Part shown: positions 1 through 64,000 of the stretch, one piece after another
Layout: every line of letters starts with the position of its first letter
How positions within the stretch are numbered: the first letter of the stretch is position 1
Source: Natrinema gelatinilyticum
GTDB taxonomy: Archaea > Halobacteriota > Halobacteria > Halobacteriales > Natrialbaceae
Assembly (NCBI RefSeq): GCF_024266705.1
Contig: NZ_CP100756.1
Span: forward strand, 930,001 to 994,000
Direction: 5' to 3'
Length of the DNA stretch: 64,000 nt
Notes under the pieces: generated by a model
What the model was told of the DNA's origin: nothing
The model's database searches: none
The model's input: only the letters and a program-made list of their open reading frames with translations
Program-made: the position numbers and the translations under genes

Positions 1-418
1 TCCCCCACCAGGCGGCGACGAAGATAGCGATGACCACGTAGTCGACCCACGCGGGCACCAATTGGGACCGGTCGCCCGCCGCCGGCTGCTCGTGATACAT
101 CGCGCGGATCGCAAGCGCGACGAAGAGGATGAAAAAGAGCACCGCTCCGTCGACGAATCGAGTGATCCACTCGGGTTCGAACAATACCGAGGCGACCCCG
201 GCGATGGCGTAGACGATCGCTGCACCAATTCCGATCACGAGATACCACAGTTCGGTGCCGGCCTCGACCGCGAGGATGTCTCGAACGTAGACGATCGCGT
301 AGTAGAGAAGGATCACCGCGGCGATACCGATCGCGAGATACGCGAACAGCCGTCCGATCGCGACCGTCGTCGCCGGATCGCTCGCGTCGAACGCGATCGA
401 TGGGCTCGAGGGGAACAT
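1..418 (-). CDS. Partial multi-pass membrane protein (C-terminus beyond the window)
   Basis: An open frame runs on the minus strand from ATG at 418 to the window edge without a stop. The visible 139 residues start MFPSSPSIAFDASDP and contain three to four hydrophobic segments (around LAIGIAAVILLYYAIVYV, LVIGIGAAIVYAIAGVA, AVLFFILFVALAIRAM and YVVIAIFVAAWW). It is an integral membrane protein of unknown function. No catalytic motif is visible and the family was not recognised. The plus-strand reading of the same DNA is highly charged and is a shadow. Confidence 0.6.
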   Translation of the reverse strand, partial: MFPSSPSIAFDASDPATTVAIGRLFAYLAIGIAAVILLYYAIVYVRDILAVEAGTELWYLVIGIGAAIVYAIAGVASVLFEPEWITRFVDGAVLFFILFVALAIRAMYHEQPAAGDRSQLVPAWVDYVVIAIFVAAWWG

Positions 419-625
419 CACTGCGTCTAATTGGCCCCCGGACTGGCATAAGAATACACCCCGACTACTGGCGATCGGGAAGGGAAGGAACGTGTTGCGT
501 CACCGAAAACGAGGTTGGAACTCGAGCAGACGGGTTCCGACCTATGGACGAAGTGAAAGCCGTCCGATCAGTGGAGGAGGGAATCGAAAAGGGGTCGATC
601 GCAGGTCGGGGTCGTCGATGTCCGA

Positions 626-1714
626 TCACGGTTCAGCGTCGAATACGTTCGGGTTGGGGTCGCCCTGGACGTCGATGACCCCGAGCGCTCCGCGGTGGAC
701 GACACGCGACAGCGCGTGGTCGACGATTTTGACCGGACCAGGCACCGGGAACGCCATCTCGCCGGCAGTGGTCGTCCCCGGTGCGACAGGCGTCGTTTCG
801 ACGTTGATTGCGGGGTCGGACAGCAGGTCGCCGTCGCGGTAGAGGTCGCTCCAGACGTTGCCGATCGGGTGGAGCGAACTCAACAGGTTCGGTCCGCCGT
901 TGGCGAAGTAGACCCGCGCGGTCTCGCCCGTCTCAGCCTGCAGCGGCCCGGCGGCGTCTTCGGTGAAGCCGTAGGCCTGACCGTTGAAGACGACGTAGGT
1001 GGGGTCCTCGCGCATCATCGCCTCGAAGTCGAACTCGTGGTGGCCCTGCTCACCCACATCGCCGGTGGTGTAGATCTCGTGTTGACCGAGGTAGTACTCG
1101 GTGTCGACCGCGGGGAGGCCCTCTTCGGGTTCGACCAGGATCGAGCCGAACATCCCCGAACTGATGTGGTAGTCCATGCTCGGGACCGCACAGTGGTAGA
1201 TGAACACGCCAGGGTACTCCGCGCGGAAGCTGATCTGCGTCGGATCGTCGTCCGGCGCGATCGTGGTCGCCTCCGCGCCGCCGCCGGGTCCGTAGACCGC
1301 GTGGAAGTCCATGTTGTGCATCGCCGCGTTCAGGTCTTCGGGGACGTCGAACGTGAGGTTGACCGTGTCGCCCTGGCGCACGCGGATCATCGGCCCCGGA
1401 ACCGTGCCTTCGAAGGTCATGTAGTCGAATGTGACGCCGGGTTCGATTTCGGCGGTCAGCTTCTGGGTCCGAATCGTCACGTCGTGCGTGCGAGGGTTGG
1501 TCCAGTCGACCGGCGGCGGAATGTCTGTGGGATCACGCGCGATCTGGTCGACGTCGACCGCCTTCGCCGCCGAGAGCCCCTCCTCGTCCGCCGGCTGGTT
1601 GGTGTTCGTGCTGTTCCCCTCTGCATCGCTCCCGAGACAGCCGGCCACGGCGAGCGCGCCGGTCGCCCCGACCGCCTGCAGTACGTGTCGTCGGTTGAGT
1701 TGAGTAGCAGTCAT
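626..1714 (-). CDS. nirK: Copper-containing nitrite reductase (NirK type)
   Basis: Two-domain cupredoxin enzyme that reduces nitrite to nitric oxide in denitrification, acting outside the membrane. The N-terminus has a Tat/lipoprotein signal (NRRHVLQAVG followed by the lipobox AVAGC). Copper ligands are visible: NMDFHAVYG (type 2 His) near residue 138, YHCAVPSMDYHISSGM (type 2 His, then type 1 Cys, His and Met) near 170, and VDHALSR (type 2 His) near 326. About 362 residues matches the family. ATG at 1714 is chosen over a TTG five codons upstream because it directly precedes the twin-arginine segment. No other nir, nor or nos genes are present in the window. Divergent from the aminotransferase at 2018. 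Confidence 0.93.
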   Translation of the reverse strand: MTATQLNRRHVLQAVGATGALAVAGCLGSDAEGNSTNTNQPADEEGLSAAKAVDVDQIARDPTDIPPPVDWTNPRTHDVTIRTQKLTAEIEPGVTFDYMTFEGTVPGPMIRVRQGDTVNLTFDVPEDLNAAMHNMDFHAVYGPGGGAEATTIAPDDDPTQISFRAEYPGVFIYHCAVPSMDYHISSGMFGSILVEPEEGLPAVDTEYYLGQHEIYTTGDVGEQGHHEFDFEAMMREDPTYVVFNGQAYGFTEDAAGPLQAETGETARVYFANGGPNLLSSLHPIGNVWSDLYRDGDLLSDPAINVETTPVAPGTTTAGEMAFPVPGPVKIVDHALSRVVHRGALGVIDVQGDPNPNVFDAEP

Positions 1715-2017
1715 CGTTCTTCTTCTCAACTATCGATTGGATGGACATACGTTCAGTAGTATCGACGATTCCCGAGCCATGGTAACTGAGTTGACCATTC
1801 CCGCCATATCGTGGGAGTTTATGTACGCGGTTTCGGAACGCGGCCACTACGATGCGGACGCGGCACTCGGTGGGCGAACACGTGGTGAGACGGAGAGGTT
1901 CGAGCCCAGCAGACGAACCGACGACCGGTAATCGCGTCTGTCCAGTACTGTGTCCATAAGAGCCTCCACGCGACTCGACCGGCAGACCGAACACGGAAGC
2001 GTGCGAACGACCGGGTA

Positions 2018-3124
2018 ATGGAGCCACACGATCTCCGCGAGACGATGCCTGCTCTCGAGTCGAGCGTCTATTGCAACTGGGGTGCCGGCGGGCCGAGCCC
2101 GCACCGCGTCGTCGAAGCGGCCGAATCCGCGCTCGAGCATCATGAATACGTCGCACCTGCGGCGGAAGGGATGTATCCCGCGGCGGTCGACGCGTACGAC
2201 GACGCGCGAGCGGCAGTCGCTGACCTGCTCAGGTGCACGCCGAGCGAGATTGCGCTCACACAGAGTACGACCGACGGGATCAACCGGGTCGCGGGCGCGT
2301 TCGATTGGGGCGAAGACGACGTCGTCGTCAGGACCGACCTCGAACACTCGGCGGGGGTCCTGCCGTGGCAGCGTCTCGAACGCGAAGCGGGGATCGACGT
2401 GCGTGTTCTCGAGACAGATGCGGGGCGACTCGCGCTCGACGACGTGAAAGCCGTCGCGGCGGAGGCGACGCTGATCTGCGTGAGTTCGTTGACATGGACG
2501 CACGGCACCCGATTGCCGATCAGTGAAATCGTCGACATCGCCCACGACGCGGACGCGCTGGTGCTGGTCGACGCCGTACAATCGCCCGGCCAGGTTCCGG
2601 TCGACGTCCACGAGTGGAGCGCTGACTTCGTCGTCGCGGCGGGCCACAAGTGGCTGCTTGGCCCGTTCGGCGCGGGCTTCCTCTTCGTCCGCGACGGGGT
2701 CGAGCGTGATCTCGTTCCCGCAGCGATCGGGTACCGGAGCGTCGCGGACGAGAATACCGGCGACTACCGCTACGCCGCCGGAGCACAGCGGTTCGAAATC
2801 GGAACGGCGAGCCCGGCACCGCATGCAGGACTTACGGAAGCCATCGGCGTGCTCGAGGACGTCGGAATCGACGCGATCCAGCAGCGAGTCGAAACCCTCA
2901 CCGATCGGCTCAAAGACGGCCTGGCGGACGACCGACTGCTCAGTCCCCGATCGTACGAATCGGGACTGATAACGATCGACGTCGCCGAGCCCGAACGGGC
3001 CGTGGACAGACTCGCCGACCGTGGGATCGTCGTCAGATCCCTCCCGAAGCCAGACGCGATCCGCACATCGATTCACGCGTACAACACCAGGGAGGACGTA
3101 GACGCAGTGCTCGAGGCGCTGTGA
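2018..3124 (+). CDS. Class V PLP-dependent aminotransferase (cysteine desulfurase/epimerase-like)
   Basis: A 368-residue fold-type I PLP enzyme. The PLP lysine lies in AAGHKWLLGPFGAGFLFV near residue 210, preceded by LVLVDAVQSPGQVPVDV, the aspartate that contacts the pyridine nitrogen. TQSTTDGINRV is the phosphate-binding region. The sequence resembles the isopenicillin-N-epimerase/SufS-like branch of the class V family, but no Cys in a typical SufS loop near the C-terminus is evident. Cysteine desulfuration is therefore not implied, and the substrate is unknown. It is a single gene with no clear operon partner. The start at 2018 is the first ATG and gives a normal N-terminus. Confidence 0.85.
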   Translation: MEPHDLRETMPALESSVYCNWGAGGPSPHRVVEAAESALEHHEYVAPAAEGMYPAAVDAYDDARAAVADLLRCTPSEIALTQSTTDGINRVAGAFDWGEDDVVVRTDLEHSAGVLPWQRLEREAGIDVRVLETDAGRLALDDVKAVAAEATLICVSSLTWTHGTRLPISEIVDIAHDADALVLVDAVQSPGQVPVDVHEWSADFVVAAGHKWLLGPFGAGFLFVRDGVERDLVPAAIGYRSVADENTGDYRYAAGAQRFEIGTASPAPHAGLTEAIGVLEDVGIDAIQQRVETLTDRLKDGLADDRLLSPRSYESGLITIDVAEPERAVDRLADRGIVVRSLPKPDAIRTSIHAYNTREDVDAVLEAL

Positions 3125-3189
3125 ATAGACCAGTACTCGAAGCACTCTGATGGAAGCCGGCCGAGAACGACGGAACGAGTCGACCGGAG

Positions 3190-4119
3190 TCAGTCGGCAG
3201 CCTGCTGTTTCTTCATCGCGGCCCGGACGTCGCCATACTGGTCGAACTGATCGGCACCGATGTAGTCGATGGAGTCCTGTAAATACTGGACGACCTGTTT
3301 GCCGATCTTGGGCTGATCGTAGCCCTCGAAGGGCTGGTCCTCGTAGAGCGGGCCGGAGAGCAGCCGGTTTTCGACGTACTCCTCGATGCGCGGTTCGTAG
3401 ACGTCCGCGACGATGTCGGGTTCGGCTTCGGTCAGTTGCTGGAGGATCCAGCGGCCGTTCTCGATGTGACGCGTCTCGTCCTGGCGGACCCTCCCGATAG
3501 CCTCCTGGAACGACTCGAGGACGACATCCCGGCCCATCTGCTCGGCTTTCAGTTCGATCATCTGGTCGAAACTGAGGTAGCCACCCCGGGCGAGCTGGGC
3601 CTCGACGATGCCCATGTAATTCAGATACGCCTCGCCGAGCGCATAGACGAGTTCGGTTCGGTCGCCACTGTCGGTCGCGGCCATCAGGTCGTCCGCGGTG
3701 TCGTAGAGGTTGTCAGTGCTGTACCCTTGCTCTTGATACCCGCCCTCACGGTAAGGCGCGGTCTCCTGCGTGTCGAAGACTTCCTCGAAGTACCGACTGA
3801 AAAGGTCGGTGTGCTTGGCTTCCTCGTAGACCTGTTGTGCCAGGTACATCTCCTCTTGAACGGTGTCGAAGGGCATCTCCTCGTTCGGGAGGGCATCCAG
3901 CGCCATCATGTACGGTGCGAGCGTCCGCGTAACGTCCTCCTCGCCGTCGTAAAACCCCGAACACGTCGCGAGGAATCGGTGTTGCTCGTCGTCCGAGAAC
4001 TGCTGCCAGTCGGCTCGGTCTCCCTCGAGGTCGTAATCGTCCGGGTCCCACGTCCCCTCTCGCTTCCCTTTCCGGTACAGTTCGTAGGACTTCTCGCGCT
4101 GGCTATATTGGATTGGCAT
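3190..4119 (-). CDS. R2-like ligand-binding oxidase (ribonucleotide reductase small-subunit fold)
   Basis: A 309-residue ferritin-like diiron/Mn-Fe carboxylate protein often annotated as ribonucleotide reductase beta. Metal ligands are readable: Glu61, Glu100 with His103 (YEEAKH), Glu173, and Glu215 with His218 (DETRH). Two features point to R2lox rather than true NrdB. Val63 lies two residues after the first Glu ligand, and Tyr168 lies five residues before Glu173, which matches the Val and Tyr that form the ether crosslink in R2lox. No NrdA-type large subunit is adjacent. The physiological substrate of R2lox proteins is unknown. The gene is convergent with the upstream aminotransferase. Confidence 0.8.
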   Translation of the reverse strand: MPIQYSQREKSYELYRKGKREGTWDPDDYDLEGDRADWQQFSDDEQHRFLATCSGFYDGEEDVTRTLAPYMMALDALPNEEMPFDTVQEEMYLAQQVYEEAKHTDLFSRYFEEVFDTQETAPYREGGYQEQGYSTDNLYDTADDLMAATDSGDRTELVYALGEAYLNYMGIVEAQLARGGYLSFDQMIELKAEQMGRDVVLESFQEAIGRVRQDETRHIENGRWILQQLTEAEPDIVADVYEPRIEEYVENRLLSGPLYEDQPFEGYDQPKIGKQVVQYLQDSIDYIGADQFDQYGDVRAAMKKQQAAD

Positions 4120-4236
4120 GATTCAACATGACGTACCAGTCACAGATCAATATTCGGAATAGTACGGACTCTGATATACTCGAAACAGCGGCGACCTCTG
4201 ACCGGAGAAGGAGTCTCGATCGGCAGATCGATCCGA

Positions 4237-4737
4237 TCACTCGTCCTCGTCGGTTTGTGACATCACGGCTTCGACTACCGTCTGGCGCTCGTCGAAGTAC
4301 GCCGGCGCGTCGGCATCGGCCTCGAACTCGACGACGCGGGTCAGCGCTTCGGCGCCGTCGTCCGCCGTGGACGGTAACTCTTCGGCGAGTTCGGTATAGC
4401 CGACAGCCAGGTCCTGAAAGGCTTTCATCCGGGCCTGTTTCGCCTCGACGAGGAGTTGCTTCTCTTCGAGTTCGCGTTGTCGCTCCTCGATCGCCGTGAC
4501 GTCGGCCTCGCTCGTATCGGGTACGTCCGCGGTCGGCGGCGTTTCGGTCGCCGGCACCTCGTCCGGCAGCGCCTCGAGGCGCGATCGAATGTCGGCCATC
4601 TCTTGATCAATCTCGTCGAGGAGTTCGTCGGCTTCCTCGTTCATCGTCTCGACGGACCCGGACAGGAGCCCTGCCTGCGTTCGGCAGTATTCGACGAATT
4701 CGTCGACCGCGAGTTCGTCCGCGGCGTCGTCGCTCAT
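4237..4737 (-). CDS. Haloarchaeal coiled-coil protein of unknown function
   Basis: A 166-residue, strongly acidic protein. Residues 30-50 and 75-115 are rich in Glu, Gln and Leu heptads (for example RQRELEEKQLLVEAKQARMK), which suggests a coiled-coil hairpin. A Pro/Thr/Ala-rich linker lies around residues 52-70. ATG at 4737 is chosen because AGGGGATC, a good Shine-Dalgarno match, lies directly upstream and the preceding in-frame sequence is compositionally non-coding. No enzyme motif is visible. The prefoldin-like look is only structural resemblance. Confidence 0.7.
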   Translation of the reverse strand: MSDDAADELAVDEFVEYCRTQAGLLSGSVETMNEEADELLDEIDQEMADIRSRLEALPDEVPATETPPTADVPDTSEADVTAIEERQRELEEKQLLVEAKQARMKAFQDLAVGYTELAEELPSTADDGAEALTRVVEFEADADAPAYFDERQTVVEAVMSQTDEDE

Positions 4738-4893
4738 ATGATCCCCTTGGAGCTTCCTGCCGAAGTTACTTTGGGCACGCGTCGGTCGTGTGGCGACCGC
4801 CGAGTCGCCCCCGGTCCGTCTCGTCCCTGATTCGACGGGCAGATTGTCGGCCGAGCACAAGCGCTTTCGACGCACGGATAGAAACACCACGCG

Positions 4894-5805
4894 ATGGACC
4901 GACGGGGTGCCGTCCGGCGCGTCGGCGCCGTGGTGCTCGCCGTGAACCTCGTGCTGGCCGCTGCGAAGGGCGCGGTGTGGTGGACGACCGGAAGCTACGC
5001 CGTCGGCTCGGAGGCGGTCAACAGCGCCGCTGACGCGCTGTACAGCGTCGTCGTTCTCGCCGGGCTCTACGTCACTACTCAGCCACCGGACTTCGGTCAT
5101 CCGCACGGACACGAACGCATCGAGCCGTTCGTCTCGCTGTTCGTCGCTGTGGGGGTGTTCGGCGCAGGCGGTACGATCCTCTATCGCTCGGCCACGACGC
5201 TCGTAGCCGGCGACTACACCGTCGTCGTCGGTCCGTGGGCGGTCGGTGTGCTCGCCGCGAGCGCGGTGGTGAAGTACGGGCTCTACCGCTACTGTCTGCG
5301 GGTCGCCGACGAATACAATTCGCCTGCCACGACCGCGACGGCACTCGATAACCGAAACGACATCCTCACCGCGGCTGCGGCGCTATCGGGCGTGCTCGGC
5401 TCGACAGCGGGATATCCCCTTCTCGATCCGCTCGCGGGCTCCGTAGTCGCGGTGGGCATTCTCTACACGGGGTACGACATCGCGAGGGATAACGTCGGGT
5501 ACCTCGTCGGTGCGGCGCCGCCGCCGGAACTCCGCGAGGAGATACTCCGGCGGACGTTCACCCATCCGCAGGTCCGCGGTGCCCACGACATTGTCGCCCA
5601 TTACGTCGGCCCGGAGGTCGACGTCAGCCTTCACATCGAGGTCGAGGGCGACCTGACGCTCAGGGAGGCACACGACCTTGAGTCCGCGGTCGCAGCGACC
5701 ATCCGTACCATCCCGGAAGTCGACGACGTGTTCGTCCACGTCGATCCGCAGGAAGTCGGCGAATCGGAAGACGGCGGACAGACGGAGTACCTCGATCGGG
5801 AGTGA
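4894..5805 (+). CDS. Cation diffusion facilitator (CDF) metal efflux transporter
   Basis: A 303-residue inner-membrane metal/H+ antiporter with about six transmembrane segments and a C-terminal cytoplasmic ferredoxin-like domain (residues ~215-290). The family signature is present: SEAVNSAADALYS in TM2, the His-rich loop HPHGHER near residue 68, and DNRND in TM5 near residue 151. TM5 has DxxxD instead of the zinc-type HxxxD. The first TM2 ligand position is Asn where most zinc or iron CDFs have Asp. This favours Mn2+ or Fe2+ over Zn2+ but does not prove it. Transcribed alone. Confidence 0.9.
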   Translation: MDRRGAVRRVGAVVLAVNLVLAAAKGAVWWTTGSYAVGSEAVNSAADALYSVVVLAGLYVTTQPPDFGHPHGHERIEPFVSLFVAVGVFGAGGTILYRSATTLVAGDYTVVVGPWAVGVLAASAVVKYGLYRYCLRVADEYNSPATTATALDNRNDILTAAAALSGVLGSTAGYPLLDPLAGSVVAVGILYTGYDIARDNVGYLVGAAPPPELREEILRRTFTHPQVRGAHDIVAHYVGPEVDVSLHIEVEGDLTLREAHDLESAVAATIRTIPEVDDVFVHVDPQEVGESEDGGQTEYLDRE

Positions 5806-6099
5806 CACCAGCGTAGCGAATTTCCCGTTGGATGCGGGGTCGACGGACCTCCCCGTCACGGGATGGTCGAACGACGGGGAACCGAGGTCCCTCGGACGTA
5901 TCGAGCGAGTATCTGGCCGAACGGACGACCAGTTTGGCCAGCGGTTGTTCGGAGTAGATCGTGATGCTCGTAGACGAGTGCTAGCATACCACCTGGCATT
6001 AGTCTTTCAGACTCGTTAAGTCGCTCGGGCTACTGATACAGATACAATGAATCTGGTACCGCATCGACGAACGAAAGAGTCCACAGTCGCGACCGAACG

Positions 6100-9060
<2,961 letters not shown>

Positions 9061-9083
9061 GACGGCCCAGCAGGCCTGGTACG

Positions 9084-9344
9084 CTACATTTCTGCTGCAT
9101 CATCAATCAATCGCTCCGCACGTCGAAGCAGGCGGACGCTAAGCCGCGCATCGACCTCGTCCATGGCTTCCAGTTTGTCTTTCGCCGTAGTGGGGTCGAG
9201 GTCGCCGCGTTCGACAGCGCGAATAAGAATCCCGAGGGGCCGGTGACGGAGATCGACAGAACCGTGCAGGTCTTTCGAAGGGGATATCGTCAGTAGCGAC
9301 CACCGGGTTCTCGTGATAAGGATGTCTTCCCTACCGGCCGAGGA
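9084..9344 (-). pseudogene. Remnant of a DUF3368/PIN-like (VapC-type) protein
   Basis: An open frame without a usable start reads LLTISPSKDLHGSVDL, then RPLGILIRAVERGDLDP and a helical end rich in Arg and Leu closing at TAG (9084). This resembles the C-terminal G-x-LG-x-L-x-x-A segment of DUF3368 PIN-domain proteins of haloarchaeal toxin-antitoxin loci. A stop lies just upstream (9345-9347), and neither the N-terminal acidic PIN residues nor an antitoxin gene are present. It is therefore a decayed fragment. The assignment rests on motif resemblance only. Confidence 0.45.
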
Positions 9345-9445
9345 TCACACTGCGAGTCTATCGGGCCGGCGATCCAGACGGCCCACGCGCCGAACGCGGT
9401 CCGAACGGGAACACAACCAAGGAGGGGCGTGAAGAACGAATACGC

Positions 9446-9832
9446 ATGCCCGACGACCGGAACGCACCAGCGAAGCCGACTCCGATCGACGAGACTCCGA
9501 CTGACTCGTTCGACCTCGAGCACCCCGAGCGAGTCGAGATTGGCGTCACTCGCGGCGAAACCGACCTCGAGATGGGGCCACCGCGGGACTACCCGGACAG
9601 GGCCGATATCTCGGTCCGACCGGAATCCGACCGGGACCATCGTGTGATCGTGACCATCGACGCGATGGCCGGCGACCACGGAACGGGCCACGCGGACGTC
9701 GCACTGACGCTGGCGGAGGCTCGTGCGTTGCGGGATCTACTCGATGACACGGTCCGCTGGATGGCCGAGGACGACGGCGAGCGAACCGCCGACCCTGATC
9801 GCGATTCCGACAGCGACCGCGGCGGGGACTAA
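9446..9832 (+). CDS. Small acidic haloarchaeal protein of unknown function
   Basis: A 128-residue, very Asp/Glu-rich soluble protein. The centre (residues ~60-110) looks folded: RVIVTIDAMAGDHGTGHADV followed by a Leu/Ala helix (LTLAEARALRDLLDDTVRWM). Both ends are disordered, Pro/Thr-rich and Asp-rich. Codon use matches the neighbours, supporting a real gene. The family was not recognised. Confidence 0.6.
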   Translation: MPDDRNAPAKPTPIDETPTDSFDLEHPERVEIGVTRGETDLEMGPPRDYPDRADISVRPESDRDHRVIVTIDAMAGDHGTGHADVALTLAEARALRDLLDDTVRWMAEDDGERTADPDRDSDSDRGGD

Positions 9833-9907
9833 CTGAGGGCGACAAATCGCGACGATTCGACCGCTTCGTCGTCGAGGGCTCGAAAATCGGCGGCTGAATC
9901 GCGCCGC

Positions 9908-10315
9908 CTACTCGCTAGGACTCGGCGCCTGAACGCGCGAGAGGTACCCGGCCAGATCGGATGTCGTGACCATCCCGATGACGCCTTCCTCGTCGTCGAC
10001 CACGGGAATGTGGTGGAAGTCGTGATCGACCATCGTGTCCGCTGCGTCTCGGATGCGATCCTGTGCCGTGGTCGTAACCACATCCGTACTCATGTACGTC
10101 GAAACCGGGGTCTGATCTTTCGGCTGTCGCTCGGAGACGATCCGAACGAAGTCCGTCGTCGTCAGTATCCCTTCGAGTCGGTTGTCGTCGTCGACGACGA
10201 CGACCGAACCGATCCCGTTGTCGAGCATCACCTGGGCTGCCGTTTCGACGAGCGTGTCCGGCGTCACGGTGTGTACCGTCGTGGACATTACTCGGGCAAC
10301 GAAAATATCCTCCAT
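9908..10315 (-). CDS. Tandem CBS-domain protein
   Basis: A 135-residue stand-alone Bateman module: CBS1 at about residues 8-64 (VMSTTVHTVTPDTLVETA, GILTTTDFVRIV) and CBS2 at about 73-128 (YMSTDVVTTTAQDRIRDA, IGMVTTSDLAGYL). Such proteins bind adenine nucleotides and act as energy-state sensors for other proteins. The partner cannot be told from the context. A TATA-like element about 27 bases upstream suggests a leaderless transcript starting at the ATG. Confidence 0.9.
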   Translation of the reverse strand: MEDIFVARVMSTTVHTVTPDTLVETAAQVMLDNGIGSVVVVDDDNRLEGILTTTDFVRIVSERQPKDQTPVSTYMSTDVVTTTAQDRIRDAADTMVDHDFHHIPVVDDEEGVIGMVTTSDLAGYLSRVQAPSPSE

Positions 10316-10330
10316 ACGGAATCCTATTGG

Positions 10331-10346
10331 TTATACACTATAAGGG
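10331..10346 (-). promoter_or_regulatory. TATA box of the CBS-domain gene (leaderless promoter)
   Basis: On the minus strand the sequence CCTTATAGTGTATAA is centred about 26-27 bases before the start codon at 10315. This is the spacing expected when haloarchaeal transcription starts at the ATG itself. No Shine-Dalgarno motif precedes the gene. Confidence 0.5.
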
Positions 10347-10411
10347 TTATTGGACCGACACTGTCAAAAGACGGCAGCGCACGCAGACGGACCGTTCGTA
10401 TCGTGCCTACA

Positions 10412-10419
10412 TTTAAATA
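10412..10419 (+). promoter_or_regulatory. TATA box of the AddAB-like operon
   Basis: TTTAAATA stands out in otherwise GC-rich DNA. It predicts a transcription start near 10441, which is closer to the ATG at 10453 than to the GTG at 10438 and so favours the ATG as start of the first gene. Confidence 0.5.
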
Positions 10420-10452
10420 TCAACTCCGCAATATTCGGTGACGTATCAATCG

Positions 10453-12720
10453 ATGGTATCATCGCCGCCCGCTCTCGAGGGAACGTGTGCGCTCTTTCCC
10501 GAACCAGCACAGAGTAGCGACGTGTTCGCGGCGATCGCAACGGAGTACGCCGACCTCGTCGACGAGTACGGGCCGCGGAACGTATTGGTCCTGAAACGAC
10601 ATCCGGCGGGCCTCGAGTCGATATCCGCGACGCTGGCCGATGCTGACCGCGAGCGGTCCGACGGCGTGGCGCGCTCGCCCCGCGTGGAGTCGCTGCCCGA
10701 ACACGCCTCGAAGCTCATCGAGGAGTACGATCCGACGCTGTCCCGCCTCGAGTACGAAGAACGGATCGAACTCATTTCGCTCGTTATCGACGGCGCCAGC
10801 CGGACGGTCCCGGCGTACCTCCGACGCGCCGCCGGTCACGAGAGTTTCGCCCGCGACGTCGGGCAACTGTTGCTCGAGGCGACCCGCCAGCGAATCCGTC
10901 TCGACGACCTGAACGACCCGCACGACTGTCTGGCCTTCCTGTACGCGATGAACGACCGGTTCCACGCAGAAATCGAGGACCGCGGCTACGTCGAGCGGGC
11001 GGACGTGATCCCGCAGGCCGTCGAATTGCTCGAGGGGGACGCAGACGGGCTACGAAGCCGCAATACCGCCTCGTTCGACGCCATCCTCGCCGTCGAGTTC
11101 GAGGAGTACCGCGAACTCGACCGACGGTATCTCGCGGCGCTAACCGAGGACGCCGAACTCGTCTGTTTCGGCGAGCGCCACGCCAGCGTCGTGCGAACGC
11201 GAATCGAACCCGGCGGGGTCGCCGCGAGCGCAAGCGCAGCGGGCCTCGACGTCGAGGTGCGCGAGCCTGACGCGACCGACCGCAGGGACGACCCGCCGCA
11301 CCGACCGATCACGGAGTTTCTCGCCACGGGTAGCCCACCGGGCTGGACGACGGACACCGAAGACGAGACCGAGTACCTGGCCGGGAACGCGAGGACCACC
11401 GATCCGATCGGACGGGCGAGACGCATCCACACCGGAACGGCCCGCGAACAGGTCCGTGCGGTCGCCACCGAAATCCAGTCGCTTCACGACCGCCGCGACT
11501 GGCCCTTCGACGAATTCGCCGTGGCGGTTCCGCGAATCGAACGGGTGCCAGAGACGAGACGACGGCTCCGGGAAACCGGCGTGCCGACCGCAACGATCGG
11601 CACCCCCTCGCTGGCGGAAGACCCGGCGGTGAACGAACTCTATGCGGTCGTCACGCTCCAGTGCGTACGCGAGCGCGATGACGACTGGAGCGCGCGGATC
11701 GATCCTGCAGACCCCGCGGGCAACGCGAGCGAACCGGTCGATCGGTCGATGGATCGCCTTCGAACTCGAGTCCCGTCATTCTCGTCGGACATGCTCGAGA
11801 ATACTGACGGGGCGAGCGTCCGACGCTCGCTCGAGCGATGGATCCGCCGCACGGATCTGAAGGGGCGAATTGCCCGCGAGGAGGACTGGGTCGACGCTCG
11901 CGAACAGTACGAGGGCGTCCGGCGCGTACTGGAAATCGCAGCGTTCGTCGAGGAGACGGACCTCGTCGGTCCGGACTGGCAGGGATTACGCCGGATGCTC
12001 CGGCGGACCATCCAGTACGATGCGCCGTACGTCCACGCGGTGGAGACCCAGCCGCCGGTCGGTGGCGTCGCCGTCTGTGCCGTCGACGGTCTGAAGTACG
12101 ACTCGCGGAAGGTGGTGTTCCTGCTCGATCTGATCGACGAGACCTATCCGGGTAAGCAGTTCCTCACGCAACTCTTTCCGACGGCGTGGCTCCGAGAGAT
12201 GACGGCGTACCCCGCGGTCACCGACCCTGCCGTCGACGAGATCACCGAGACGTTCGAACCGATCGACGCGGCCGACGTCGGCGATCCGTTCGAGGCCTAC
12301 CACGCCCAGCGGTCCCGCCGACGGCTCGCGCTCGGGTTTCGATCAGCCGAGCACGTCCTCTACTGTTGCTCGTACGAACGCAGTGCAGACGGTCTGCGCC
12401 GAACCTACGACCAGTCGCGCTACCTGAAACTGATCGAGTCGGTTCCCGAATTCGAACTCGAGGACGTCGACGCTCACGCGGACGCGGCGATTCACGGCGA
12501 GTCGAACGCGCTCGAGGCGCTGCTCGATCAGCCCCGCGGCGAACTCGAGCGGGTGCTTCGTGAGGCAAGCACCGGGGGAATGGCCGACCTCGGGGAAACG
12601 GAAGGACTGTTCGAGGAGATCGCGGTCGTCCTCGCGGACGACGACGTCGACGAGGAACTCGTCGAGGCGGTCCGCTCGCAGTTCGAGTTCGCAGCGGGCG
12701 AGGTGGTGCGCGATGACTGA
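10453..12720 (+). CDS. AddB/RexB-like protein, helicase-fold scaffold without a Walker A motif
   Basis: A 755-residue protein, first of three overlapping genes. It has the outline of the AddB/RecC-type inactivated superfamily 1 helicase. The N-terminus NVLVLKRHPAGLESI sits where a P-loop strand would be, but no GxGKT is present. The segment GLKYDSRKVVFLLDLIDETYP near residue 545 resembles the motif V region of AddB. RRLALGFRSAEHVLYCCSYERS resembles motif VI with its arginine finger lost. It ends before any nuclease domain, which is supplied by the next gene. Its stop overlaps the next start (ATGACTGA). A GTG five codons upstream (10438) is an alternative start. Likely role: DNA-end recognition or scaffolding in double-strand-break resection. 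Confidence 0.7.
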   Translation: MVSSPPALEGTCALFPEPAQSSDVFAAIATEYADLVDEYGPRNVLVLKRHPAGLESISATLADADRERSDGVARSPRVESLPEHASKLIEEYDPTLSRLEYEERIELISLVIDGASRTVPAYLRRAAGHESFARDVGQLLLEATRQRIRLDDLNDPHDCLAFLYAMNDRFHAEIEDRGYVERADVIPQAVELLEGDADGLRSRNTASFDAILAVEFEEYRELDRRYLAALTEDAELVCFGERHASVVRTRIEPGGVAASASAAGLDVEVREPDATDRRDDPPHRPITEFLATGSPPGWTTDTEDETEYLAGNARTTDPIGRARRIHTGTAREQVRAVATEIQSLHDRRDWPFDEFAVAVPRIERVPETRRRLRETGVPTATIGTPSLAEDPAVNELYAVVTLQCVRERDDDWSARIDPADPAGNASEPVDRSMDRLRTRVPSFSSDMLENTDGASVRRSLERWIRRTDLKGRIAREEDWVDAREQYEGVRRVLEIAAFVEETDLVGPDWQGLRRMLRRTIQYDAPYVHAVETQPPVGGVAVCAVDGLKYDSRKVVFLLDLIDETYPGKQFLTQLFPTAWLREMTAYPAVTDPAVDEITETFEPIDAADVGDPFEAYHAQRSRRRLALGFRSAEHVLYCCSYERSADGLRRTYDQSRYLKLIESVPEFELEDVDAHADAAIHGESNALEALLDQPRGELERVLREASTGGMADLGETEGLFEEIAVVLADDDVDEELVEAVRSQFEFAAGEVVRDD

Positions 12721-13771
12721 GGCCGACTCGAGCGACGCGTCGCTCTCCGTCGGCGGGATCCGGACCGCTCTTCACTGCCCTCGACGGTACGAGTTCGCCC
12801 ACGTCGACGGACTCGAGGGGAGCGACGACGAGGGGACGGTCGGAGAGCGCGTCGACCTGCTGCGAACTGCGATCTGTGATACGCTTCGAAGCGGCGAAAC
12901 GGATTGCGATCGCCTCGAGTCCGTCGCCCACGATCGACTCTCGAGTCTCTGGTCGGATCACGACGAACGCTTCCACTCCGTCGCCCAGCGCCGTCACGAA
13001 CGACGCGTCCTCGAGGCGACGATCGACGCCTACATCCACCACGTCGGGACCGACCACGCTGCGGGGATCGAGCGATTGAGCGCCGCGACACCCCGCGACG
13101 AACTGACGGGACCGGGGCTGGCACTCTCGAGTACGATCGACCTGACGGAAACGGGGGAAGCTGAGCGGACCGGAGAAACAGAAGCGAGGACGGTGACGAT
13201 AGATGCGTCGGTCGACTACGTCACGAGCGACGGGGCATCGCTCGTCGGCGTCCGGTTCGTCCCCACGCTCGCGCCGCTGGGACAGCTCCGCTACCGGTCC
13301 GATTGGGAGGGTGACGTCGCTACCCGCTTTAGGGACCACTTTGGGGGCGAGACGGACGTTTTCGAACCGGACCCGGTGGGGGCGCTCTTCGAGACCGCCG
13401 TCGTCCTCGACGGGCTCCGCGACTTCCGCGACCGGCGTGGCCTCGCCGATTCCACCTGTCGATACGTTCAGATTCCGCTGGCCGACCGATCCACGCTATC
13501 GGTGAACTGGATCCAGAACACGGTCGAGACGAGCCTCGACGTCGTCGATCTGACCGACGTCTACGTCGACCACCACACCTTCGGCATGACTCACGACCAT
13601 CGAAACGAAACCGTCGACGGTCGGCTCGCATCGCTCGCGGCCACCCTCGTCTCGGAGTCGTTCGATCCCGCCGAGCGGTGGGCGCAGATCGAAGCGAACG
13701 CCTGTCCGAACTGCGGCTACACCGTCTGCTGTCAGGAGTATCTCGCACGGGAGGTTCGCTTCGATGGCTGA
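12713..13771 (+). CDS. Cas4/AddB-type Fe-S nuclease-fold protein, probably catalytically degenerate
   Basis: A 352-residue protein with the cysteine layout of Fe-S nucleases of the AddB/Cas4 group: one N-terminal Cys in HCPRRYEF (near residue 21) and three or four C-terminal Cys in CPNCGYTVCCQEY (near 330). The core strand where D/E-x-K is expected reads VTIDASVDYVTSDG then LVGVRFVP, with no lysine, so cleavage activity is doubtful. Together with the preceding 755-residue protein it adds up to about 1107 residues, close to a full-length AddB, so the pair looks like a split AddB. The start overlaps the upstream stop by 8 nt and its stop overlaps the next gene by 8 nt, implying translational coupling. 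Confidence 0.65.
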   Translation: MTEADSSDASLSVGGIRTALHCPRRYEFAHVDGLEGSDDEGTVGERVDLLRTAICDTLRSGETDCDRLESVAHDRLSSLWSDHDERFHSVAQRRHERRVLEATIDAYIHHVGTDHAAGIERLSAATPRDELTGPGLALSSTIDLTETGEAERTGETEARTVTIDASVDYVTSDGASLVGVRFVPTLAPLGQLRYRSDWEGDVATRFRDHFGGETDVFEPDPVGALFETAVVLDGLRDFRDRRGLADSTCRYVQIPLADRSTLSVNWIQNTVETSLDVVDLTDVYVDHHTFGMTHDHRNETVDGRLASLAATLVSESFDPAERWAQIEANACPNCGYTVCCQEYLAREVRFDG

Positions 13772-16700
13772 GGACACCCGACCGGACCGTCCCACCGAGC
13801 CGGCATCCCCGTCCGACATCGAACCCAAGGGGAACCAGCAGGCGGTCATCGACAGCGCCGCAGCGTGTACCTCGGTCGACGCGGGTGCCGGAACGGGGAA
13901 GACGACGACGATGCTCGTTCGACTCGAGCGAGCGATCGACCAGGGCGAGGTCGAACCGGACGACGTTCTCGTGTTAACGTTCGCGAACGAGGCCGCCGCG
14001 AGCATTCGCACGGCGATCACCGAGCGGCTCAACCCCGACGACGCGGCGACGGTCGACGTCTTCACCTACCATTCGTTCTGTTACCGGCTCGTCCGTGAGT
14101 ACGCGTACTATCTCGGATACTCGCCCGAATTCGACGTCGTCACCGAGCGAACCCGACAGCGGATCATCGGTCAGCTGCTCGCCGAAACCGACTACGAGTT
14201 CGCGGCCGCAGCGACCCGCAACAACGGGGCGCCGACCGACCTCACTGCGTCGGTCGACCGGTTCATTCAGGCGATGAGCCGGGAGAACATCACGCCCGAC
14301 CACCTGCAGGACGGCCTCCCGCCAGTTCGAACGCTCGAGCTGTGCACCGAGTTCGTCCTGTGGCTCGAGCGAACCGCGGCGGAGGAACTGTCGTTCGACA
14401 ACGAGGCGCTCCGATACTTCAATCGGGACGAACACCTGGACGGCGCCCGAGAGTCGCTGGTCGACTACGGCAAACTCATCTCGTACTGCCGGGAGAAAAT
14501 CGCCGAGGCGCCGGCGGCCTTCCGCGACGACGAGGTGGTTCGCGACGTGGATCGCTACCTCAGAGCCCTCCAGCAGTGCGTCACGAATACAATCGAGGTG
14601 CTCACGCTCGAGGATCGGAGCACGAAGCACGTGCCGCGGGCGCTGTTCGGCAACGAAATCTGGGGACAGGCCACGAAACGAATCGAACAGACCCCGTTCG
14701 GCCGCCTGAGACAGTACGTCGAATTCCTCCGGTTGGCGCGTCACTACGCCGACGTCTACGCGGATTACCACGAGTACCTCGCGGCCGAGCGGACGATGGA
14801 CTTCGACGAGTTGGTACGGACGGCAACCGAACTACTGACGGACGAATCGATCGCGGACGAAATTACGGGCCAGTGGACGCAGGTCTACTGCGACGAATTT
14901 CAAGATACCGACAGGACGCAGTTCGCATTGCTCACCGAACTCACCGACGGCCATGACCGACCGGATCTGCTCGCGATCGGCGACAAAGACCAGGCGATCT
15001 ACGGCTGGCGCGGCACCGACCACGAGGGATTGGACCGACTGGCCGACGCCTACGACGACCACGAAGCGATCGAGCTCGAGCTCAACTTTCGTTCGAGACA
15101 GGAGATTCTCGATCTGACCAACGGCTGTGCGTACGGACCGCACGTTTCGAAGACGCTTCGCGAGGACGGGCGGACGCCCGGAACGTACGACGAAGACGAA
15201 CCGCCGGACCGTGTGGTCAAAATCGAGAGCGACGGGATGACGCAGTCGACGGCTGAACAGGTCGCGACGATGGTCTCACGGCTGTTGAACGGCGCAGCCG
15301 AGAACGTCCCTCGGCGGTCGCTGAGCGATATCGCCGTCATCGTCCGAACCAACCGTCATGCACAGACGGTCGCGGACGAACTCCGGGAACGACAGATCCC
15401 CCACGAGATTTCCGGCTCGCCGCAGGGAGAGATTTCGCCGGGGATGCAGACGGTCCTCTCGTACCTCCGGGTGCTCGTTGATCCGGACGCGGATGCGCAC
15501 CTCCGGCGCGTGCTCCTCTACCGATACCGGCTCACCGAAGGCGATCTGCGGACGCTTCACGTGCGGGACGGGTCGCTGTACGAGGCGGTGATGAACGCAG
15601 AGACGACGGGCGAAGCTACCGAGACGGGCGAACGGCCGGATCGACTCGAGCAGCCAGACCGAGTCGAACGGGCTCGAGACCACCTCACTGCGCTCGAGCG
15701 GTTCCGGGACGTGTACCCGCTTTCGGGATTCGTCCGCCGGTTCCGGGAACGCACTCGAATCGAGTGGTTCTGCTCGAGCGAAGAACGGGCCGAATTCGAC
15801 CGCATCGAGCGATTCGTCGCGGCGTACGGCTCCGATGGCGTCGTCCAGTCGCTCTCGACGGAGTTCGTCGAGGCGCTCGCACAGACGCTCCGAAGCGGCG
15901 GAAGCGACCGAACCCGCGGGACCCGATCCACCGACAGCGTCGACGTTATGACGGTCCACCAGGCCAAGGGCCTCGAGTTCGACACCGTCCTCGTGCCATA
16001 CCTCTCGGACGAGGAGTGGTGCGTCGACGGGGACTACGTCGAGCGAGCGCGGTACGGGCTATTGGCCGCGACGCTCGACGAGGACGTGACGTCACCCTTG
16101 CTCGCTGACCTGTCTACCGAGCGGGTCAGCGAGGAATGGCGCGTACTCCACGTCGCGCTCACGCGGGCCGAGAACCACCTGTTCATCTTCGGATCGAACT
16201 ACGAGTACGACGGCGACGAAGACGAGCTCGCGGCGTCGACTGCCGAGGCGTGCCTGGCGGCCGACATTGAGTGGTCGGTCACCGGTCAGCGGATGGACCT
16301 CTGGTCGTCGCTGACCGAGAGCTTCGAACGGGTGCGAGAGACGTATCCCGAAACTGTCGTCGATCGCACGGACGAAATCACCGCCTCAGCGGGCGTTCGC
16401 CCGGGAACGATCACCTATTACGCAACCGACGGAGACCGGTCCGGCGAACCGCTCGAGACCCGCCACGCGATTGAAATCGTGCACCGATTGGGACGGCTGC
16501 TTCGCGACGGCACTCTGTTGGCGGTGGCCGACACGGCGAGCGACGCCGGCGGACAGTTGCGGAGCGACGAGGGCGACCCGCTCACGCCGGTTCCAGGCGG
16601 CCGCCAGCCGTCCGCACTGACGACCGACACCGTTCGGTTCCCGGTCGAGACGCTCGCGTCGGCGACCGACGTTCCGGTCGCGATGCGCCACAGCTACTCC

Positions 16701-17486
16701 GCGATCGACACCCACGAGACCTGTCCCCGGAAGCACTATCTCGATTACGTCGTCCGCGCGATCGACGATCCGCTCGAGACGACGGGAGGACGTGTCGAGA
16801 CGACGGGTACGAACGGCAGGATACCCGTCTCGATGGACGAGGCGGCCTCGCGAATCGTCGGCACCGTCTTCCACGACGTCGCCGAGGAGGCGTTCCACCG
16901 AGGCGACGAGACTCGAGCCGCGTGGCGCGACGCAGCTATTCGACAGCTCACTGCGCGCGACCTGCTTGAGCACCGCGCGTCCGTTCTCGCGTGCGTCGAC
17001 CGCTACTTCGATGCGACGGCACCCGCGTTCGACCGGCCGGTCGCCGACTGGGATCCTCTGGCGGCGGAATTGCCGTTCTCGCTCGAGGACGTGGCTGGCG
17101 TGACGGGAGCCGTCGTCGGATTCGTCGACACGGTTCGGCGACTCCCCAACGGCGGCCTCGCCGTGCTGGATTACAAGACCACCGCCGAACGAATCGCTCC
17201 CGACGACGCCGTCCAACTCGCGCTCTACCGTCGGGCCTGTGCCGATCGGTTCGACGAACCGATCGCAGCCGTCGGCTACGTCTACGTCGGCGACGTCGAA
17301 GGACCCGGCGTCGACCTCTTCGACGTCGACGAACTACCCTCGTGGGACGCCGTCCTCGAGACGCTCGAGGCAGTCGACGACCCCTCGTTTTCGGAGACGA
17401 CGGCGGGTGATCACTGCCGATACTGTCAGCATCGATCGCTGGGGTGTGGACCGGCGGCAGACGAATCGGGCGTCGGTGACAGGTGA
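13764..17486 (+). CDS. AddA-like UvrD-family helicase with C-terminal PD-(D/E)XK nuclease
   Basis: A 1240-residue helicase-nuclease. All SF1 motifs are readable: I AGAGTGKTTTM (residue ~39), Ia LTFANEAAASIR, II VYCDEFQDTD (~376), III GDKDQAIYGWRG (~405), IV LNFRSRQEIL, V VHQAKGLEFDTVLVP (~732) and VI RVLHVALTRAENHLFIF (~797). The C-terminal nuclease has HDVAEEAF, GFVDTV and the catalytic VLDYKT (~1134). It is framed by Cys residues of a likely 4Fe-4S cluster (TCPRKHY at ~985; CRYCQHRSLGC at ~1217). Length matches bacterial AddA, although an Fe-S cluster on the AddA side is not typical. Likely unwinds and resects DNA ends with the two upstream products. Confidence 0.85.
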   Translation: MAEDTRPDRPTEPASPSDIEPKGNQQAVIDSAAACTSVDAGAGTGKTTTMLVRLERAIDQGEVEPDDVLVLTFANEAAASIRTAITERLNPDDAATVDVFTYHSFCYRLVREYAYYLGYSPEFDVVTERTRQRIIGQLLAETDYEFAAAATRNNGAPTDLTASVDRFIQAMSRENITPDHLQDGLPPVRTLELCTEFVLWLERTAAEELSFDNEALRYFNRDEHLDGARESLVDYGKLISYCREKIAEAPAAFRDDEVVRDVDRYLRALQQCVTNTIEVLTLEDRSTKHVPRALFGNEIWGQATKRIEQTPFGRLRQYVEFLRLARHYADVYADYHEYLAAERTMDFDELVRTATELLTDESIADEITGQWTQVYCDEFQDTDRTQFALLTELTDGHDRPDLLAIGDKDQAIYGWRGTDHEGLDRLADAYDDHEAIELELNFRSRQEILDLTNGCAYGPHVSKTLREDGRTPGTYDEDEPPDRVVKIESDGMTQSTAEQVATMVSRLLNGAAENVPRRSLSDIAVIVRTNRHAQTVADELRERQIPHEISGSPQGEISPGMQTVLSYLRVLVDPDADAHLRRVLLYRYRLTEGDLRTLHVRDGSLYEAVMNAETTGEATETGERPDRLEQPDRVERARDHLTALERFRDVYPLSGFVRRFRERTRIEWFCSSEERAEFDRIERFVAAYGSDGVVQSLSTEFVEALAQTLRSGGSDRTRGTRSTDSVDVMTVHQAKGLEFDTVLVPYLSDEEWCVDGDYVERARYGLLAATLDEDVTSPLLADLSTERVSEEWRVLHVALTRAENHLFIFGSNYEYDGDEDELAASTAEACLAADIEWSVTGQRMDLWSSLTESFERVRETYPETVVDRTDEITASAGVRPGTITYYATDGDRSGEPLETRHAIEIVHRLGRLLRDGTLLAVADTASDAGGQLRSDEGDPLTPVPGGRQPSALTTDTVRFPVETLASATDVPVAMRHSYSAIDTHETCPRKHYLDYVVRAIDDPLETTGGRVETTGTNGRIPVSMDEAASRIVGTVFHDVAEEAFHRGDETRAAWRDAAIRQLTARDLLEHRASVLACVDRYFDATAPAFDRPVADWDPLAAELPFSLEDVAGVTGAVVGFVDTVRRLPNGGLAVLDYKTTAERIAPDDAVQLALYRRACADRFDEPIAAVGYVYVGDVEGPGVDLFDVDELPSWDAVLETLEAVDDPSFSETTAGDHCRYCQHRSLGCGPAADESGVGDR

Positions 17487-17586
17487 CGAGAAATGGACGG
17501 CGGGCGATGGGCGAAAAATGGATGGAACCGTCATGTTGCGCGTGCCGGCAGCGAGTTATAACTCGCCCAGTACGGTTGTACCACGT

Positions 17587-17799
17587 ATGGCACTGAGTGC
17601 TCGCAATCGACTTCAGGGAACTGTACAGTCGCTCGAGACGGACGGCATTATGGCCGACATCGAAATCGAGACGAACGGCGGACAGACCGTCACGGCGGTG
17701 ATAACGAGTGATTCAGTGGACCGACTCGGAATCGACGAGGGCGACGAGGTCAACGCGGTAATCAAAGCGACCGAAGTGATGGTCGAAAACGCGGATTAA
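17587..17799 (+). CDS. TOBE-domain molybdate/tungstate-binding protein (Mop-like)
   Basis: A 70-residue single TOBE domain: SARNRLQGTVQSLETDGIMA, then a strand pair and the end VNAVIKATEVMVENAD. Stand-alone TOBE (molbindin) proteins bind molybdate or tungstate oxyanions in the cytoplasm. ATG at 17587 is chosen since the sequence before it lies in the tail of the upstream gene and is not domain-like. The stop codon overlaps the stop of the convergent folCP gene by 4 bases (17796-17799). Confidence 0.85.
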   Translation: MALSARNRLQGTVQSLETDGIMADIEIETNGGQTVTAVITSDSVDRLGIDEGDEVNAVIKATEVMVENAD

Positions 17800-20378
17800 G
17801 CGGACCAGTCGAACCGCTCGGGGTCGCGCGTCGAAAGCGCCGTCCGGACCGCGGCGACGTTCTCGGGAACGTCGTGGACGCGGACGATGTCGGCACCACG
17901 GTCGGCCGCGAGCGCGGTGGCCGCGACGGTCGCCTCGAGTCGCTCGCCGTGATCCCGGCCGACCCGGGCGAACATGCTCTTGTGGGAGTGCCCGAACAGC
18001 ACCGGGCACCCGAGCGCGTGAAACTCGTCGATTCGATCGAGCAGTTCGAAGCTTTCGGCCGAAGATTTGCCGAAACCGATGCCGGGATCGACGATGATAC
18101 GCTCGCGGTCGAGGCCGGCCTTCTCGGCCAGCAACACCCGTTCGGAGAGGCGATCGATGACGTCCGCGACGACGTCGTCGTACTCGATATCGCGGTCGGG
18201 CACGACTGGCGCATCGATACTGTGCATCACGACCAGCCCCGCATCGTGCTCGGCGGCGACGAAGCGCATCTCGGGATCCTCGAGCCCGGAGACGTCGTTG
18301 ATGATGTCGGCACCGGCCTCGAGCGCCGCGTCGGCGACGGCGGCCCGGCGGGTGTCGACCGAAATTTGCGTATCCAGGTCGGCGATGCGATCGACCACTG
18401 GGACGACGCGGTCCAGTTCCTCGTCGATCGGGACGGGGTCCGCCCCCGGCCGCGTCGACTCCCCGCCGACGTCGATCGCGTCGACGCCGGCTTCGGCCAT
18501 CGACTCGGCGCGAGCCACAGCGTCCTCGACGGCGTCGTACCGACCGCCGTCGTGGAAGCTGTCGGGAGTGACGTTCAGAATGCCCATCACTGCCGTTCGG
18601 TCCGTCCAGGGAAAGACGGCCTCGCTCCCGTCGACTGGGCGGGACACGCCCGTCGAACGAGCCGGGGTCGCTCGTCGGGCGTCGGCGCCGTCACCGCCGT
18701 CGCCATCGACCGCGCCGGCATCCCGCTGGAGGATGTCGCGTAATTCCCGGGCGGTATCAGTCAGTCCATGGGGTCGAGTGCGAGCCTCGAGGCGCTCGAC
18801 GAGGGCCTCGAACTGCGTGAGCGTTCCCATCAGGACGGCGTCGACGGTCTCGTCGTCCCGTTCGAGGCCGGAGAGGGCACACTCGCCGCCGAGTCGGAGC
18901 AGTTCCGCTTTCAGAACCTTCGCCTGCCGATCGCGGAGTGCCGTCCTGACGACTCGGTGGACGGCGTCCCCGTCCAGTCGCTCGATATCGCCTGCGGCGA
19001 CGTTCGCATCCTCGAGCGCCTCCTGCGCGTCCGAGAGGTCGCGGACGCGCTTCGGAACGTCGGTTCGGGTCCATCGCGAGCGGGCCTCCGCGACCGCGAA
19101 CAGGGAGCCAGTGACGAGGAGACAGTCGTCGCGGTCGGCTTCGTCGAGTGCGGTCGCGAGAGCGTCCTGAACCGCAGCCTCGACCCGAGCCGAACCGGCA
19201 CCGGCGTCGTCGAACGCTGCTGCCAGGACGGCGGGATCTTCGGCGCGGTCGAGAGACGGTTCGGTTGTGACGACGGCATCCGGCGTCGGTAGTGCGTCGA
19301 CCATCGCGCGGTGGTCCTTGTCGTGCATCGCACCGAAGACGATGTGGAGGCGGTCGTAGTCGTAGGTTTCGAGCGTTTCAGCGAGTCGCTCACAGGCGCC
19401 TGGATTGTGCGCACCGTCTAATACGACCAGCGGCTCCGTGTTCATCACCTCGAACCGGCCCGGCCAGTAGGCGCTTCGGAGTCCGCGCTCGAGGTGAGCG
19501 TCCGAGACGTCGCCGACCTGTGCTGCGATCGCGGCGGCGATTCCGGCGTTGACGGCCTGATGCTCGCCCAGCAGTGGAACCTGCGTCTCCACGTGCCAAC
19601 CTTCAGCCTCGATCGAAACGGCGGCCTCGGTGTGGTTCGTCCGTCCACCGTAGGCGACGCGGACGTCTGGCCGAGACGGCGAACCCTCGGCGTCTCCACG
19701 CTCGCTCGCGTCTGCTGCGTCCGTCGCGGTCCCGACGGTCACCACCTCGCCGGCCACGTCGCGGATTGCCTCGAGCGGGGCGCCGGTGACACCGGTCACC
19801 AGCGGGACGTCGTCGGGGGAAACGTGAGCTTTGTCGCGGGCGATTTCGGCTTCCGTGTCGCCGAGAATGCCCGTGTGCTCGAGCGTCACGCTCGTCACCG
19901 CACTCGCGATCGGGTCGATGACGCTCGTGGCGTCGTATTTGCCGCCGATACCGACCTCGAGGACGGCGACGTCGACGTCTTCGCGACCGAACTGCCACAG
20001 GGCCATAGCAGTCATCGTTTCGAAGAACGTGGGGGACTCCCCGTCGGCCGCGCGGTCCGTGATGTATTCGCGGACAGATTCGACGAAGTCACAGACGGCC
20101 GCCCGCGGAATTTTCCGACCGTCGACGCGAATCCGCTCGCGAAGGTCCTCGAGGTGGGGCGACGTATAGAGGCCGACGGAATACCCGGCTTCCCGCAGCG
20201 TCCGCTCGAGCATTCGGGCCGTACTGCCTTTCCCGTTGGAACCGGCGATCTGGACGAAATCGACGTCGGCGTGTGGGTCCTCGAGGTGTGCCAATAGCCG
20301 GGCCGTCGACTCCGTGCCCGGCTTCGGGCGGAACCGCCGCAGATCGAAACAGAAGTCCGCCGCCTCGTGATACTCCAT
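17796..20378 (-). CDS. folCP: Bifunctional folylpolyglutamate synthase / dihydropteroate synthase
   Basis: An 860-residue fusion. The N-terminal part (~1-430) is FolC/Mur-ligase-like, with P-loop AGSNGKGSTARML near residue 45 and LEHTGILGDT. A linker region with additional helices spans ~430-560. The C-terminal part (~590-860) is dihydropteroate synthase: MGILNVTPDSFHDGG near 596, IDVGGESTRPGA, DPGIGFGKS and LFGHSHKSM. DHPS condenses p-aminobenzoate with the pterin pyrophosphate, and FolC adds glutamate. FolC-FolP fusions are known from halophilic archaea (described for Haloferax). Other folate genes are not in the window. Confidence 0.93.
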   Translation of the reverse strand: MEYHEAADFCFDLRRFRPKPGTESTARLLAHLEDPHADVDFVQIAGSNGKGSTARMLERTLREAGYSVGLYTSPHLEDLRERIRVDGRKIPRAAVCDFVESVREYITDRAADGESPTFFETMTAMALWQFGREDVDVAVLEVGIGGKYDATSVIDPIASAVTSVTLEHTGILGDTEAEIARDKAHVSPDDVPLVTGVTGAPLEAIRDVAGEVVTVGTATDAADASERGDAEGSPSRPDVRVAYGGRTNHTEAAVSIEAEGWHVETQVPLLGEHQAVNAGIAAAIAAQVGDVSDAHLERGLRSAYWPGRFEVMNTEPLVVLDGAHNPGACERLAETLETYDYDRLHIVFGAMHDKDHRAMVDALPTPDAVVTTEPSLDRAEDPAVLAAAFDDAGAGSARVEAAVQDALATALDEADRDDCLLVTGSLFAVAEARSRWTRTDVPKRVRDLSDAQEALEDANVAAGDIERLDGDAVHRVVRTALRDRQAKVLKAELLRLGGECALSGLERDDETVDAVLMGTLTQFEALVERLEARTRPHGLTDTARELRDILQRDAGAVDGDGGDGADARRATPARSTGVSRPVDGSEAVFPWTDRTAVMGILNVTPDSFHDGGRYDAVEDAVARAESMAEAGVDAIDVGGESTRPGADPVPIDEELDRVVPVVDRIADLDTQISVDTRRAAVADAALEAGADIINDVSGLEDPEMRFVAAEHDAGLVVMHSIDAPVVPDRDIEYDDVVADVIDRLSERVLLAEKAGLDRERIIVDPGIGFGKSSAESFELLDRIDEFHALGCPVLFGHSHKSMFARVGRDHGERLEATVAATALAADRGADIVRVHDVPENVAAVRTALSTRDPERFDWSA

Positions 20379-20581
20379 ATCGAACCCAGCGGGCCCGATC
20401 GTTTTAGCGGTGGCGATCAGAGACCGCGTCTCTCCTCGCGGAGCGACCGACGGAAGCGAGTGTGCAACCGCAAGTCGATGGCGATCGGGGCCCGCAAACC
20501 GATCGGGACGACTGACTCGAAATACCGCTGGTGAGCGACGGCCGGTAACTCGAGGCCGTCACGGACGAGCGTTGCGTGGTA

Positions 20582-20824
20582 TTACGTTCCTCGAAGCCCG
20601 GACGGCGGCCGGAAAAACAGTCCGTCGAACATGGCGAGCGCTGCGATGGCTACACCACCGAGCACGGCCGCCTCAAGCGGGAGTCCGAAAAGACGGCTGG
20701 CGAGGTATGCCACTGCGAAAGCGGCCGGAATCGAGCCGAGCAATATATCGTATCGATCGATCGTCGAGGGCCGCTCCGTGAGCCGAGAACCACTGTCGAT
20801 ACCGGTGATGTCTCTCCGTACCAT
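20582..20824 (-). CDS. Small two-helix membrane protein
   Basis: An 80-residue protein with a polar N-terminus (~25 residues) and two hydrophobic helices (LLGSIPAAFAVAYLASRLFG and AAVLGGVAIAALAMFDGLFF). No motif suggests a function. It precedes nothing obvious, and the ABC ATPase at 20961 is upstream on the same strand. Codon use and the clean transmembrane pattern support a real gene. Confidence 0.6.
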   Translation of the reverse strand: MVRRDITGIDSGSRLTERPSTIDRYDILLGSIPAAFAVAYLASRLFGLPLEAAVLGGVAIAALAMFDGLFFRPPSGLRGT

Positions 20825-20960
20825 CGTGTCTCACCTCCAGCATCTCAGTACGGCTGTATCGAACAAAAAGATGACGGTAAACGAGAGCCACAGAACGAAC
20901 GTGAGGTGTTCTACACGTTTCTCGAGCGGCCTCAGTCGTTCTGGCTACTCGGGCCGAACG

Positions 20961-21740
20961 TTATTCGGCCGGCTGTTCTGGACGTTCCCGTTCGCCCGGT
21001 TCGCGGGTGATCTCGAGGAAGGCGTCCTCGAGGCTACGCGCGTCGCCTGTCTCGGCGCGAGTCTTGAGCGTCTCGGGGTCGCCCTCGGCGACGAGCCTCC
21101 CGTCGTGCAACACGCCAATCACGTCGGCCAGTTCGTCGACGACGGGGAGAATGTGTGTCGAGAGGAAGATCGTCATCTCCCGATCGGCGAGGTCTGCGAT
21201 CGTGTCCCGCATGGTTCGGGCGGCGCGGGGATCGAGGCCGCTCGTGGGCTCGTCGAGGAAGGCGACGTCGGGTTCGTGCAACACTGCCTGGACGACGCCG
21301 ACCTTCTGGCGCATCCCCTTTGAATAATCTTCGATGCGTTTGTTCGCGTCCGCCAGGAGGTCGAACCGCTCGAGCATCGACTCGATGCGTGCCGCCGCCT
21401 TCTCGTCCGGGATGTCTCGCAGTCCGGCCGCGTACTCGAGTTGTTCACGGCCGGTGAGTTCGTCGTAGACGGGCGGTTCTTCGGGAAGGTAGCCGATGTG
21501 CCGGGTGACGGATTCACGGTCCGTGATCGGGTGGCCAGCGACGCGAGCAGTCCCAGACGTCGGTTTCGTCAATGTCGTCAGTATCCGCATCGTGGTCGTC
21601 TTTCCCGCACCGTTTGGTCCGAGAAACCCGTAGACAGAGCCTCGCTCGACGTCCGTGGTCAGATCCGAGACGGCAATCGTCTCGCCATAACGCTTGGTCA
21701 ATCCGTCGGTTTCGATGGCGAGGGTATCGACAGGGGCCAT
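20961..21740 (-). CDS. ABC transporter ATP-binding protein
   Basis: A 259-residue ATPase: Walker A FLGPNGAGKTTTM, Q-loop GYLPEEPPVYDELTG, degenerate signature YSKGMRQKVGVVQ, Walker B VAFLDEPTSGLD and H-loop LSTHIL. It belongs to the ABC-2 exporter type (DRI/NatA-like). The permease is most likely the divergent gene starting at 22095. The two share the 354-bp intergenic region 21741-22094. The substrate is unknown. Confidence 0.92.
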   Translation of the reverse strand: MAPVDTLAIETDGLTKRYGETIAVSDLTTDVERGSVYGFLGPNGAGKTTTMRILTTLTKPTSGTARVAGHPITDRESVTRHIGYLPEEPPVYDELTGREQLEYAAGLRDIPDEKAAARIESMLERFDLLADANKRIEDYSKGMRQKVGVVQAVLHEPDVAFLDEPTSGLDPRAARTMRDTIADLADREMTIFLSTHILPVVDELADVIGVLHDGRLVAEGDPETLKTRAETGDARSLEDAFLEITREPGERERPEQPAE

Positions 21741-22094
21741 ACGGGTCCCTTCGTTCGGGTGTAGTTAAAGATATGTCATATGGGGCGATGGCGGGAACAC
21801 GTTCTGCCACGTCGCCTCGTACGATCAGCGGATCGCCCGATCGGATTCGTCGACCTGCGCCAGATACGCGGCGAATGCCCGATCCGATCGGTTTCAGGGC
21901 GGGGTCCTGCGTGTTCGATTATTTTTGTACGGGTCACCGGCGGGACCGAGACCGAATCGCGTTCCGAGAACGACTCCCGCCCACAAATAGCGTGACAGAA
22001 ATCCAAACAATTTACTGGGCATACGACTCGAATGTACTGTACCTATGAGATCCACGGTTCCCCGCAATTTGCACTCGAAGCGAGGTGGACGGTG

Positions 22095-23753
22095 ATGGTA
22101 CACGCCACCGCCTCGATCACCAGAACGGAACTCCGACGCACGATTCGGGCAGTGGCCGGTAATCGGACGAAACTACTCCTGATGGTCGCGGTCGCCGTGT
22201 TCATGCTCGGGCCGGTCACGGCCATCGGACTACTCTTTCTCCCCCGATTGGGAGAGGCGGCAGCGAACGGGATCACGGCGGACACCGCTGGGACGGTGAC
22301 CAATGTCGTCACTGGCGGCACAGCCGTCATCTGGCTCTTTCTGGTCATCATGACGGCCATGCGGACGGTCACGACGGTCGCCGACGTCGACGAGCCGGCG
22401 TTCCTTCTGCTGTCGACGACTGTCCGAAACGCCGTCGTCGGTGTCATCGCGACGGAACTGATGCTCTTTGCGATTTGGGTTCTTCCGGTGACGGTTCTCT
22501 TCGCGTCAGCGTTCGCGTACGGCGCGGGAACGGCGCTTCCGGTAATCGTCGCGACCGTCCTGATCGGTCTCGTTCTGGTTACGGCCGTCCCCGTCGGTTT
22601 CGTCGTCGGAATCTGGATCCGCCACCTCATCACCGTCTACGAACCAGTCGCCCGGTACCGCACCCTGCTGTTTGCCGTGTTCTGGCTCGTTTATTTCGGC
22701 GTAATCGCGACCGGCGGGTTCAATACCGTACTCCAGACGCTGTTTACCACGTTGCAATCGAGCCCGCTAGGCTGGCCCGGCCACGTGCTGTTGCTCGGTA
22801 TCCCCGGCGTCGAGCCGTCGGCGATGGGACTCGGAGGTGCGACCGTCGGCACTGTGGTCGTCGTCGGACTCGCAGTCGCCGTCGCAGTCCCGTCTGCACG
22901 GATCCACTGGTTCTCCGATCCGGCACGAACTGAGGATGAGGAAGTCGAAGCGGAACCATCGTCCGACCGACTCGCCGGACTCCTTTCGGGTGCCGTCTCG
23001 AGCCCCGTCCGGACGGTCACGGTGACGGCGATACGCCGAACGAAACGAGCACCGATTCGACTGGCGTACGCCGCCTACCCGCTGTTCGGCGCCATCGGCT
23101 TCGCACAGCAAATCATCGAGAGCGGCACGATTCCCTCGTTCATGGCTGTCGCGTTCTGTCTGTACGTGATCTGGGCCGCCGGTGTCCTGTTCACGCTCAA
23201 CCCGCTGGGCGACCTGGGACCCGCCCTCCCCGCCGTCGTAACCTCGACGCTCACCGGCCGACAGGCCATTCGCGGTCGCATGCTCGCCGGTTCGCTCGTC
23301 AGCGTCCCGCTCGCACTCGTCGTCTCGATCGCGTTCGGCGTCGTGAGTCCACTCTCGCTCGAGCAGACCGCAGCGCTCGTCGTCGGGACCACCGCTGGCG
23401 CGGTCGCAACGCCGGCGCTCGCATCGGGTATCGGCACCGCGTTCCCTCGCTTTGGCAGCGTCAAGGTCACCAACAACCGCGAAGCGGTAATGCCGAGCAA
23501 GACGGCATTCCTCGTATACACGCTCGGGATCTTACTCCCCGCAGTCGCAGGCCTGGTGCTCTACCTCGAAGCTCCCGAACTAATCGCCGGATTGCTCTCG
23601 TCGCTGTCGGCCCTGACACCGCTCTCCGAGGTCGTGGTTCCCGCCCGCGCGATCACGGTCGGCGCCTGGACCGTCCTGATTGGGGGACTGATCGCGCCGT
23701 TCGTCTCCTATCGGTACGCGATCGAACGATTCGACTGGTACGCACTCGAGTGA
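22095..23753 (+). CDS. ABC-2 type transporter permease
   Basis: A 552-residue membrane protein with about 12 hydrophobic segments and a cytoplasmic acidic loop near residue 280 (ARTEDEEVEAEPSSDRL). ATG at 22095 is chosen over the open frame upstream because GAGGTGGAC, a good ribosome-binding site, lies 8-9 bases before it. It pairs with the divergent ATPase at 20961-21740. Large two-fold permeases of this kind are typical partners of NatA-like ATPases. No substrate can be inferred. Confidence 0.8.
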   Translation: MVHATASITRTELRRTIRAVAGNRTKLLLMVAVAVFMLGPVTAIGLLFLPRLGEAAANGITADTAGTVTNVVTGGTAVIWLFLVIMTAMRTVTTVADVDEPAFLLLSTTVRNAVVGVIATELMLFAIWVLPVTVLFASAFAYGAGTALPVIVATVLIGLVLVTAVPVGFVVGIWIRHLITVYEPVARYRTLLFAVFWLVYFGVIATGGFNTVLQTLFTTLQSSPLGWPGHVLLLGIPGVEPSAMGLGGATVGTVVVVGLAVAVAVPSARIHWFSDPARTEDEEVEAEPSSDRLAGLLSGAVSSPVRTVTVTAIRRTKRAPIRLAYAAYPLFGAIGFAQQIIESGTIPSFMAVAFCLYVIWAAGVLFTLNPLGDLGPALPAVVTSTLTGRQAIRGRMLAGSLVSVPLALVVSIAFGVVSPLSLEQTAALVVGTTAGAVATPALASGIGTAFPRFGSVKVTNNREAVMPSKTAFLVYTLGILLPAVAGLVLYLEAPELIAGLLSSLSALTPLSEVVVPARAITVGAWTVLIGGLIAPFVSYRYAIERFDWYALE

Positions 23754-23801
23754 CCCGCCGTTCGGCCCGGGCCGGTCGCAGCGAGCGTGCGATTCGGGCG
23801 C

Positions 23802-24944
23802 TCAGATCCACTCCCCGTCGACGTGGCGCTCGACCGACAGCGGTTCGTCGTCGGCGATCTGGATCGAGAGCATCGTGGTCGTGTTTTCCGTCGAATTTGT
23901 GCTGTTGCCGCCGGTGATGGTCGTGTTACCGTCATCGACGTCACTGTCAGTTTCGCCGACGGATCGCTCGAGGATCGTTCCGCCGTCGCCGACGGCGACG
24001 TCGTACGTCGACCCCTTCGCGACGCCGTCCAGTTTCGTTTCGACCGGGGTTTCGTACTGCTGCCACTGGCCCACCGACTGGCGCTTGTAGACTGCACCGC
24101 CGTCACCGGCCGCGAGGCCGTCGGTCTCGACACGGTCGACGGCCCGGATCGCCCGGCGCTTGTCGTCGACGACGTGAGGCGTCCAGCGAAAGCCATCGTA
24201 GCGGTAGATGATTCCGGCGCCGGCGGCAACGTTCACGTCCGTTTTGCCCCGACTCGCGAGGTCGTAGAACGCACCGCCTGCGAAGTCGATACCGATCTGC
24301 GACCACGTGCTTCCGCCGTCGAACGTCTCCGCGACCAACTGGCTCGTGCTGCAGACGTGACCTGCCTCTCGAGTGGTGAAGTCGACCGCCGGGATAGTCG
24401 ACCCGCCGCCGGGTTTGATCACCGTCTCGTATTTCATCGCCCCACTGTCCTGTCGAACGCCGACTAGCAGTTCGCCGGAACCGTTGACGAAGTAGACCTG
24501 CTCGTTCTCGCCGGCGGTTCCCCGGACTGCGCAGTCCTCCCAGGTGCTCGTTTTTCCCTTCGGCGCGGAGTAGTTCGTCAGCGTCCGCGTTTCGACGTTG
24601 TACTCGCCGATGACGCCGCTTCCGCCGACGAACCAGACCGCTTTCCCGTCGTCGGTCGCGTCGATTCCGGTCAGGCGACGGCTTCGAGCCTGCGGACCGT
24701 AGGCGACGACTTTCTGCCAGCCGTTCTCCCGTCGAGCGAGGACGTTCCCGTCGGCACCGGCCGCGAACGGGCCCGTGGCGGCATCGACGGCATCGTTAAG
24801 TGCCTTTCCGGTCGGCGACTCGGCCCGTTGCCACTCGGAATCGGTCGATTGTGCGACCGCCGCGGCCGAACCGATCGTGAGAACACCGGCGGTCGTCGAT
24901 GCTGTCGTGAGTCGAAGCACGTCACGTCTGGTCTGTTCGGACAT
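23802..24944 (-). CDS. Tat-exported beta-propeller-like protein (YCF48/BNR-type repeats)
   Basis: A 380-residue exported protein. The signal is twin-arginine (RRDVLRLTTASTTAG with Ala-rich cleavage region AAAVAQ). Repeats of the form AAGADGNVLARR, GGSGVIGEYN, AAGAGIIYRYDG, AAGDGGAVYKR and AVGDGGTILER alternate with Trp-containing strands (WQKVVAYG, WSQIG, WTPHVVDDKR). This is the pattern of a YCF48-like/BNR propeller of about 6-7 blades. A Thr/Asn-rich linker (~330-355) precedes a short C-terminal strand region. Function unknown, possibly binding at the cell surface. Confidence 0.75.
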   Translation of the reverse strand: MSEQTRRDVLRLTTASTTAGVLTIGSAAAVAQSTDSEWQRAESPTGKALNDAVDAATGPFAAGADGNVLARRENGWQKVVAYGPQARSRRLTGIDATDDGKAVWFVGGSGVIGEYNVETRTLTNYSAPKGKTSTWEDCAVRGTAGENEQVYFVNGSGELLVGVRQDSGAMKYETVIKPGGGSTIPAVDFTTREAGHVCSTSQLVAETFDGGSTWSQIGIDFAGGAFYDLASRGKTDVNVAAGAGIIYRYDGFRWTPHVVDDKRRAIRAVDRVETDGLAAGDGGAVYKRQSVGQWQQYETPVETKLDGVAKGSTYDVAVGDGGTILERSVGETDSDVDDGNTTITGGNSTNSTENTTTMLSIQIADDEPLSVERHVDGEWI

Positions 24945-24982
24945 TGATCGCGGCCCGGGGTAGCGCTCGAGCGTCTATAAAA

Positions 24983-25291
24983 CTACAAGATATTGTAGAT
25001 GGTTATACTCGGAGCAGTGGATGGTCTCAGATCGCCTCCGTACGAAGCGCGGCCGGTTTCTCCCGAGTTGGATAGTCCGAGAAAGGAGAACTCGTCAGCT
25101 GGCATCGTGCTATCACTCAAAGCCACGGACGCGTTCGCCGAGACGATACCGTCAACCCCGGCATTCCAGTGGAGTAGTAAGACGTCTGCTGCCACTGTAG
25201 CGGCAACGCAAACGACAGAAATAACAGTATGACAGTCATCGCAGACCGGAGCTGACAAATTCCGGTGAGAAACGTCAGGCAAAGACAACAC
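24983..25291 (-). CDS. Doubtful small ORF at the edge of the AT-rich island
   Basis: A 102-codon frame with a hydrophobic stretch (VISVVCVAATVAADVLLL) overlaps the end of the Yip1-like gene by 17 bases. An overlapping second frame (39 codons, MTVILLFLSFALPLQWQQT) looks like a signal peptide, and a plus-strand frame also exists. None has convincing codon bias. Listed so that this 300-base stretch is not left blank. It may contain no functional gene. Confidence 0.2.
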   Translation of the reverse strand: MLSLPDVSHRNLSAPVCDDCHTVISVVCVAATVAADVLLLHWNAGVDGIVSANASVALSDSTMPADEFSFLGLSNSGETGRASYGGDLRPSTAPSITIYNIL

Positions 25292-25844
25292 CGTATAGCT
25301 CGTACAAATTATAGGCTAATGTAAGCAAAGTCGGTAAACTGACTGTCACTATCGCTTCCCTAATAGTCAAGCTTCTTGAATACTTGACCGCGAGCGTCCA
25401 AATTGCTGCTTGCCAAACGAGAAGTGGGATCCGAAGCACGGAACTAAACAGAATTGGTGTCCTAGATTCCAAACCTCGAATAAAGTTATCGAGTTGTGCA
25501 GGGTCCTGTGGAACGGTTATACCTTGCAGGGTATACTGGAGCATGAGGGCTGCAAAGAGGCCGTTCACAACCAAAGGGAAGAATCCCCATCCGGTAAGCA
25601 AAAACACCGTTCGAAAATCGCCCTCGCCATCAAAGTACACCGATATCGTATGGAAAGCCCCAGCATAGATGAACCAGAGTACAAAAATCCCGGCTGTTGA
25701 TCCGATGACACCAAGCAGCGTGATCACCGTAGCAAACATCTGATTCTCTGATGGAAGTGTCTGCGTCAGCTTGGGAAGCAACAGAACTGTGGCCATGTTT
25801 AGCAGTATGCCAGTGAGAAGTACCGTTAGCACTGGTGGTAGCAA
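25275..25844 (-). CDS. Yip1-like membrane protein with an unclear start
   Basis: A 189-residue multi-pass protein (five hydrophobic segments; WFIYAGAFHTISVYFDGEGDFRTV fragment and TGWGFFPLVVNGLFAALML) resembling haloarchaeal Yip1-family proteins. The only start in the frame is TTG at 25844. Upstream codons still read like the family N-terminus (NLIFDPQRFFDQESRDPRL) back to a TAG near 25917, without any ATG or GTG. The gene either uses a rare start or has lost its first codons. It sits divergent to the bacteriocin-like genes across a very AT-rich promoter region. Confidence 0.6.
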   Translation of the reverse strand: MLPPVLTVLLTGILLNMATVLLLPKLTQTLPSENQMFATVITLLGVIGSTAGIFVLWFIYAGAFHTISVYFDGEGDFRTVFLLTGWGFFPLVVNGLFAALMLQYTLQGITVPQDPAQLDNFIRGLESRTPILFSSVLRIPLLVWQAAIWTLAVKYSRSLTIREAIVTVSLPTLLTLAYNLYELYGVVFA

Positions 25845-25899
25845 TCTCGGGTCTCTCGACTCTTGATCGAAAAACCGCTGGGGATCAAAGATAAGATTC

Positions 25900-26016
25900 C
25901 TATTTATCTACGTAAAATAAATTATTAATATAATAGATATAAATAGATAACTAATGAATTTACACCAAGGTTTTATTATATAAAAGAGTTATATTTTTAT
26001 TTGGAGTTATTGGAAA
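25900..26016 (+). promoter_or_regulatory. AT-rich promoter region and ribosome-binding site of the bacteriocin-like operon
   Basis: About 115 bases of extreme AT content in an otherwise GC-rich genome. A TATA-like run TTATTATATAAAAG lies at about 25973-25986. GGAG at 26003-26006 is 10 bases before the ATG at 26017. The region also separates the operon from the minus-strand Yip1-like gene, so it may hold promoters in both directions. Confidence 0.55.
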
Positions 26017-26304
26017 ATGCACGTCTTCAATAACACATCCGCTGTCTCCGAGGATAGAACAGTTGCAGCGATGACGGCGATGGCAGTTATCGGCGTAGCT
26101 GTCAGCATGGCATTCGGAGGCGCTACTAGCGCTCTCTTAGAAGTAACGTACTATGCCACCAATAGCGGGGCAGCAGCAGGCGGCGCGTCTGCTGGTACGG
26201 GCGCAGTTGTCGGAGCAGGAATCGGTGCCTCGTCTCTAAGTGGTCTTGCACTCGCCGGAGCAGTCACCGGTGGTGCAGGGCTCGTAGTCGGCGCTGGTGT
26301 ATAA
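26017..26304 (+). CDS. Gly/Ala-rich hydrophobic peptide precursor, candidate circular-bacteriocin-like halocin
   Basis: A 95-residue protein with a short polar N-terminus (MHVFNNTSAVSEDRTV), a hydrophobic helix (AAMTAMAVIGVAVSMAFGG), then a long neutral stretch almost entirely of Gly, Ala, Val, Ser and Leu up to the end GGAGLVVGAGV. There is almost no charge after residue 15, which is exceptional in a haloarchaeon. It is followed by a small membrane protein and a SpoIIM/DUF95-type gene. DUF95 proteins are the hallmark partners of circular bacteriocins (AS-48 and relatives). Inference: this is the peptide precursor. The cleavage or circularisation site is not identifiable. Confidence 0.5.
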   Translation: MHVFNNTSAVSEDRTVAAMTAMAVIGVAVSMAFGGATSALLEVTYYATNSGAAAGGASAGTGAVVGAGIGASSLSGLALAGAVTGGAGLVVGAGV

Positions 26305-26327
26305 GTACTCGAAGGAGAAATCACTGT

Positions 26328-26522
26328 ATGAGTATAAACAGCGAAAACGTCGAACGCCACACTGCAAGCGTTGTCATATTGGCCGGGTCATTAGCGACAG
26401 CGGCAATCTATCTACTGTCTGACTACGTTACAATAGAGCAGACGGTACTCGTCGCTTCAACCCCAGTGATTGTGGCCGCGTTCGTTGCTGTGGCTTCGAT
26501 ACTGTATTGGCAGTCGGAGTAG
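26328..26522 (+). CDS. Small two-helix membrane protein, candidate immunity protein
   Basis: A 64-residue protein with two transmembrane helices (ASVVILAGSLATAAIYLL and TVLVASTPVIVAAFVAVASI). It starts 23 bases after the peptide gene, and its stop (26520-26522) is 2 bases before the GTG of the DUF95 gene. Size, topology and position match immunity proteins of circular bacteriocin operons. Sequence alone cannot prove this. Confidence 0.55.
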   Translation: MSINSENVERHTASVVILAGSLATAAIYLLSDYVTIEQTVLVASTPVIVAAFVAVASILYWQSE

Positions 26523-26524
26523 CA

Positions 26525-27525
26525 GTGATACGGACAAGAAGACCCGATCCTCCGCTTACCGCATCGATTATCCTCTTTTTTGCCGGAGTGGCTGTAGGTC
26601 TCTTAATGCAGAGTCCGGTTATACCGGTCGATTCTCCCACAGGAGGCGAGCGTTCGATCTGGTTTTTCTTCTCGAGAAACGCTGTGGTAGCTACTCTTCT
26701 TTATTTCGGTACATTAATTTTTGGAATCATTACTTCGAGTACACTATTGTACAACGGTTTTGTCGTTGGATACGCACTTAGCGGGAGTGAGAACGTTCTG
26801 TATTCCATCGTTCTCATAGTACCACACGCTATCGTTGAATTGCCAGCGTTTTGGATTGCGGGCGCAGCAGGTCTACGCGTACCATTCGAAGTGAACTACC
26901 CTGCCCTACCGCGCTCGGGCTTACCCAGCCCTCGCTTGTTACGGACAGGGCTTCCTGCTTCGGTGTCGGAACGTGCAGGGAACGTCCCCACAGCGTCCAC
27001 AAGACGCGGAGCGTCTCGTGCGGCCCGGCAGAACGCTGTTGGCGTTCTGCGGACGGTTCCAGACTCCACAGGCGGCTTCCCTTGACAGGTGGTTCCGAGT
27101 GTCCCACTCCTACCGGTTCGACACTCGGCCACAACCGACGATGCACGCTTGTTGTCGCGTGTGAACACCGCCGAAGGCGTGGTGAGTATCTTATTACCAC
27201 CTTCAACCGAAGTATAATAAAAGTGCCGATTCACACGAAACCAAGACGTGCGGGCGTTGTATCCCCTCCCTGCTCGCTTCGCTCGCTGAGGATAGCGCGG
27301 GACCGTCGGTCCCGCTGACCATGCGAACGGCGTCACCGTGAGCAGAAGGGGGCTTAGCGCCCTCAATTACAGCTAATTCGGTACTTTTCAGGTCGTCAAG
27401 AGAGAGTAGTTAGGAAGTCTTCCGTGAAGCGGAGTGGCCGTCAGTTCGCATTCGCGATCGTGTTGCTCGGTGTTGCAGCGTGGATAGAAGCAGCAGTCAC
27501 ACCGATGGTCGCTACAGCGTTCTAG
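26525..27525 (+). pseudogene. SpoIIM/DUF95-family membrane protein gene interrupted by a 485-bp element
   Basis: The 5' part (26525-26890) encodes about 122 residues with FFSRNAVVATLLYFGTLIFG and PHAIVELPAFWIAGAAGLRV, typical of the SpoIIM (DUF95) family. At 26891 the mobile element begins and the frame runs into it. The 3' part resumes after 27375: from ATT at 27376 the frame reads IRYFSGRQERVV and ends with FAFAIVLLGVAAWIEAAVTP, stop at 27523-27525. Removing exactly 485 bases restores one continuous frame of about 172 codons. Start GTG 26525 is favoured because it is 2 bases after the upstream stop. In bacteria such proteins function in circular bacteriocin secretion or immunity. Confidence 0.7.
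26891..27375 (-). mobile_element. 485-bp non-autonomous TnpB-derived element, copy 1
   Basis: Oriented on the minus strand, it begins TAGCTG (27375 end), contains CTAAGCCCCC and GAGGGGATACA boxes shared with the left end of the TnpB element at 40925, and ends with GGGTAGTTCAC at 26891, identical to that element's right end. The last third reads in frame as a degraded TnpB C-terminus (GSPV then K, ending ERGRAG-stop, compare GSPALKE ending TSRAG-stop). No transposase is encoded, so it must move in trans. It disrupts the SpoIIM/DUF95 gene. Confidence 0.85.
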
Positions 27526-27693
27526 CGAGCTACAGTATACCCCATTCCGCTAGTCACCGCATATATCGGGCTCAAGCGGTCGAATTCCTCACTTTATCGC
27601 TCGCCATTACGAACGTGCGTAAATTTCCTGTGACGATGGGCAGCCGGACGATCGAACCGTGTTACAGATCAGTTGCGCTTCGCTCGAGTCAGC

Positions 27694-30600
27694 TTACTCC
27701 GACGTGCCCCACTCGGCCGCCCCCTTCGGGCGGTCGGTGACGGCGGCGACCTCGAGCGTCCCGTCGAAGCTGTCGAGCGCCTCGACGTAGGCCTCGGCGC
27801 TGGCTTCGGTCGACAGGTAGGGGATCTCTTCTTCGACCGCCATCTCGAGGGAGTCGCGGTCCCGGCTGACGACGAAGTCGATCTCGCCCTCGCGAATCGC
27901 CTGTGGCACGTCGTCGAAGTCGGTCACGTCGAAGTGGTTCTCGAAGCCGTCCACGTCGAGGTCGACGACCGCCGTCCCCTCGCTGACGGCATTTCCAGCG
28001 GCCTGCTGGGCCTTCCAGTAGGCGGTGCCGAACTCGCTTGCCGTTCCCATCACTTCGCCCGTCGACTTCATTTCCGGGCCAAGCCGCGGGTCCGACCCGG
28101 GCAAGCGGTCGAACGGGAGGACGACCTCTTTGATCGAGGTGTGGTCGGGGATCTGCTCTTCGGCCTCGAGGCTCGTGAGCGTCTCGCCAGCCATGACCTT
28201 GGCCGCAAGTTTAGCGATCGGGACGCCGGTCGCCTTCGAGACGAACGGGACGGTGCGCGAAGAGCGTGGGTTCGCTTCGAGAACGTAGACTTCGCCGTCA
28301 CGGACCGCCAGCTGGACGTTCAACAGCCCCTTCGTTTTCAGCGCTTCCGCGATGTCCTCGGTGACTTCGCGGACGCGTTCGAGCGTGTCCGCATCGAGCG
28401 AGCGCGGCGGGATCATGCAGGCTGAGTCGCCGGAGTGGACGCCCGCGGTCTCGATGTGTTCCATGATGCCGCCGATCAACACGTTGCGGCCGTCGGCGAC
28501 GGCGTCGACGTCGAGTTCGACCGCGTTCTCGAGGAAGTCGTCGACGAGAATCGGTTTCTCGGGACTGACGCGGACGGCCTCTTCGATGTAGGTCTCGAGT
28601 TCGTCGTCGTCGTAGACCACGTCCATCGCACGGCCGCCCAGAACGTAGGAGGGACGCACGAGGACCGGATACCCGATGTCGTGGGCGAGGTCGAGGGCCT
28701 CCTCCTTGGAGAAGGCCGTGCCGCCTTCGGGCTGGGCGATGCCGAGTTCGTCCATCAGCGCGTTGAAGCGGTCGCGGTCCTCCGCTAAGTCCATCGCTTC
28801 GACGCTCGTCCCCATGACCTCGCAGTCGAGGCCGCGACGCTCGAGTTCGTTCTCGAGCGGTTCACCGATGTTGACCGACGTTTGGCCGCCGAACTGGACC
28901 ATCACGCCGTCCGCGCCGGTCGCTTCGGCGACGTCGGCGACCTCTTCGGCGGTAATCGGCTCGAAGAAGAGGCCGTCAGAGGTGTCATAGTCCGTGGAGA
29001 CCGTTTCCGGGTTGTTGTTGACGACGTGCGCGTCGATTCCCAGTTCGCGCAGCGCGCGGACCGCGTGAACCGAACAGTAGTCGAACTCGACGCCCTGTCC
29101 GATGCGGATCGGGCCGCCGCCGACGACGATCACGCTCTCGAGATTCCGATCGACCTCGAGTTCGCCCGACGCGGCCTCACCCAGGAGCGGTCCCTTCTCG
29201 AACTCGTTCTTGCGCGAGGAGTAGTAGTATGGCGTTTCGGCCTTGAACTCGCCGGCGCAGGTGTCGACCTGTTTGTACGTGCGGCCGGGCACCTCCTGTT
29301 CGACCGTGCCGACGTCTGCACCGGCGGCCGAGGCGATCGTCGCGTTAGTGTGGCCGGTGATCGCGGCCTCGGTGAAGTCGCCCTCCTGGGCGGCGAGCGT
29401 CGAGTCGGCGATGTTCTTGTAGCGTTCGGTGTACCACTCGAAGATGCCCGTCAGCTCCTGGACCGCTTCGACGGTGTAGCCGCGGTCGAAGGCCTCGAAC
29501 ATCGCGTAGGGACGATCCGGGGACGGGCGCTCGAGATAACGCTCCTCGAGTTCGTCGTCCGAGACGTCGGCCCAATCGACGTCGGGGTCGTACTCGGAGG
29601 ATCGAAGGGCCTTGAGCAGGGATTCCTCGAACGTTCGGCCGATGGCCATCGCCTCGCCGGTCGATTTCATCGCCGTCGTCAGTTCGAAGTCGACGTCGTC
29701 GAACTTGTCCTTGGGCCACCGGGGGACTTTGGTGACGACGTAGTCAATCGCAGGTTCGAACGCCGCCGTGGTCTCGCCCGTGATCTCGTTTTCGATTTCG
29801 TGGAGGCGTTTGCCGAGTGCGACCTTCGCGGTCACGCGAGCGATCGGGTAGCCGGTCGCCTTGGACGCGAGCGCGGAGGAGCGCGAGACGCGCGGGTTGA
29901 CCTCGACGACGCGGTACTCGCCGCCCGGAGTACCGTCGTCGTGCCAGGCAAACTGGATGTTACAGCCGCCCTGAATGCCGAGTTCGCGGATGACATCGAG
30001 TGCGGCGGTGCGCATCTCTTGGTGGCCTTCGTCGGGGACGATCTGGGAGGGCGTGACGACGGTCGACTCGCCCGTGTGGATGCCCATCGGGTCGATGTTC
30101 TCCATGTTGCAGATGATGATACACGAGTCGTCGGCGTCGCGCATCACCTCGTACTCGTACTCGACCCAGCCGGCGATCGATTCGGTGATAAGGACCTCGC
30201 TGTTCCGGGAGAGACGCAGCCCTTTGCGAACGCGCTCGATGAGTTCGTCCATCTCAGAGACGACGCCAGAACCGGAGCCGCCGAGCGTGTACGTCGTCCG
30301 GGCGATTACCGGCAGGCCGCCGACCTCGTCGACGGCAGCCTGGACGCGCTCGACGAGGTCTTCTTCGGTCAGTTCGGAGACCGATTCGCCCTCGTCGAGC
30401 GCGATCGTGGTCGACTTCGGCACTGGCTGGCCGATCTTCTCCATGCGCTGGCGAAAGAGGTCGCGATCTTCCGTCGCATAGATCGTATCGAGCGGCGTTC
30501 CCATGATCTCGACGTCGTATTCGTCGAGGACGCCCTCTTCTGCGAGTTCCGCGGTGACGTTTAGTCCGGTCTGGCCACCGAGGCCGGCGATGACGCCGTC

Positions 30601-30870
30601 GGGATCTTCCTTTTTGATGATCTCGGCGATGGCGTCGGTCGTGATCGGCTCGATGTACACGCGATCGGCCATCTCCGGATCGGTCATGATCGTCGCCGGA
30701 TTCGAGTTTACGAGGACGACTCGGGCACCCTCCTCCTGAAGCGCCCGACAGGCCTGTGCCCCCGAGTAGTCGAATTCGGCGGCCTGTCCGATCTGGATCG
30801 GACCGCTTCCGATCAACAGGATCGTGCGTTCGTCCCCCGTCTCGCTGTTTGCGGCGGTGTCCGTACTCAT
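27694..30870 (-). CDS. carB: Carbamoyl-phosphate synthase large subunit
   Basis: A 1058-residue enzyme making carbamoyl phosphate from bicarbonate, ammonia and 2 ATP for arginine and pyrimidine synthesis. It has two homologous ATP-grasp halves: IGSGPIQIGQAAEFDYSG near residue 17 and GGGPIRIGQGVEFDYCS near residue 590, each with VNPR/ANPR motifs (EVNPRVSRSSALASK; EANPRSSRTVPFVSK). A C-terminal MGS-like allosteric domain completes it. ATG at 30870 is used; the longer open frame upstream is compositionally non-coding. carA is not adjacent, which is common in archaea. Confidence 0.97.
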   Translation of the reverse strand: MSTDTAANSETGDERTILLIGSGPIQIGQAAEFDYSGAQACRALQEEGARVVLVNSNPATIMTDPEMADRVYIEPITTDAIAEIIKKEDPDGVIAGLGGQTGLNVTAELAEEGVLDEYDVEIMGTPLDTIYATEDRDLFRQRMEKIGQPVPKSTTIALDEGESVSELTEEDLVERVQAAVDEVGGLPVIARTTYTLGGSGSGVVSEMDELIERVRKGLRLSRNSEVLITESIAGWVEYEYEVMRDADDSCIIICNMENIDPMGIHTGESTVVTPSQIVPDEGHQEMRTAALDVIRELGIQGGCNIQFAWHDDGTPGGEYRVVEVNPRVSRSSALASKATGYPIARVTAKVALGKRLHEIENEITGETTAAFEPAIDYVVTKVPRWPKDKFDDVDFELTTAMKSTGEAMAIGRTFEESLLKALRSSEYDPDVDWADVSDDELEERYLERPSPDRPYAMFEAFDRGYTVEAVQELTGIFEWYTERYKNIADSTLAAQEGDFTEAAITGHTNATIASAAGADVGTVEQEVPGRTYKQVDTCAGEFKAETPYYYSSRKNEFEKGPLLGEAASGELEVDRNLESVIVVGGGPIRIGQGVEFDYCSVHAVRALRELGIDAHVVNNNPETVSTDYDTSDGLFFEPITAEEVADVAEATGADGVMVQFGGQTSVNIGEPLENELERRGLDCEVMGTSVEAMDLAEDRDRFNALMDELGIAQPEGGTAFSKEEALDLAHDIGYPVLVRPSYVLGGRAMDVVYDDDELETYIEEAVRVSPEKPILVDDFLENAVELDVDAVADGRNVLIGGIMEHIETAGVHSGDSACMIPPRSLDADTLERVREVTEDIAEALKTKGLLNVQLAVRDGEVYVLEANPRSSRTVPFVSKATGVPIAKLAAKVMAGETLTSLEAEEQIPDHTSIKEVVLPFDRLPGSDPRLGPEMKSTGEVMGTASEFGTAYWKAQQAAGNAVSEGTAVVDLDVDGFENHFDVTDFDDVPQAIREGEIDFVVSRDRDSLEMAVEEEIPYLSTEASAEAYVEALDSFDGTLEVAAVTDRPKGAAEWGTSE

Positions 30871-31216
30871 CTGTCTTGTCGAACTGGAGTTCGTACATCG
30901 TAATAAGCCCCACGATATAGTACGAATCTCGAAATGGCTTTTCGAAATTCGAACTCGATCGGTGAGCGGCTCACGGAACTGACGCCCGTTTTGAGCCAGT
31001 GTGACGAGCCTCTCTCGTCCGGGTGTGAGACACACCCGTTGGGGCGGTGATATCCATTTCCCGGGTTATAAACGGGTATAACCGCAATGTGTGTCCGTAC
31101 CTCTTATGCCACCCGAATCAACTCCACGAGTCGACGAGATGGCTGCGTTCGGCACTACCGATTCCCACCACCCGGGACGGCCGCCGACGAGCCGGTGGAC
31201 ACGGGGACATGGGAAA
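30871..31216. other. Gene-free stretch upstream of carB with a short hairpin
   Basis: No convincing gene. A perfect 8-bp inverted repeat CGGGTGTG-AGA-CACACCCG occupies 31020-31038. It could be a terminator for the downstream-facing DUF5815-like gene or part of carB control. The small plus-strand frames here have poor codon bias. Confidence 0.4.
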
Positions 31217-31753
31217 CTACACCGGCCGATCGTACTCGCTCTCGAAATCGCGCTGTCGCCGGTACTGGTCGACGAATTCTGAGACGTCGAATTCGAGCAT
31301 TTGCGACTCGAACTCAGTGATCGCGGCGTCGTTCTCGGCGTGGCTGATCGCGTGTTCCATGAGTTCGACGACGAGTTCGACGACGATCTCGTGAAGCCGT
31401 CGGGAATCGAAGTCAGTGAGCCACAGCAAGGCGTAGCCTACGGCACCGTCGCCGCTCGCGTCGTAGACGGCGACCTGGTCGGGAAATTCCTCCATGACGA
31501 CGCCGAGCAAGTGTGGCGTGCCGAACTCGTCGAAATCGTCGTCGGTATCGATGCTCTCCCGGAGGACGACCACGAGCGATTCAGGCAGAAACCGCGAAGG
31601 CGGGTGGGCATCAGTGACGACGGCGTGGGTGTCGTCGCAGGAACAGTCGTACTCGCGCATCCCCAGGTCGATCTCGTGGGGATCGACGGTCTCCCCGCAA
31701 GGGAGCTCGAGCTGGTCGCCGCCATCGGATCCGGGGACGCGGGGCGCTGCCAT
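31217..31753 (-). CDS. Conserved haloarchaeal protein (DUF5815-like)
   Basis: A 178-residue protein with a CGETVDPHEIDLG start and a possible metal site REYDCSCDDTH (Cys-x-Cys-x3-His) near residue 33. A PPSRFLPESLV segment and a helical C-terminus (VVELVVELMEHAISHAENDA) follow. ATG at 31753 is chosen because it gives the family-like N-terminus MAAPRVPGSDGG. The upstream extension is low-complexity. I recall this as a haloarchaea-specific family; function unknown. Confidence 0.8.
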   Translation of the reverse strand: MAAPRVPGSDGGDQLELPCGETVDPHEIDLGMREYDCSCDDTHAVVTDAHPPSRFLPESLVVVLRESIDTDDDFDEFGTPHLLGVVMEEFPDQVAVYDASGDGAVGYALLWLTDFDSRRLHEIVVELVVELMEHAISHAENDAAITEFESQMLEFDVSEFVDQYRRQRDFESEYDRPV

Positions 31754-31844
31754 AACGTGTGCTTCGACCGGAGCCGGGATAAGAGCGACGACTCGACACC
31801 TCTGGTTCGGGTCGACTACCACGACGCGATCGGGTGAACGACGG

Positions 31845-32717
31845 TCAGAGGTCGGAACCGTCGAACCGATAGTAGCCGACGACGAGCGGGACGACGAGCC
31901 ACAGGCCGAGTACGACGAGCCCAATTTTCGGGCTCGAGTAGAACGGTTCTGCAGCGTCGGCGGACACCTGAACGCCGGCGCCCGACTGAGCGGGATCGGC
32001 CCCGGCCGTCGCGGCGAGGTCGGGTAACAGCGCGACGACCGCCGAGAAGTACGCCGCAGAGGGCGAGACCTGCATCAGCGGGTACAGCCAGTCGGGCATC
32101 GTCGACGGGAGCGAAAATCCGCCGACGACGTACAGGATTCCCATCGGGACCGCGTCCCACAGCAGTTCGAAAACGACGAAGAAGGCGAGCGAAAGCGTCG
32201 TCGCCCGCGACGTCGACCCCGTCGTCGCGGAGATGCCGACGACGATCGTCGCGTAGACGGCTGTGAAGGCCAGCGTGACCAGGACGAACGTCAGGACTGC
32301 GAAAACGTCTATCTCGTCGAGCAGTGCGGCGCCGAACCCGAGACCGACGAAGAGCCCGACACCGAGTCCGAAGACGAGGACGGCGGCCCGGCCGACGACC
32401 TTCCCCGTGAAGACCCGCCCGCGCGTGGTCGGGAGGGAGAGCAACAGCTTGATGCTTCCGAGTTCGCGCTCACCGGCGAGAGACTTGTAGCAGACGACGA
32501 TCGCCGAGAGCGGCACGAACAGCCCGACGAGCCCGATCGTGAAGAAGATCAGGCCGCCGAACGTCGCACCTGCGGGTGAGCCGAACATCTCGGGAACCTC
32601 GACGTAGGCGTACGTGGAGACGACCGAGAGGATCACGAAGACTGCCACGAGGGCCCACAGCGCCCGCGACTGGACGGCGTCTCGGAAATCCTTCTTCGCG
32701 ACGGCGGCCCAGGTCAT
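31845..32717 (-). CDS. ABC-2 type transporter permease
   Basis: A 290-residue membrane protein with six predicted helices. It begins MTWAAVAKKDFRDAVQSRALW, typical of NosY/ABC-2 permeases, and includes GERELGSIKLLLSLPTTRGR, the conserved coupling segment. Its start overlaps the stop of the upstream ATPase gene by 4 bases (ATGA, 32714-32717), so the two are translationally coupled. The substrate is unknown. Confidence 0.9.
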   Translation of the reverse strand: MTWAAVAKKDFRDAVQSRALWALVAVFVILSVVSTYAYVEVPEMFGSPAGATFGGLIFFTIGLVGLFVPLSAIVVCYKSLAGERELGSIKLLLSLPTTRGRVFTGKVVGRAAVLVFGLGVGLFVGLGFGAALLDEIDVFAVLTFVLVTLAFTAVYATIVVGISATTGSTSRATTLSLAFFVVFELLWDAVPMGILYVVGGFSLPSTMPDWLYPLMQVSPSAAYFSAVVALLPDLAATAGADPAQSGAGVQVSADAAEPFYSSPKIGLVVLGLWLVVPLVVGYYRFDGSDL

Positions 32718-33631
32718 GCCTCGACCTCCTGGCCCTCGGTGGTGTAGCGGACGAAGAGATCCTCGAGCGAGGACTCGACGACCGAGAAGTCCTGCACGGA
32801 GGACACCCCGTCGATGGCGTCCAGGGCGGCGAACTTCGAGACGCCGTCGATGCTCACCCTGAGCCGGTCCGCCTCGATCGACGCGCTGCCGACGCCTTCG
32901 AGCCGCCGTACGCGCTCGAGCACGGCGGAGTCGAGTTCCGAGACGGAGACGTACAGGGTTTCGCCGGTCTCGCTCGAATTACGAAGTCCGTCGATCGTAT
33001 CGACGGCGACGAGTCGACCGCTGTCGATGATCGCAACGCGGTCACAGACCGCCTCGACCTGCTCCATGATGTGGCTCGAAAAGAAGACCGTCGTCCCGCG
33101 CTCGTTCTCTTCGTGAATGATCTCGCGCATCTCGCGGGCACCGTTCGGGTCCAACCCCGTCGAGGGTTCATCGAGGACGAGCAGATCTGGATCACCGACC
33201 AGCGCCATCGCCAGCACGAGGCGCTGTCGCATTCCCTTCGAGTAGCCGCCCGCTTTCCGATCGGCAGCGTCAGCGATCCGTACCCGCTCGAGCAGCGCGG
33301 TCGGATCGTCCGCGGCGTCTTTCATCTCGACGGCGAACTCGACGTGCTGACGGCCAGTGAGCCGGTCGTAGACGTGATAGGCGTCCGGAAGAACGCCGAT
33401 TCGGTTCCGGACGGTCAGCCCGTCCGATTGGGCGTCGTGTCCCAGAACGGTCGCGGTCCCACCGGTCGGCCGAATGAAATCCAGGAGGATGTCGATCGTC
33501 GTCGACTTCCCCGCGCCGTTCGGGCCGAGGAAGCCGAAGATCTCGCCTTCCTCGACGGTCAGATCCAACCCGTCGACGGCGACGACGTCGCCGAAGCGCT
33601 TCGTCAACCCCTCGAGTTCAATCGCCGCCAT
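32714..33631 (-). CDS. ABC transporter ATP-binding protein
   Basis: A 305-residue ATPase: Walker A FLGPNGAGKSTT, signature YSKGMRQRLVLAMAL, Walker B LLVLDEPSTGLDP and H-loop FSSHIMEQ. A C-terminal regulatory extension of about 90 residues (VSELDSAVLERVRRLEGV) is typical of ABC-2 exporters. It forms an operon with the permease downstream. Confidence 0.93.
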   Translation of the reverse strand: MAAIELEGLTKRFGDVVAVDGLDLTVEEGEIFGFLGPNGAGKSTTIDILLDFIRPTGGTATVLGHDAQSDGLTVRNRIGVLPDAYHVYDRLTGRQHVEFAVEMKDAADDPTALLERVRIADAADRKAGGYSKGMRQRLVLAMALVGDPDLLVLDEPSTGLDPNGAREMREIIHEENERGTTVFFSSHIMEQVEAVCDRVAIIDSGRLVAVDTIDGLRNSSETGETLYVSVSELDSAVLERVRRLEGVGSASIEADRLRVSIDGVSKFAALDAIDGVSSVQDFSVVESSLEDLFVRYTTEGQEVEA

Positions 33632-33910
33632 ACTCGAACCCCCTGTACGCCGTCAGATCGCTCGATATCGATGAGACAGACATAGGGGTCCTAACTCGGG
33701 AGCAGACATAAATATTATCATCATTTCTACATATTGACAACGGGGCTACTCAAATATGTTTGAGATGGAGGGGAGGAACCCGAGATGGGCCGTCACCTGT
33801 CTGACGGGACCCGCGGTATCATGAGCGACTCGCCCATCGCGAGTCAAAGCGTTTCGTCCCCGGCAGTCGTTTCGCGGTTCGAACGATCGCGTCGCCACCG
33901 TCGGTCAGCG

Positions 33911-34140
33911 CTACTCGTCTGGAATCTTCACGACGAACGGTCCGACGAGCCACTCGAAAGGGAACGGAAACCGGGACACGCTATCGACGTCGACGGCGTC
34001 AGACAGCGCCGCAAACGGCCTCGTCAACCACTGTCTGCCGCGCCACTGCGTGTCGTGATCTCGGTGCGTATCGGCGAGCGCCCGTACAATCTCGGAACTC
34101 GAGCCGGTACCAAAGAGGCGAAAAAATACGCCGTTTCGCG
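33911..34140 (-). pseudogene. Possible gene remnant in a 577-base stretch without an intact gene
   Basis: On the minus strand an open frame without any start codon reads FFRLFGTGSSSEIVRALAD, then WRGRQWLTRPFAALSDAVDV, and ends FEWLVGPFVVKIPDE-stop. It has protein-like composition but no recognised family. The rest of 33632-34208 shows nothing beyond AT-rich DNA at 33715-33770, likely the promoter of the ABC ATPase gene. Confidence 0.25.
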
Positions 34141-34208
34141 TTCGCCGACCATCGCTGCTCCTTCTCCCTTCGGCGCCGACTCGGTCGCACGCGTTTCCCC
34201 AAGCGGTC

Positions 34209-34619
34209 TCAGGGCCAGTCGTCGCGCACCGGTTCTTCGTCCTCGTCCTCGTCGTCGGCGTGCGTCGCCAGAATCCAGTCGGCAGCCTCCGCCGCGTCCT
34301 CGACGGCGAGATACTCCCAGCCAACCGCATCGGCCAGTTGTTCGTCCTCGTCGCTCGCACCGATGTAGACGTAGCGCTCGGTGTCGAACTGATCTTTGAC
34401 GCCCTCGAGACTCTCTTCTTTGCCGCGGGGACCGGAGAAGAAGTCCTGGCGGATGCGGTTCTTCCGCGTGAAGTTCGTCACCACGTAGGTCGGCTTCTCG
34501 GAAACGACGCCGATGTACTCGGTCCAGCCCCTGGCGTCCTCGAAGACGCGCTCGGGCGAGGCAAGTTCCTTCAGCGCCTCGAGTTCGAATGCCAGGGTCA
34601 TGTCGCTTTCGCCGTTCAT
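34209..34619 (-). CDS. Conserved haloarchaeal protein of unknown function
   Basis: A 136-residue acidic protein. The well-ordered part is residues 7-120 (LAFELEALKELASPERVF, VVSEKPTYVVTNFTRKN, RIRQDFFSGPRGKEESLEGV, YIGASDEDEQLADAVGWEYL). It ends with a Glu/Asp-rich tail. The alternating strand-helix pattern suggests a Rossmann-like alpha/beta fold. The start may be ATG 34619 or the ATG six codons later (34601). Confidence 0.75.
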   Translation of the reverse strand: MNGESDMTLAFELEALKELASPERVFEDARGWTEYIGVVSEKPTYVVTNFTRKNRIRQDFFSGPRGKEESLEGVKDQFDTERYVYIGASDEDEQLADAVGWEYLAVEDAAEAADWILATHADDEDEDEEPVRDDWP

Positions 34620-34706
34620 GCGTCACCGAAGGCACGCACTTGGGAAAACGACTTCGATACGGGCATTCGACTGGCCGGCGCGGTCGAGACAGCGGCGGCG
34701 ACTGGC

Positions 34707-34934
34707 TCAGGCGCGTTCGACGCGGTAGTAGTCGGTAAAGACGATTATCTCACCCTCCTCGAGGGACGTCTCCGCTGGCGAAACGGGTCGGTCGTCGGTG
34801 ACAGCCTCATAGAACGCTGCTAGGGTCTCCGAATCGAGCTGGTCGACGTGGCGGACGGTCGCGGTCGCCGCGACGGACTCTACGCGCTCTACGGTCACCG
34901 ATCGCTGACGAAGTCCGCTCGCGGTCATGTCCAT
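34707..34934 (-). CDS. Small conserved haloarchaeal protein
   Basis: A 75-residue protein: basic N-terminus, a strand-helix core (VAATATVRHVDQLDSETLAA, FYEAVTDDRP) and a C-terminal strand GEIIVFTDYYRVERA. ATG at 34934 is chosen over a TTG three codons upstream. No known function. Confidence 0.65.
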   Translation of the reverse strand: MDMTASGLRQRSVTVERVESVAATATVRHVDQLDSETLAAFYEAVTDDRPVSPAETSLEEGEIIVFTDYYRVERA

Positions 34935-35125
34935 CGATACCAAATGACATAGTTCGACTTAACGGTTCTGTCACGGACGCCGAACGATTCAATAAAAAGC
35001 CCCGCTCGACGGTCGACAGAGCTTGCCAGCGTCCTCGACTCGACGGGTGGCCCGGACGCTCATAAGACGCTTACGACGGTCGGCTCGAGGGGAAAAGGAA
35101 CGCGTCGAGCGGGCGGCTGGGACGG

Positions 35126-36364
35126 TTACTGCTCCTGTCGGGGTGCCAGGTCGTCGAGGTCGACGGACTGCTCCATGAGAACTTCGGCCTGGTCGGCGAC
35201 GACGCGCTGGTCGCGCATGAGCTGTTTGAACTTGCTCTGTGGCGAGAGGTCGCCGATGAGGACGCCGCCGACTATCTTGCCGTCTTTGAATGCGACGCGG
35301 CGCCACTCGGTGTCGCTGTAACGGCGTTCGGCGTATTCGTCGCCCAGTGTCGGGTGGCCAAAGGAGAGAAACGGGAAGTCGAAGTGCGTAATCGAGTACG
35401 AGGAGACCCACTGAAATTCCTCGGCTTCGTCGTCCGCAGCCATGTTGATCGCGGCGATCCGGCCCTGTTCCTTGGCCGAGCCCCAGGAACCGTTCTGGGC
35501 GTGCTCGCCGAGCAGAACATCGTAGAAGCGCGTAATGTCACCTGCGGCGTAGACGTCCTCGACGTTTGTCTGCATGTACTCGTCGACGACGATCCCGTTT
35601 TCTTCCTCGAGACCGGCGCCCCGGAGATACTCCGTGTTGAACGACAGGCCGATTGCGACGCCGGCGAAGTCACACTCGTATCGGTCGCCGTTCGGGTCGA
35701 CCGCGGCAGTGACGTGACCGTCGTCGTCGGTTTCGAAGTGATCGACGCCGCTGTCGAAGACGGGTTCGACGCCGACGTCACGCATTCCCTCGTGCATGAT
35801 CTCCGCGCCGTCGGCCGAGAGCGCGTAGCGCCACCAGCGGTCGCCGCGCATCAGATACTCGGCCTCGATGCCCTGTGCGCCACAGACCGCGGCGAAGTCG
35901 ATACCGAGCAGACCGGCGCCGACGATGACGCCTTTGGCGGCGCGTTCAGCGTGTTCGCGGATTCCGCGAGCGTCCTGAAACGTCCAGAAATGGTGGATTC
36001 CGTCAGCATCGCTGTTTTCGACGGGGAGTTGTGTCGGCGTTCCACCGGTCGCGACGAGCAATTTGTCGTACGGGATGTCACCGCTATCGTGTGTGTGGAC
36101 TGTCTTTTCGGCGGTATCGACGCTCGTCACGTGCGTGTTCAACAGAAGGTCGACATCGCGTTCTTCGTACCACTCTTCGTCGTGAATCGAGATGGGGGCT
36201 TCGGGAAGTTTTCCTTTCGCGTGCTCCTTGATGAGAATCCGATTATACAGTGGCTCCCCCTCATCGGTGATGACGGTAATCTTCGCGTCCGGGTCTTCCT
36301 CCCGGAGGGTCTCGGCGGCTGAACTACCCGAGATCCCGTCACCGATGATGACGTACTGAGTCAT
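35126..36364 (-). CDS. FAD-dependent NAD(P)H oxidoreductase (NADH oxidase/nitrite-reductase-like)
   Basis: A 412-residue pyridine nucleotide-disulfide oxidoreductase-fold protein. FAD motif: YVIIGDGISGSSAAETLRE at the N-terminus. NAD motif: GVIVGAGLLGIDFAAVCGA near residue 145. Second FAD motif: VYAAGDITRFYD near 290. The redox-active CxxxxC of disulfide reductases is absent, so it belongs to the NADH oxidase / ferredoxin-reductase-like class. ATG at 36364 follows directly from the dinucleotide-binding strand. It is divergent from the gene at 36654. The electron acceptor is unknown. Confidence 0.85.
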   Translation of the reverse strand: MTQYVIIGDGISGSSAAETLREEDPDAKITVITDEGEPLYNRILIKEHAKGKLPEAPISIHDEEWYEERDVDLLLNTHVTSVDTAEKTVHTHDSGDIPYDKLLVATGGTPTQLPVENSDADGIHHFWTFQDARGIREHAERAAKGVIVGAGLLGIDFAAVCGAQGIEAEYLMRGDRWWRYALSADGAEIMHEGMRDVGVEPVFDSGVDHFETDDDGHVTAAVDPNGDRYECDFAGVAIGLSFNTEYLRGAGLEEENGIVVDEYMQTNVEDVYAAGDITRFYDVLLGEHAQNGSWGSAKEQGRIAAINMAADDEAEEFQWVSSYSITHFDFPFLSFGHPTLGDEYAERRYSDTEWRRVAFKDGKIVGGVLIGDLSPQSKFKQLMRDQRVVADQAEVLMEQSVDLDDLAPRQEQ

Positions 36365-36653
36365 ATCCGAACGTTCGTAATGCGGGTTAAAGTGGGTTGC
36401 TATCTCGTCTATTTTGCCAGACGAGGTGTTACACCCCAACGATCGTGCATTGAACGGCGAATCTGTTCACTATCGTGTATTCAAACGTATCCGACAGATT
36501 GTACGTCTCGAACGGGCAACAGGTGCCGCCATCTCTGACGGGTCGTCGCATCGTCACGGCGACCGATCACATCGAACGCATTCGACGATCGATTCGGCGA
36601 CCGCACTACCATCGTCCGAACCGTTCTTTAGTGACTGCTCCCAAGACAGGTCT

Positions 36654-37238
36654 ATGAAACTGCGCCAGAACGCGAAACACTTCGCCTATCGGAAGGCCCT
36701 CGAAACACCGGGGATTCGATCTGTCGCCAACTCCGGACTCGTCACGCTCCACACGAAAATCTTCGCCGGGAAGGCCGATCCCGGCCGCGCCGACGACCGG
36801 AGAGCCCACCTCGACGGGCTCTTCGACGCGACGATGGACAGCTACCTGCGGGCGCTTCAGGAGGGCTACTCCGAGGCCGAAGCCCGCGAGATCACCCACA
36901 TCCAGGCCAACTTCGACTTCTACAACCACGGCTGGACCGAGATGATGGAATTCCCGGAAGACGAACTCGAAGCCCACTACGACCGCTATCGGGCGTTCTT
37001 CGAGCGCTGGGACGTGACGATTGACGAACCGCTCGGCCAGTTCGCACCGCCCGAGGGCGTTCCCGAGGCACCGTCGACGCCGGAAAAACTCGAGAATCCC
37101 GAACATCCGCACGCGGAGGGCGGCTTCGCCGACGACGTCTACGTCGAAACCGGTGACGGCGAGATCGTCGTCGGCGGTCGAGACGAGCCCGACGAGGTCG
37201 ACGTCTCACAGGCTGTCGGATCCCGCGACGAAGACTGA
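36654..37238 (+). CDS. Conserved haloarchaeal protein (DUF6149-like)
   Basis: A 194-residue protein: basic helical N-terminus MKLRQNAKHFAYRKALETPG, a helical core with HLDGLFDATMDSYLRALQEG and THIQANFDFYNHGWTEMMEF (clustered His, Asp, Asn and Trp), and an acidic disordered tail from ~130. ATG at 36654 is chosen because it starts the conserved block. Known to me only as a haloarchaeal domain of unknown function. Confidence 0.8.
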   Translation: MKLRQNAKHFAYRKALETPGIRSVANSGLVTLHTKIFAGKADPGRADDRRAHLDGLFDATMDSYLRALQEGYSEAEAREITHIQANFDFYNHGWTEMMEFPEDELEAHYDRYRAFFERWDVTIDEPLGQFAPPEGVPEAPSTPEKLENPEHPHAEGGFADDVYVETGDGEIVVGGRDEPDEVDVSQAVGSRDED

Positions 37239-37409
37239 TTGCATCCGTTCCATCGGCGCGTTCGGCCAACACGAATTCGACCATGGCGTCGTCCCGGATC
37301 GTGTTCCGATATAGGAACCGATTACTGCCACGAGCGACGCGAGAGTCCCAGGAGGATGTGACAGTAATGCGATCGTAACAATAGGGCCTGTTGACGTGTT
37401 TCGTCGGTG

Positions 37410-38684
37410 ATGCAGCGACGAACGTATCTCGCCATCGCAGCAACGCTGCCGCTTGCGGGCTGTACCGAAATGCAGACGAGTTCGAAAACCCAGAAAGACG
37501 GTCCACCGAGCGACGAACCGGCGACGGACGACGTGGCCGACAGTCCGAAGGACGACCCCGGAATGGTCGGAACCGTCGACGATTTCGAAGAGCTAGCTGC
37601 CTGGGATGCGGTGGCAGGGACGCTCTCGCCGGCCCCCGACCGATCCGTCCTCGGCACACAGAGCGCTCGTCTCGAGATTCCGGGAGAAGAGCCGAATACC
37701 AGGCTTACACGGCGGCTTTCGACGCCGCTCGATTGCTCGGCCGTCGCGCCCGGGCTCGCCGTTGCGTCCGACAATCTCGTGGTCCCCTGGTTGCGGCTGG
37801 TCGACGTCGACGGGAACAGCGCCGATTTTCGCAGAGGAATCAAGGGCGGTCTGCCACTCGTGCGGTACAATTTCGGCGTCAAAGAGATCGCAGACGGGTT
37901 CGACCCGAGCGCCATCGAGACGATCCACCTGCTCGTCTGGACGGGCGAAGGAGCGACTGAGACGGTCTGGTTCGACGACCTCCACTTCGTTCCCCGACCG
38001 GAACGGGGAAAAGTGATGATTCAGTTCGACGACGCGCACGTCACGGACTATACCGAGGCGCTGCCGATACTCGAGGAGTACGGGTACCCCGCGGTCTCGT
38101 TCGTTCCGACCGACTACGTCGACCACGGCGAGGTTGCGGGCGATCCCAAGTTGACGACCGATCAGGTCCGCGAGCTCCACGACGCTGGCTGGTGTATCGC
38201 CAATCACACCATCAGTCACGAGGACCTTCCCACCCTCAGTGCAGACGAGCAGGCTGCGGAGATACGCGGGGGACAGCGGTGGCTGCGCGAGCGCGGCTTC
38301 GACACCGGCGCAGATTATTTCGCCTACCCGTTCGGCGCATACGACGGGACGACGCTCGAGATCGTCGCGGAAACTCACGACCTCGCGTTCGGCGGCGGGC
38401 CACCGGCTCAGGGGTACGTGACGAACACGACGCTCGCGCCGCGGATCGGTGAACCTACGGCCGAGCAATCGCGAACGGCGATCGAATACACGGCGTCGAT
38501 GCGGGGGATCACCTCGCTCTTCTTCCACCGACTCGAGGGCGAACAATTGGCCAACTTCGAGGCGACGGTCGAACTGATCAACGAGTACGAGTCAACCGGC
38601 GAAATCGACGTGATCCTGCCGAAAGACCTCGAGCGGTCGTTCGTCTCGTCGGCGCAGACGCGTGGGGCCGAGAGGGACGGGTGA
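37410..38684 (+). CDS. Polysaccharide deacetylase family lipoprotein
   Basis: A 424-residue lipoprotein (signal MQRRTYLAIAATLPLAGC, Cys lipobox). Residues ~30-190 form a beta-rich domain. The deacetylase (NodB) domain follows: MIQFDDAHVTDYTEALPIL near residue 205 (catalytic/metal Asp), IANHTISHEDLPTL near 265 (HxxxH metal site) and YFAYPFGAYDG near 305. It likely acts on cell-surface glycans. The final codon and stop (GGG TGA) are completed by the inserted mobile element that begins at 38681, so the native C-terminus may have been longer. Confidence 0.85.
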   Translation: MQRRTYLAIAATLPLAGCTEMQTSSKTQKDGPPSDEPATDDVADSPKDDPGMVGTVDDFEELAAWDAVAGTLSPAPDRSVLGTQSARLEIPGEEPNTRLTRRLSTPLDCSAVAPGLAVASDNLVVPWLRLVDVDGNSADFRRGIKGGLPLVRYNFGVKEIADGFDPSAIETIHLLVWTGEGATETVWFDDLHFVPRPERGKVMIQFDDAHVTDYTEALPILEEYGYPAVSFVPTDYVDHGEVAGDPKLTTDQVRELHDAGWCIANHTISHEDLPTLSADEQAAEIRGGQRWLRERGFDTGADYFAYPFGAYDGTTLEIVAETHDLAFGGGPPAQGYVTNTTLAPRIGEPTAEQSRTAIEYTASMRGITSLFFHRLEGEQLANFEATVELINEYESTGEIDVILPKDLERSFVSSAQTRGAERDG

Positions 38685-39165
38685 ACTATTCCGCCCTACC
38701 GCGCTCGGGCCTCCCCGGCCCTCGCTTGGTGCGGACGGAGCGTCCTGTTTCTGTGTCGGAACGTGCAGGAACAGATCCCACAGCGTCCACAAGACGCGGA
38801 GCGTCTCGTGCGGCCCGGCAGAACGCTGTTGGCGTTCTGCGGACGGTTCCAGACTCCACAGGCGGCTTCCCTTGACAGGTGGTTCGGAGTGTCCCACTCC
38901 TACCGGTTGGACACTCGGCCACAACCGACGATGCACGCTTGTTGTCGCGTGTGAACACCGCCGAAGGCGTGGTGAGTATCTTATTACCATCTTCAACCGA
39001 AGTATAATAAAAGTGCCGATTCACACGAAAACAAGACGTGCGGGCGCTGTATCCCCTCCCTGCTCGCTTCGCTCGCTGCGGATAGCGCGGGACCGTCGGT
39101 CCCGCTGACCATGCGAACGGCGTCGCCGTGAGCAGAAGGGGGCTTAGCGCCCTCAATTACAGCTA
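38681..39165 (-). mobile_element. 485-bp non-autonomous TnpB-derived element, copy 2
   Basis: Same family as copies at 26891 and 52643: right end GTTCAC on the minus strand at 38681, left end TAGCTG at 39165. It diverges a little more from copy 1 than copy 3 does at the right-end side (ATTCCGCC for ACCCTGCC; TGTCGG preceded by TTTC). Inserted with its right end exactly at the 3' end of the deacetylase gene, supplying that gene's stop codon. Confidence 0.85.
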
Positions 39166-39234
39166 AGTTTCGCTTCGGGCGTCGCAGATCGAACCCCGAG
39201 CGGATCGACTGGTACCGAAACGATCGGCCTTCTC

Positions 39235-39315
39235 ATACGGACTACTGTACGTCATTGCCGGTGCAACCGCGACCGCCCTGCGGGTGCACCGGTACATCGG
39301 TACAGCAGACCGTAT
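39235..39315 (-). repeat. 81-nt hairpin-forming repeat, copy A
   Basis: Outer arms ATACGGACTACTGTAC (39235-39250) and GTACAGCAGACCGTAT (39300-39315) pair with two mismatches. Inner arms CCGGTGCA (39258-39265) and TGCACCGG (39285-39292) pair perfectly. The reverse strand matches copy B at 56400-56480 at 69 of 81 positions. Copy A abuts the stop codon of the binding-protein gene at 39315 and may act as its terminator. The same strand also reads as a conserved short peptide, so coding cannot be excluded. Confidence 0.6.
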
Positions 39316-40667
39316 CAGAGCCAGGGCGGTGTGACGTACTCGGTCGTCGCGTGCTTTTCGGGCCAGACGATCTCCTGGACCCCCTCGCCGTCGTCGTTTT
39401 CCTGCCACTGGAAGTAGACGTTGTCTTCCACGTTGTACGAGAGATCGTGGGGGTATTCGTGATCCTGCCCGTAGAATGCGATCGTCCCGGCGCTTCCCTT
39501 AAACGAGACGTCCTCGAGAAAAGCGACCAGTTCGTCCGCATCGAGCGTCCCGGTCTCTTCGATGGCGTGGGCGAATAGATCGACCGCGTCGTACGCATGG
39601 TAGCCCGTGTAGACCGGGTTAGACCCCTGAAATTGGCCTTGGTAGTCCTGGACGAACGGCCGCGTTTTCGGCGTGATTTCGCTGGTCGGCGTCGCACTGG
39701 TCTGGGTGACGGCAAATTGACACGCACCGTTGACCAGGCGGTAGTACGCCGGCAGTTGCATCGGCACGTGGATGCCGGCGAGGGCGAACGGCTGTGGCTG
39801 GGGCGGTCGTTCGGGACGATTCGGATACGACCAGTCCAGCAGCGCGGCGGTCCCGGTGTGGGCCGTGGATATGAACGCGAGATCCGCACCCGCCTCCTGC
39901 ACGTCGTTGTACAGAGACGAGAAGTCGTCGGTCGCCGGCGGATAGCGTCGCTCCAGTGCGACGTCGAGGCTCGTGTCGGGGAGTCGGTCCTGGTACACCT
40001 CCCACGGTTTTTTCGTCCACTCGTAATCCTCGGCGATGACGGCGATGGATTCCCAACCGGCTCTGGGAGCCATCGCCTCGACGAAGTCGATTTGATTCCG
40101 ACCGAGGTCGTAGTCGTTGTTCGGCCCGACCCGGAAGTGGTACTTGTACTTATCGTACTCCTCACTGACCAACTGACTGACCTTCGTCGTCGCTGCACCG
40201 GACGTGAGGTGAACCGTCTCCTGCTCGGCGATGTCGTCGATGATGTTCACGAGTACTTCGCTGGTGAAGACGCCGACCGTAACGTCTGCGCCTTCCTCGA
40301 GGACGAGTCGCTGGTACTGGCGGCGTCCCTCGAGCGGGCTCGAGTTCGTGTCGCCGACGACCAGTTCGACGTCTTTGCCGGCGATCCCGCCGTTCTCGTT
40401 GGCGTGTTTGACACCAATCTGAGCGCCACGTACTATCGATCGCCCGATGAAATCGCTTTCCGGGTTGGGTGCTAAGACCCCGATCGTGACCGAGTCATCG
40501 CTGCCGCTCCCGCCGGAGATGGAACCGACGGTCTCCAAGCAGCCTGCAACAGACAGACTCGCCGCCCCGGCGGTAGCCGTGAGATAGTGACGTCGTTTGA
40601 GACCGTTCCCGCGAGCCTTTCGCTCGGGTACGCCCCTCCCATTATCCGTCCCATTACGTCCAATCAT
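39315..40667 (-). CDS. Type-1 periplasmic-binding lipoprotein (LivK/branched-chain amino-acid-like)
   Basis: A 450-residue Tat lipoprotein: RRHYLTATAGAASLSVAGC, then IGVLAPNPESDFIGRSIVRG, the start of a type I binding fold. LVVGDTNSSPLEGRRQYQRL and TVHLTSGAATTK are typical of LivK-like receptors. No permease or ATPase genes accompany it. A close paralogue lies at 42351-43721 with the TnpB element between them, and a chemotaxis transducer follows. This makes a chemoreceptor-binding role (as for BasB/CosB of Halobacterium) at least as likely as uptake. Confidence 0.85.
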   Translation of the reverse strand: MIGRNGTDNGRGVPERKARGNGLKRRHYLTATAGAASLSVAGCLETVGSISGGSGSDDSVTIGVLAPNPESDFIGRSIVRGAQIGVKHANENGGIAGKDVELVVGDTNSSPLEGRRQYQRLVLEEGADVTVGVFTSEVLVNIIDDIAEQETVHLTSGAATTKVSQLVSEEYDKYKYHFRVGPNNDYDLGRNQIDFVEAMAPRAGWESIAVIAEDYEWTKKPWEVYQDRLPDTSLDVALERRYPPATDDFSSLYNDVQEAGADLAFISTAHTGTAALLDWSYPNRPERPPQPQPFALAGIHVPMQLPAYYRLVNGACQFAVTQTSATPTSEITPKTRPFVQDYQGQFQGSNPVYTGYHAYDAVDLFAHAIEETGTLDADELVAFLEDVSFKGSAGTIAFYGQDHEYPHDLSYNVEDNVYFQWQENDDGEGVQEIVWPEKHATTEYVTPPWL

Positions 40668-40924
40668 TCTGGCAATTCATTCTAACGTAACCAGCTTAAC
40701 CTTTGGGGCGAGTTAACAAGACCAACTAAAACCGGAGAGAAGAGCGTCGCGGTCCCTAAAAAGCGGATCGGTCGACGGGAAAAGTGTTTCAAATTGATGT
40801 GTTGAAATTCATATTTTAAATCAAACTAGAAAAGTAATAAGATGTTGAATCGGAACGAGGACGGGGGTGGGTCTATCCGCCGGCGGAGTCAGTCGAAGTC
40901 GACGTCCTCCGGGCCAGTCGGTTT

Positions 40925-42354
40925 TAGCTGAAAGAGAGGGTACTAAGCCCCCGTCCTCAAGGAGCGACCGACGGGAGCGAGGAGGGCGGGGATACAGCAC
41001 CCCTACGATCGTCACACACCTCTACTCACAAATACTTAATAAACTACACTCCATAGACGAAAACAAGTCGCGTGAAGTACAGTCCACGATACTGGCTCTT
41101 TCCCACGACCACCCAACGGGAGAGTTTGGACTGGACTCGTGACACCGTGCGACAACTCTACAACCACGCCCTCCACGAATTCACCAAGATACCAGAAGAC
41201 GAGGGGACGCTTCGACAGCGTGTCTGGCACGTCCGCGACGAACTGCCACAACTCAAACAACAGTGGACTGACCTCAAACAGGTCTACTCCACCGTCTTGC
41301 AGAAAGCTGTCGAGCGCATCCGAACCAACATCACCAACCTCGGCACACTCAAAGCCAAGGGCTACGACGTTGGCTCGTTGAACTGGAAGTCACCGCGTGA
41401 GTATCGGAGTTTCACGTACCGGCAATCGGGCTTCGAACTCGACACGAAGAGTGGCCCGAGAGACCGAGCGATACTCCGACTCACAAAAGTACGCGGTGAA
41501 ACCCTTGAAATCCCACTCCGCCTTCACCGTGACCTTCCCGACCACGATGCTATCAAGGAAGTCACGGTGAAGAAAGAACCCACAGGAGCGTGGTACGCCT
41601 CGTTCTGCATCAGCATCGACACGCCAGAGAAACCAGACCCAGCGGACATTGTGCCGGAAGACACAGTTGGGATCGACCTCGGCGTTCTCACCTTCGTCCA
41701 CGATTCGGACGGACGCTCCGTCGGACGTCTTGACTTCTCCGACGAGCGAAAACGCCTCGAACGTGAACAGCGTTCGCTTTCTCGCAAGCAATACGAGTCG
41801 AACAACTGGGAGACGCAACGGCGGCGAGTCGCGACGGTCCATGCTCGCATGTCGAACAAGAAGCGAGACTATAAACACAAACTCGCGCACTATTACACGA
41901 CCGAGCACGATACCGTGTTCGTCGAAGACCTGAACGTGACGTCACTGCTTGAAGGCAGTGGCAACGCGCGGAACAAGGCCGAGGTCGGCTGGCGTGACTT
42001 CATTTCGATTCTGAAACATCACGGTCGGAAGAACGGGTGTCACGTTATCGAAGTCGAACCGAGTGGCACGACGAAAGAGTGTGCATCGTGTGGCGTGGAG
42101 ACGGCGAAACCGGTGTGGGTTCGGGAACATTCCTGCCCGTCGTGTGGGTTCGAATTGGACAGGGATTGGAACGCGGCGTTGAATATCCAGTCGCGTGGTC
42201 TGGAGAACCTAGGAGTGGTCCACTCCGAAACAACGCCTGTGGAGACCGCGACCGCTGTGGATACCGTTCCCGTATCTGCACGTCGCGTCGTCGAAGCAGG
42301 AAGCCCTGCCCTCAAGGAGTCGCCGAAGGCGACGAGTAGGGCGGGGTAGTTCAC
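40925..42354 (+). mobile_element. IS200/IS605-group (IS1341-type) element with tnpB only
   Basis: A 1430-bp element delimited by TAGCTG at 40925 and GTTCAC at 42354, the same ends as three small relatives in this window. It contains one gene, tnpB (41072-42349). No tnpA (Y1 transposase) is present, so mobility needs a TnpA from elsewhere. No target duplication is seen, as expected for the family. The right end overlaps the 3' end of tnpB, where the omega-RNA scaffold of such elements lies. Confidence 0.85.
41072..42349 (+). CDS. tnpB: RNA-guided nuclease TnpB (IS1341-type)
   Basis: A 425-residue TnpB with intact RuvC-type residues: Asp in VGIDLGVLTF (residue ~200), Glu in VFVEDLNV (~282) and Asp in ELDRDWNAALNI (~363). 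The zinc-ribbon CASCG...CPSCG (~337-358) is also intact. The N-terminus YSPRYWLFPTTTQRESLDW is the usual haloarchaeal form. The start is GTG at 41072. TnpB proteins are omega-RNA-guided nucleases that help element retention. This copy looks potentially active. Its last 60 bases double as part of the transposon right end. Confidence 0.93.
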   Translation: MKYSPRYWLFPTTTQRESLDWTRDTVRQLYNHALHEFTKIPEDEGTLRQRVWHVRDELPQLKQQWTDLKQVYSTVLQKAVERIRTNITNLGTLKAKGYDVGSLNWKSPREYRSFTYRQSGFELDTKSGPRDRAILRLTKVRGETLEIPLRLHRDLPDHDAIKEVTVKKEPTGAWYASFCISIDTPEKPDPADIVPEDTVGIDLGVLTFVHDSDGRSVGRLDFSDERKRLEREQRSLSRKQYESNNWETQRRRVATVHARMSNKKRDYKHKLAHYYTTEHDTVFVEDLNVTSLLEGSGNARNKAEVGWRDFISILKHHGRKNGCHVIEVEPSGTTKECASCGVETAKPVWVREHSCPSCGFELDRDWNAALNIQSRGLENLGVVHSETTPVETATAVDTVPVSARRVVEAGSPALKESPKATSRAG

Positions 42355-43721
42355 AGCCAGGCGGGATCGACGTAGTCGGTCGTCTCGTAGATGTCGGGCC
42401 AGATCGTCTTCTGGACTCCGGTTCCGTCGTCGGCTTCACGCCACTGGTAGTACAGCGGGTGAATGTTTTCTTTCCCGTAGATGACGTCGTGGGCGTGTTC
42501 GTGATCGGGGTCGTGGAACTCGATCGTTCCGGTCGTCCCGGTAGCGGAGATTCCCTCGAGCTCGTTCACGAGTTCGTCGGAGTCGAGCGTCCCGGCCGCT
42601 TCGACCGCCTTCGCGAACAGTTTCACTGCGTCGAACGAAATGTAGCCGGTGTAGACGGGTGCGGTCCCGTCGTTCCTGCGCTGGTACGTCTCGAGGAACG
42701 GTTGCGTCTTGTCGGTGATTTTGCTTTCCGGTGTCGCGAACGCGACTCCGATCGCGTAGCGGCACGCACCGTTGACCATCCCGTAGTACGACGATAGCTG
42801 CATTGGCACGTGGATCCCACCGAAGGCGAATTTCCGCCCGGCTGGGCCCCAGTCCAACACGGCGTCGGTCCCGGTGTGGGCAGCCGAAATGATCGCGGCG
42901 TCGGCCCCCGACCGTTCGACCTCGTCGTAGATTGTGGAGAAACTATCGGTCGCAGGCGGGTACCGCTGCGACATCGCGACGTCGACGGCCGCGCCACCCA
43001 GTTGGTTCTGGTAGATGTCCCACAGGTTCTTCGTCCACTCGTAGTCTTCGACGAGAATGGCGACCGATTCCCAGCCGATCTGGCTACCCATGTCGGCCAA
43101 AAAGTCGACCTGAGTCTCGCCGAGGTTCACATCGTTGATCGGGCCGACGCGAAAATGATACTTGTACTTCTCGTACTGCTCGTTCACCAGACGGCTCGCC
43201 GCCGTCGTCGCAGCCCCCGCCGTCAGGTGGGGGACTTGCTGTTCGGCGATGTCGTCCATCAGCGCGATGAGAGCCTCGCTCGTAGCGACACCGATCGTGA
43301 CGTCTGCGCCGTCCTCGAGGACGAGTCGCTGGTACTGCCGGCGCGCCTCGAGCGGGCTCGAGTTCGTGTCGCCGACGACCAGTTCGACGTCCTTGCCGTC
43401 GATACCCCCGTTGTCCTCGAGTTGGTTGCGGGCGATCCTTGCGCCCTCGACGATCGACCGTCCGGTAGCATTGCTATCCGGATTCGGTGCGAGTACTCCG
43501 ACAGTGACCGGGTCTGCCTCGGCGCCCGTGACGATAGAACCGGCCGTTTCGAGACAGCCGGCAAACGAGAGGCTGACTGTTCCACCAGCCGTCGTTTTCA
43601 GCATCCGACGGCGGTCGAGACCGCGTCGGTGATCTGACTGCACGGGATTCCCTGCATTCCCACTTTCGGAGTCAATGTCCTCCATCTCGAGCGGTCGTTT
43701 CAGCCTCTGTTTCTTAATCAT
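42351..43721 (-). CDS. Type-1 periplasmic-binding lipoprotein, paralogue of the 39315-40667 gene
   Basis: A 456-residue Tat lipoprotein (RRRMLKTTAGGTVSLSFAGC) with the same fold and the shared segment ELVVGDTNSSPLEARRQYQR. Both paralogues end in PxWL-stop. Here the third base of the final Leu codon and the TGA stop come from the TnpB element inserted at 42354. The frame therefore survived insertion. It is divergent from the transducer gene at 43961. With no permease nearby, it may be a chemosensory binding protein. Confidence 0.85.
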   Translation of the reverse strand: MIKKQRLKRPLEMEDIDSESGNAGNPVQSDHRRGLDRRRMLKTTAGGTVSLSFAGCLETAGSIVTGAEADPVTVGVLAPNPDSNATGRSIVEGARIARNQLEDNGGIDGKDVELVVGDTNSSPLEARRQYQRLVLEDGADVTIGVATSEALIALMDDIAEQQVPHLTAGAATTAASRLVNEQYEKYKYHFRVGPINDVNLGETQVDFLADMGSQIGWESVAILVEDYEWTKNLWDIYQNQLGGAAVDVAMSQRYPPATDSFSTIYDEVERSGADAAIISAAHTGTDAVLDWGPAGRKFAFGGIHVPMQLSSYYGMVNGACRYAIGVAFATPESKITDKTQPFLETYQRRNDGTAPVYTGYISFDAVKLFAKAVEAAGTLDSDELVNELEGISATGTTGTIEFHDPDHEHAHDVIYGKENIHPLYYQWREADDGTGVQKTIWPDIYETTDYVDPAWL

Positions 43722-43960
43722 TGCGAATACGATACTAGAAAATTACGAACGAAAGTACCGGAGTACATAGATGTAACATAACAATCATGTAGCCAGTGAT
43801 CCCAGTTGGGATTGTAAATTGTTCCCCGGCCAACGGTGGTCATTAGAAACGATCAACGGAAGCCGAGATTAATATAAGGAAGCTGGCCCATCCCCGATTA
43901 TCAGCTTCGATAACTGTGGCTGACAATTTATGTAGTGACGAAAATACGCGTGACATATCC

Positions 43961-46900
43961 ATGGATTTCGTTCGACAATTGGTGCCGACAGCTATCCGAC
44001 GCAGGTACGCGGTCAAGTTCGGGATAGCGTTAGTGATTCTCGGGATCTCTGTCGGCCTGATTGGATACGCTGCGACTGCAGCGGTCACGAACCAGGTCGA
44101 GGATCGGGTCGAGAGTGACCACTCATCTTCAGTTAGTCAGGAGGCGCAAAGTCTGCAGATGTGGAACGAGCAGAACGAGCATACGATCGGAATGATCGTC
44201 AGGTCCGACGTCGTCGCCAGCGACGATTCGGCGGCGATCCAACGACGATTCCTCGACTGGCAGGAACACCTCGATACAGATACGTTCGATATTTCTTATG
44301 TTAATCTGGACAGCGGGACGGTAACTGCCAGCACGAACGAGGCCTACCGTGGCGCCTCGAGCAACGAACTCGAGAACGTCCCCGGCAACGCGTACTCACA
44401 GGCATCGCAGACTGTGCCCTGGGTCTCGAACGCGTCCACCGCACAGGGTGAGTTCGGCCAGAATACCACCGTCATCACGTACGTCCAGATCTCGGCCGAG
44501 AACGAAAACCGTGCAGTCGTCTACACCGCCAATCTCGAGGCGTACTCGAATCAGCTTCAGGACGAAACGGGTGTCACGACGATGGTCGTCGATAGCGGCA
44601 ACGAGATCATGCTGGATAATCGCGACTCAGATAATAGCACCCAGACGCTCGGGGTTTCTTACGGCGGCGACGAAAGCATTCTGAACGCTGCCCGAACGAA
44701 AGGTGCCACCACCCAACAGGTTCCCGGATCGGCGCTGTCTTTCGGGACCGACTCCTATAATTTCGACAACGACGAGTACGTCACGAGTGCCGCACGCGTC
44801 TTCGGAACCGACTGGGTCGTCGTGAGCCACGAGCCGTCCAGCCAGGCGCTCGGATACGTCAGCAACATCAGAGAATGGGGGATCGTCGCGACGATCCTTG
44901 GAGTGTTCATGATCGGCACGGTCGGTGTCATCCTCGGTCGAAACACGACCACCTCGATCGACCGCCTCACTGACAAGGCCAGCGAGATGGAAAACGGGAA
45001 CCTCAGCGTCGACCTCGAGACCGAGCGAATCGACAACATCGGTCGGCTCTACAACGGATTCGATTCGATGCGCGATGCACTCCGTAAACAGATCGAAGAA
45101 GCCGAAGCCGCACGTAAGGAAGCCGAACACGAGCGCAAGCGCGTCCAGGAACTCAACGACCACCTGGAAGACAAAGCTGCCGAGTACGGTGCGGTCATGG
45201 GTCGCGCCGCCGACGGCGACCTCACCGCCCGCGCGACGGTCGACAACCAGAACGAGGTGATGCAACAGATCGGGGAGGACTTCAACGAGATGCTCGACGA
45301 GATCGAACAGACCATCGCCGAGCTCAACCGATTCGCGACCGACGTCGCGACCGCCTCCGAACAGGTGACCGCCTCGAGCGAGGAAGTCAGATCCGCCTCG
45401 CAGCAGGTCACGGGATCGGTCCAGGAGATTTCCGACGGCGCAGACCGACAGAACGACTCGCTGCAGTCGGTCAATCAGGAGATGAGCGGTCTCTCGACCA
45501 CGACTGAGGAGATCGCCTCCTCCTCGAACGAGGTCGCCAACATCGCCGAACGGACCGTCGACACCGGGCGAGATGGGCAAGAAGCCGCCCAGGCCGCTAT
45601 CGCAGCTATGGACGGGATCGAGACCGAAGCCGGCAACACCGTCGCCGAGATGCGTCGGCTCGAAAGGGAGGTTCAACAGATCGACGAGCTGATCAACAGG
45701 ATTTCGGAGATCGCGCGCCAGACCAACATGCTGGCACTCAACGCCAACATCGAGGCCTCCCGTTCCCAGGGAGGGGGCAGCGACGACGAGGGATTCTCCG
45801 TCGTGGCCAAAGAGGTCAAGGCCCTCTCCGAAGACGTCGCCGATGCGGCCGACGAGGCCGAAGACCGGCTCGAGGCGATCCGTGACCGGACCGAAGAGTC
45901 CGCCGCCGAAGTCGAGGGGACGAGTTCCGATATCGAAGACGCGAGCGATCAGGTTCAGGCGGCGGTCGGGGCACTCAAGGAAATCACCGAACTCGCCCAG
46001 GAAACCAACGTGGGCGTCCAGGAGATATCCGCGGCGACGGAAGAACAAGCGGCAACGACCCAGGAAGTCGTCTCGATGGTCGACAGTGCGGCGACGATTT
46101 CGGAGGAGACGACCGCCGAAGCCGAAAACGTCGCTGCAGCGGCAGAAGAGCAGACGACCGCACTGACCGAAGTGACGAAGTCCGCGTCGAATCTGTCCCA
46201 GCAGGCAGCACAGCTGTCTGAAGCGCTCGATCGGTTCGACACCGATGTCAACCGCGCGGACGTGAACCTCGGGTCGTCGTTCGACGGCGACGAGGAACTG
46301 GCAGCGGGCAGATCGAAATTCGACGTCGACAGACCCGACGATCAGGGCCAGGGTATCACGTTCGGGACGGACGTCGACGACGGTTGGGGCGATACGAAAG
46401 ACACCCGAGACCTGGACGACGACAGTGAACCGTCCGATGCGTTCGAACTCAGTTCGAGCAAGGAAATCGACGATGCCGACAACGGGAGCCGATCGACGAA
46501 CGACGCGTTCACTGACAAATCGAGGACCGGATCGTTCGGATCCGAGACGCCCGCGAGTGATGAGTCGTCGTACGAAGCCGTGGAGACGCCGTCGACCGAC
46601 GGACGGGACGACCGTCCCGAAACGTCGACGGAGTCTACGGATACCGACGCCGGCGCCGATCCGACCCGCGAATTCGACCAGGTACCCGAGCAGACGACGG
46701 ACAACGACGACACGGCAGCCCTCCCGTTTGATCCGGTCGACGACGGAGAGGGCACCACCGGGTCGTCGGAACCCGGCGAGAAGGAAGAGTCGGCCGCGTT
46801 CGGCGACGATGGCGATGGACGTAACGCCTCGACGGGCGACGACGCCGATGCGGAGGACGCCCTCGGTCGTGATGACGTCGCAGACGACGGCGACGATAGC

Positions 46901-46972
46901 GACGACGGCGACGCAAGCTGGACCGCAAACGAAGACGTGTTCACGTTCGGAACGACCACCGATGACGAGTAA
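43961..46972 (+). CDS. Methyl-accepting chemotaxis transducer (Htr-type) with long acidic C-terminal tail
   Basis: A 1003-residue receptor: TM1 (FGIALVILGISVGLIGYAAT, ~25-45), extracellular sensor (~50-305, Cache-like size), TM2 (GIVATILGVFMIGTVGVIL, ~308-327) and HAMP (~328-380). The coiled-coil signalling domain has hairpin tip ISEIARQTNMLALNANIEAS near residue 590. After the adaptation region a very acidic, Ser/Thr/Asp-rich tail runs from ~760 to the end (TFGTTTDDE). Such a 240-residue tail is unusual for transducers. The adjacent binding lipoproteins suggest the ligand is presented by one of them. ATG at 43961 is chosen over an upstream alternative start. Confidence 0.93.
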   Translation: MDFVRQLVPTAIRRRYAVKFGIALVILGISVGLIGYAATAAVTNQVEDRVESDHSSSVSQEAQSLQMWNEQNEHTIGMIVRSDVVASDDSAAIQRRFLDWQEHLDTDTFDISYVNLDSGTVTASTNEAYRGASSNELENVPGNAYSQASQTVPWVSNASTAQGEFGQNTTVITYVQISAENENRAVVYTANLEAYSNQLQDETGVTTMVVDSGNEIMLDNRDSDNSTQTLGVSYGGDESILNAARTKGATTQQVPGSALSFGTDSYNFDNDEYVTSAARVFGTDWVVVSHEPSSQALGYVSNIREWGIVATILGVFMIGTVGVILGRNTTTSIDRLTDKASEMENGNLSVDLETERIDNIGRLYNGFDSMRDALRKQIEEAEAARKEAEHERKRVQELNDHLEDKAAEYGAVMGRAADGDLTARATVDNQNEVMQQIGEDFNEMLDEIEQTIAELNRFATDVATASEQVTASSEEVRSASQQVTGSVQEISDGADRQNDSLQSVNQEMSGLSTTTEEIASSSNEVANIAERTVDTGRDGQEAAQAAIAAMDGIETEAGNTVAEMRRLEREVQQIDELINRISEIARQTNMLALNANIEASRSQGGGSDDEGFSVVAKEVKALSEDVADAADEAEDRLEAIRDRTEESAAEVEGTSSDIEDASDQVQAAVGALKEITELAQETNVGVQEISAATEEQAATTQEVVSMVDSAATISEETTAEAENVAAAAEEQTTALTEVTKSASNLSQQAAQLSEALDRFDTDVNRADVNLGSSFDGDEELAAGRSKFDVDRPDDQGQGITFGTDVDDGWGDTKDTRDLDDDSEPSDAFELSSSKEIDDADNGSRSTNDAFTDKSRTGSFGSETPASDESSYEAVETPSTDGRDDRPETSTESTDTDAGADPTREFDQVPEQTTDNDDTAALPFDPVDDGEGTTGSSEPGEKEESAAFGDDGDGRNASTGDDADAEDALGRDDVADDGDDSDDGDASWTANEDVFTFGTTTDDE

Positions 46973-47126
46973 CTTCGCTCGCGATTCAGGCTGCCCGAAC
47001 CGACGACAGCGTCCGAGTTAACTGTCCCCGGCCGACATCGGCCGGGAAGCGACGATGCGTTCTCGCATCGCCGGGCCGTCGGCTTCGTTCGCTACCTTTT
47101 TGACCGCAGTCTTGGAAGGAAACGGC

Positions 47127-48005
47127 ATGTTCACCGTGCGGGCACCCGCGACGAGTGCGAACCTCGGGAGTGGCTTCGACGTCTTCGGCGTCGCTCTCGG
47201 AACGCCCGCCGACGTCGTCCGCGTTGATCGCGCCTCGGAAACGACGATTACGGTGACCGGTAGGGGCAGCAAATACATTCCCGAAGATCCCGCGAAGAAC
47301 ACCGTCGGTGCGGTTGCAGAGGCACTCGATGCTCCGGCCCACATTCGGATCGACAAGGGCGTTCGTCCCTCTTCGGGACTCGGGTCGTCGGCCGCGAGCG
47401 CGGCCGCGGCAGCCGTCGCGCTGAACGCGCTGTACGACCGCGGCCGCACACGAGAAGAACTCGTCCCGGTCGCAGCCGAGGGCGAGGCGCTCGTCTCCGG
47501 AGAAGCCCACGCAGATAACGTCGCTCCCTCGCTGCTAGGGGGGTTTACCATCGTCACCGACGACGGCGTCACGCAGGTCGACGCCGCAGTCCCCGTCGTC
47601 GCCTGCCTCCCCGAAATGTCCGTGTCGACCCGCGATGCCCGCGGCGTGGTACCCCGGTCGGCCCCGCTCGAGGAGGTCGTCGACACGGTCGGCAACGCTG
47701 CCACGCTGACGGTCGGCATGACCCGGAACGATCCCGAACTCGTCGGAAAAGGCATGTGCGACGACATCGTCACGCCAGAGCGCACCGCCCTGATCGACGG
47801 CTACGAGCAGGTTCGCGAAGCCGCACTCAAGGCGGGTGCGACCGGCGTAACCGTAAGCGGTGCCGGACCGGGCATCCTGGCGGTCTGTCACCGCCGAAAT
47901 CGGCGAGCGATCGCCTCAGCGATGGTGGACGCATTCGACGCGGCTGGCGTCGAGAGCCGGGCCTACCAGACCGTCATCGGAGAAGGCGCGAGACTGTACC
48001 GCTGA
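47127..48005 (+). CDS. thrB: Homoserine kinase
   Basis: A 292-residue GHMP kinase that phosphorylates homoserine in threonine synthesis. It begins MFTVRAPATSANLGSGFDVF. The ATP loop is RPSSGLGSSAASAAAAA near residue 85. The C-terminal GHMP motif is TGVTVSGAGPGILAVC near 250. ATG at 47127 is preceded by GGAAGGA, a good ribosome-binding site. The longer open frame from 47055 lacks homology-like sequence. Confidence 0.95.
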   Translation: MFTVRAPATSANLGSGFDVFGVALGTPADVVRVDRASETTITVTGRGSKYIPEDPAKNTVGAVAEALDAPAHIRIDKGVRPSSGLGSSAASAAAAAVALNALYDRGRTREELVPVAAEGEALVSGEAHADNVAPSLLGGFTIVTDDGVTQVDAAVPVVACLPEMSVSTRDARGVVPRSAPLEEVVDTVGNAATLTVGMTRNDPELVGKGMCDDIVTPERTALIDGYEQVREAALKAGATGVTVSGAGPGILAVCHRRNRRAIASAMVDAFDAAGVESRAYQTVIGEGARLYR

Positions 48006-48009
48006 GGCG

Positions 48010-48339
48010 ATGGGCGAGATGACTGACGGCATCCTCGCGATGATCGCACTCGCGGCGTTCATCGGCGGTCTCCTCACGGCGAGTGCGCCGCTGTCGATCC
48101 CATTCGTCGCGATCGGTGGACTCGGAACGCTCGTTTTCGAAGCCGTTGCGTCCAGTCACAGCGAAACCGTCCGCCACTACTGGGACCGACCGGTCGTACA
48201 GGCGGGAACGCTCGCGGGCGCGTTCGGGATTGTCGGCGTCGGAATCGTCGTCGCCCCTTCGAGTAGTCTCTCCGCGGGGATCGGTTCGCTGACGACCTAC
48301 CTGTTGTTCCTGTCGTTCGTTCTGGCCACGCGGTCGTAA
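48010..48339 (+). CDS. Small multi-pass membrane protein downstream of thrB
   Basis: A 109-residue protein with four hydrophobic helices (AMIALAAFIGGLLTAS, FVAIGGLGTLVFEAV, GTLAGAFGIVGVGIVVAP and TTYLLFLSFVLATRS). It starts 4 bases after the thrB stop, so it is probably cotranscribed. ATG 48019 is an alternative start three codons in. No known function. Confidence 0.7.
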   Translation: MGEMTDGILAMIALAAFIGGLLTASAPLSIPFVAIGGLGTLVFEAVASSHSETVRHYWDRPVVQAGTLAGAFGIVGVGIVVAPSSSLSAGIGSLTTYLLFLSFVLATRS

Positions 48340-48505
48340 CGGTCGGGGCACGATCACACGACGACTCGATCGCTTCCGCCGACTTAGCTTCCGAACCCGC
48401 ACTGCCGCTATTCCGACGTAGCTGGCCCCAAACTACCGCTGGAGGTGAAGGGGCGAGTCCCCGTCGACACCGGCTCGATTTCTCGACGCACGCGTCCCGT
48501 CGGCG

Positions 48506-49276
48506 TTACTGGTTCGGTCGGGTGGTCCGCCAGCGTCGACCGTAGATTCGACGGAGGGCGTCGACTTTCGCTTGTCGGACGTTCGTCGGGACGGTCGAGA
48601 CTCTCGTAGAGACGCCGGCCGGAAGCGGGCCTGCGGGCACCGTCGTGACCGCTGTCGGATTGTTCGAGACTGGTTGCCGACCGTGACCGCGTCGCGTCGA
48701 CTCGTACAGATCGTCAAACTCCGAATGGGCTTCGAGGAGACCGTTTCGCGCCACCTTCGCACTTTTTTTCGCCTCCTGTTGAAACACCGCGTTCGTCGCA
48801 TCCGGCTTGATTGCCTCGATGTAGTTTTTGACATCGCTGACGGCCTCCGAGTCGTCCGGCGATTCGAACGCGTTGGGGCCGACGATGTCCTCGAGTTCAC
48901 GCTTCAACTGGCGCAACTCGCGCTGGAAATCGACGACATCGATGGTGTTCCACAGTTCTCGAAGGGTGATCACGTCCTCGAGCCGACCGAGGTCCAGTGC
49001 CGGATCCGGATTCCGCTCACGGATCGCGTCTGGAAACGCGTCGAATTCGACGAGGGCGGGCAGCGCCGACATCTCGACGGTGTCGGGCAGCGTCTCGAAA
49101 TCGATCGTCTCGAGGAGGTCGTCGACCGCCAAGACGACGTCCAGGAGTTCTGCCACCGTCGCCGCCAGCGTCTCGTCCGATGCGCTGGTTTCGAGTTCCC
49201 GGAGCAATCGCTCGATTCCCGTGAGTAACCCGTCGGCGAGTTGCTCGACGCTGGTCAGGGACTGTGTCTGATCCAT
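48506..49276 (-). CDS. Haloarchaeal helical protein of unknown function
   Basis: A 256-residue, mostly helical protein. Residues 1-60 are Leu/Glu-rich (LADGLLTGIERLLRELE, LAATVAELLDVVLAVDDLLE). The middle contains FETLPDTVEMSALPALVEFD and the segment VVDFQRELRQLKRELEDIVG. The C-terminus (~200-256) is basic, Pro/Thr/Val-rich and probably disordered. ATG at 49276 is chosen as the first Met of the acidic coding block. No enzyme motif is visible. Confidence 0.65.
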   Translation of the reverse strand: MDQTQSLTSVEQLADGLLTGIERLLRELETSASDETLAATVAELLDVVLAVDDLLETIDFETLPDTVEMSALPALVEFDAFPDAIRERNPDPALDLGRLEDVITLRELWNTIDVVDFQRELRQLKRELEDIVGPNAFESPDDSEAVSDVKNYIEAIKPDATNAVFQQEAKKSAKVARNGLLEAHSEFDDLYESTRRGHGRQPVSNNPTAVTTVPAGPLPAGVSTRVSTVPTNVRQAKVDALRRIYGRRWRTTRPNQ

Positions 49277-49372
49277 AGGGTCGAGACGCTTCGCGCGGAG
49301 AAAACGGACGTGCTTGCCGACCGGTCGCTCGTCCCCGGTATCGAAGCCGAGAAGACGTCCCACCGCCGGTCC

Positions 49373-50281
49373 TCAGACGCCACGACCCTGCAGCTTCTCC
49401 TCTTCGGGGAGATCAACGTTCGCGTCGCCTTTCATCCCCTTGCCGAGGTTCTTCGAAATTTCGGCGAGCGCCTCGGGGTCGTCCCAGTTATTCGTCGCCT
49501 CGACGATAGCCTCGCCCATCGCGGGCGGGTTCTCCGCCCCGAAGATACCGCTGCCGACGAAGATGCCGTCGCACTCGTGGTGCATCATGAGCGCGGCGTC
49601 GGCGGGCGTCGCGATGCCGCCCGCCGCGAAGTTGACCACCGGCAGCCGCCCCATCTCGGCGGTCTCGTGGACCAGTTCCGCGGGCGCTTCGATATCACGC
49701 GCGTATGCTTCCCGTTCCTCGTGGCTCATGCCCTCGAGTTTCCGGATGGCGCCCTTGATAGTGCGCTGGTGGTGGACGGCCTGGTTGACGTCCCCTGTCC
49801 CCGCTTCACCCTTGGTGCGGATCATCGCCGCGCCCTCGTCGATCCGGCGCAGGGCCTCGCCGAGATTGCGCGCCCCACAGACGAACGGCGCAGTAAACTC
49901 GCGCTTGTCGATGTGGTACGCGTCGTCAGCGGGCGTGAGCACCTCGCTCTCGTCGATCATGTCGACTCCGACGGCCTCGAGGATCTGCGCCTCCTTCGTG
50001 TGGCCGATGCGGGCTTTGCCCATGACGGGGATCGACACCGATTCGACGATCTCTTCGACGTCGGCGGGGTCGGCCATCCGGGCGACGCCGCCACGCTTGC
50101 GGATGTCCGCCGGAACCGCTTCCAGGGCCATGACGGCGACCGCACCGGCGTCTTCGGCGATGCGTGCCTGCTCCGGGTCGACGACGTCCATGATGACGCC
50201 GCCTTTCTGCATCTGCGCAAAACCGCGCTTGACGAGCTCTGTCCCGCGTCGCAATTCCTCGAGATCGGTGTTCTCGGCCAT
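49373..50281 (-). CDS. pdxS: Pyridoxal 5'-phosphate synthase, synthase subunit
   Basis: A 302-residue (beta/alpha)8 enzyme making PLP from ribose 5-phosphate, glyceraldehyde 3-phosphate and ammonia. Family blocks are intact: [20 protein letters not shown] at the N-terminus, [16 protein letters not shown] with the Schiff-base lysine, [17 protein letters not shown] with the second catalytic lysine, and [20 protein letters not shown]. The glutaminase partner pdxT is not in the window. Confidence 0.97.
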
Positions 50282-50440
50282 ACTGCGCAGTTAGGAGCCG
50301 CAGCACTTACACGTGTTCTTTGGTATCTCTCCTGCCGCAGTTGTGGAAAACGGCCGAGAACGCCTCGTACGAACCGGTCGGAGCGCTCCCGACCGCACGG
50401 TAGCCCGTCAGGTATCAGATCGTCTCCGCGAGTCGTCGAT

Positions 50441-51232
50441 TCACCCCCGCCGATGTGCGATCCGCTCGCCCTCGAGGAGGCGCGCCCGAACGCGCGAACC
50501 GTACACCCGACCGAGCGGCCGCTGCCAGAGTCCAAGTTCCCGTCGAACGCTCGAGGCGACCTCGACTCGGGTGCCGACAGACGGGCCGGGTCCGATCGCC
50601 ACGTCGCCACGGACGTGGACCGGCGTCCGCAGGAGGACATCATCTTTCACCGTGTAGCTATGCATCGTCCACTCACGCGCTCGAGCGTCGGTTCGGGGTC
50701 GAGCGACCTCGAGTCGAACAGCCTCGTCACCGCGGTACCGCCCACCATCGACGACGGCACGGATACCGGTCGGCCCGTCGGTTACCGTGACGTCGGCCCG
50801 TTCTTTCGGGTAGCCCCAGAGTTCGCGACCGAGCGCGACCGAGTCCTCGGTCGTAACGGGGAGCCAGTGAACGTATCCGCCGACCGCACCGTCTGCGAGC
50901 TGCGCCAGCGGGAGGGATGTTCGACTCTCGTGGACTGCGGGGACGATGACCGCGACCTCATCGTACGGTTCGAACTGCGACGATTCCGTCTCCCCGCCGC
51001 CGACCCGGTGGTACTGGATCCCGACGAGGGCGACGCAGCCCACGCCGGGTGCGATTGCGAGCGAGGACAGTCCGTCCGGCAGCGCTGCCTCGAGTTTGGC
51101 GCGGCGCGCCGGGACGGCCACGCCGCCCATCGCGAACGAGAGTTCGAGTGGCAGTTCGACGATGTGGCCGGTCGAGAGTTGGGTTCGCGTCCGTTCGTCG
51201 ACTGGGGTCGTGGTCGAAGCGCCGATCGTCAT
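50441..51232 (-). CDS. Acetoacetate decarboxylase-family protein
   Basis: A 263-residue protein with the ADC fold: HIVELPLELSFAMGGVAVPA at the N-terminus and ALGRELWGYPKERADV near residue 145, where the lysine would correspond to the Schiff-base lysine of acetoacetate decarboxylase. ATG at 51232 is chosen because the upstream extension is low-complexity Thr/Arg. The substrate is uncertain; many ADC-fold proteins are not acetoacetate-specific. The small gap to the divergent DUF1405 gene at 51333 holds the promoters. Confidence 0.75.
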   Translation of the reverse strand: MTIGASTTTPVDERTRTQLSTGHIVELPLELSFAMGGVAVPARRAKLEAALPDGLSSLAIAPGVGCVALVGIQYHRVGGGETESSQFEPYDEVAVIVPAVHESRTSLPLAQLADGAVGGYVHWLPVTTEDSVALGRELWGYPKERADVTVTDGPTGIRAVVDGGRYRGDEAVRLEVARPRTDARAREWTMHSYTVKDDVLLRTPVHVRGDVAIGPGPSVGTRVEVASSVRRELGLWQRPLGRVYGSRVRARLLEGERIAHRRG

Positions 51233-51332
51233 AGCCGGGGCTACGACGGGCGTGGTCGTAGTGGTACGGGTCGGCGGACGGACGGAGGAGCAACCGCTAC
51301 TGTTTTGCGGGTCCCGTCCGTCGCGCCGGACG

Positions 51333-52037
51333 ATGACCGCGTCGACTCGGATGGCGGATCGCAAAGGTGGCGATCGCGAATCGCTACCGGCGTATCTCGC
51401 GCCCGTACCGCAAACGGTAGAGGACCTCGGGTTGCGATTTGCCTGGCTCGTCGTGGCGATCAACCTCGCCGGAACGGCGTTCGGGTTCTGGTACTACGGC
51501 CCGCAGTTAGCCCGAACGGCCGTCGTGATGTGGCCCTGGGTTCCGGATAGTCCGCTCGCTACGCTGTTCGTCGCGCTGGCAATCGCCTGCTGGAAAGTAG
51601 GGCGAGAACAGCCCTGGTTAACGGCGCTGGCCTTTTTCGGTAACATCGTGCTCGGATTGTGGACGCCCTACACGTTGCTCGTGTTCGCAGATTCCTACAC
51701 ATACCTCCCCACGTTGATGTACCACTTTCTGTTCTGGAGTCACCTCGCGATGGTCGTCCAGGCCATGGTCCTCTATCGGATCAGCGACTTCCCGATCTGG
51801 GCCGTCGCCGTGGCTTCGCTCTGGTATTGGAGCAACCTGATCGTGGATTACTTCGTCCCCGTCGTCGGCAACCCACATCACACGATAATCCCCGTTTCGC
51901 GGGACGCATCGCTATTCCTCGGGGCCGACGCGCTGGGCGCGATCGCCGCCGGCGAAGTGACGTTCGTCCTTCTGGCGCTCTTTCTCTCGCTCTCGATTCG
52001 GGTCAAAAAGTGCGAAGCGGTTCGAGGCCGGCGATAG
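51333..52037 (+). CDS. DUF1405 membrane protein
   Basis: A 234-residue protein with six to seven transmembrane helices. Family-like segments: WLVVAINLAGTAFGFWYYGP, WVPDSPLATLFVALAIACWK and HFLFWSHLAMVVQAMVLYRI, and an HHTIIPVS segment near the C-terminus. It is found in archaea and some Firmicutes, with no established function. ATG 51333 is preferred; ATG 51351 is possible. Confidence 0.8.
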   Translation: MTASTRMADRKGGDRESLPAYLAPVPQTVEDLGLRFAWLVVAINLAGTAFGFWYYGPQLARTAVVMWPWVPDSPLATLFVALAIACWKVGREQPWLTALAFFGNIVLGLWTPYTLLVFADSYTYLPTLMYHFLFWSHLAMVVQAMVLYRISDFPIWAVAVASLWYWSNLIVDYFVPVVGNPHHTIIPVSRDASLFLGADALGAIAAGEVTFVLLALFLSLSIRVKKCEAVRGRR

Positions 52038-52065
52038 CCGTCGACTCGAGCGGACTCGATCTCTC

Positions 52066-52419
52066 TTACGGATCGTTGACGAACACGAGTTCGAGATAGG
52101 GATCGAGTGCGCGGGCCGCGGCCTGGCGTTCGACCGTGCCCGCGTCCGCATCGTATCGGAGCACTTCCGATTCGACGAGCTTTCGAAGGTGGTTGTGGTG
52201 GAACTCGACTACGATTTGCTCGGCGCGTTCGGGGGTCGGCTGTCCTTCTCGATCGGCGATCCGATCGGCGAGTTCCTCGATGCTCACGGCGTCGACTCTC
52301 CGTGACAGATAATATAACGCGTACCGGCGCTGTTCGTCGAGTAAAAGCTCGAATACCGTGTTCGAGGGAAGAGCGGCATCAGTTCCTGATGTATCGACGT
52401 CTGAGATGTCTGTCTTCAT
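52066..52419 (-). CDS. Winged-helix DNA-binding protein (DUF7344-type)
   Basis: A 117-residue regulator-like protein. A helix-turn-helix core spans ~18-95: NTVFELLLDEQRRYALYYLS, SIEELADRIADREGQ, and the recognition-helix-like IVVEFHHNHLRKLVESEVL followed by a wing RYDADAGTVERQ. ATG at 52419 is chosen; the upstream codons are not domain-like. It probably regulates a nearby or unlinked gene. The family label is from memory. Confidence 0.75.
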   Translation of the reverse strand: MKTDISDVDTSGTDAALPSNTVFELLLDEQRRYALYYLSRRVDAVSIEELADRIADREGQPTPERAEQIVVEFHHNHLRKLVESEVLRYDADAGTVERQAAARALDPYLELVFVNDP

Positions 52420-52642
52420 GAGTGCTCTGTACTCGGCTTGCGCGACGACAGGCAACGAAACGGCTCGATCCGACTTCAGCAGAGCACACCTCCTGATTAG
52501 AACATACAGTCATAACTTTTCCGTCACTTGTAATATATTCATCATATTCCTGGTTTCGGCGTTGAGAGTTATAGAAAGGGAGAATTACTCGACGGCGTGA
52601 CAACCCATCGGTAGCGGGAACCCGCTACGCGTTGGATAGTAG

Positions 52643-53128
52643 GTGAACTACCCTGCCCTACCGCGCTCGGGCTTACCCAGCCCTCGCTTGTTACGGACAG
52701 GGCTTCCTGCTTCGGTGTCGGAACGTGCAGGGAACGTCCCCACAGCGTCCACAAGACGCGGAGCGTCTCGTGCGGCCCGGCAGAACGCTGTTGGCGTTCT
52801 GCGGACGGTTCCAGACTCCACAGGCGGCTTCCCTTGACAGGTGGTTCGGAGTGTCCCACTCCTACCGGTTCGACACTCGGCCACAACCGACGATGCACGC
52901 TTGTTGTCGCGTTTGAACACCGCCGGAAGCGTGGTGAGCATCTTATTACCACCTTCAACCGAAGGGATAATAAGGGTGCCGATTCACACGAAACCAAGAC
53001 GTGCGGGCGTTGTATCCCCTCCCTGCTCGCTTCGCTCGCTGAGGATAGCGCGGGACCGTCGGTCCCGCTGACCATGCGAACGGCGTCGCCGTGAGCAGAA
53101 GGGGGCTTAGCGCCCTCAATTACAGCTA
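52643..53128 (-). mobile_element. 486-bp non-autonomous TnpB-derived element, copy 3
   Basis: Right end GTTCAC at 52643 and left end TAGCTG at 53128 on the minus strand. It is nearly identical to copy 1 except for a short block near 52970 (GGGATAATAAGGGTG for GTATAATAAAAGTG). It lies in the intergenic region between the winged-helix gene and the 3' end of valS and interrupts nothing visible. Small open frames inside it are not independent genes. Confidence 0.85.
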
Positions 53129-53247
53129 AATTCGGCATCGCGAGACGAAGACGTTCGGGATTCGAGACGGGGAATCGATCTCGGCTCAGAACCTCCCCGA
53201 GGTAGGACGGAAAATCGAACGGTACTATTCGAAGCGCGACGGGACGA

Positions 53248-55920
53248 CTACTCGAGGATGACGACCGTCGACTCGGTCTCGATCATCTCGCCCTCGCCCG
53301 AGTAGGTCCGCTCGAGTTCGACCTCGAATAGATCGTCCTCGAGTTCTTCGCCGGCGACGCGAAGGAGACCCTCGGCGTCGTCGATTTCGTACTCTCCGGT
53401 CTCGATTCCGGCGTCGATTTCGCCGACTTTCGAGCCGAACCTCGGTCCGAGCGTTGCGTAATCGAGGTCGATCGACGCGACGTCGGTCGTGATTTCCGGG
53501 GGCTCCGCGAGCACGGTGAGATCCCGGACGTGCATCACGTTCTGAATCGCGTCTTCGAAGCCCTCGATCGGCCCGAAAATCGACACCGCCTCGAGGTCGG
53601 CGTTCAACGGGAGCTGGTTCTCGCTTTTGTACCGACGCAACGCCGAGATGACCTCCATCGCGGTCTCGCCGGCCTCGAGATCGGCCTCGTAACCCTGCGG
53701 AGCGGGCCAATCGCGAGTGTGGATACTGTCGAACGTCCCGTCACCAGTCCCGTAGACCGATTGCCAGATCTCCTCGGTCACGTGTGGCAAGAACGGCGCC
53801 CACAGCTCGAGAAACGTTCGATGCGCCGTTCTGAGGGCGTACTGGGGCGAGGGGGTCTCCTCCCGGGTCTTCGCGATTTCGAGGTAGTCGTCACAGAAGG
53901 TGTTCCAGAAGAACGTTCGCAGGCGGTCGCGGGCCTTCGCGAATTCGTAGGCCTCGAGGTGGTCGGTCAGGTCGGCGACGGTGGCGTCGAGTTCCGCGAG
54001 CAGCCAGCGGTCAATCGCCTCGAGTTTGCCGGGTTCCTCGGGGTCGGCGGGCGCGAGCGTGTCGACCAGCTTCGAGGCGTTCCAGAGTTTTCGAAGGAGC
54101 TTCTCGCCCGCCGTCAGGTCCTTCTCTTGGTACGGGAAGTCGTCGCCGACGGCGGCGCTTGCCGCCCAGAACCGGACGGCATCGACCGGATACTCCGCGA
54201 GCACCTCGTCGGGTTCGACCACGTTGCCCCGCGATTTGGACATCTTCTCGCGGTTCTCGTCTAAGACGTGGCCGTTTATCATCGTGGCGTCGAAGGGCAC
54301 CTCGCCGGTGTGCTCGTAGCACTTGACGATGGTGTGGAACAGCCAGAACGAGATGATGTCGTGGCCCTGTGGGCGCAGGTCGAACGGATACAGTTCGGGG
54401 CTGTCCATCGTGAACGCCTCGGTCTCTTCGTCCCAGTCCCAGCCGGCGTTGATGAGGGGGGTCAACGAGGACGTCGCCCACGTGTCGAAGACGTCCTCCT
54501 CGGCTTCGAACTCCTCGTGGCCGCATTCGGGACAGCCGTCCACGGGCGGATCGTCGCTCAGGGGATCGACCGGAAGATCCTCCCGGTCGGCCATGATCGG
54601 ATGGTCGCAGCCCTCGCAGTACCAGACCGGGAACGGAATGCCGGAATCGCGCTGACGGGAAATCAGCCAGTCCCACTCGAGTCCCTCGATCCAGTGGCGG
54701 TACCGGGTGAACATCTTCTCGGGGTACCAGTCCATCTCCCGGCCGGCCTCGAGGTACTCCTCCTTGTGGTCGAGAATCTCGACGTACCACTGCTTGGAGA
54801 CGCGGAACTCGACGGGAGTGTCACACCGTTCGTGGACCTGGACTGTGTGGGAAATATCCCAGCGATCGCGGAGGTAGCCAGCGTCGTCTAAGTCGTCGAC
54901 GATGGCCTCGCGGGCCTCCTCCGTGGACAGGCCCTCGTAGTCGCCGGCAAGGTCGGTCATCGTCGCGGATTCGTCGATGGCCACGCGAAGCGGCAGGTCG
55001 TAGGCCTGGTACCACTCGATGTCCTTCTGGTCGCCGAAGGTACAGCACATGACGATCCCGCTGCCTTTCTCCATGTCGACGCGCTCGTCCTCGATGATCG
55101 GCACCTCGTGGCCGAAGAGCGGAATTCGGGCGGTTTCGCCGACGAGATCGCGATTTTCCTCGTCGTCAGGGTGGACGAAGACGGAGACGCACGCCGGGAT
55201 GAGTTCCGGGCGCGTCGTGGAGATGACGAACTCCTCGCGGGGTGGGTCTTCACCCGCGAGTTCGAACGCGATGTCGTTGAAATGCGAGCCGCGTTCGTCG
55301 TCTTCCATCTCGACTTGCGAGATCGCCGTCTCGCACTCGGGACACCAGATCGCGGGGGCCTTCTTGCGGTACTCTCGGCCCTTCTCGTAGAGGTCGAGGA
55401 AGGACAGTTGTGAGATTCGCTGGACGCGCGGTTCGATCGTTTTGTAGGTGTTGTTCCAGTCGATCGAACACCCGAGGCCTTGCATTTTCTCCGTGAACTC
55501 TGCCTCGTACTCCGCACAGACATCCCGGCAAAGCTCCTGGAACTCGCGGCGTTCGTAGTCCTGATGTCGGATGTCCAGTTCCTTCTCGGTCAGACGCTCG
55601 CTCGCGATCCCGTTGTCGTCGTAGCCGAACGGAAAGAGCACGTCGCCGTCGTACATGCGCTGGAACCGGGCGGCGAAGTCCTGTAGCGTGTGCCCGTAGA
55701 GGTGGCCCATGTGCAGGCTTCCCGAGACCGTCGGCGGCGGCGTGTCGATCGCGTAGACCGTGTTCGGATCCTGTCGTTCGTCTCCCTCGTAGGCGTACAC
55801 CTCCTCGTCGATCCAGCGCCGTTGCCAGCGGGATTCGACTGTATCGGGGTCGTATCCGCCCTCGAGGCCCGGTTCGCCCCGGTCGCCGTCGTCATCCCGT
55901 TCGGGCGTGTCCATGCTCAT
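53248..55920 (-). CDS. valS: Valine--tRNA ligase
   Basis: An 890-residue class I synthetase. HIGH-type motif PTVSGSLHMGHLYGHT near residue 70. An editing domain lies at ~190-360. KMSKS motif ENREKMSKSRGNVVEPDEVL near 560. Zinc-binding-like CxxC pairs at WCPECETAI and VDGCPECGHEEF. The C-terminal anticodon-binding and tail domains (~640-890) are complete. The start MSMDTPERDDD at 55920 precedes the WQRRWIDEEVYAYEG block as in other archaeal ValS. Confidence 0.97.
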   Translation of the reverse strand: MSMDTPERDDDGDRGEPGLEGGYDPDTVESRWQRRWIDEEVYAYEGDERQDPNTVYAIDTPPPTVSGSLHMGHLYGHTLQDFAARFQRMYDGDVLFPFGYDDNGIASERLTEKELDIRHQDYERREFQELCRDVCAEYEAEFTEKMQGLGCSIDWNNTYKTIEPRVQRISQLSFLDLYEKGREYRKKAPAIWCPECETAISQVEMEDDERGSHFNDIAFELAGEDPPREEFVISTTRPELIPACVSVFVHPDDEENRDLVGETARIPLFGHEVPIIEDERVDMEKGSGIVMCCTFGDQKDIEWYQAYDLPLRVAIDESATMTDLAGDYEGLSTEEAREAIVDDLDDAGYLRDRWDISHTVQVHERCDTPVEFRVSKQWYVEILDHKEEYLEAGREMDWYPEKMFTRYRHWIEGLEWDWLISRQRDSGIPFPVWYCEGCDHPIMADREDLPVDPLSDDPPVDGCPECGHEEFEAEEDVFDTWATSSLTPLINAGWDWDEETEAFTMDSPELYPFDLRPQGHDIISFWLFHTIVKCYEHTGEVPFDATMINGHVLDENREKMSKSRGNVVEPDEVLAEYPVDAVRFWAASAAVGDDFPYQEKDLTAGEKLLRKLWNASKLVDTLAPADPEEPGKLEAIDRWLLAELDATVADLTDHLEAYEFAKARDRLRTFFWNTFCDDYLEIAKTREETPSPQYALRTAHRTFLELWAPFLPHVTEEIWQSVYGTGDGTFDSIHTRDWPAPQGYEADLEAGETAMEVISALRRYKSENQLPLNADLEAVSIFGPIEGFEDAIQNVMHVRDLTVLAEPPEITTDVASIDLDYATLGPRFGSKVGEIDAGIETGEYEIDDAEGLLRVAGEELEDDLFEVELERTYSGEGEMIETESTVVILE

Positions 55921-56399
55921 GCTCTCACCGCCCGTCGCGGGCGTCGTCGGTGCGTCGTCAGGCTGTGGGGTTGGCTATCGTCCATAGAGCGGTCGTTGCT
56001 CGGTGAATGCTGGTCGGCGACAATACATCCGTCGAAACGGGGTGGGAAATCAGGGGCTACGGAGCCCCGATCTGGGCGGACGTAAGTCATCGGAAGGGGT
56101 CGACCGAATCGGTGGCCGAACTCCCGTGAATCGTTACGTCCGCCCGGATACGGAAACGGTGCCACGGGGGCCGTCGTGGCGAACGGACGCGGCCGCGACG
56201 GGATCCGACATACCCGGCAATTCGGCCGGCAAGCGTGATAGCCTTTTCGTCGATCACTGGCGATCACTGCTTCCGTTCTCGAGACCCTCGGCCGTCGCTT
56301 TCCATCCGAACCCGAGCCGTTCCGTCCGCGAGACGAAAGCAACATCGCGACTGACGGGCTCTGAGAAACGGCCACCGATGGCGCGGTCGTCGTCGATTC
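55921..56399. other. Gene-free region upstream of valS with inverted repeats
   Basis: No gene-like frame is supported. GGGGCT-ACGG-AGCCCC (about 56053-56068) is a short hairpin. A perfect 12-bp inverted repeat GGGCGGACGTAA (56074-56085) / TTACGTCCGCCC (56134-56145) encloses 48 bases that contain CCGAATCGG. It could be leader structure of the minus-strand valS transcript or a small RNA. Confidence 0.4.
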
Positions 56400-56480
56400 A
56401 TGCGGTCTGCTGTAACGATGTACCGGTGCACCCACAGGACTGTCGCGGCTGCTCCAGAACTGACGTTCAGCAGTCCGTAT
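56400..56480 (+). repeat. 81-nt hairpin-forming repeat, copy B
   Basis: Matches copy A (39235-39315, reverse strand) at 69 of 81 positions. The outer arms TGCGGTCTGCTGTAACG and CGTTCAGCAGTCCGTA pair with one bulge. Similarity extends more weakly to a shared GGGGTTCGAT about 80 bases further. The differences between copies are conservative in one reading frame (for example Y/F, M/L, A/T), so a short peptide is an alternative to an RNA hairpin. Confidence 0.55.
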
Positions 56481-56590
56481 CAGTCGGGAGCAGCGATCGG
56501 CCACTCGAGTGAGCAGTCCGGATCGATGCGGGCGCTCACGGGGTTCGATGCCGCCGACCGCGAAAAAACGAACGTAGTTCGCAGTACACC

Positions 56591-56728
56591 TTAGCAACCG
56601 GTTTCCGCACAGGACATCGTTAGTGGTCCCTCCTCGCCGAGTGCCAGTGTCGTGAGCATCGGGGAGGCGTTCGCACGTTCTTCGAGGTCTTCGACGAAAT
56701 GCACATCATCCGTGTTGTCTACGGACAT
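56591..56728 (-). CDS. Graspetide (plesiocin-type) precursor peptide
   Basis: A 45-residue peptide not long enough for routine gene calling. The acidic leader contains DDVHFVEDLEERA (an amphipathic F-x-x-x-L-E helix reminiscent of graspetide leaders). The core reads PMLTTLALGEEGP, with TTLALGEE at residues 26-33 matching the TTxxxxEE motif of plesiocin-group graspetides, in which the two Thr are ester-linked to the two Glu. A tail LTMSCAETGC with two Cys ends the peptide. A TATA box 28 bases before the ATG indicates a leaderless transcript. Divergent from an ATP-grasp ligase gene 262 bases away. Motif and context are seen; the modification is inferred. Confidence 0.75.
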   Translation of the reverse strand: MSVDNTDDVHFVEDLEERANASPMLTTLALGEEGPLTMSCAETGC

Positions 56729-56750
56729 ACAGGATGGCGGACAACGGCCA

Positions 56751-56760
56751 CAAATATTAA
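56751..56760 (-). promoter_or_regulatory. TATA box of the graspetide precursor gene
   Basis: TTAATATTTG on the minus strand, preceded by the purine-rich BRE-like AGAAAGC, is centred 28 bases before the ATG at 56728. This predicts a leaderless mRNA, and no Shine-Dalgarno sequence is present. Confidence 0.6.
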
Positions 56761-56957
56761 GCTTTCTACACGTTAATATATGTCCGCCCGTATCAGCACC
56801 CCAATACCAGCGGTCACTATTGTATTCCCCACGAAAATTCATCGGCTGTCACCCTCGTGAATGGCTCTAATCGGGACAACGCAGGCACATCGGAATGATG
56901 CCCGACGCTTCACGGGCCGTATTTCCAGTGAGATATACCTATACAATTCGTCTCTGG

Positions 56958-56967
56958 AATTATATAG
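56958..56967 (+). promoter_or_regulatory. TATA box of the ATP-grasp ligase gene
   Basis: TTATATAG at 56960-56967 lies 27-28 bases before ATG 56991, marking that ATG as the native leaderless start. It supports treating the frame change downstream of it as a frameshift rather than a later start. Confidence 0.6.
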
Positions 56968-56990
56968 TTGATCGAGAGAATAATGTCGTA

Positions 56991-57933
56991 ATGGATGTCC
57001 TGGTAATCGGCCCGAACGCGGACCCGCAACCCGCAGGTCGACGTTGTGACGCGGGAGCTCGCGTCATGTGGTGTCGAAACGGTCCTGTGGGACTCGTCGT
57101 CCTGGCCCGGAGCGACGCCAGCGACGGTCAGGCAGATGGCAGACGAAACGCGGATTTCCATCGACGATACCGGTGCGCTTCTCGGCGAGTGCCACACGAT
57201 TTACTTGCGACGGCTCGGCCTCGATCCCCGCCATCCGGAGTTCGAGACTGACTTCGAGGAGCGACCGCTGTCGGTGATCAACCAGTTACGCGAGTATCGC
57301 GGTCTCCTCCTCTCGGCCATCAGGCACCTCCAGGACAACGGTGTACGGGTAATCAACCCACCCGACGTTCTCGGCATTCACAGCCTCAAACCCTGGCAAC
57401 TCTCGAGGCTCGCGGCGGCCGGGGTTCCGGTACCGGAGACCTGCTCGACCAACGATCCGGCCGAAGTGCGGGCCTTTGCGGACCGCGTCGAGAACGTTAT
57501 CTACAAGCCGATCGGTGGTGGCGGCCACGCACATCACCTCGAGAGCGTCGATCTCGACGACGACCGACTCTCGCGGCTCGCGAACTCTCCGGTTCAGTTT
57601 CAAGAGCGCATCGACGGGAACGACGTTCGCGTGTTCGTCGTCGACGGGGAGGTCGTCGCCGCGGCTCGCATCGTCTCGGACGCACTCGATTACCGAAGCG
57701 AACGACACGACGTCGAACGAATCGGACTGGAATCGCTCGATCCCGAGATCGAACGGGCGGCATGCCGTGCGGCCGACCAGCTCGGCCTGCCGTTTACCGG
57801 CGTCGACGTGGTCAATGCGGCCGACCGCTTCGTCGTCCTCGAAGCGAACCCGTCACCGATGTTCGCCACGTTCGACGAACTCGCCGGGACGAACGTTGCG
57901 GGCGAACTCGCGGGGTTCCTCGCCGACCCATGA
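56991..57933 (+). CDS. ATP-grasp peptide ligase (graspetide macrocyclase candidate), 5' frameshift
   Basis: RimK-like ATP-grasp enzyme of about 310 residues if intact. The start MDVLVIGPNADPQ is in one frame and the rest (VDVVTRELASCGVETVLWD onward) is in another. The junction holds CCGCAACCCGCAGG (57024-57037), and removing 7 bases joins the frames perfectly. ATP-grasp motifs are present: NVIYKPIGGGGHAHH, VQFQERIDGNDVRVFVVDGE and FVVLEANPSPMFATF (metal-binding E and N). If translated from GTG 57046 it would lack the first strand of the pre-ATP-grasp domain. It overlaps the M50 gene by 4 bases. Expected to form ester or amide links in the adjacent precursor. Confidence 0.75.
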
Positions 57934-58850
57934 CGACGAGCAGCGATGGCGAATCCGATGCCGATCGAGCGCACGATGGGGGACACATCCGCCACCACTT
58001 CGGATACACCTGGGGCGAGACTGACGGGATGGTCTGGCTCTGGAACGACGGCGGTAACTACAAGCGCATCGATCCCGCATTCCGGGAGCCTCTCCGCGCC
58101 CTCGCCCGCGGTGAGCGAGACCCCTCGGCAGCCGATCCCGCCGTTCTCGAGGCGATCATTGTGCTGGCTGCGGACGGGTATCTCGAGCCCGGCGGCGAGA
58201 TACGGCGACTCGAGACGCCCGCGGACATTCAGCTGTGGCCGCGACTCGTCGCGACCGGAGTGGTGACGTTCCTTCTCTGTGCGCTGCTCGGTGCCCAGTG
58301 GGAGACGATCTGGAGCTCGCCCAACTCGACCGGGAAGACGGTCGTCCTCGTGCCGTTTTTCGTCGGCGCGACGCTCCTGCACGAATTGGGCCACGTAGTT
58401 GCCAGTCGTTCCTATTTCGAGCCGTCGATCTCGATCGGGCGACTGAACGGGGTCATTCCGGCGGTGATCACGCAGACCAGAGACGCCTGGCAGTGTCCGC
58501 GCAACGTCCGAATCTGGATTAGCCTCGCCGGACCGGTCGTCGATATCGTCGTGACGCTGGGGCTGGCGATCGCATTACTGCTGTTTCCCGGCTACAGCGT
58601 CCTCAGTTCGTGTATTCTCGTCCAGCTGTTCCGACTCCTGTTCGTCCTCAATCCGCTCATCGACGGCGACGGCTACTGGCTGTTCGTCGACGTGTTCGGG
58701 ACCCACAATCTTCGAAACCACGCGTTCAGGGATTTGAAACGCGGGCGTCCGACCCCGAAGGCGGCGTTCGCGCTCACGATCGTCGTCTTCACCGGCTGGT
58801 TCGTCGCCGCGAGCGGGTACTTCCTCGGCCACACACTGGGTATACTCTAA
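57930..58850 (+). CDS. M50-type membrane metallopeptidase with N-terminal PqqD/RRE-like domain
   Basis: A 306-residue protein. Residues ~20-90 (FGYTWGETDGMVWLWNDGGN, YKRIDPAFREPLRALARGE, LEAIIVLAADGYLEPGG) have the strand-turn-three-helix look of PqqD/RiPP recognition elements. About six transmembrane helices follow. The zinc motif is HELGHVVASR near residue 150 and the third ligand region is LNPLIDGDGYWLFVD near 240, as in peptide-maturation M50 proteases such as YydH. The start overlaps the ligase stop (ATGA). Inferred role: recognise the precursor, then cleave or export the modified peptide. The RRE call needs a structure-based search. Confidence 0.7.
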   Translation: MTTSSDGESDADRAHDGGHIRHHFGYTWGETDGMVWLWNDGGNYKRIDPAFREPLRALARGERDPSAADPAVLEAIIVLAADGYLEPGGEIRRLETPADIQLWPRLVATGVVTFLLCALLGAQWETIWSSPNSTGKTVVLVPFFVGATLLHELGHVVASRSYFEPSISIGRLNGVIPAVITQTRDAWQCPRNVRIWISLAGPVVDIVVTLGLAIALLLFPGYSVLSSCILVQLFRLLFVLNPLIDGDGYWLFVDVFGTHNLRNHAFRDLKRGRPTPKAAFALTIVVFTGWFVAASGYFLGHTLGIL

Positions 58851-58933
58851 CCTCCGTTCCGTATCCACCGCCACTCGGTTGCGATCGAGTTGCCGTGAGA
58901 GGGCGGTTGGCCGTTCCGCCATCTGGGTCGCTA

Positions 58934-59845
<912 letters not shown>

Positions 59846-59895
59846 GGTCGATAGTTAGGCGGAGCCGTTACAAAGCCACCGAGTCGAGGCACGGC

Positions 59896-60123
59896 TCATT
59901 CCACGAGCGGTATGATAACGCCGAAAACGAACGGGGAGAAAAAGCCGACGAGGAAGCCCACGGCTATTAGCGACACGAATAACGTATTTTCCCACTGCGG
60001 AAGCGATCCGAACAGCGCGTGTCCGACCAGTTCGCTGGCGCTTCCGACGACGAACAGGACCAGACCGAAGAGGAAGCCGGTCTTCGCAAGCTTCGGGTAG
60101 TCGTACCCGCTGTACCGAGCCAT
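59896..60123 (-). CDS. Small two-helix membrane protein
   Basis: A 75-residue protein: MARYSGYDYPKLAKTGFLFG, then helices FLFGLVLFVVGSASELVGHA and LFVSLIAVGFLVGFFSPFVF. ATG at 60123 is supported by a TATA-like AAATAGATAC about 30 bases upstream (leaderless). The 3' extension of the upstream gene's frame overlaps it. Confidence 0.7.
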   Translation of the reverse strand: MARYSGYDYPKLAKTGFLFGLVLFVVGSASELVGHALFGSLPQWENTLFVSLIAVGFLVGFFSPFVFGVIIPLVE

Positions 60124-60854
60124 ATCGGGATGTATACGCCACGTCGGGTATCTATTTCGATACGTCGCAGACGTGTATCTAAAATGTGAAGACAACCACA
60201 CTCGAGGTCTACAGACTCAACAGCGGCGGCTCCGAGGTCGAGCCTCCGGAACAGATCGACGATTGCCTCGCGGTCGCGGGCCGGATCGACGTCGAGCGCA
60301 GCGGCGAGGAGGTCCGCTCCGTCGGGTCCTTCGAGCGGAAGGAGGCCGCCGGATAGCACGTAGGCGTCGGCGGCCGGCCAGACGGCAAGGTGGGCTTCGG
60401 CGGCGATGCTTGCGGTCGCGGCCGCAGTGTCGTCGCTCTCGGAAGCGGTGGTCGAATCGATCGGATACGCGACCCCGAAGACGGTGAGATGCCCCACGAC
60501 GCCGTCGGGTCGGTCGATATACTCGCTTGCGCGTTCGCCGCAGACAGTGATGTCGTCGCGCTCGATGGTATCGACGAACTGGTCGTGAGCAGTGGGGACG
60601 GCGACCTCAAGCGCGTCGGCGGCCGAGAGACCGATCGTCTCGAGAGAAGGGGTCACGCGGACGTCGACGGTGAACAGCGACCGTGCCGGGACGTCATAGT
60701 CGGCGCAGAGTCGATCGAGAGCGTCGGCGGTCGGCCGATGTTCGAAGACCGTCGTCTCGGTGGTGATCGTTGCCAGAGAGAGGGTCCGATCGTCGATTCG
60801 ACGGCCGACGTGGTGCCAGTCGTCGGCGACGGCGGGTGGCAGGTCGATAGCCAT
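59967..60854 (-). CDS. Haloarchaeal hypothetical protein, promoter displaced by an IS element and apparent stop loss
   Basis: The ATG at 60854 begins MAIDLPPAVADDWHHVGRRI. The acidic coding pattern holds for about 220 codons, to roughly ESVDLE near 60190. After that, codon use turns atypical (TGT GGT TGT CTT CAC ATT TTA) and the frame runs through the promoter and 157 bases of the next gene to 59967. The native stop was probably lost, perhaps a TGA changed to TGT. The ATGGCT start is one half of a 6-bp duplication flanking the IS630 element, which now separates the gene from its likely upstream operon partner, the symporter. Family unknown. Confidence 0.55.
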   Translation of the reverse strand: MAIDLPPAVADDWHHVGRRIDDRTLSLATITTETTVFEHRPTADALDRLCADYDVPARSLFTVDVRVTPSLETIGLSAADALEVAVPTAHDQFVDTIERDDITVCGERASEYIDRPDGVVGHLTVFGVAYPIDSTTASESDDTAAATASIAAEAHLAVWPAADAYVLSGGLLPLEGPDGADLLAAALDVDPARDREAIVDLFRRLDLGAAAVESVDLECGCLHILDTRLRRIEIDTRRGVYIPIWLGTAGTTTRSLRRPASSSVWSCSSSEAPANWSDTRCSDRFRSGKIRYSCR

Positions 60855-62029
60855 CGGCGCGTCGTAATGATCAAGATAACTTTTGCAAATATGGACTGAG
60901 GAATTGATCGATCCAGGACTTGGCAAATCCGAGTCGATCGGTAAGGGTGTCGAAGAGACGGCGAGCGAGAGTTCGGAACGCGCTCTCGCTCGCCACCACG
61001 ATTGGCGAGGCAGTGCGTTTGAGTACTTTCCAGACCTGTTCAATCGGGTTGAGATGCGGTGAGCCGACCGGAAGAAAGATGAGATCAATACCGAGTTGAT
61101 GTGCGCGCTTGCGCGTGTGTTCACAGATGTGAGACGAGAAGTTATCCAAAACGAGCAGAATCCGTGTTCCCGGATTCTGCTCGCGGACTTGCTCCAATAG
61201 CGCACAGATGTTCTCTTTCGATTGATCTTCAGGGAACGTCAGGACACTTTCGCCGGTGAGCGTATAGCATCCGACCGCTGGTTCGTCAAGCTTCACCAGC
61301 GGTCGTTCCAGTGTCGGATCATCAACGTACCACAGTCGATGCGAATTGTCATATGGTTGTGGATGCGAAGCATCACAAAAACCGACGACAGTTCCCCCAT
61401 CCGTGCAAATATCGTCGTCGAGGACCCATCCTTCGTCCTCATCATCAGGACGCTTGTTATGTGCCGTCTCTGTCTCCTCGTCGAACGCGTCTGCGACGCG
61501 TTCTTCGAGGATTTCATCTGCGTTTTCTGGCCGAGAGGGGCGCTTTGGACGTGGTTTAGCGTAGGACAGTCCGAGATTCCGGAGGAATCGACCGAGATAA
61601 TCCGGATGGTACTCTACACCGAACTCTTCGTCCAAGAGCTGATGAACTTCCTGTGCTTTCCAGGGTTGCCCCTCCCGGAGAAGTTCTAAAAGACGCTCTT
61701 GTTCCTCGTCACCGAGCTTCGGGGGCCTTCCGCCCCCGAAGTTCGGTGTCAACTGACCAAGTCCGCCATCGTTCCATCGACGCGCCCAGCGACTTCCAGT
61801 CGACGCAGATTTGCCAACGTCGTCGGCTGCTTCCTCGTACGTTGCTCCCTTGTAGAGACGTTTGACAAAGGTGAGTCGCTTGATGATCTTTGGATCGTCT
61901 GCTTCGTCCAGCAGCCGATCCAACTCCTGCTCACTTAGATGACGAACAAGATCGCCTCGCCGGTCTCCTCCCATCACTCGCCCGTCTCAGTCTATGCCCA
62001 TAACTTCCGTTACTCATTATGACGCGCCG
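60855..62029 (-). mobile_element. IS630-family insertion sequence
   Basis: A 1175-bp element with terminal inverted repeats CGGCGCGTCGTAATGA (left) and CGGCGCGTCATAATGA (right, reverse strand), one mismatch in 16. It is flanked by the direct repeat AGCCAT (60849-60854 and 62030-62035). It encodes a single transposase. IS630 elements normally duplicate TA, so the 6-bp repeat is unexpected. Confidence 0.85.
60871..61974 (-). CDS. IS630-family transposase
   Basis: About 367 residues. The N-terminal helix-turn-helix/winged-helix part (TYEEAADDVGKSASTGSRWA, then GGGRPPKLGDEEQERLLELL) binds DNA. The DDE domain includes VVGFCDASHPQPYDN (~203), ILLVLDNFSSH (~275) and SPHLNPIEQVWKVLKR (~310), the usual IS630 D-D-E arrangement. 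The frame is intact, so the element may be active. ATG 61974 is used; a GTG directly precedes it. Confidence 0.9.
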   Translation of the reverse strand: MGGDRRGDLVRHLSEQELDRLLDEADDPKIIKRLTFVKRLYKGATYEEAADDVGKSASTGSRWARRWNDGGLGQLTPNFGGGRPPKLGDEEQERLLELLREGQPWKAQEVHQLLDEEFGVEYHPDYLGRFLRNLGLSYAKPRPKRPSRPENADEILEERVADAFDEETETAHNKRPDDEDEGWVLDDDICTDGGTVVGFCDASHPQPYDNSHRLWYVDDPTLERPLVKLDEPAVGCYTLTGESVLTFPEDQSKENICALLEQVREQNPGTRILLVLDNFSSHICEHTRKRAHQLGIDLIFLPVGSPHLNPIEQVWKVLKRTASPIVVASESAFRTLARRLFDTLTDRLGFAKSWIDQFLSPYLQKLS

Positions 62030-62059
62030 AGCCATTTATTGTGCTGGTTCGGACCCGGG

Positions 62060-63538
62060 TCAATCTGCACCAAGCTTATCAAAGTAGATTGCCCGGCGCT
62101 CGGCGGTGGCCGGGGACGTGACCAGAGAGATGGCGACAGTGACGATCAGTCCGAGAGCCATTCCGACGAGGCCGGCCGACCAACCCGCATAGGAGTCGGG
62201 AACGGTGCCGAGGAAGAGACTCGCCATGTAGAACACTTGACTCGAGAGGACGCCGGCGGTGATGCCGGCGCGCGTCGTCCGCCGCCAGTAGAGCGCGAGC
62301 AGGACGGGCAGCGCGAGCTGTGCGAAGCCGCCGAAGGCCGCGTCGCCGATCTCGAACAGCGTTGCGGGCTGGAACAGGCTTGCGATGAAGGCAGCTGTCG
62401 CGAAGATCACAACCCCGCCGCGGGCGATCAGGTCCTCGCGTCGATCTGAGATGGTTCGATCGATGAACGGGCGGTAGAGGTCCCGCGTGATGTACGAAGA
62501 GCCGGAGAGCAACATCGAGTCCGACGAGGACATCATCGCCGCCATCGCGCCGGCGATGACGACCGCGGCGAACCAGATGGGCGTGTACTCTGCGAGGACC
62601 GCTGGAAGTATGTTTCCGCTAGCGGGCATTTCGACGCCGAGGCCGGCAGCCCACGCGCCGAGCATGAACGAGGGGACGAACAGCAAGACACAGAGGATCG
62701 GCCAGAGGGCCAGGGACCGCTTGATCACGGTCTGCGAGCCAGCGGCGAAAAAGCGCTGGTTGACCTGGGGGAACATCGCGACGCCGAACCCGATCGTGAT
62801 TGCCGTCGAGAGCATCCACTGAATCGTGTAGACACCGCCCCCGAGCGAGAGGAAGCTGGCGGTTTCGGGGTTCGATGCGAGTGCTTCGGTCGCGGCACCC
62901 GGGCCGCCGACGGCCGCGAGGACCCACAATAGCGCGACCCAGGTCGTGACCAGCATGAACGCCCCCTGCAGCGTGTCGGTCCAGGCGACCCCTCGCATCC
63001 CGGCGGCGACGACGTAGAGGATCATGAACACGGTTATTAGCCCGGCACCGGTGGCGTACGAGACCGTTCCTTCTGTGAGTGCCTCGAGCGCGGTACCCGC
63101 ACCCACCTGTTGAAGCATAACGTACGGAAAGAGCCATACGAGGCTAACGCCCGCGATGATCCCGCGGAGCCACCGCGAACCGAAGCGGTCGCCGAGCATC
63201 TCGCCCAGCGTGACGTAGCCGTACTGCTGGCCGAGCAACCACTGCTTGTAGCCGATCACGTACCAGAGGACGGCGAAGATGATACCGTCCATCAGCCCCA
63301 TAACCAGGATCCACTCGGGTCCGTTTGCGTACGCAATGTTCGGCCCCGCGAAGAACGTGAACGCGGAGAGCAGCGTCGCGAAGGTCGTAAACAGCAGGAC
63401 GACGGTCCCGAACGTTCGGCTCGCGAGGTAGAAATCCTCCGCGGTCCGCGTGGTCAGCCGATAGGCGACCAGACCGACCGCGAGCGCGATCAGGAGGTAG
63501 CCGACGATAATAGTGAGCTGCATCGAAACCGGGTTCAC
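62060..63538 (-). CDS. Sodium:solute symporter (SSS) family transporter
   Basis: A 492-residue, roughly 13-helix Na+-coupled transporter. Family-like blocks: FYLASRTFGTVVLLFTTFAT near residue 40, WRTD-like region replaced by VAWTDTLQGAFML near 180, and AGAMAAMMSSSDSMLLSGSS near 335. The start GTG 63538 overlaps the stop of the upstream DUF3311 gene (GTGA), and ATG 63523 is an alternative. DUF3311/SSS pairs are common. The solute is unknown. Confidence 0.9.
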   Translation of the reverse strand: MNPVSMQLTIIVGYLLIALAVGLVAYRLTTRTAEDFYLASRTFGTVVLLFTTFATLLSAFTFFAGPNIAYANGPEWILVMGLMDGIIFAVLWYVIGYKQWLLGQQYGYVTLGEMLGDRFGSRWLRGIIAGVSLVWLFPYVMLQQVGAGTALEALTEGTVSYATGAGLITVFMILYVVAAGMRGVAWTDTLQGAFMLVTTWVALLWVLAAVGGPGAATEALASNPETASFLSLGGGVYTIQWMLSTAITIGFGVAMFPQVNQRFFAAGSQTVIKRSLALWPILCVLLFVPSFMLGAWAAGLGVEMPASGNILPAVLAEYTPIWFAAVVIAGAMAAMMSSSDSMLLSGSSYITRDLYRPFIDRTISDRREDLIARGGVVIFATAAFIASLFQPATLFEIGDAAFGGFAQLALPVLLALYWRRTTRAGITAGVLSSQVFYMASLFLGTVPDSYAGWSAGLVGMALGLIVTVAISLVTSPATAERRAIYFDKLGAD

Positions 63539-63816
63539 GGCGACTCACCCCCCGATTTCGTCCTTCGAGTGCCGTCTGCCGTCCCACCGGGCGCCGCGCT
63601 CGAGTCCGGTCCAGTTCGATCGATACCGATTCCCCACGCACGCCTCGTGAATACCCAGAAGACGATCGACGCGAGTCCCATCCAGCCGACGTGCCACCAG
63701 AGCCACACCGGCAGACTGGCGACGACGCTCCCGGATCCCCACAGGAACCACGGGATAGCGAGCCCGGCGAGGGCGACGGCCACCGCGATCCAGAGCCCCA
63801 GTTTGATTCGGCGCAT
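63535..63816 (-). CDS. DUF3311 small membrane protein, partner of the SSS symporter
   Basis: A 93-residue protein with two helices (LGLWIAVAVALAGLAIPWFL and LWWHVGWMGLASIVFWVFTR) and a polar Gly/Ser/Thr-rich tail. Genes of this type usually sit directly before SSS symporters. Here the stop overlaps the symporter start by 4 bases. ATG at 63816 is chosen. Confidence 0.8.
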   Translation of the reverse strand: MRRIKLGLWIAVAVALAGLAIPWFLWGSGSVVASLPVWLWWHVGWMGLASIVFWVFTRRAWGIGIDRTGPDSSAAPGGTADGTRRTKSGGESP

Positions 63817-64000
63817 GCATGTGAGTTCGTCCCGTCGTTGGTAATTCTTGCTATTCGAATGCCGACATCGAAGAGAATTGTTCATCGATCCGACCCGGCG
63901 GTCACGACAGGCGGATTTCCGTAACTGAAATTGCTCTTTCAGCGAGGAGAAAGAGTATAGGTGTTTGATTGCAAATGCGAAACGAACTGATATGGCCCGT

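What the first reader, a model, noticed from the sequence alone, without database searches (positions are those of the whole stretch)
56591..58850. Candidate archaeal graspetide (plesiocin-type) RiPP cluster
A 45-residue minus-strand peptide carries TTLALGEE, an exact TTxxxxEE motif as in plesiocin-group graspetides, where two Thr-Glu esters are made by an ATP-grasp ligase. The gene facing it encodes an ATP-grasp enzyme, and the overlapping next gene an M50 membrane peptidase with a PqqD-like N-terminus. Precursor, ligase and protease/exporter together form a coherent pathway. Seen: motif, gene order, overlap and leaderless promoters. Known: the TTxxxxEE chemistry in bacterial plesiocin. Inferred: the archaeal product and its single bicyclic hairpin.
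Basis: partly seen in the sequence, partly recalled or inferred. Interest (0 to 1): 0.95.

Follow-up and report, generated by a model that had tools for sequence, protein, structure and literature searches.

The report
Archaeal plesiocin-like ring-peptide gene cluster
A haloarchaeal genome carries a small peptide gene beside genes whose products match the bacterial plesiocin ring-making enzyme and a membrane protease, a set that likely makes ester-ringed peptides of a kind described from bacteria; in this genome the enzyme gene is frame-shifted, so the product is probably not made here.

Summary
The 45-aa ORF is a conserved gene: all 12 haloarchaeal genomes found with a close ligase (E <= 1e-100) keep it with the ligase and M50 genes, in three gene arrangements; in a 391-genome sample this is 8 of 8. 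Its profile's best match among PDB sequences, weak by E-value, is the plesiocin precursor PsnA2 (FIEDL leader, TTLAIGEE core). The ligase's best match by sequence and predicted fold is PsnB, the plesiocin synthetase. The M50 protein keeps HExxH and GDGY, has a site-2-protease-like predicted fold and, with weak support, an RRE (leader-binding) N-domain.

It looks like a degenerate plesiocin repeat that keeps the inner Thr/Glu pair, has lost the outer pair and has gained two Cys. It also occurs alone or in reversed order. A further type ends in GECPEKC.

In this genome the ligase 5' end is frame-shifted; a near-identical database protein is intact, and another genome of the genus retains only a decayed precursor. 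Ring chemistry, cleavage and activity are untested inferences.

The parts
56591..56728 (-). Precursor peptide gene (45 aa plus stop)
   Evidence: Found in 12 genomes beside ligase and M50; 6 synonymous and 2 nonsynonymous codon changes against the nearest relative, dN 0.020, dS 0.260
56675..56704 (-). Leader recognition segment VHFVEDLEER (residues 9-18)
   Evidence: H10, F11, E13, L15, E16, E17, R18 invariant in the 12 aligned precursors; aligns with FIEDL of PsnA2 in 7drm
56630..56653 (-). Core module 1, TTLALGEE (residues 26-33), canonical plesiocin motif; predicted two Thr-Glu esters
   Evidence: T26, T27, G31, E32 invariant in the 12 aligned precursors; matches TTLAIGEE of PsnA2
56594..56623 (-). 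Core module 2, LTMSCAETGC (residues 36-45), degenerate repeat with two Cys; predicted one Thr-Glu ester and a Cys-Cys disulfide
   Evidence: Position-2 Thr/Ser in 36 of 36 C-x-ETGC precursors; module occurs alone (P0052) and in reversed order (locus L046)
56753..56760 (-). TATA-like element about 28 nt before the precursor ATG
   Evidence: Sequence; stretch conserved against the nearest relative; function inferred
56960..56967 (+). TATA-like element about 28 nt before the ligase ATG at 56991
   Evidence: Sequence; function inferred
56991..57933 (+). PsnB-like ATP-grasp ligase gene, frame-shifted near its 5' end; main open frame 57046-57933 (295 aa)
   Evidence: PDB best hit 7drm PsnB E 1.2e-42; frame break by alignment; homologue P0121 is intact, 294 of 295 residues identical over the shared part
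57930..58850 (+). M50 (site-2-protease-like) membrane metalloprotease, start overlaps the ligase stop; predicted RRE-like N-domain (about residues 22-87)
   Evidence: HExxH and GDGY invariant in 33 aligned; NCBIfam daptide_HExxH 2.5e-16, below curated cut-off; fold matches RseP, SpoIVFB, S2P, and weakly TbiB1 for the N-domain

Best explanation
This is a haloarchaeal relative of the plesiocin (graspetide) gene cluster: a PsnB-like ATP-grasp ligase likely binds the conserved HFVEDL leader of the small precursor and would join Thr to Glu side chains as esters. In module 1 (TTxxxxEE) it would make the two nested esters of plesiocin. In module 2 (xTxxCxETGC) only the inner Thr-Glu pair remains, so one ester is predicted, with the two Cys likely forming a disulfide across it. 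The overlapping M50 protease, with a predicted leader-binding RRE domain, would then cut the leader at or in the membrane, near the conserved NA that separates leader and core, and help release the product. The product's role is most likely protease inhibition, as reported for characterised graspetides, but that is inference only. Shown here: conservation, co-occurrence, sequence and fold kinship, module shuffling. Inferred: ester formation, disulfide, cleavage, export, activity. In this particular genome the ligase frame is broken, so the pathway is likely silent.
For: Ligase: best PDB sequence hit PsnB 7drm, E 1.2e-42, next 9bou 5.4e-12. Model of homologue P0121 pLDDT 95.7; PsnB chains fill Foldseek ranks 1-15, best E 1.1e-31, TM 0.88 for 7drm_A, next PruB 1.6e-21. 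DYR at the place of the DFR motif in 29 of the first 30 of 54 aligned rows (DFR called critical in a passage of PMC13097080 seen).
Precursor: profile of 12 precursors hits PsnA2 14-38 as first of 2 PDB sequences listed (E 0.26). 6 synonymous against 2 nonsynonymous codon changes.
Linkage: 391 Halobacteria genomes; ligase at E <= 1e-100 in 8, peptide at E <= 1e-3 in 10, both in 8 (hypergeometric 3.6e-15, ignoring kinship). Divergent, codirectional and M50-downstream arrangements all occur.
M50: detected beside the ligase in all 12 genomes with precursor, and in the Metabacillus malikii operon precursor-ligase-M50.
Modules: of 120 listed peptide homologues 56 have the leader; 36 carry C-x-ETGC, 7 GECPEKC, 13 neither. 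Position 1 is Thr/Ser in 45 of 48 when position 8 is acidic, but Thr in 13 of 36 when position 8 is Thr; position 2 is Thr/Ser in all of both sets.
Confidence: 0.85

Rival explanations
1. The ATP-grasp is a RimK-like enzyme that adds amino acids (for example Glu) to the peptide or to another protein, and the peptide is its scaffold rather than a macrocycle precursor.
For: RimK Pfam domain and TIGR00768 rimK_fam as best NCBIfam row (1.3e-28, also below its cut-off); M50 proteases also serve pearlins, where a modified amino acid is made on a scaffold peptide (PMC10885120, passages).
Against: PsnB beats RimK by about 33 orders of magnitude in PDB sequence search and leads in fold search; leader and TTxxxxEE core both match PsnA2.
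Confidence: 0.05
2. The pair makes macrocycles of another bond type (Glu-Cys thioester, or lactam), at least in the C-x-ETGC and GECPEKC modules; Cys would be a ring atom rather than a disulfide partner.
For: Cys takes the place of the second Glu in 7 of 56 precursors while both Thr stay; two Cys are always present in the ETGC module (by definition of the set).
Against: Position 2 is Thr/Ser in all 36 ETGC modules, which thioesters alone would not require; no thioester-forming graspetide synthetase is known to me (recalled).
Confidence: 0.12
3. The locus in this window is a decaying remnant: the family is real, but here the ligase is dead and precursor and protease await loss. (Compatible with the best explanation of the family; it concerns this strain only.)
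For: Ligase frame broken near its 5' end; of 29 same-genus genomes only G000, G018 and G003 have a full precursor hit and G028 a degraded one.
Against: A database protein (P0121, 294 of 295 identical over the shared part) is intact, so the break is recent or an assembly error; precursor and M50 are intact here; a short tandem duplication can revert (inference).
Confidence: 0.6

Closest known systems
Plesiocin (PsnA2/PsnB; PDB 7drm-7drp)
   Same: Ligase sequence and fold, FIEDL-type leader, TTxxxxEE core
   Different: Archaeal; one canonical module rather than several; extra C-x-ETGC module; leader VHFVEDLEER-x-NA; adjacent M50 protease (that plesiocin has several repeats and no M50 gene is recalled, apart from a reference title on four repeats seen)
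Metabacillus malikii three-core plesiocin-like operon (locus L050)
   Same: Precursor, ligase and overlapping M50 in one operon
   Different: Bacterial, leader LFIEELEVRQSS, three TTxxxxEE cores, no ETGC module
YydH/LiaK epipeptide and daptide HExxH metalloproteases (NF058609, NF041824)
   Same: RiPP-linked M50-type proteases; the M50 here matches both, at 4.2e-9 and 2.5e-16
   Different: Below curated cut-offs; partner is an ATP-grasp ligase, and an RRE-like N-domain is predicted
Archaeal lanthipeptides (PMC12144867, passages seen)
   Same: Haloarchaeal RiPPs
   Different: LanM chemistry, unrelated enzymes; the passages seen list YcaO, rSAM, lanthi- and lassopeptides, and the main text has no word starting with 'grasp'

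Membership tests
Plesiocin-group graspetides | Precursor encoded beside a graspetide-type ATP-grasp ligase | tested here: met
   All 12 genomes with a ligase at E <= 1e-100; 8 of 8 in a 391-genome sample
Plesiocin-group graspetides | Ligase closest to PsnB in sequence and fold | tested here: met
   (among solved structures)
Plesiocin-group graspetides | DFR catalytic motif of graspetide synthetases | tested here: met
   As DYR, a conservative variant, in 29 of 30 close rows (1 DLR); the other 24 rows have DFR 12, DYR 7, SFK 4, TFK 1
Plesiocin-group graspetides | TTxxxxEE core | tested here: met
   Present in the window; in the 12-row set 7 have EE, 5 have EC
Plesiocin-group graspetides | Leader segment like FIEDL of PsnA2 | tested here: met
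   HFVEDL; profile alignment (E 0.26)
Plesiocin-group graspetides | Several TTxxxxEE repeats | tested here: not met
   One canonical module plus one degenerate module; a feature of plesiocin itself rather than of the graspetide class
Graspetides (class) | Side-chain ester or amide macrocycles made by the ligase | not testable with these tools
   Needs mass spectrometry
Graspetides (class) | Protease inhibition by the product | not testable with these tools
   Reported for characterised graspetides (PMC8939145, passage)
M50 site-2 proteases | HExxH plus distal Asp motif | tested here: met
   H151, E152, H155, D247 invariant in 33
M50 site-2 proteases | Fold of RseP, SpoIVFB, S2P | tested here: met
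RRE / PqqD-like leader-binding domain | Winged-helix RRE fold at the N-terminus | tested here: inconclusive
RimK amino-acid ligases | Closest kinship to RimK rather than to graspetide synthetases | tested here: not met
   RimK rows far behind PsnB, though TIGR00768 scores slightly above TIGR04187 in NCBIfam

The most novel reading that the evidence does not exclude
Haloarchaea make a two-chemistry graspetide: one PsnB-like ligase reads a row of exchangeable core beads, the plesiocin bicycle TTxxxxEE and a new bead xTxxCxETGC in which the outer ester of the hairpin has been replaced by a disulfide around a single remaining ester (with a third type, GECPEKC), and an RRE-guided site-2-type protease frees the product. 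The beads have been gained, dropped and reordered in evolution, as locus L046 shows with the order reversed.
Probability: 0.45. Interest if true: 0.78.

Novelty: new variant of a known kind. Interest (0 to 1): 0.66.

Why it matters
In the library I could search, no paper that I saw describes a graspetide from archaea: judged by titles, abstract starts and the passages I opened. Two graspetide sources are not held (look-ups) and others were not sought, so prior mention is possible. If right, ester-ringed, possibly protease-inhibiting peptides extend to a domain of life whose signalling and antagonism are hardly known. The family gives ready experiments: intact natural ligase homologues, short precursors, and module series (one bead, two beads, reversed) that test how a single synthetase reads different cores. 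The joint relaxation of outer Thr and loss of outer Glu is a natural mutagenesis experiment on plesiocin ring topology.

Tried and rejected
Motif significance alone: rejected as evidence, since TTxxxxEE turns up twice in the window's six frames. PDB search with the single peptide found nothing; only the 12-row profile did. Pfam on 7 precursors and Pfam/NCBIfam on the window precursor: no match. PqqD in Pfam: none of 33. Foldseek of the M50 model against PDB: no significant match; VIA-align then gave S2P proteases and TbiB1; absence of other folds there excludes nothing. A conserved extra gene (exporter, immunity) in the cassette: among ORFs of 100 aa or more in 9 loci, the ligase recurs in 9 and M50 in 8; an HFX_2341-like gene (7), valS (6), a long unidentified ORF (5) and a few others (3-5) recur as flanks or antisense frames, and I did not identify or exclude each as a pathway gene; ORFs under 100 aa were not compared. 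Recent insertion as a mobile cassette: not favoured, because valS and HFX_2341-like flanks recur in other genera, in some with another long ORF between valS and the cassette, which fits old presence with frequent loss; G003 is rearranged. G040's weak peptide hit (E 4.7e-4) lacks the core and was dismissed. Bacterial origin: the ligase tree (62 rows, many from unnamed metagenomes) places close archaeal ligases together, but the deep splits have weak support, so direction of transfer is open. A dN/dS for M50 printed no result and is not used. Rows dropped or changed: 5 of 125 peptide hits were not listed by the tool; 64 of 120 listed lack the leader pattern and were left out of the module counts, L046's precursors (HFVADL) among the types that pattern misses; P0019 was re-registered by eye from the script's V-T reading to TT. 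A complex of ligase and leader was not predicted.

Full report
What is there. On the minus strand at 56728-56591 lies a 45-codon ORF with TTLALGEE at residues 26-33. Facing it is an ATP-grasp gene (open frame 57046-57933), whose stop overlaps the ATG of an M50 gene, 57930-58850. The window is part of a 3.66 Mb contig. The genus name is therefore inference.

The small ORF is a gene. A search of 149 relatives found ligase homologues (E <= 1e-30) in 12 genomes. In the 9 of these with E <= 1e-100 a precursor lies beside the ligase. The other 3 (G097, G128, G143) have no TTxxxxEE peptide within 1.5 kb, though G128 has short peptides with an HFVED or HFIEN leader and other cores. Three more genomes (G220, G325, G397) came from class-wide searches. 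The 12 precursors align with invariant H10, F11, E13, L15, E16, E17, R18, N20, A21, T26, T27, G31, E32. Against the nearest relative the gene has 6 synonymous and 2 nonsynonymous codon differences (dN 0.020, dS 0.260). In 391 Halobacteria genomes, ligases with E <= 1e-40 occur in 15, those with E <= 1e-100 in 8; the peptide profile (E <= 1e-3) hits 10, including all of these 8 and none of the 7 with weaker ligases (hypergeometric 3.6e-15 for 8 of 8 and 10, not corrected for kinship). The two peptide-only cases are G028, a degraded copy, and G040, a hit without a core. The peptide stays with the pair whether it is divergent from the ligase, upstream on the same strand (G397), or downstream of the M50 gene (G220, G325).

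It is plesiocin-like. The ligase hits PsnB (7drm) at 1.2e-42, with the next PDB family at 5.4e-12. The AlphaFold2 model of the intact homologue P0121 (pLDDT 95.7) matches PsnB chains at ranks 1-15. The precursor profile hits the PsnA2 peptide co-crystallised with PsnB, FIEDLGKVTGGKGGPYTTLAIGEE, as first of two PDB sequences listed, at a weak E of 0.26; the single window peptide hit nothing. The distance from leader Phe to core Thr is 16 in PsnA2 and 15 here. The DFR motif described as critical for graspetide synthetases (PMC13097080, passages) is DYR here.

The core has more than one module. A search of 5.8 billion proteins gave 125 precursor homologues, 120 listed. 56 of the 120 have the leader pattern used. 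Of these 36 end in or contain C-x-ETGC, 7 have CPEK (GECPEKC or AECPEKC), and 13 have neither. Their host organisms are mostly unknown (metagenomes). The C-x-ETGC segment lines up with the first module: in P0001, TTMALGEEG and TTMACFETG share 6 of 9 residues. In the first module position 1 is Thr/Ser in 45 of 48 cases with an acid at position 8. In the second module, where position 8 is Thr, position 1 is Thr in 13 of 36, while position 2 is Thr/Ser in 36 of 36; C5, E7, T8, G9, C10 are fixed by the definition of that set (Fisher 2e-8, with related sequences, so not a true probability). That is what loss of the outer ring with retention of the inner ring would leave. P0052 has the second module alone. 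In the MAG locus L046 three precursors lie beside one ligase: one has the modules in reversed order (ITQACYETGC then TTFAIGEE), one has the second module only, and one is of another type. The modules therefore behave as exchangeable units. One ester plus a disulfide in module 2 is my inference.

State in this genome. Aligned to the nearest relative, the ligase 5' end carries a short tandem duplication that shifts the frame. The remaining open frame lacks the first strand and part of the first helix of the model. Homologue P0121 is intact and 294 of 295 identical over the shared part. So the break is strain-level, or an assembly error. Among 29 genomes of the genus the full precursor is in G000, G018 and G003; G028 has a degraded precursor, no ligase hit in its genome and no credible M50 in the 12 kb around. 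The other 25 have no peptide hit below E 0.1 and no remnant in the stretches examined, which are 59 loci with about 1.5 kb flanks and 5 larger regions and do not span every valS-regulator gap; the few tblastn rows there (E 0.016-0.05, about 30% identity, mostly inside valS) I take as chance. The cassette lies between valS and an HFX_2341-like gene here, in G018 and, with another ORF beside valS, in G073 of another genus.

Literature. Searches for graspetide/microviridin/plesiocin or ATP-grasp with archaea, halo- terms or M50 returned no paper that, in the titles, abstract starts or passages I saw, describes an archaeal graspetide. The main graspetide survey (PMC8939145; section 5 read, other passages by term) has no 'halo', 'M50' or 'euryarch' in its main text. 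A genome-mining study of archaeal RiPPs (PMC12144867, passages) has no 'grasp'. Ramesh 2021 and Choi and Link 2023 are not held.

Verdict.

Noticed in passing
window 56400-56510: Interspersed intergenic repeat of about 80-110 bases just 3' of the precursor gene: at least 40 further matches (74-88% identity) over two contigs of the genome (only 40 of 264 candidates were scored), one locus matching on both strands.
   Followed up: no
L040 7234-7356 (-), L132 343-561 (+), L041 7586-7723 (+): Short peptides with HFVEDL or HFIEN leaders near more distant ligases but with quite different cores (TPITWFGG; TYYTGGCIAYC) without TTxxxxEE: possible further product types.
   Followed up: partly
L134/L139, L051, L052: Two ATP-grasp ligase frames close together on one strand in Halorussus and a related genome, with an M50 match on the opposite strand in L134, L051 and L052.
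   Followed up: no
window 60871-61977 (-): ORF that by eye resembles an IS630-type transposase; not matched in the relatives' loci L031-L033, of which L031 and L032 have counterparts of the neighbouring ORF at 60209-60900.
   Followed up: no
L218 3666-3761 (-) (G028): Degraded precursor beside valS with no ligase or credible M50: a visible loss intermediate.
   Followed up: yes
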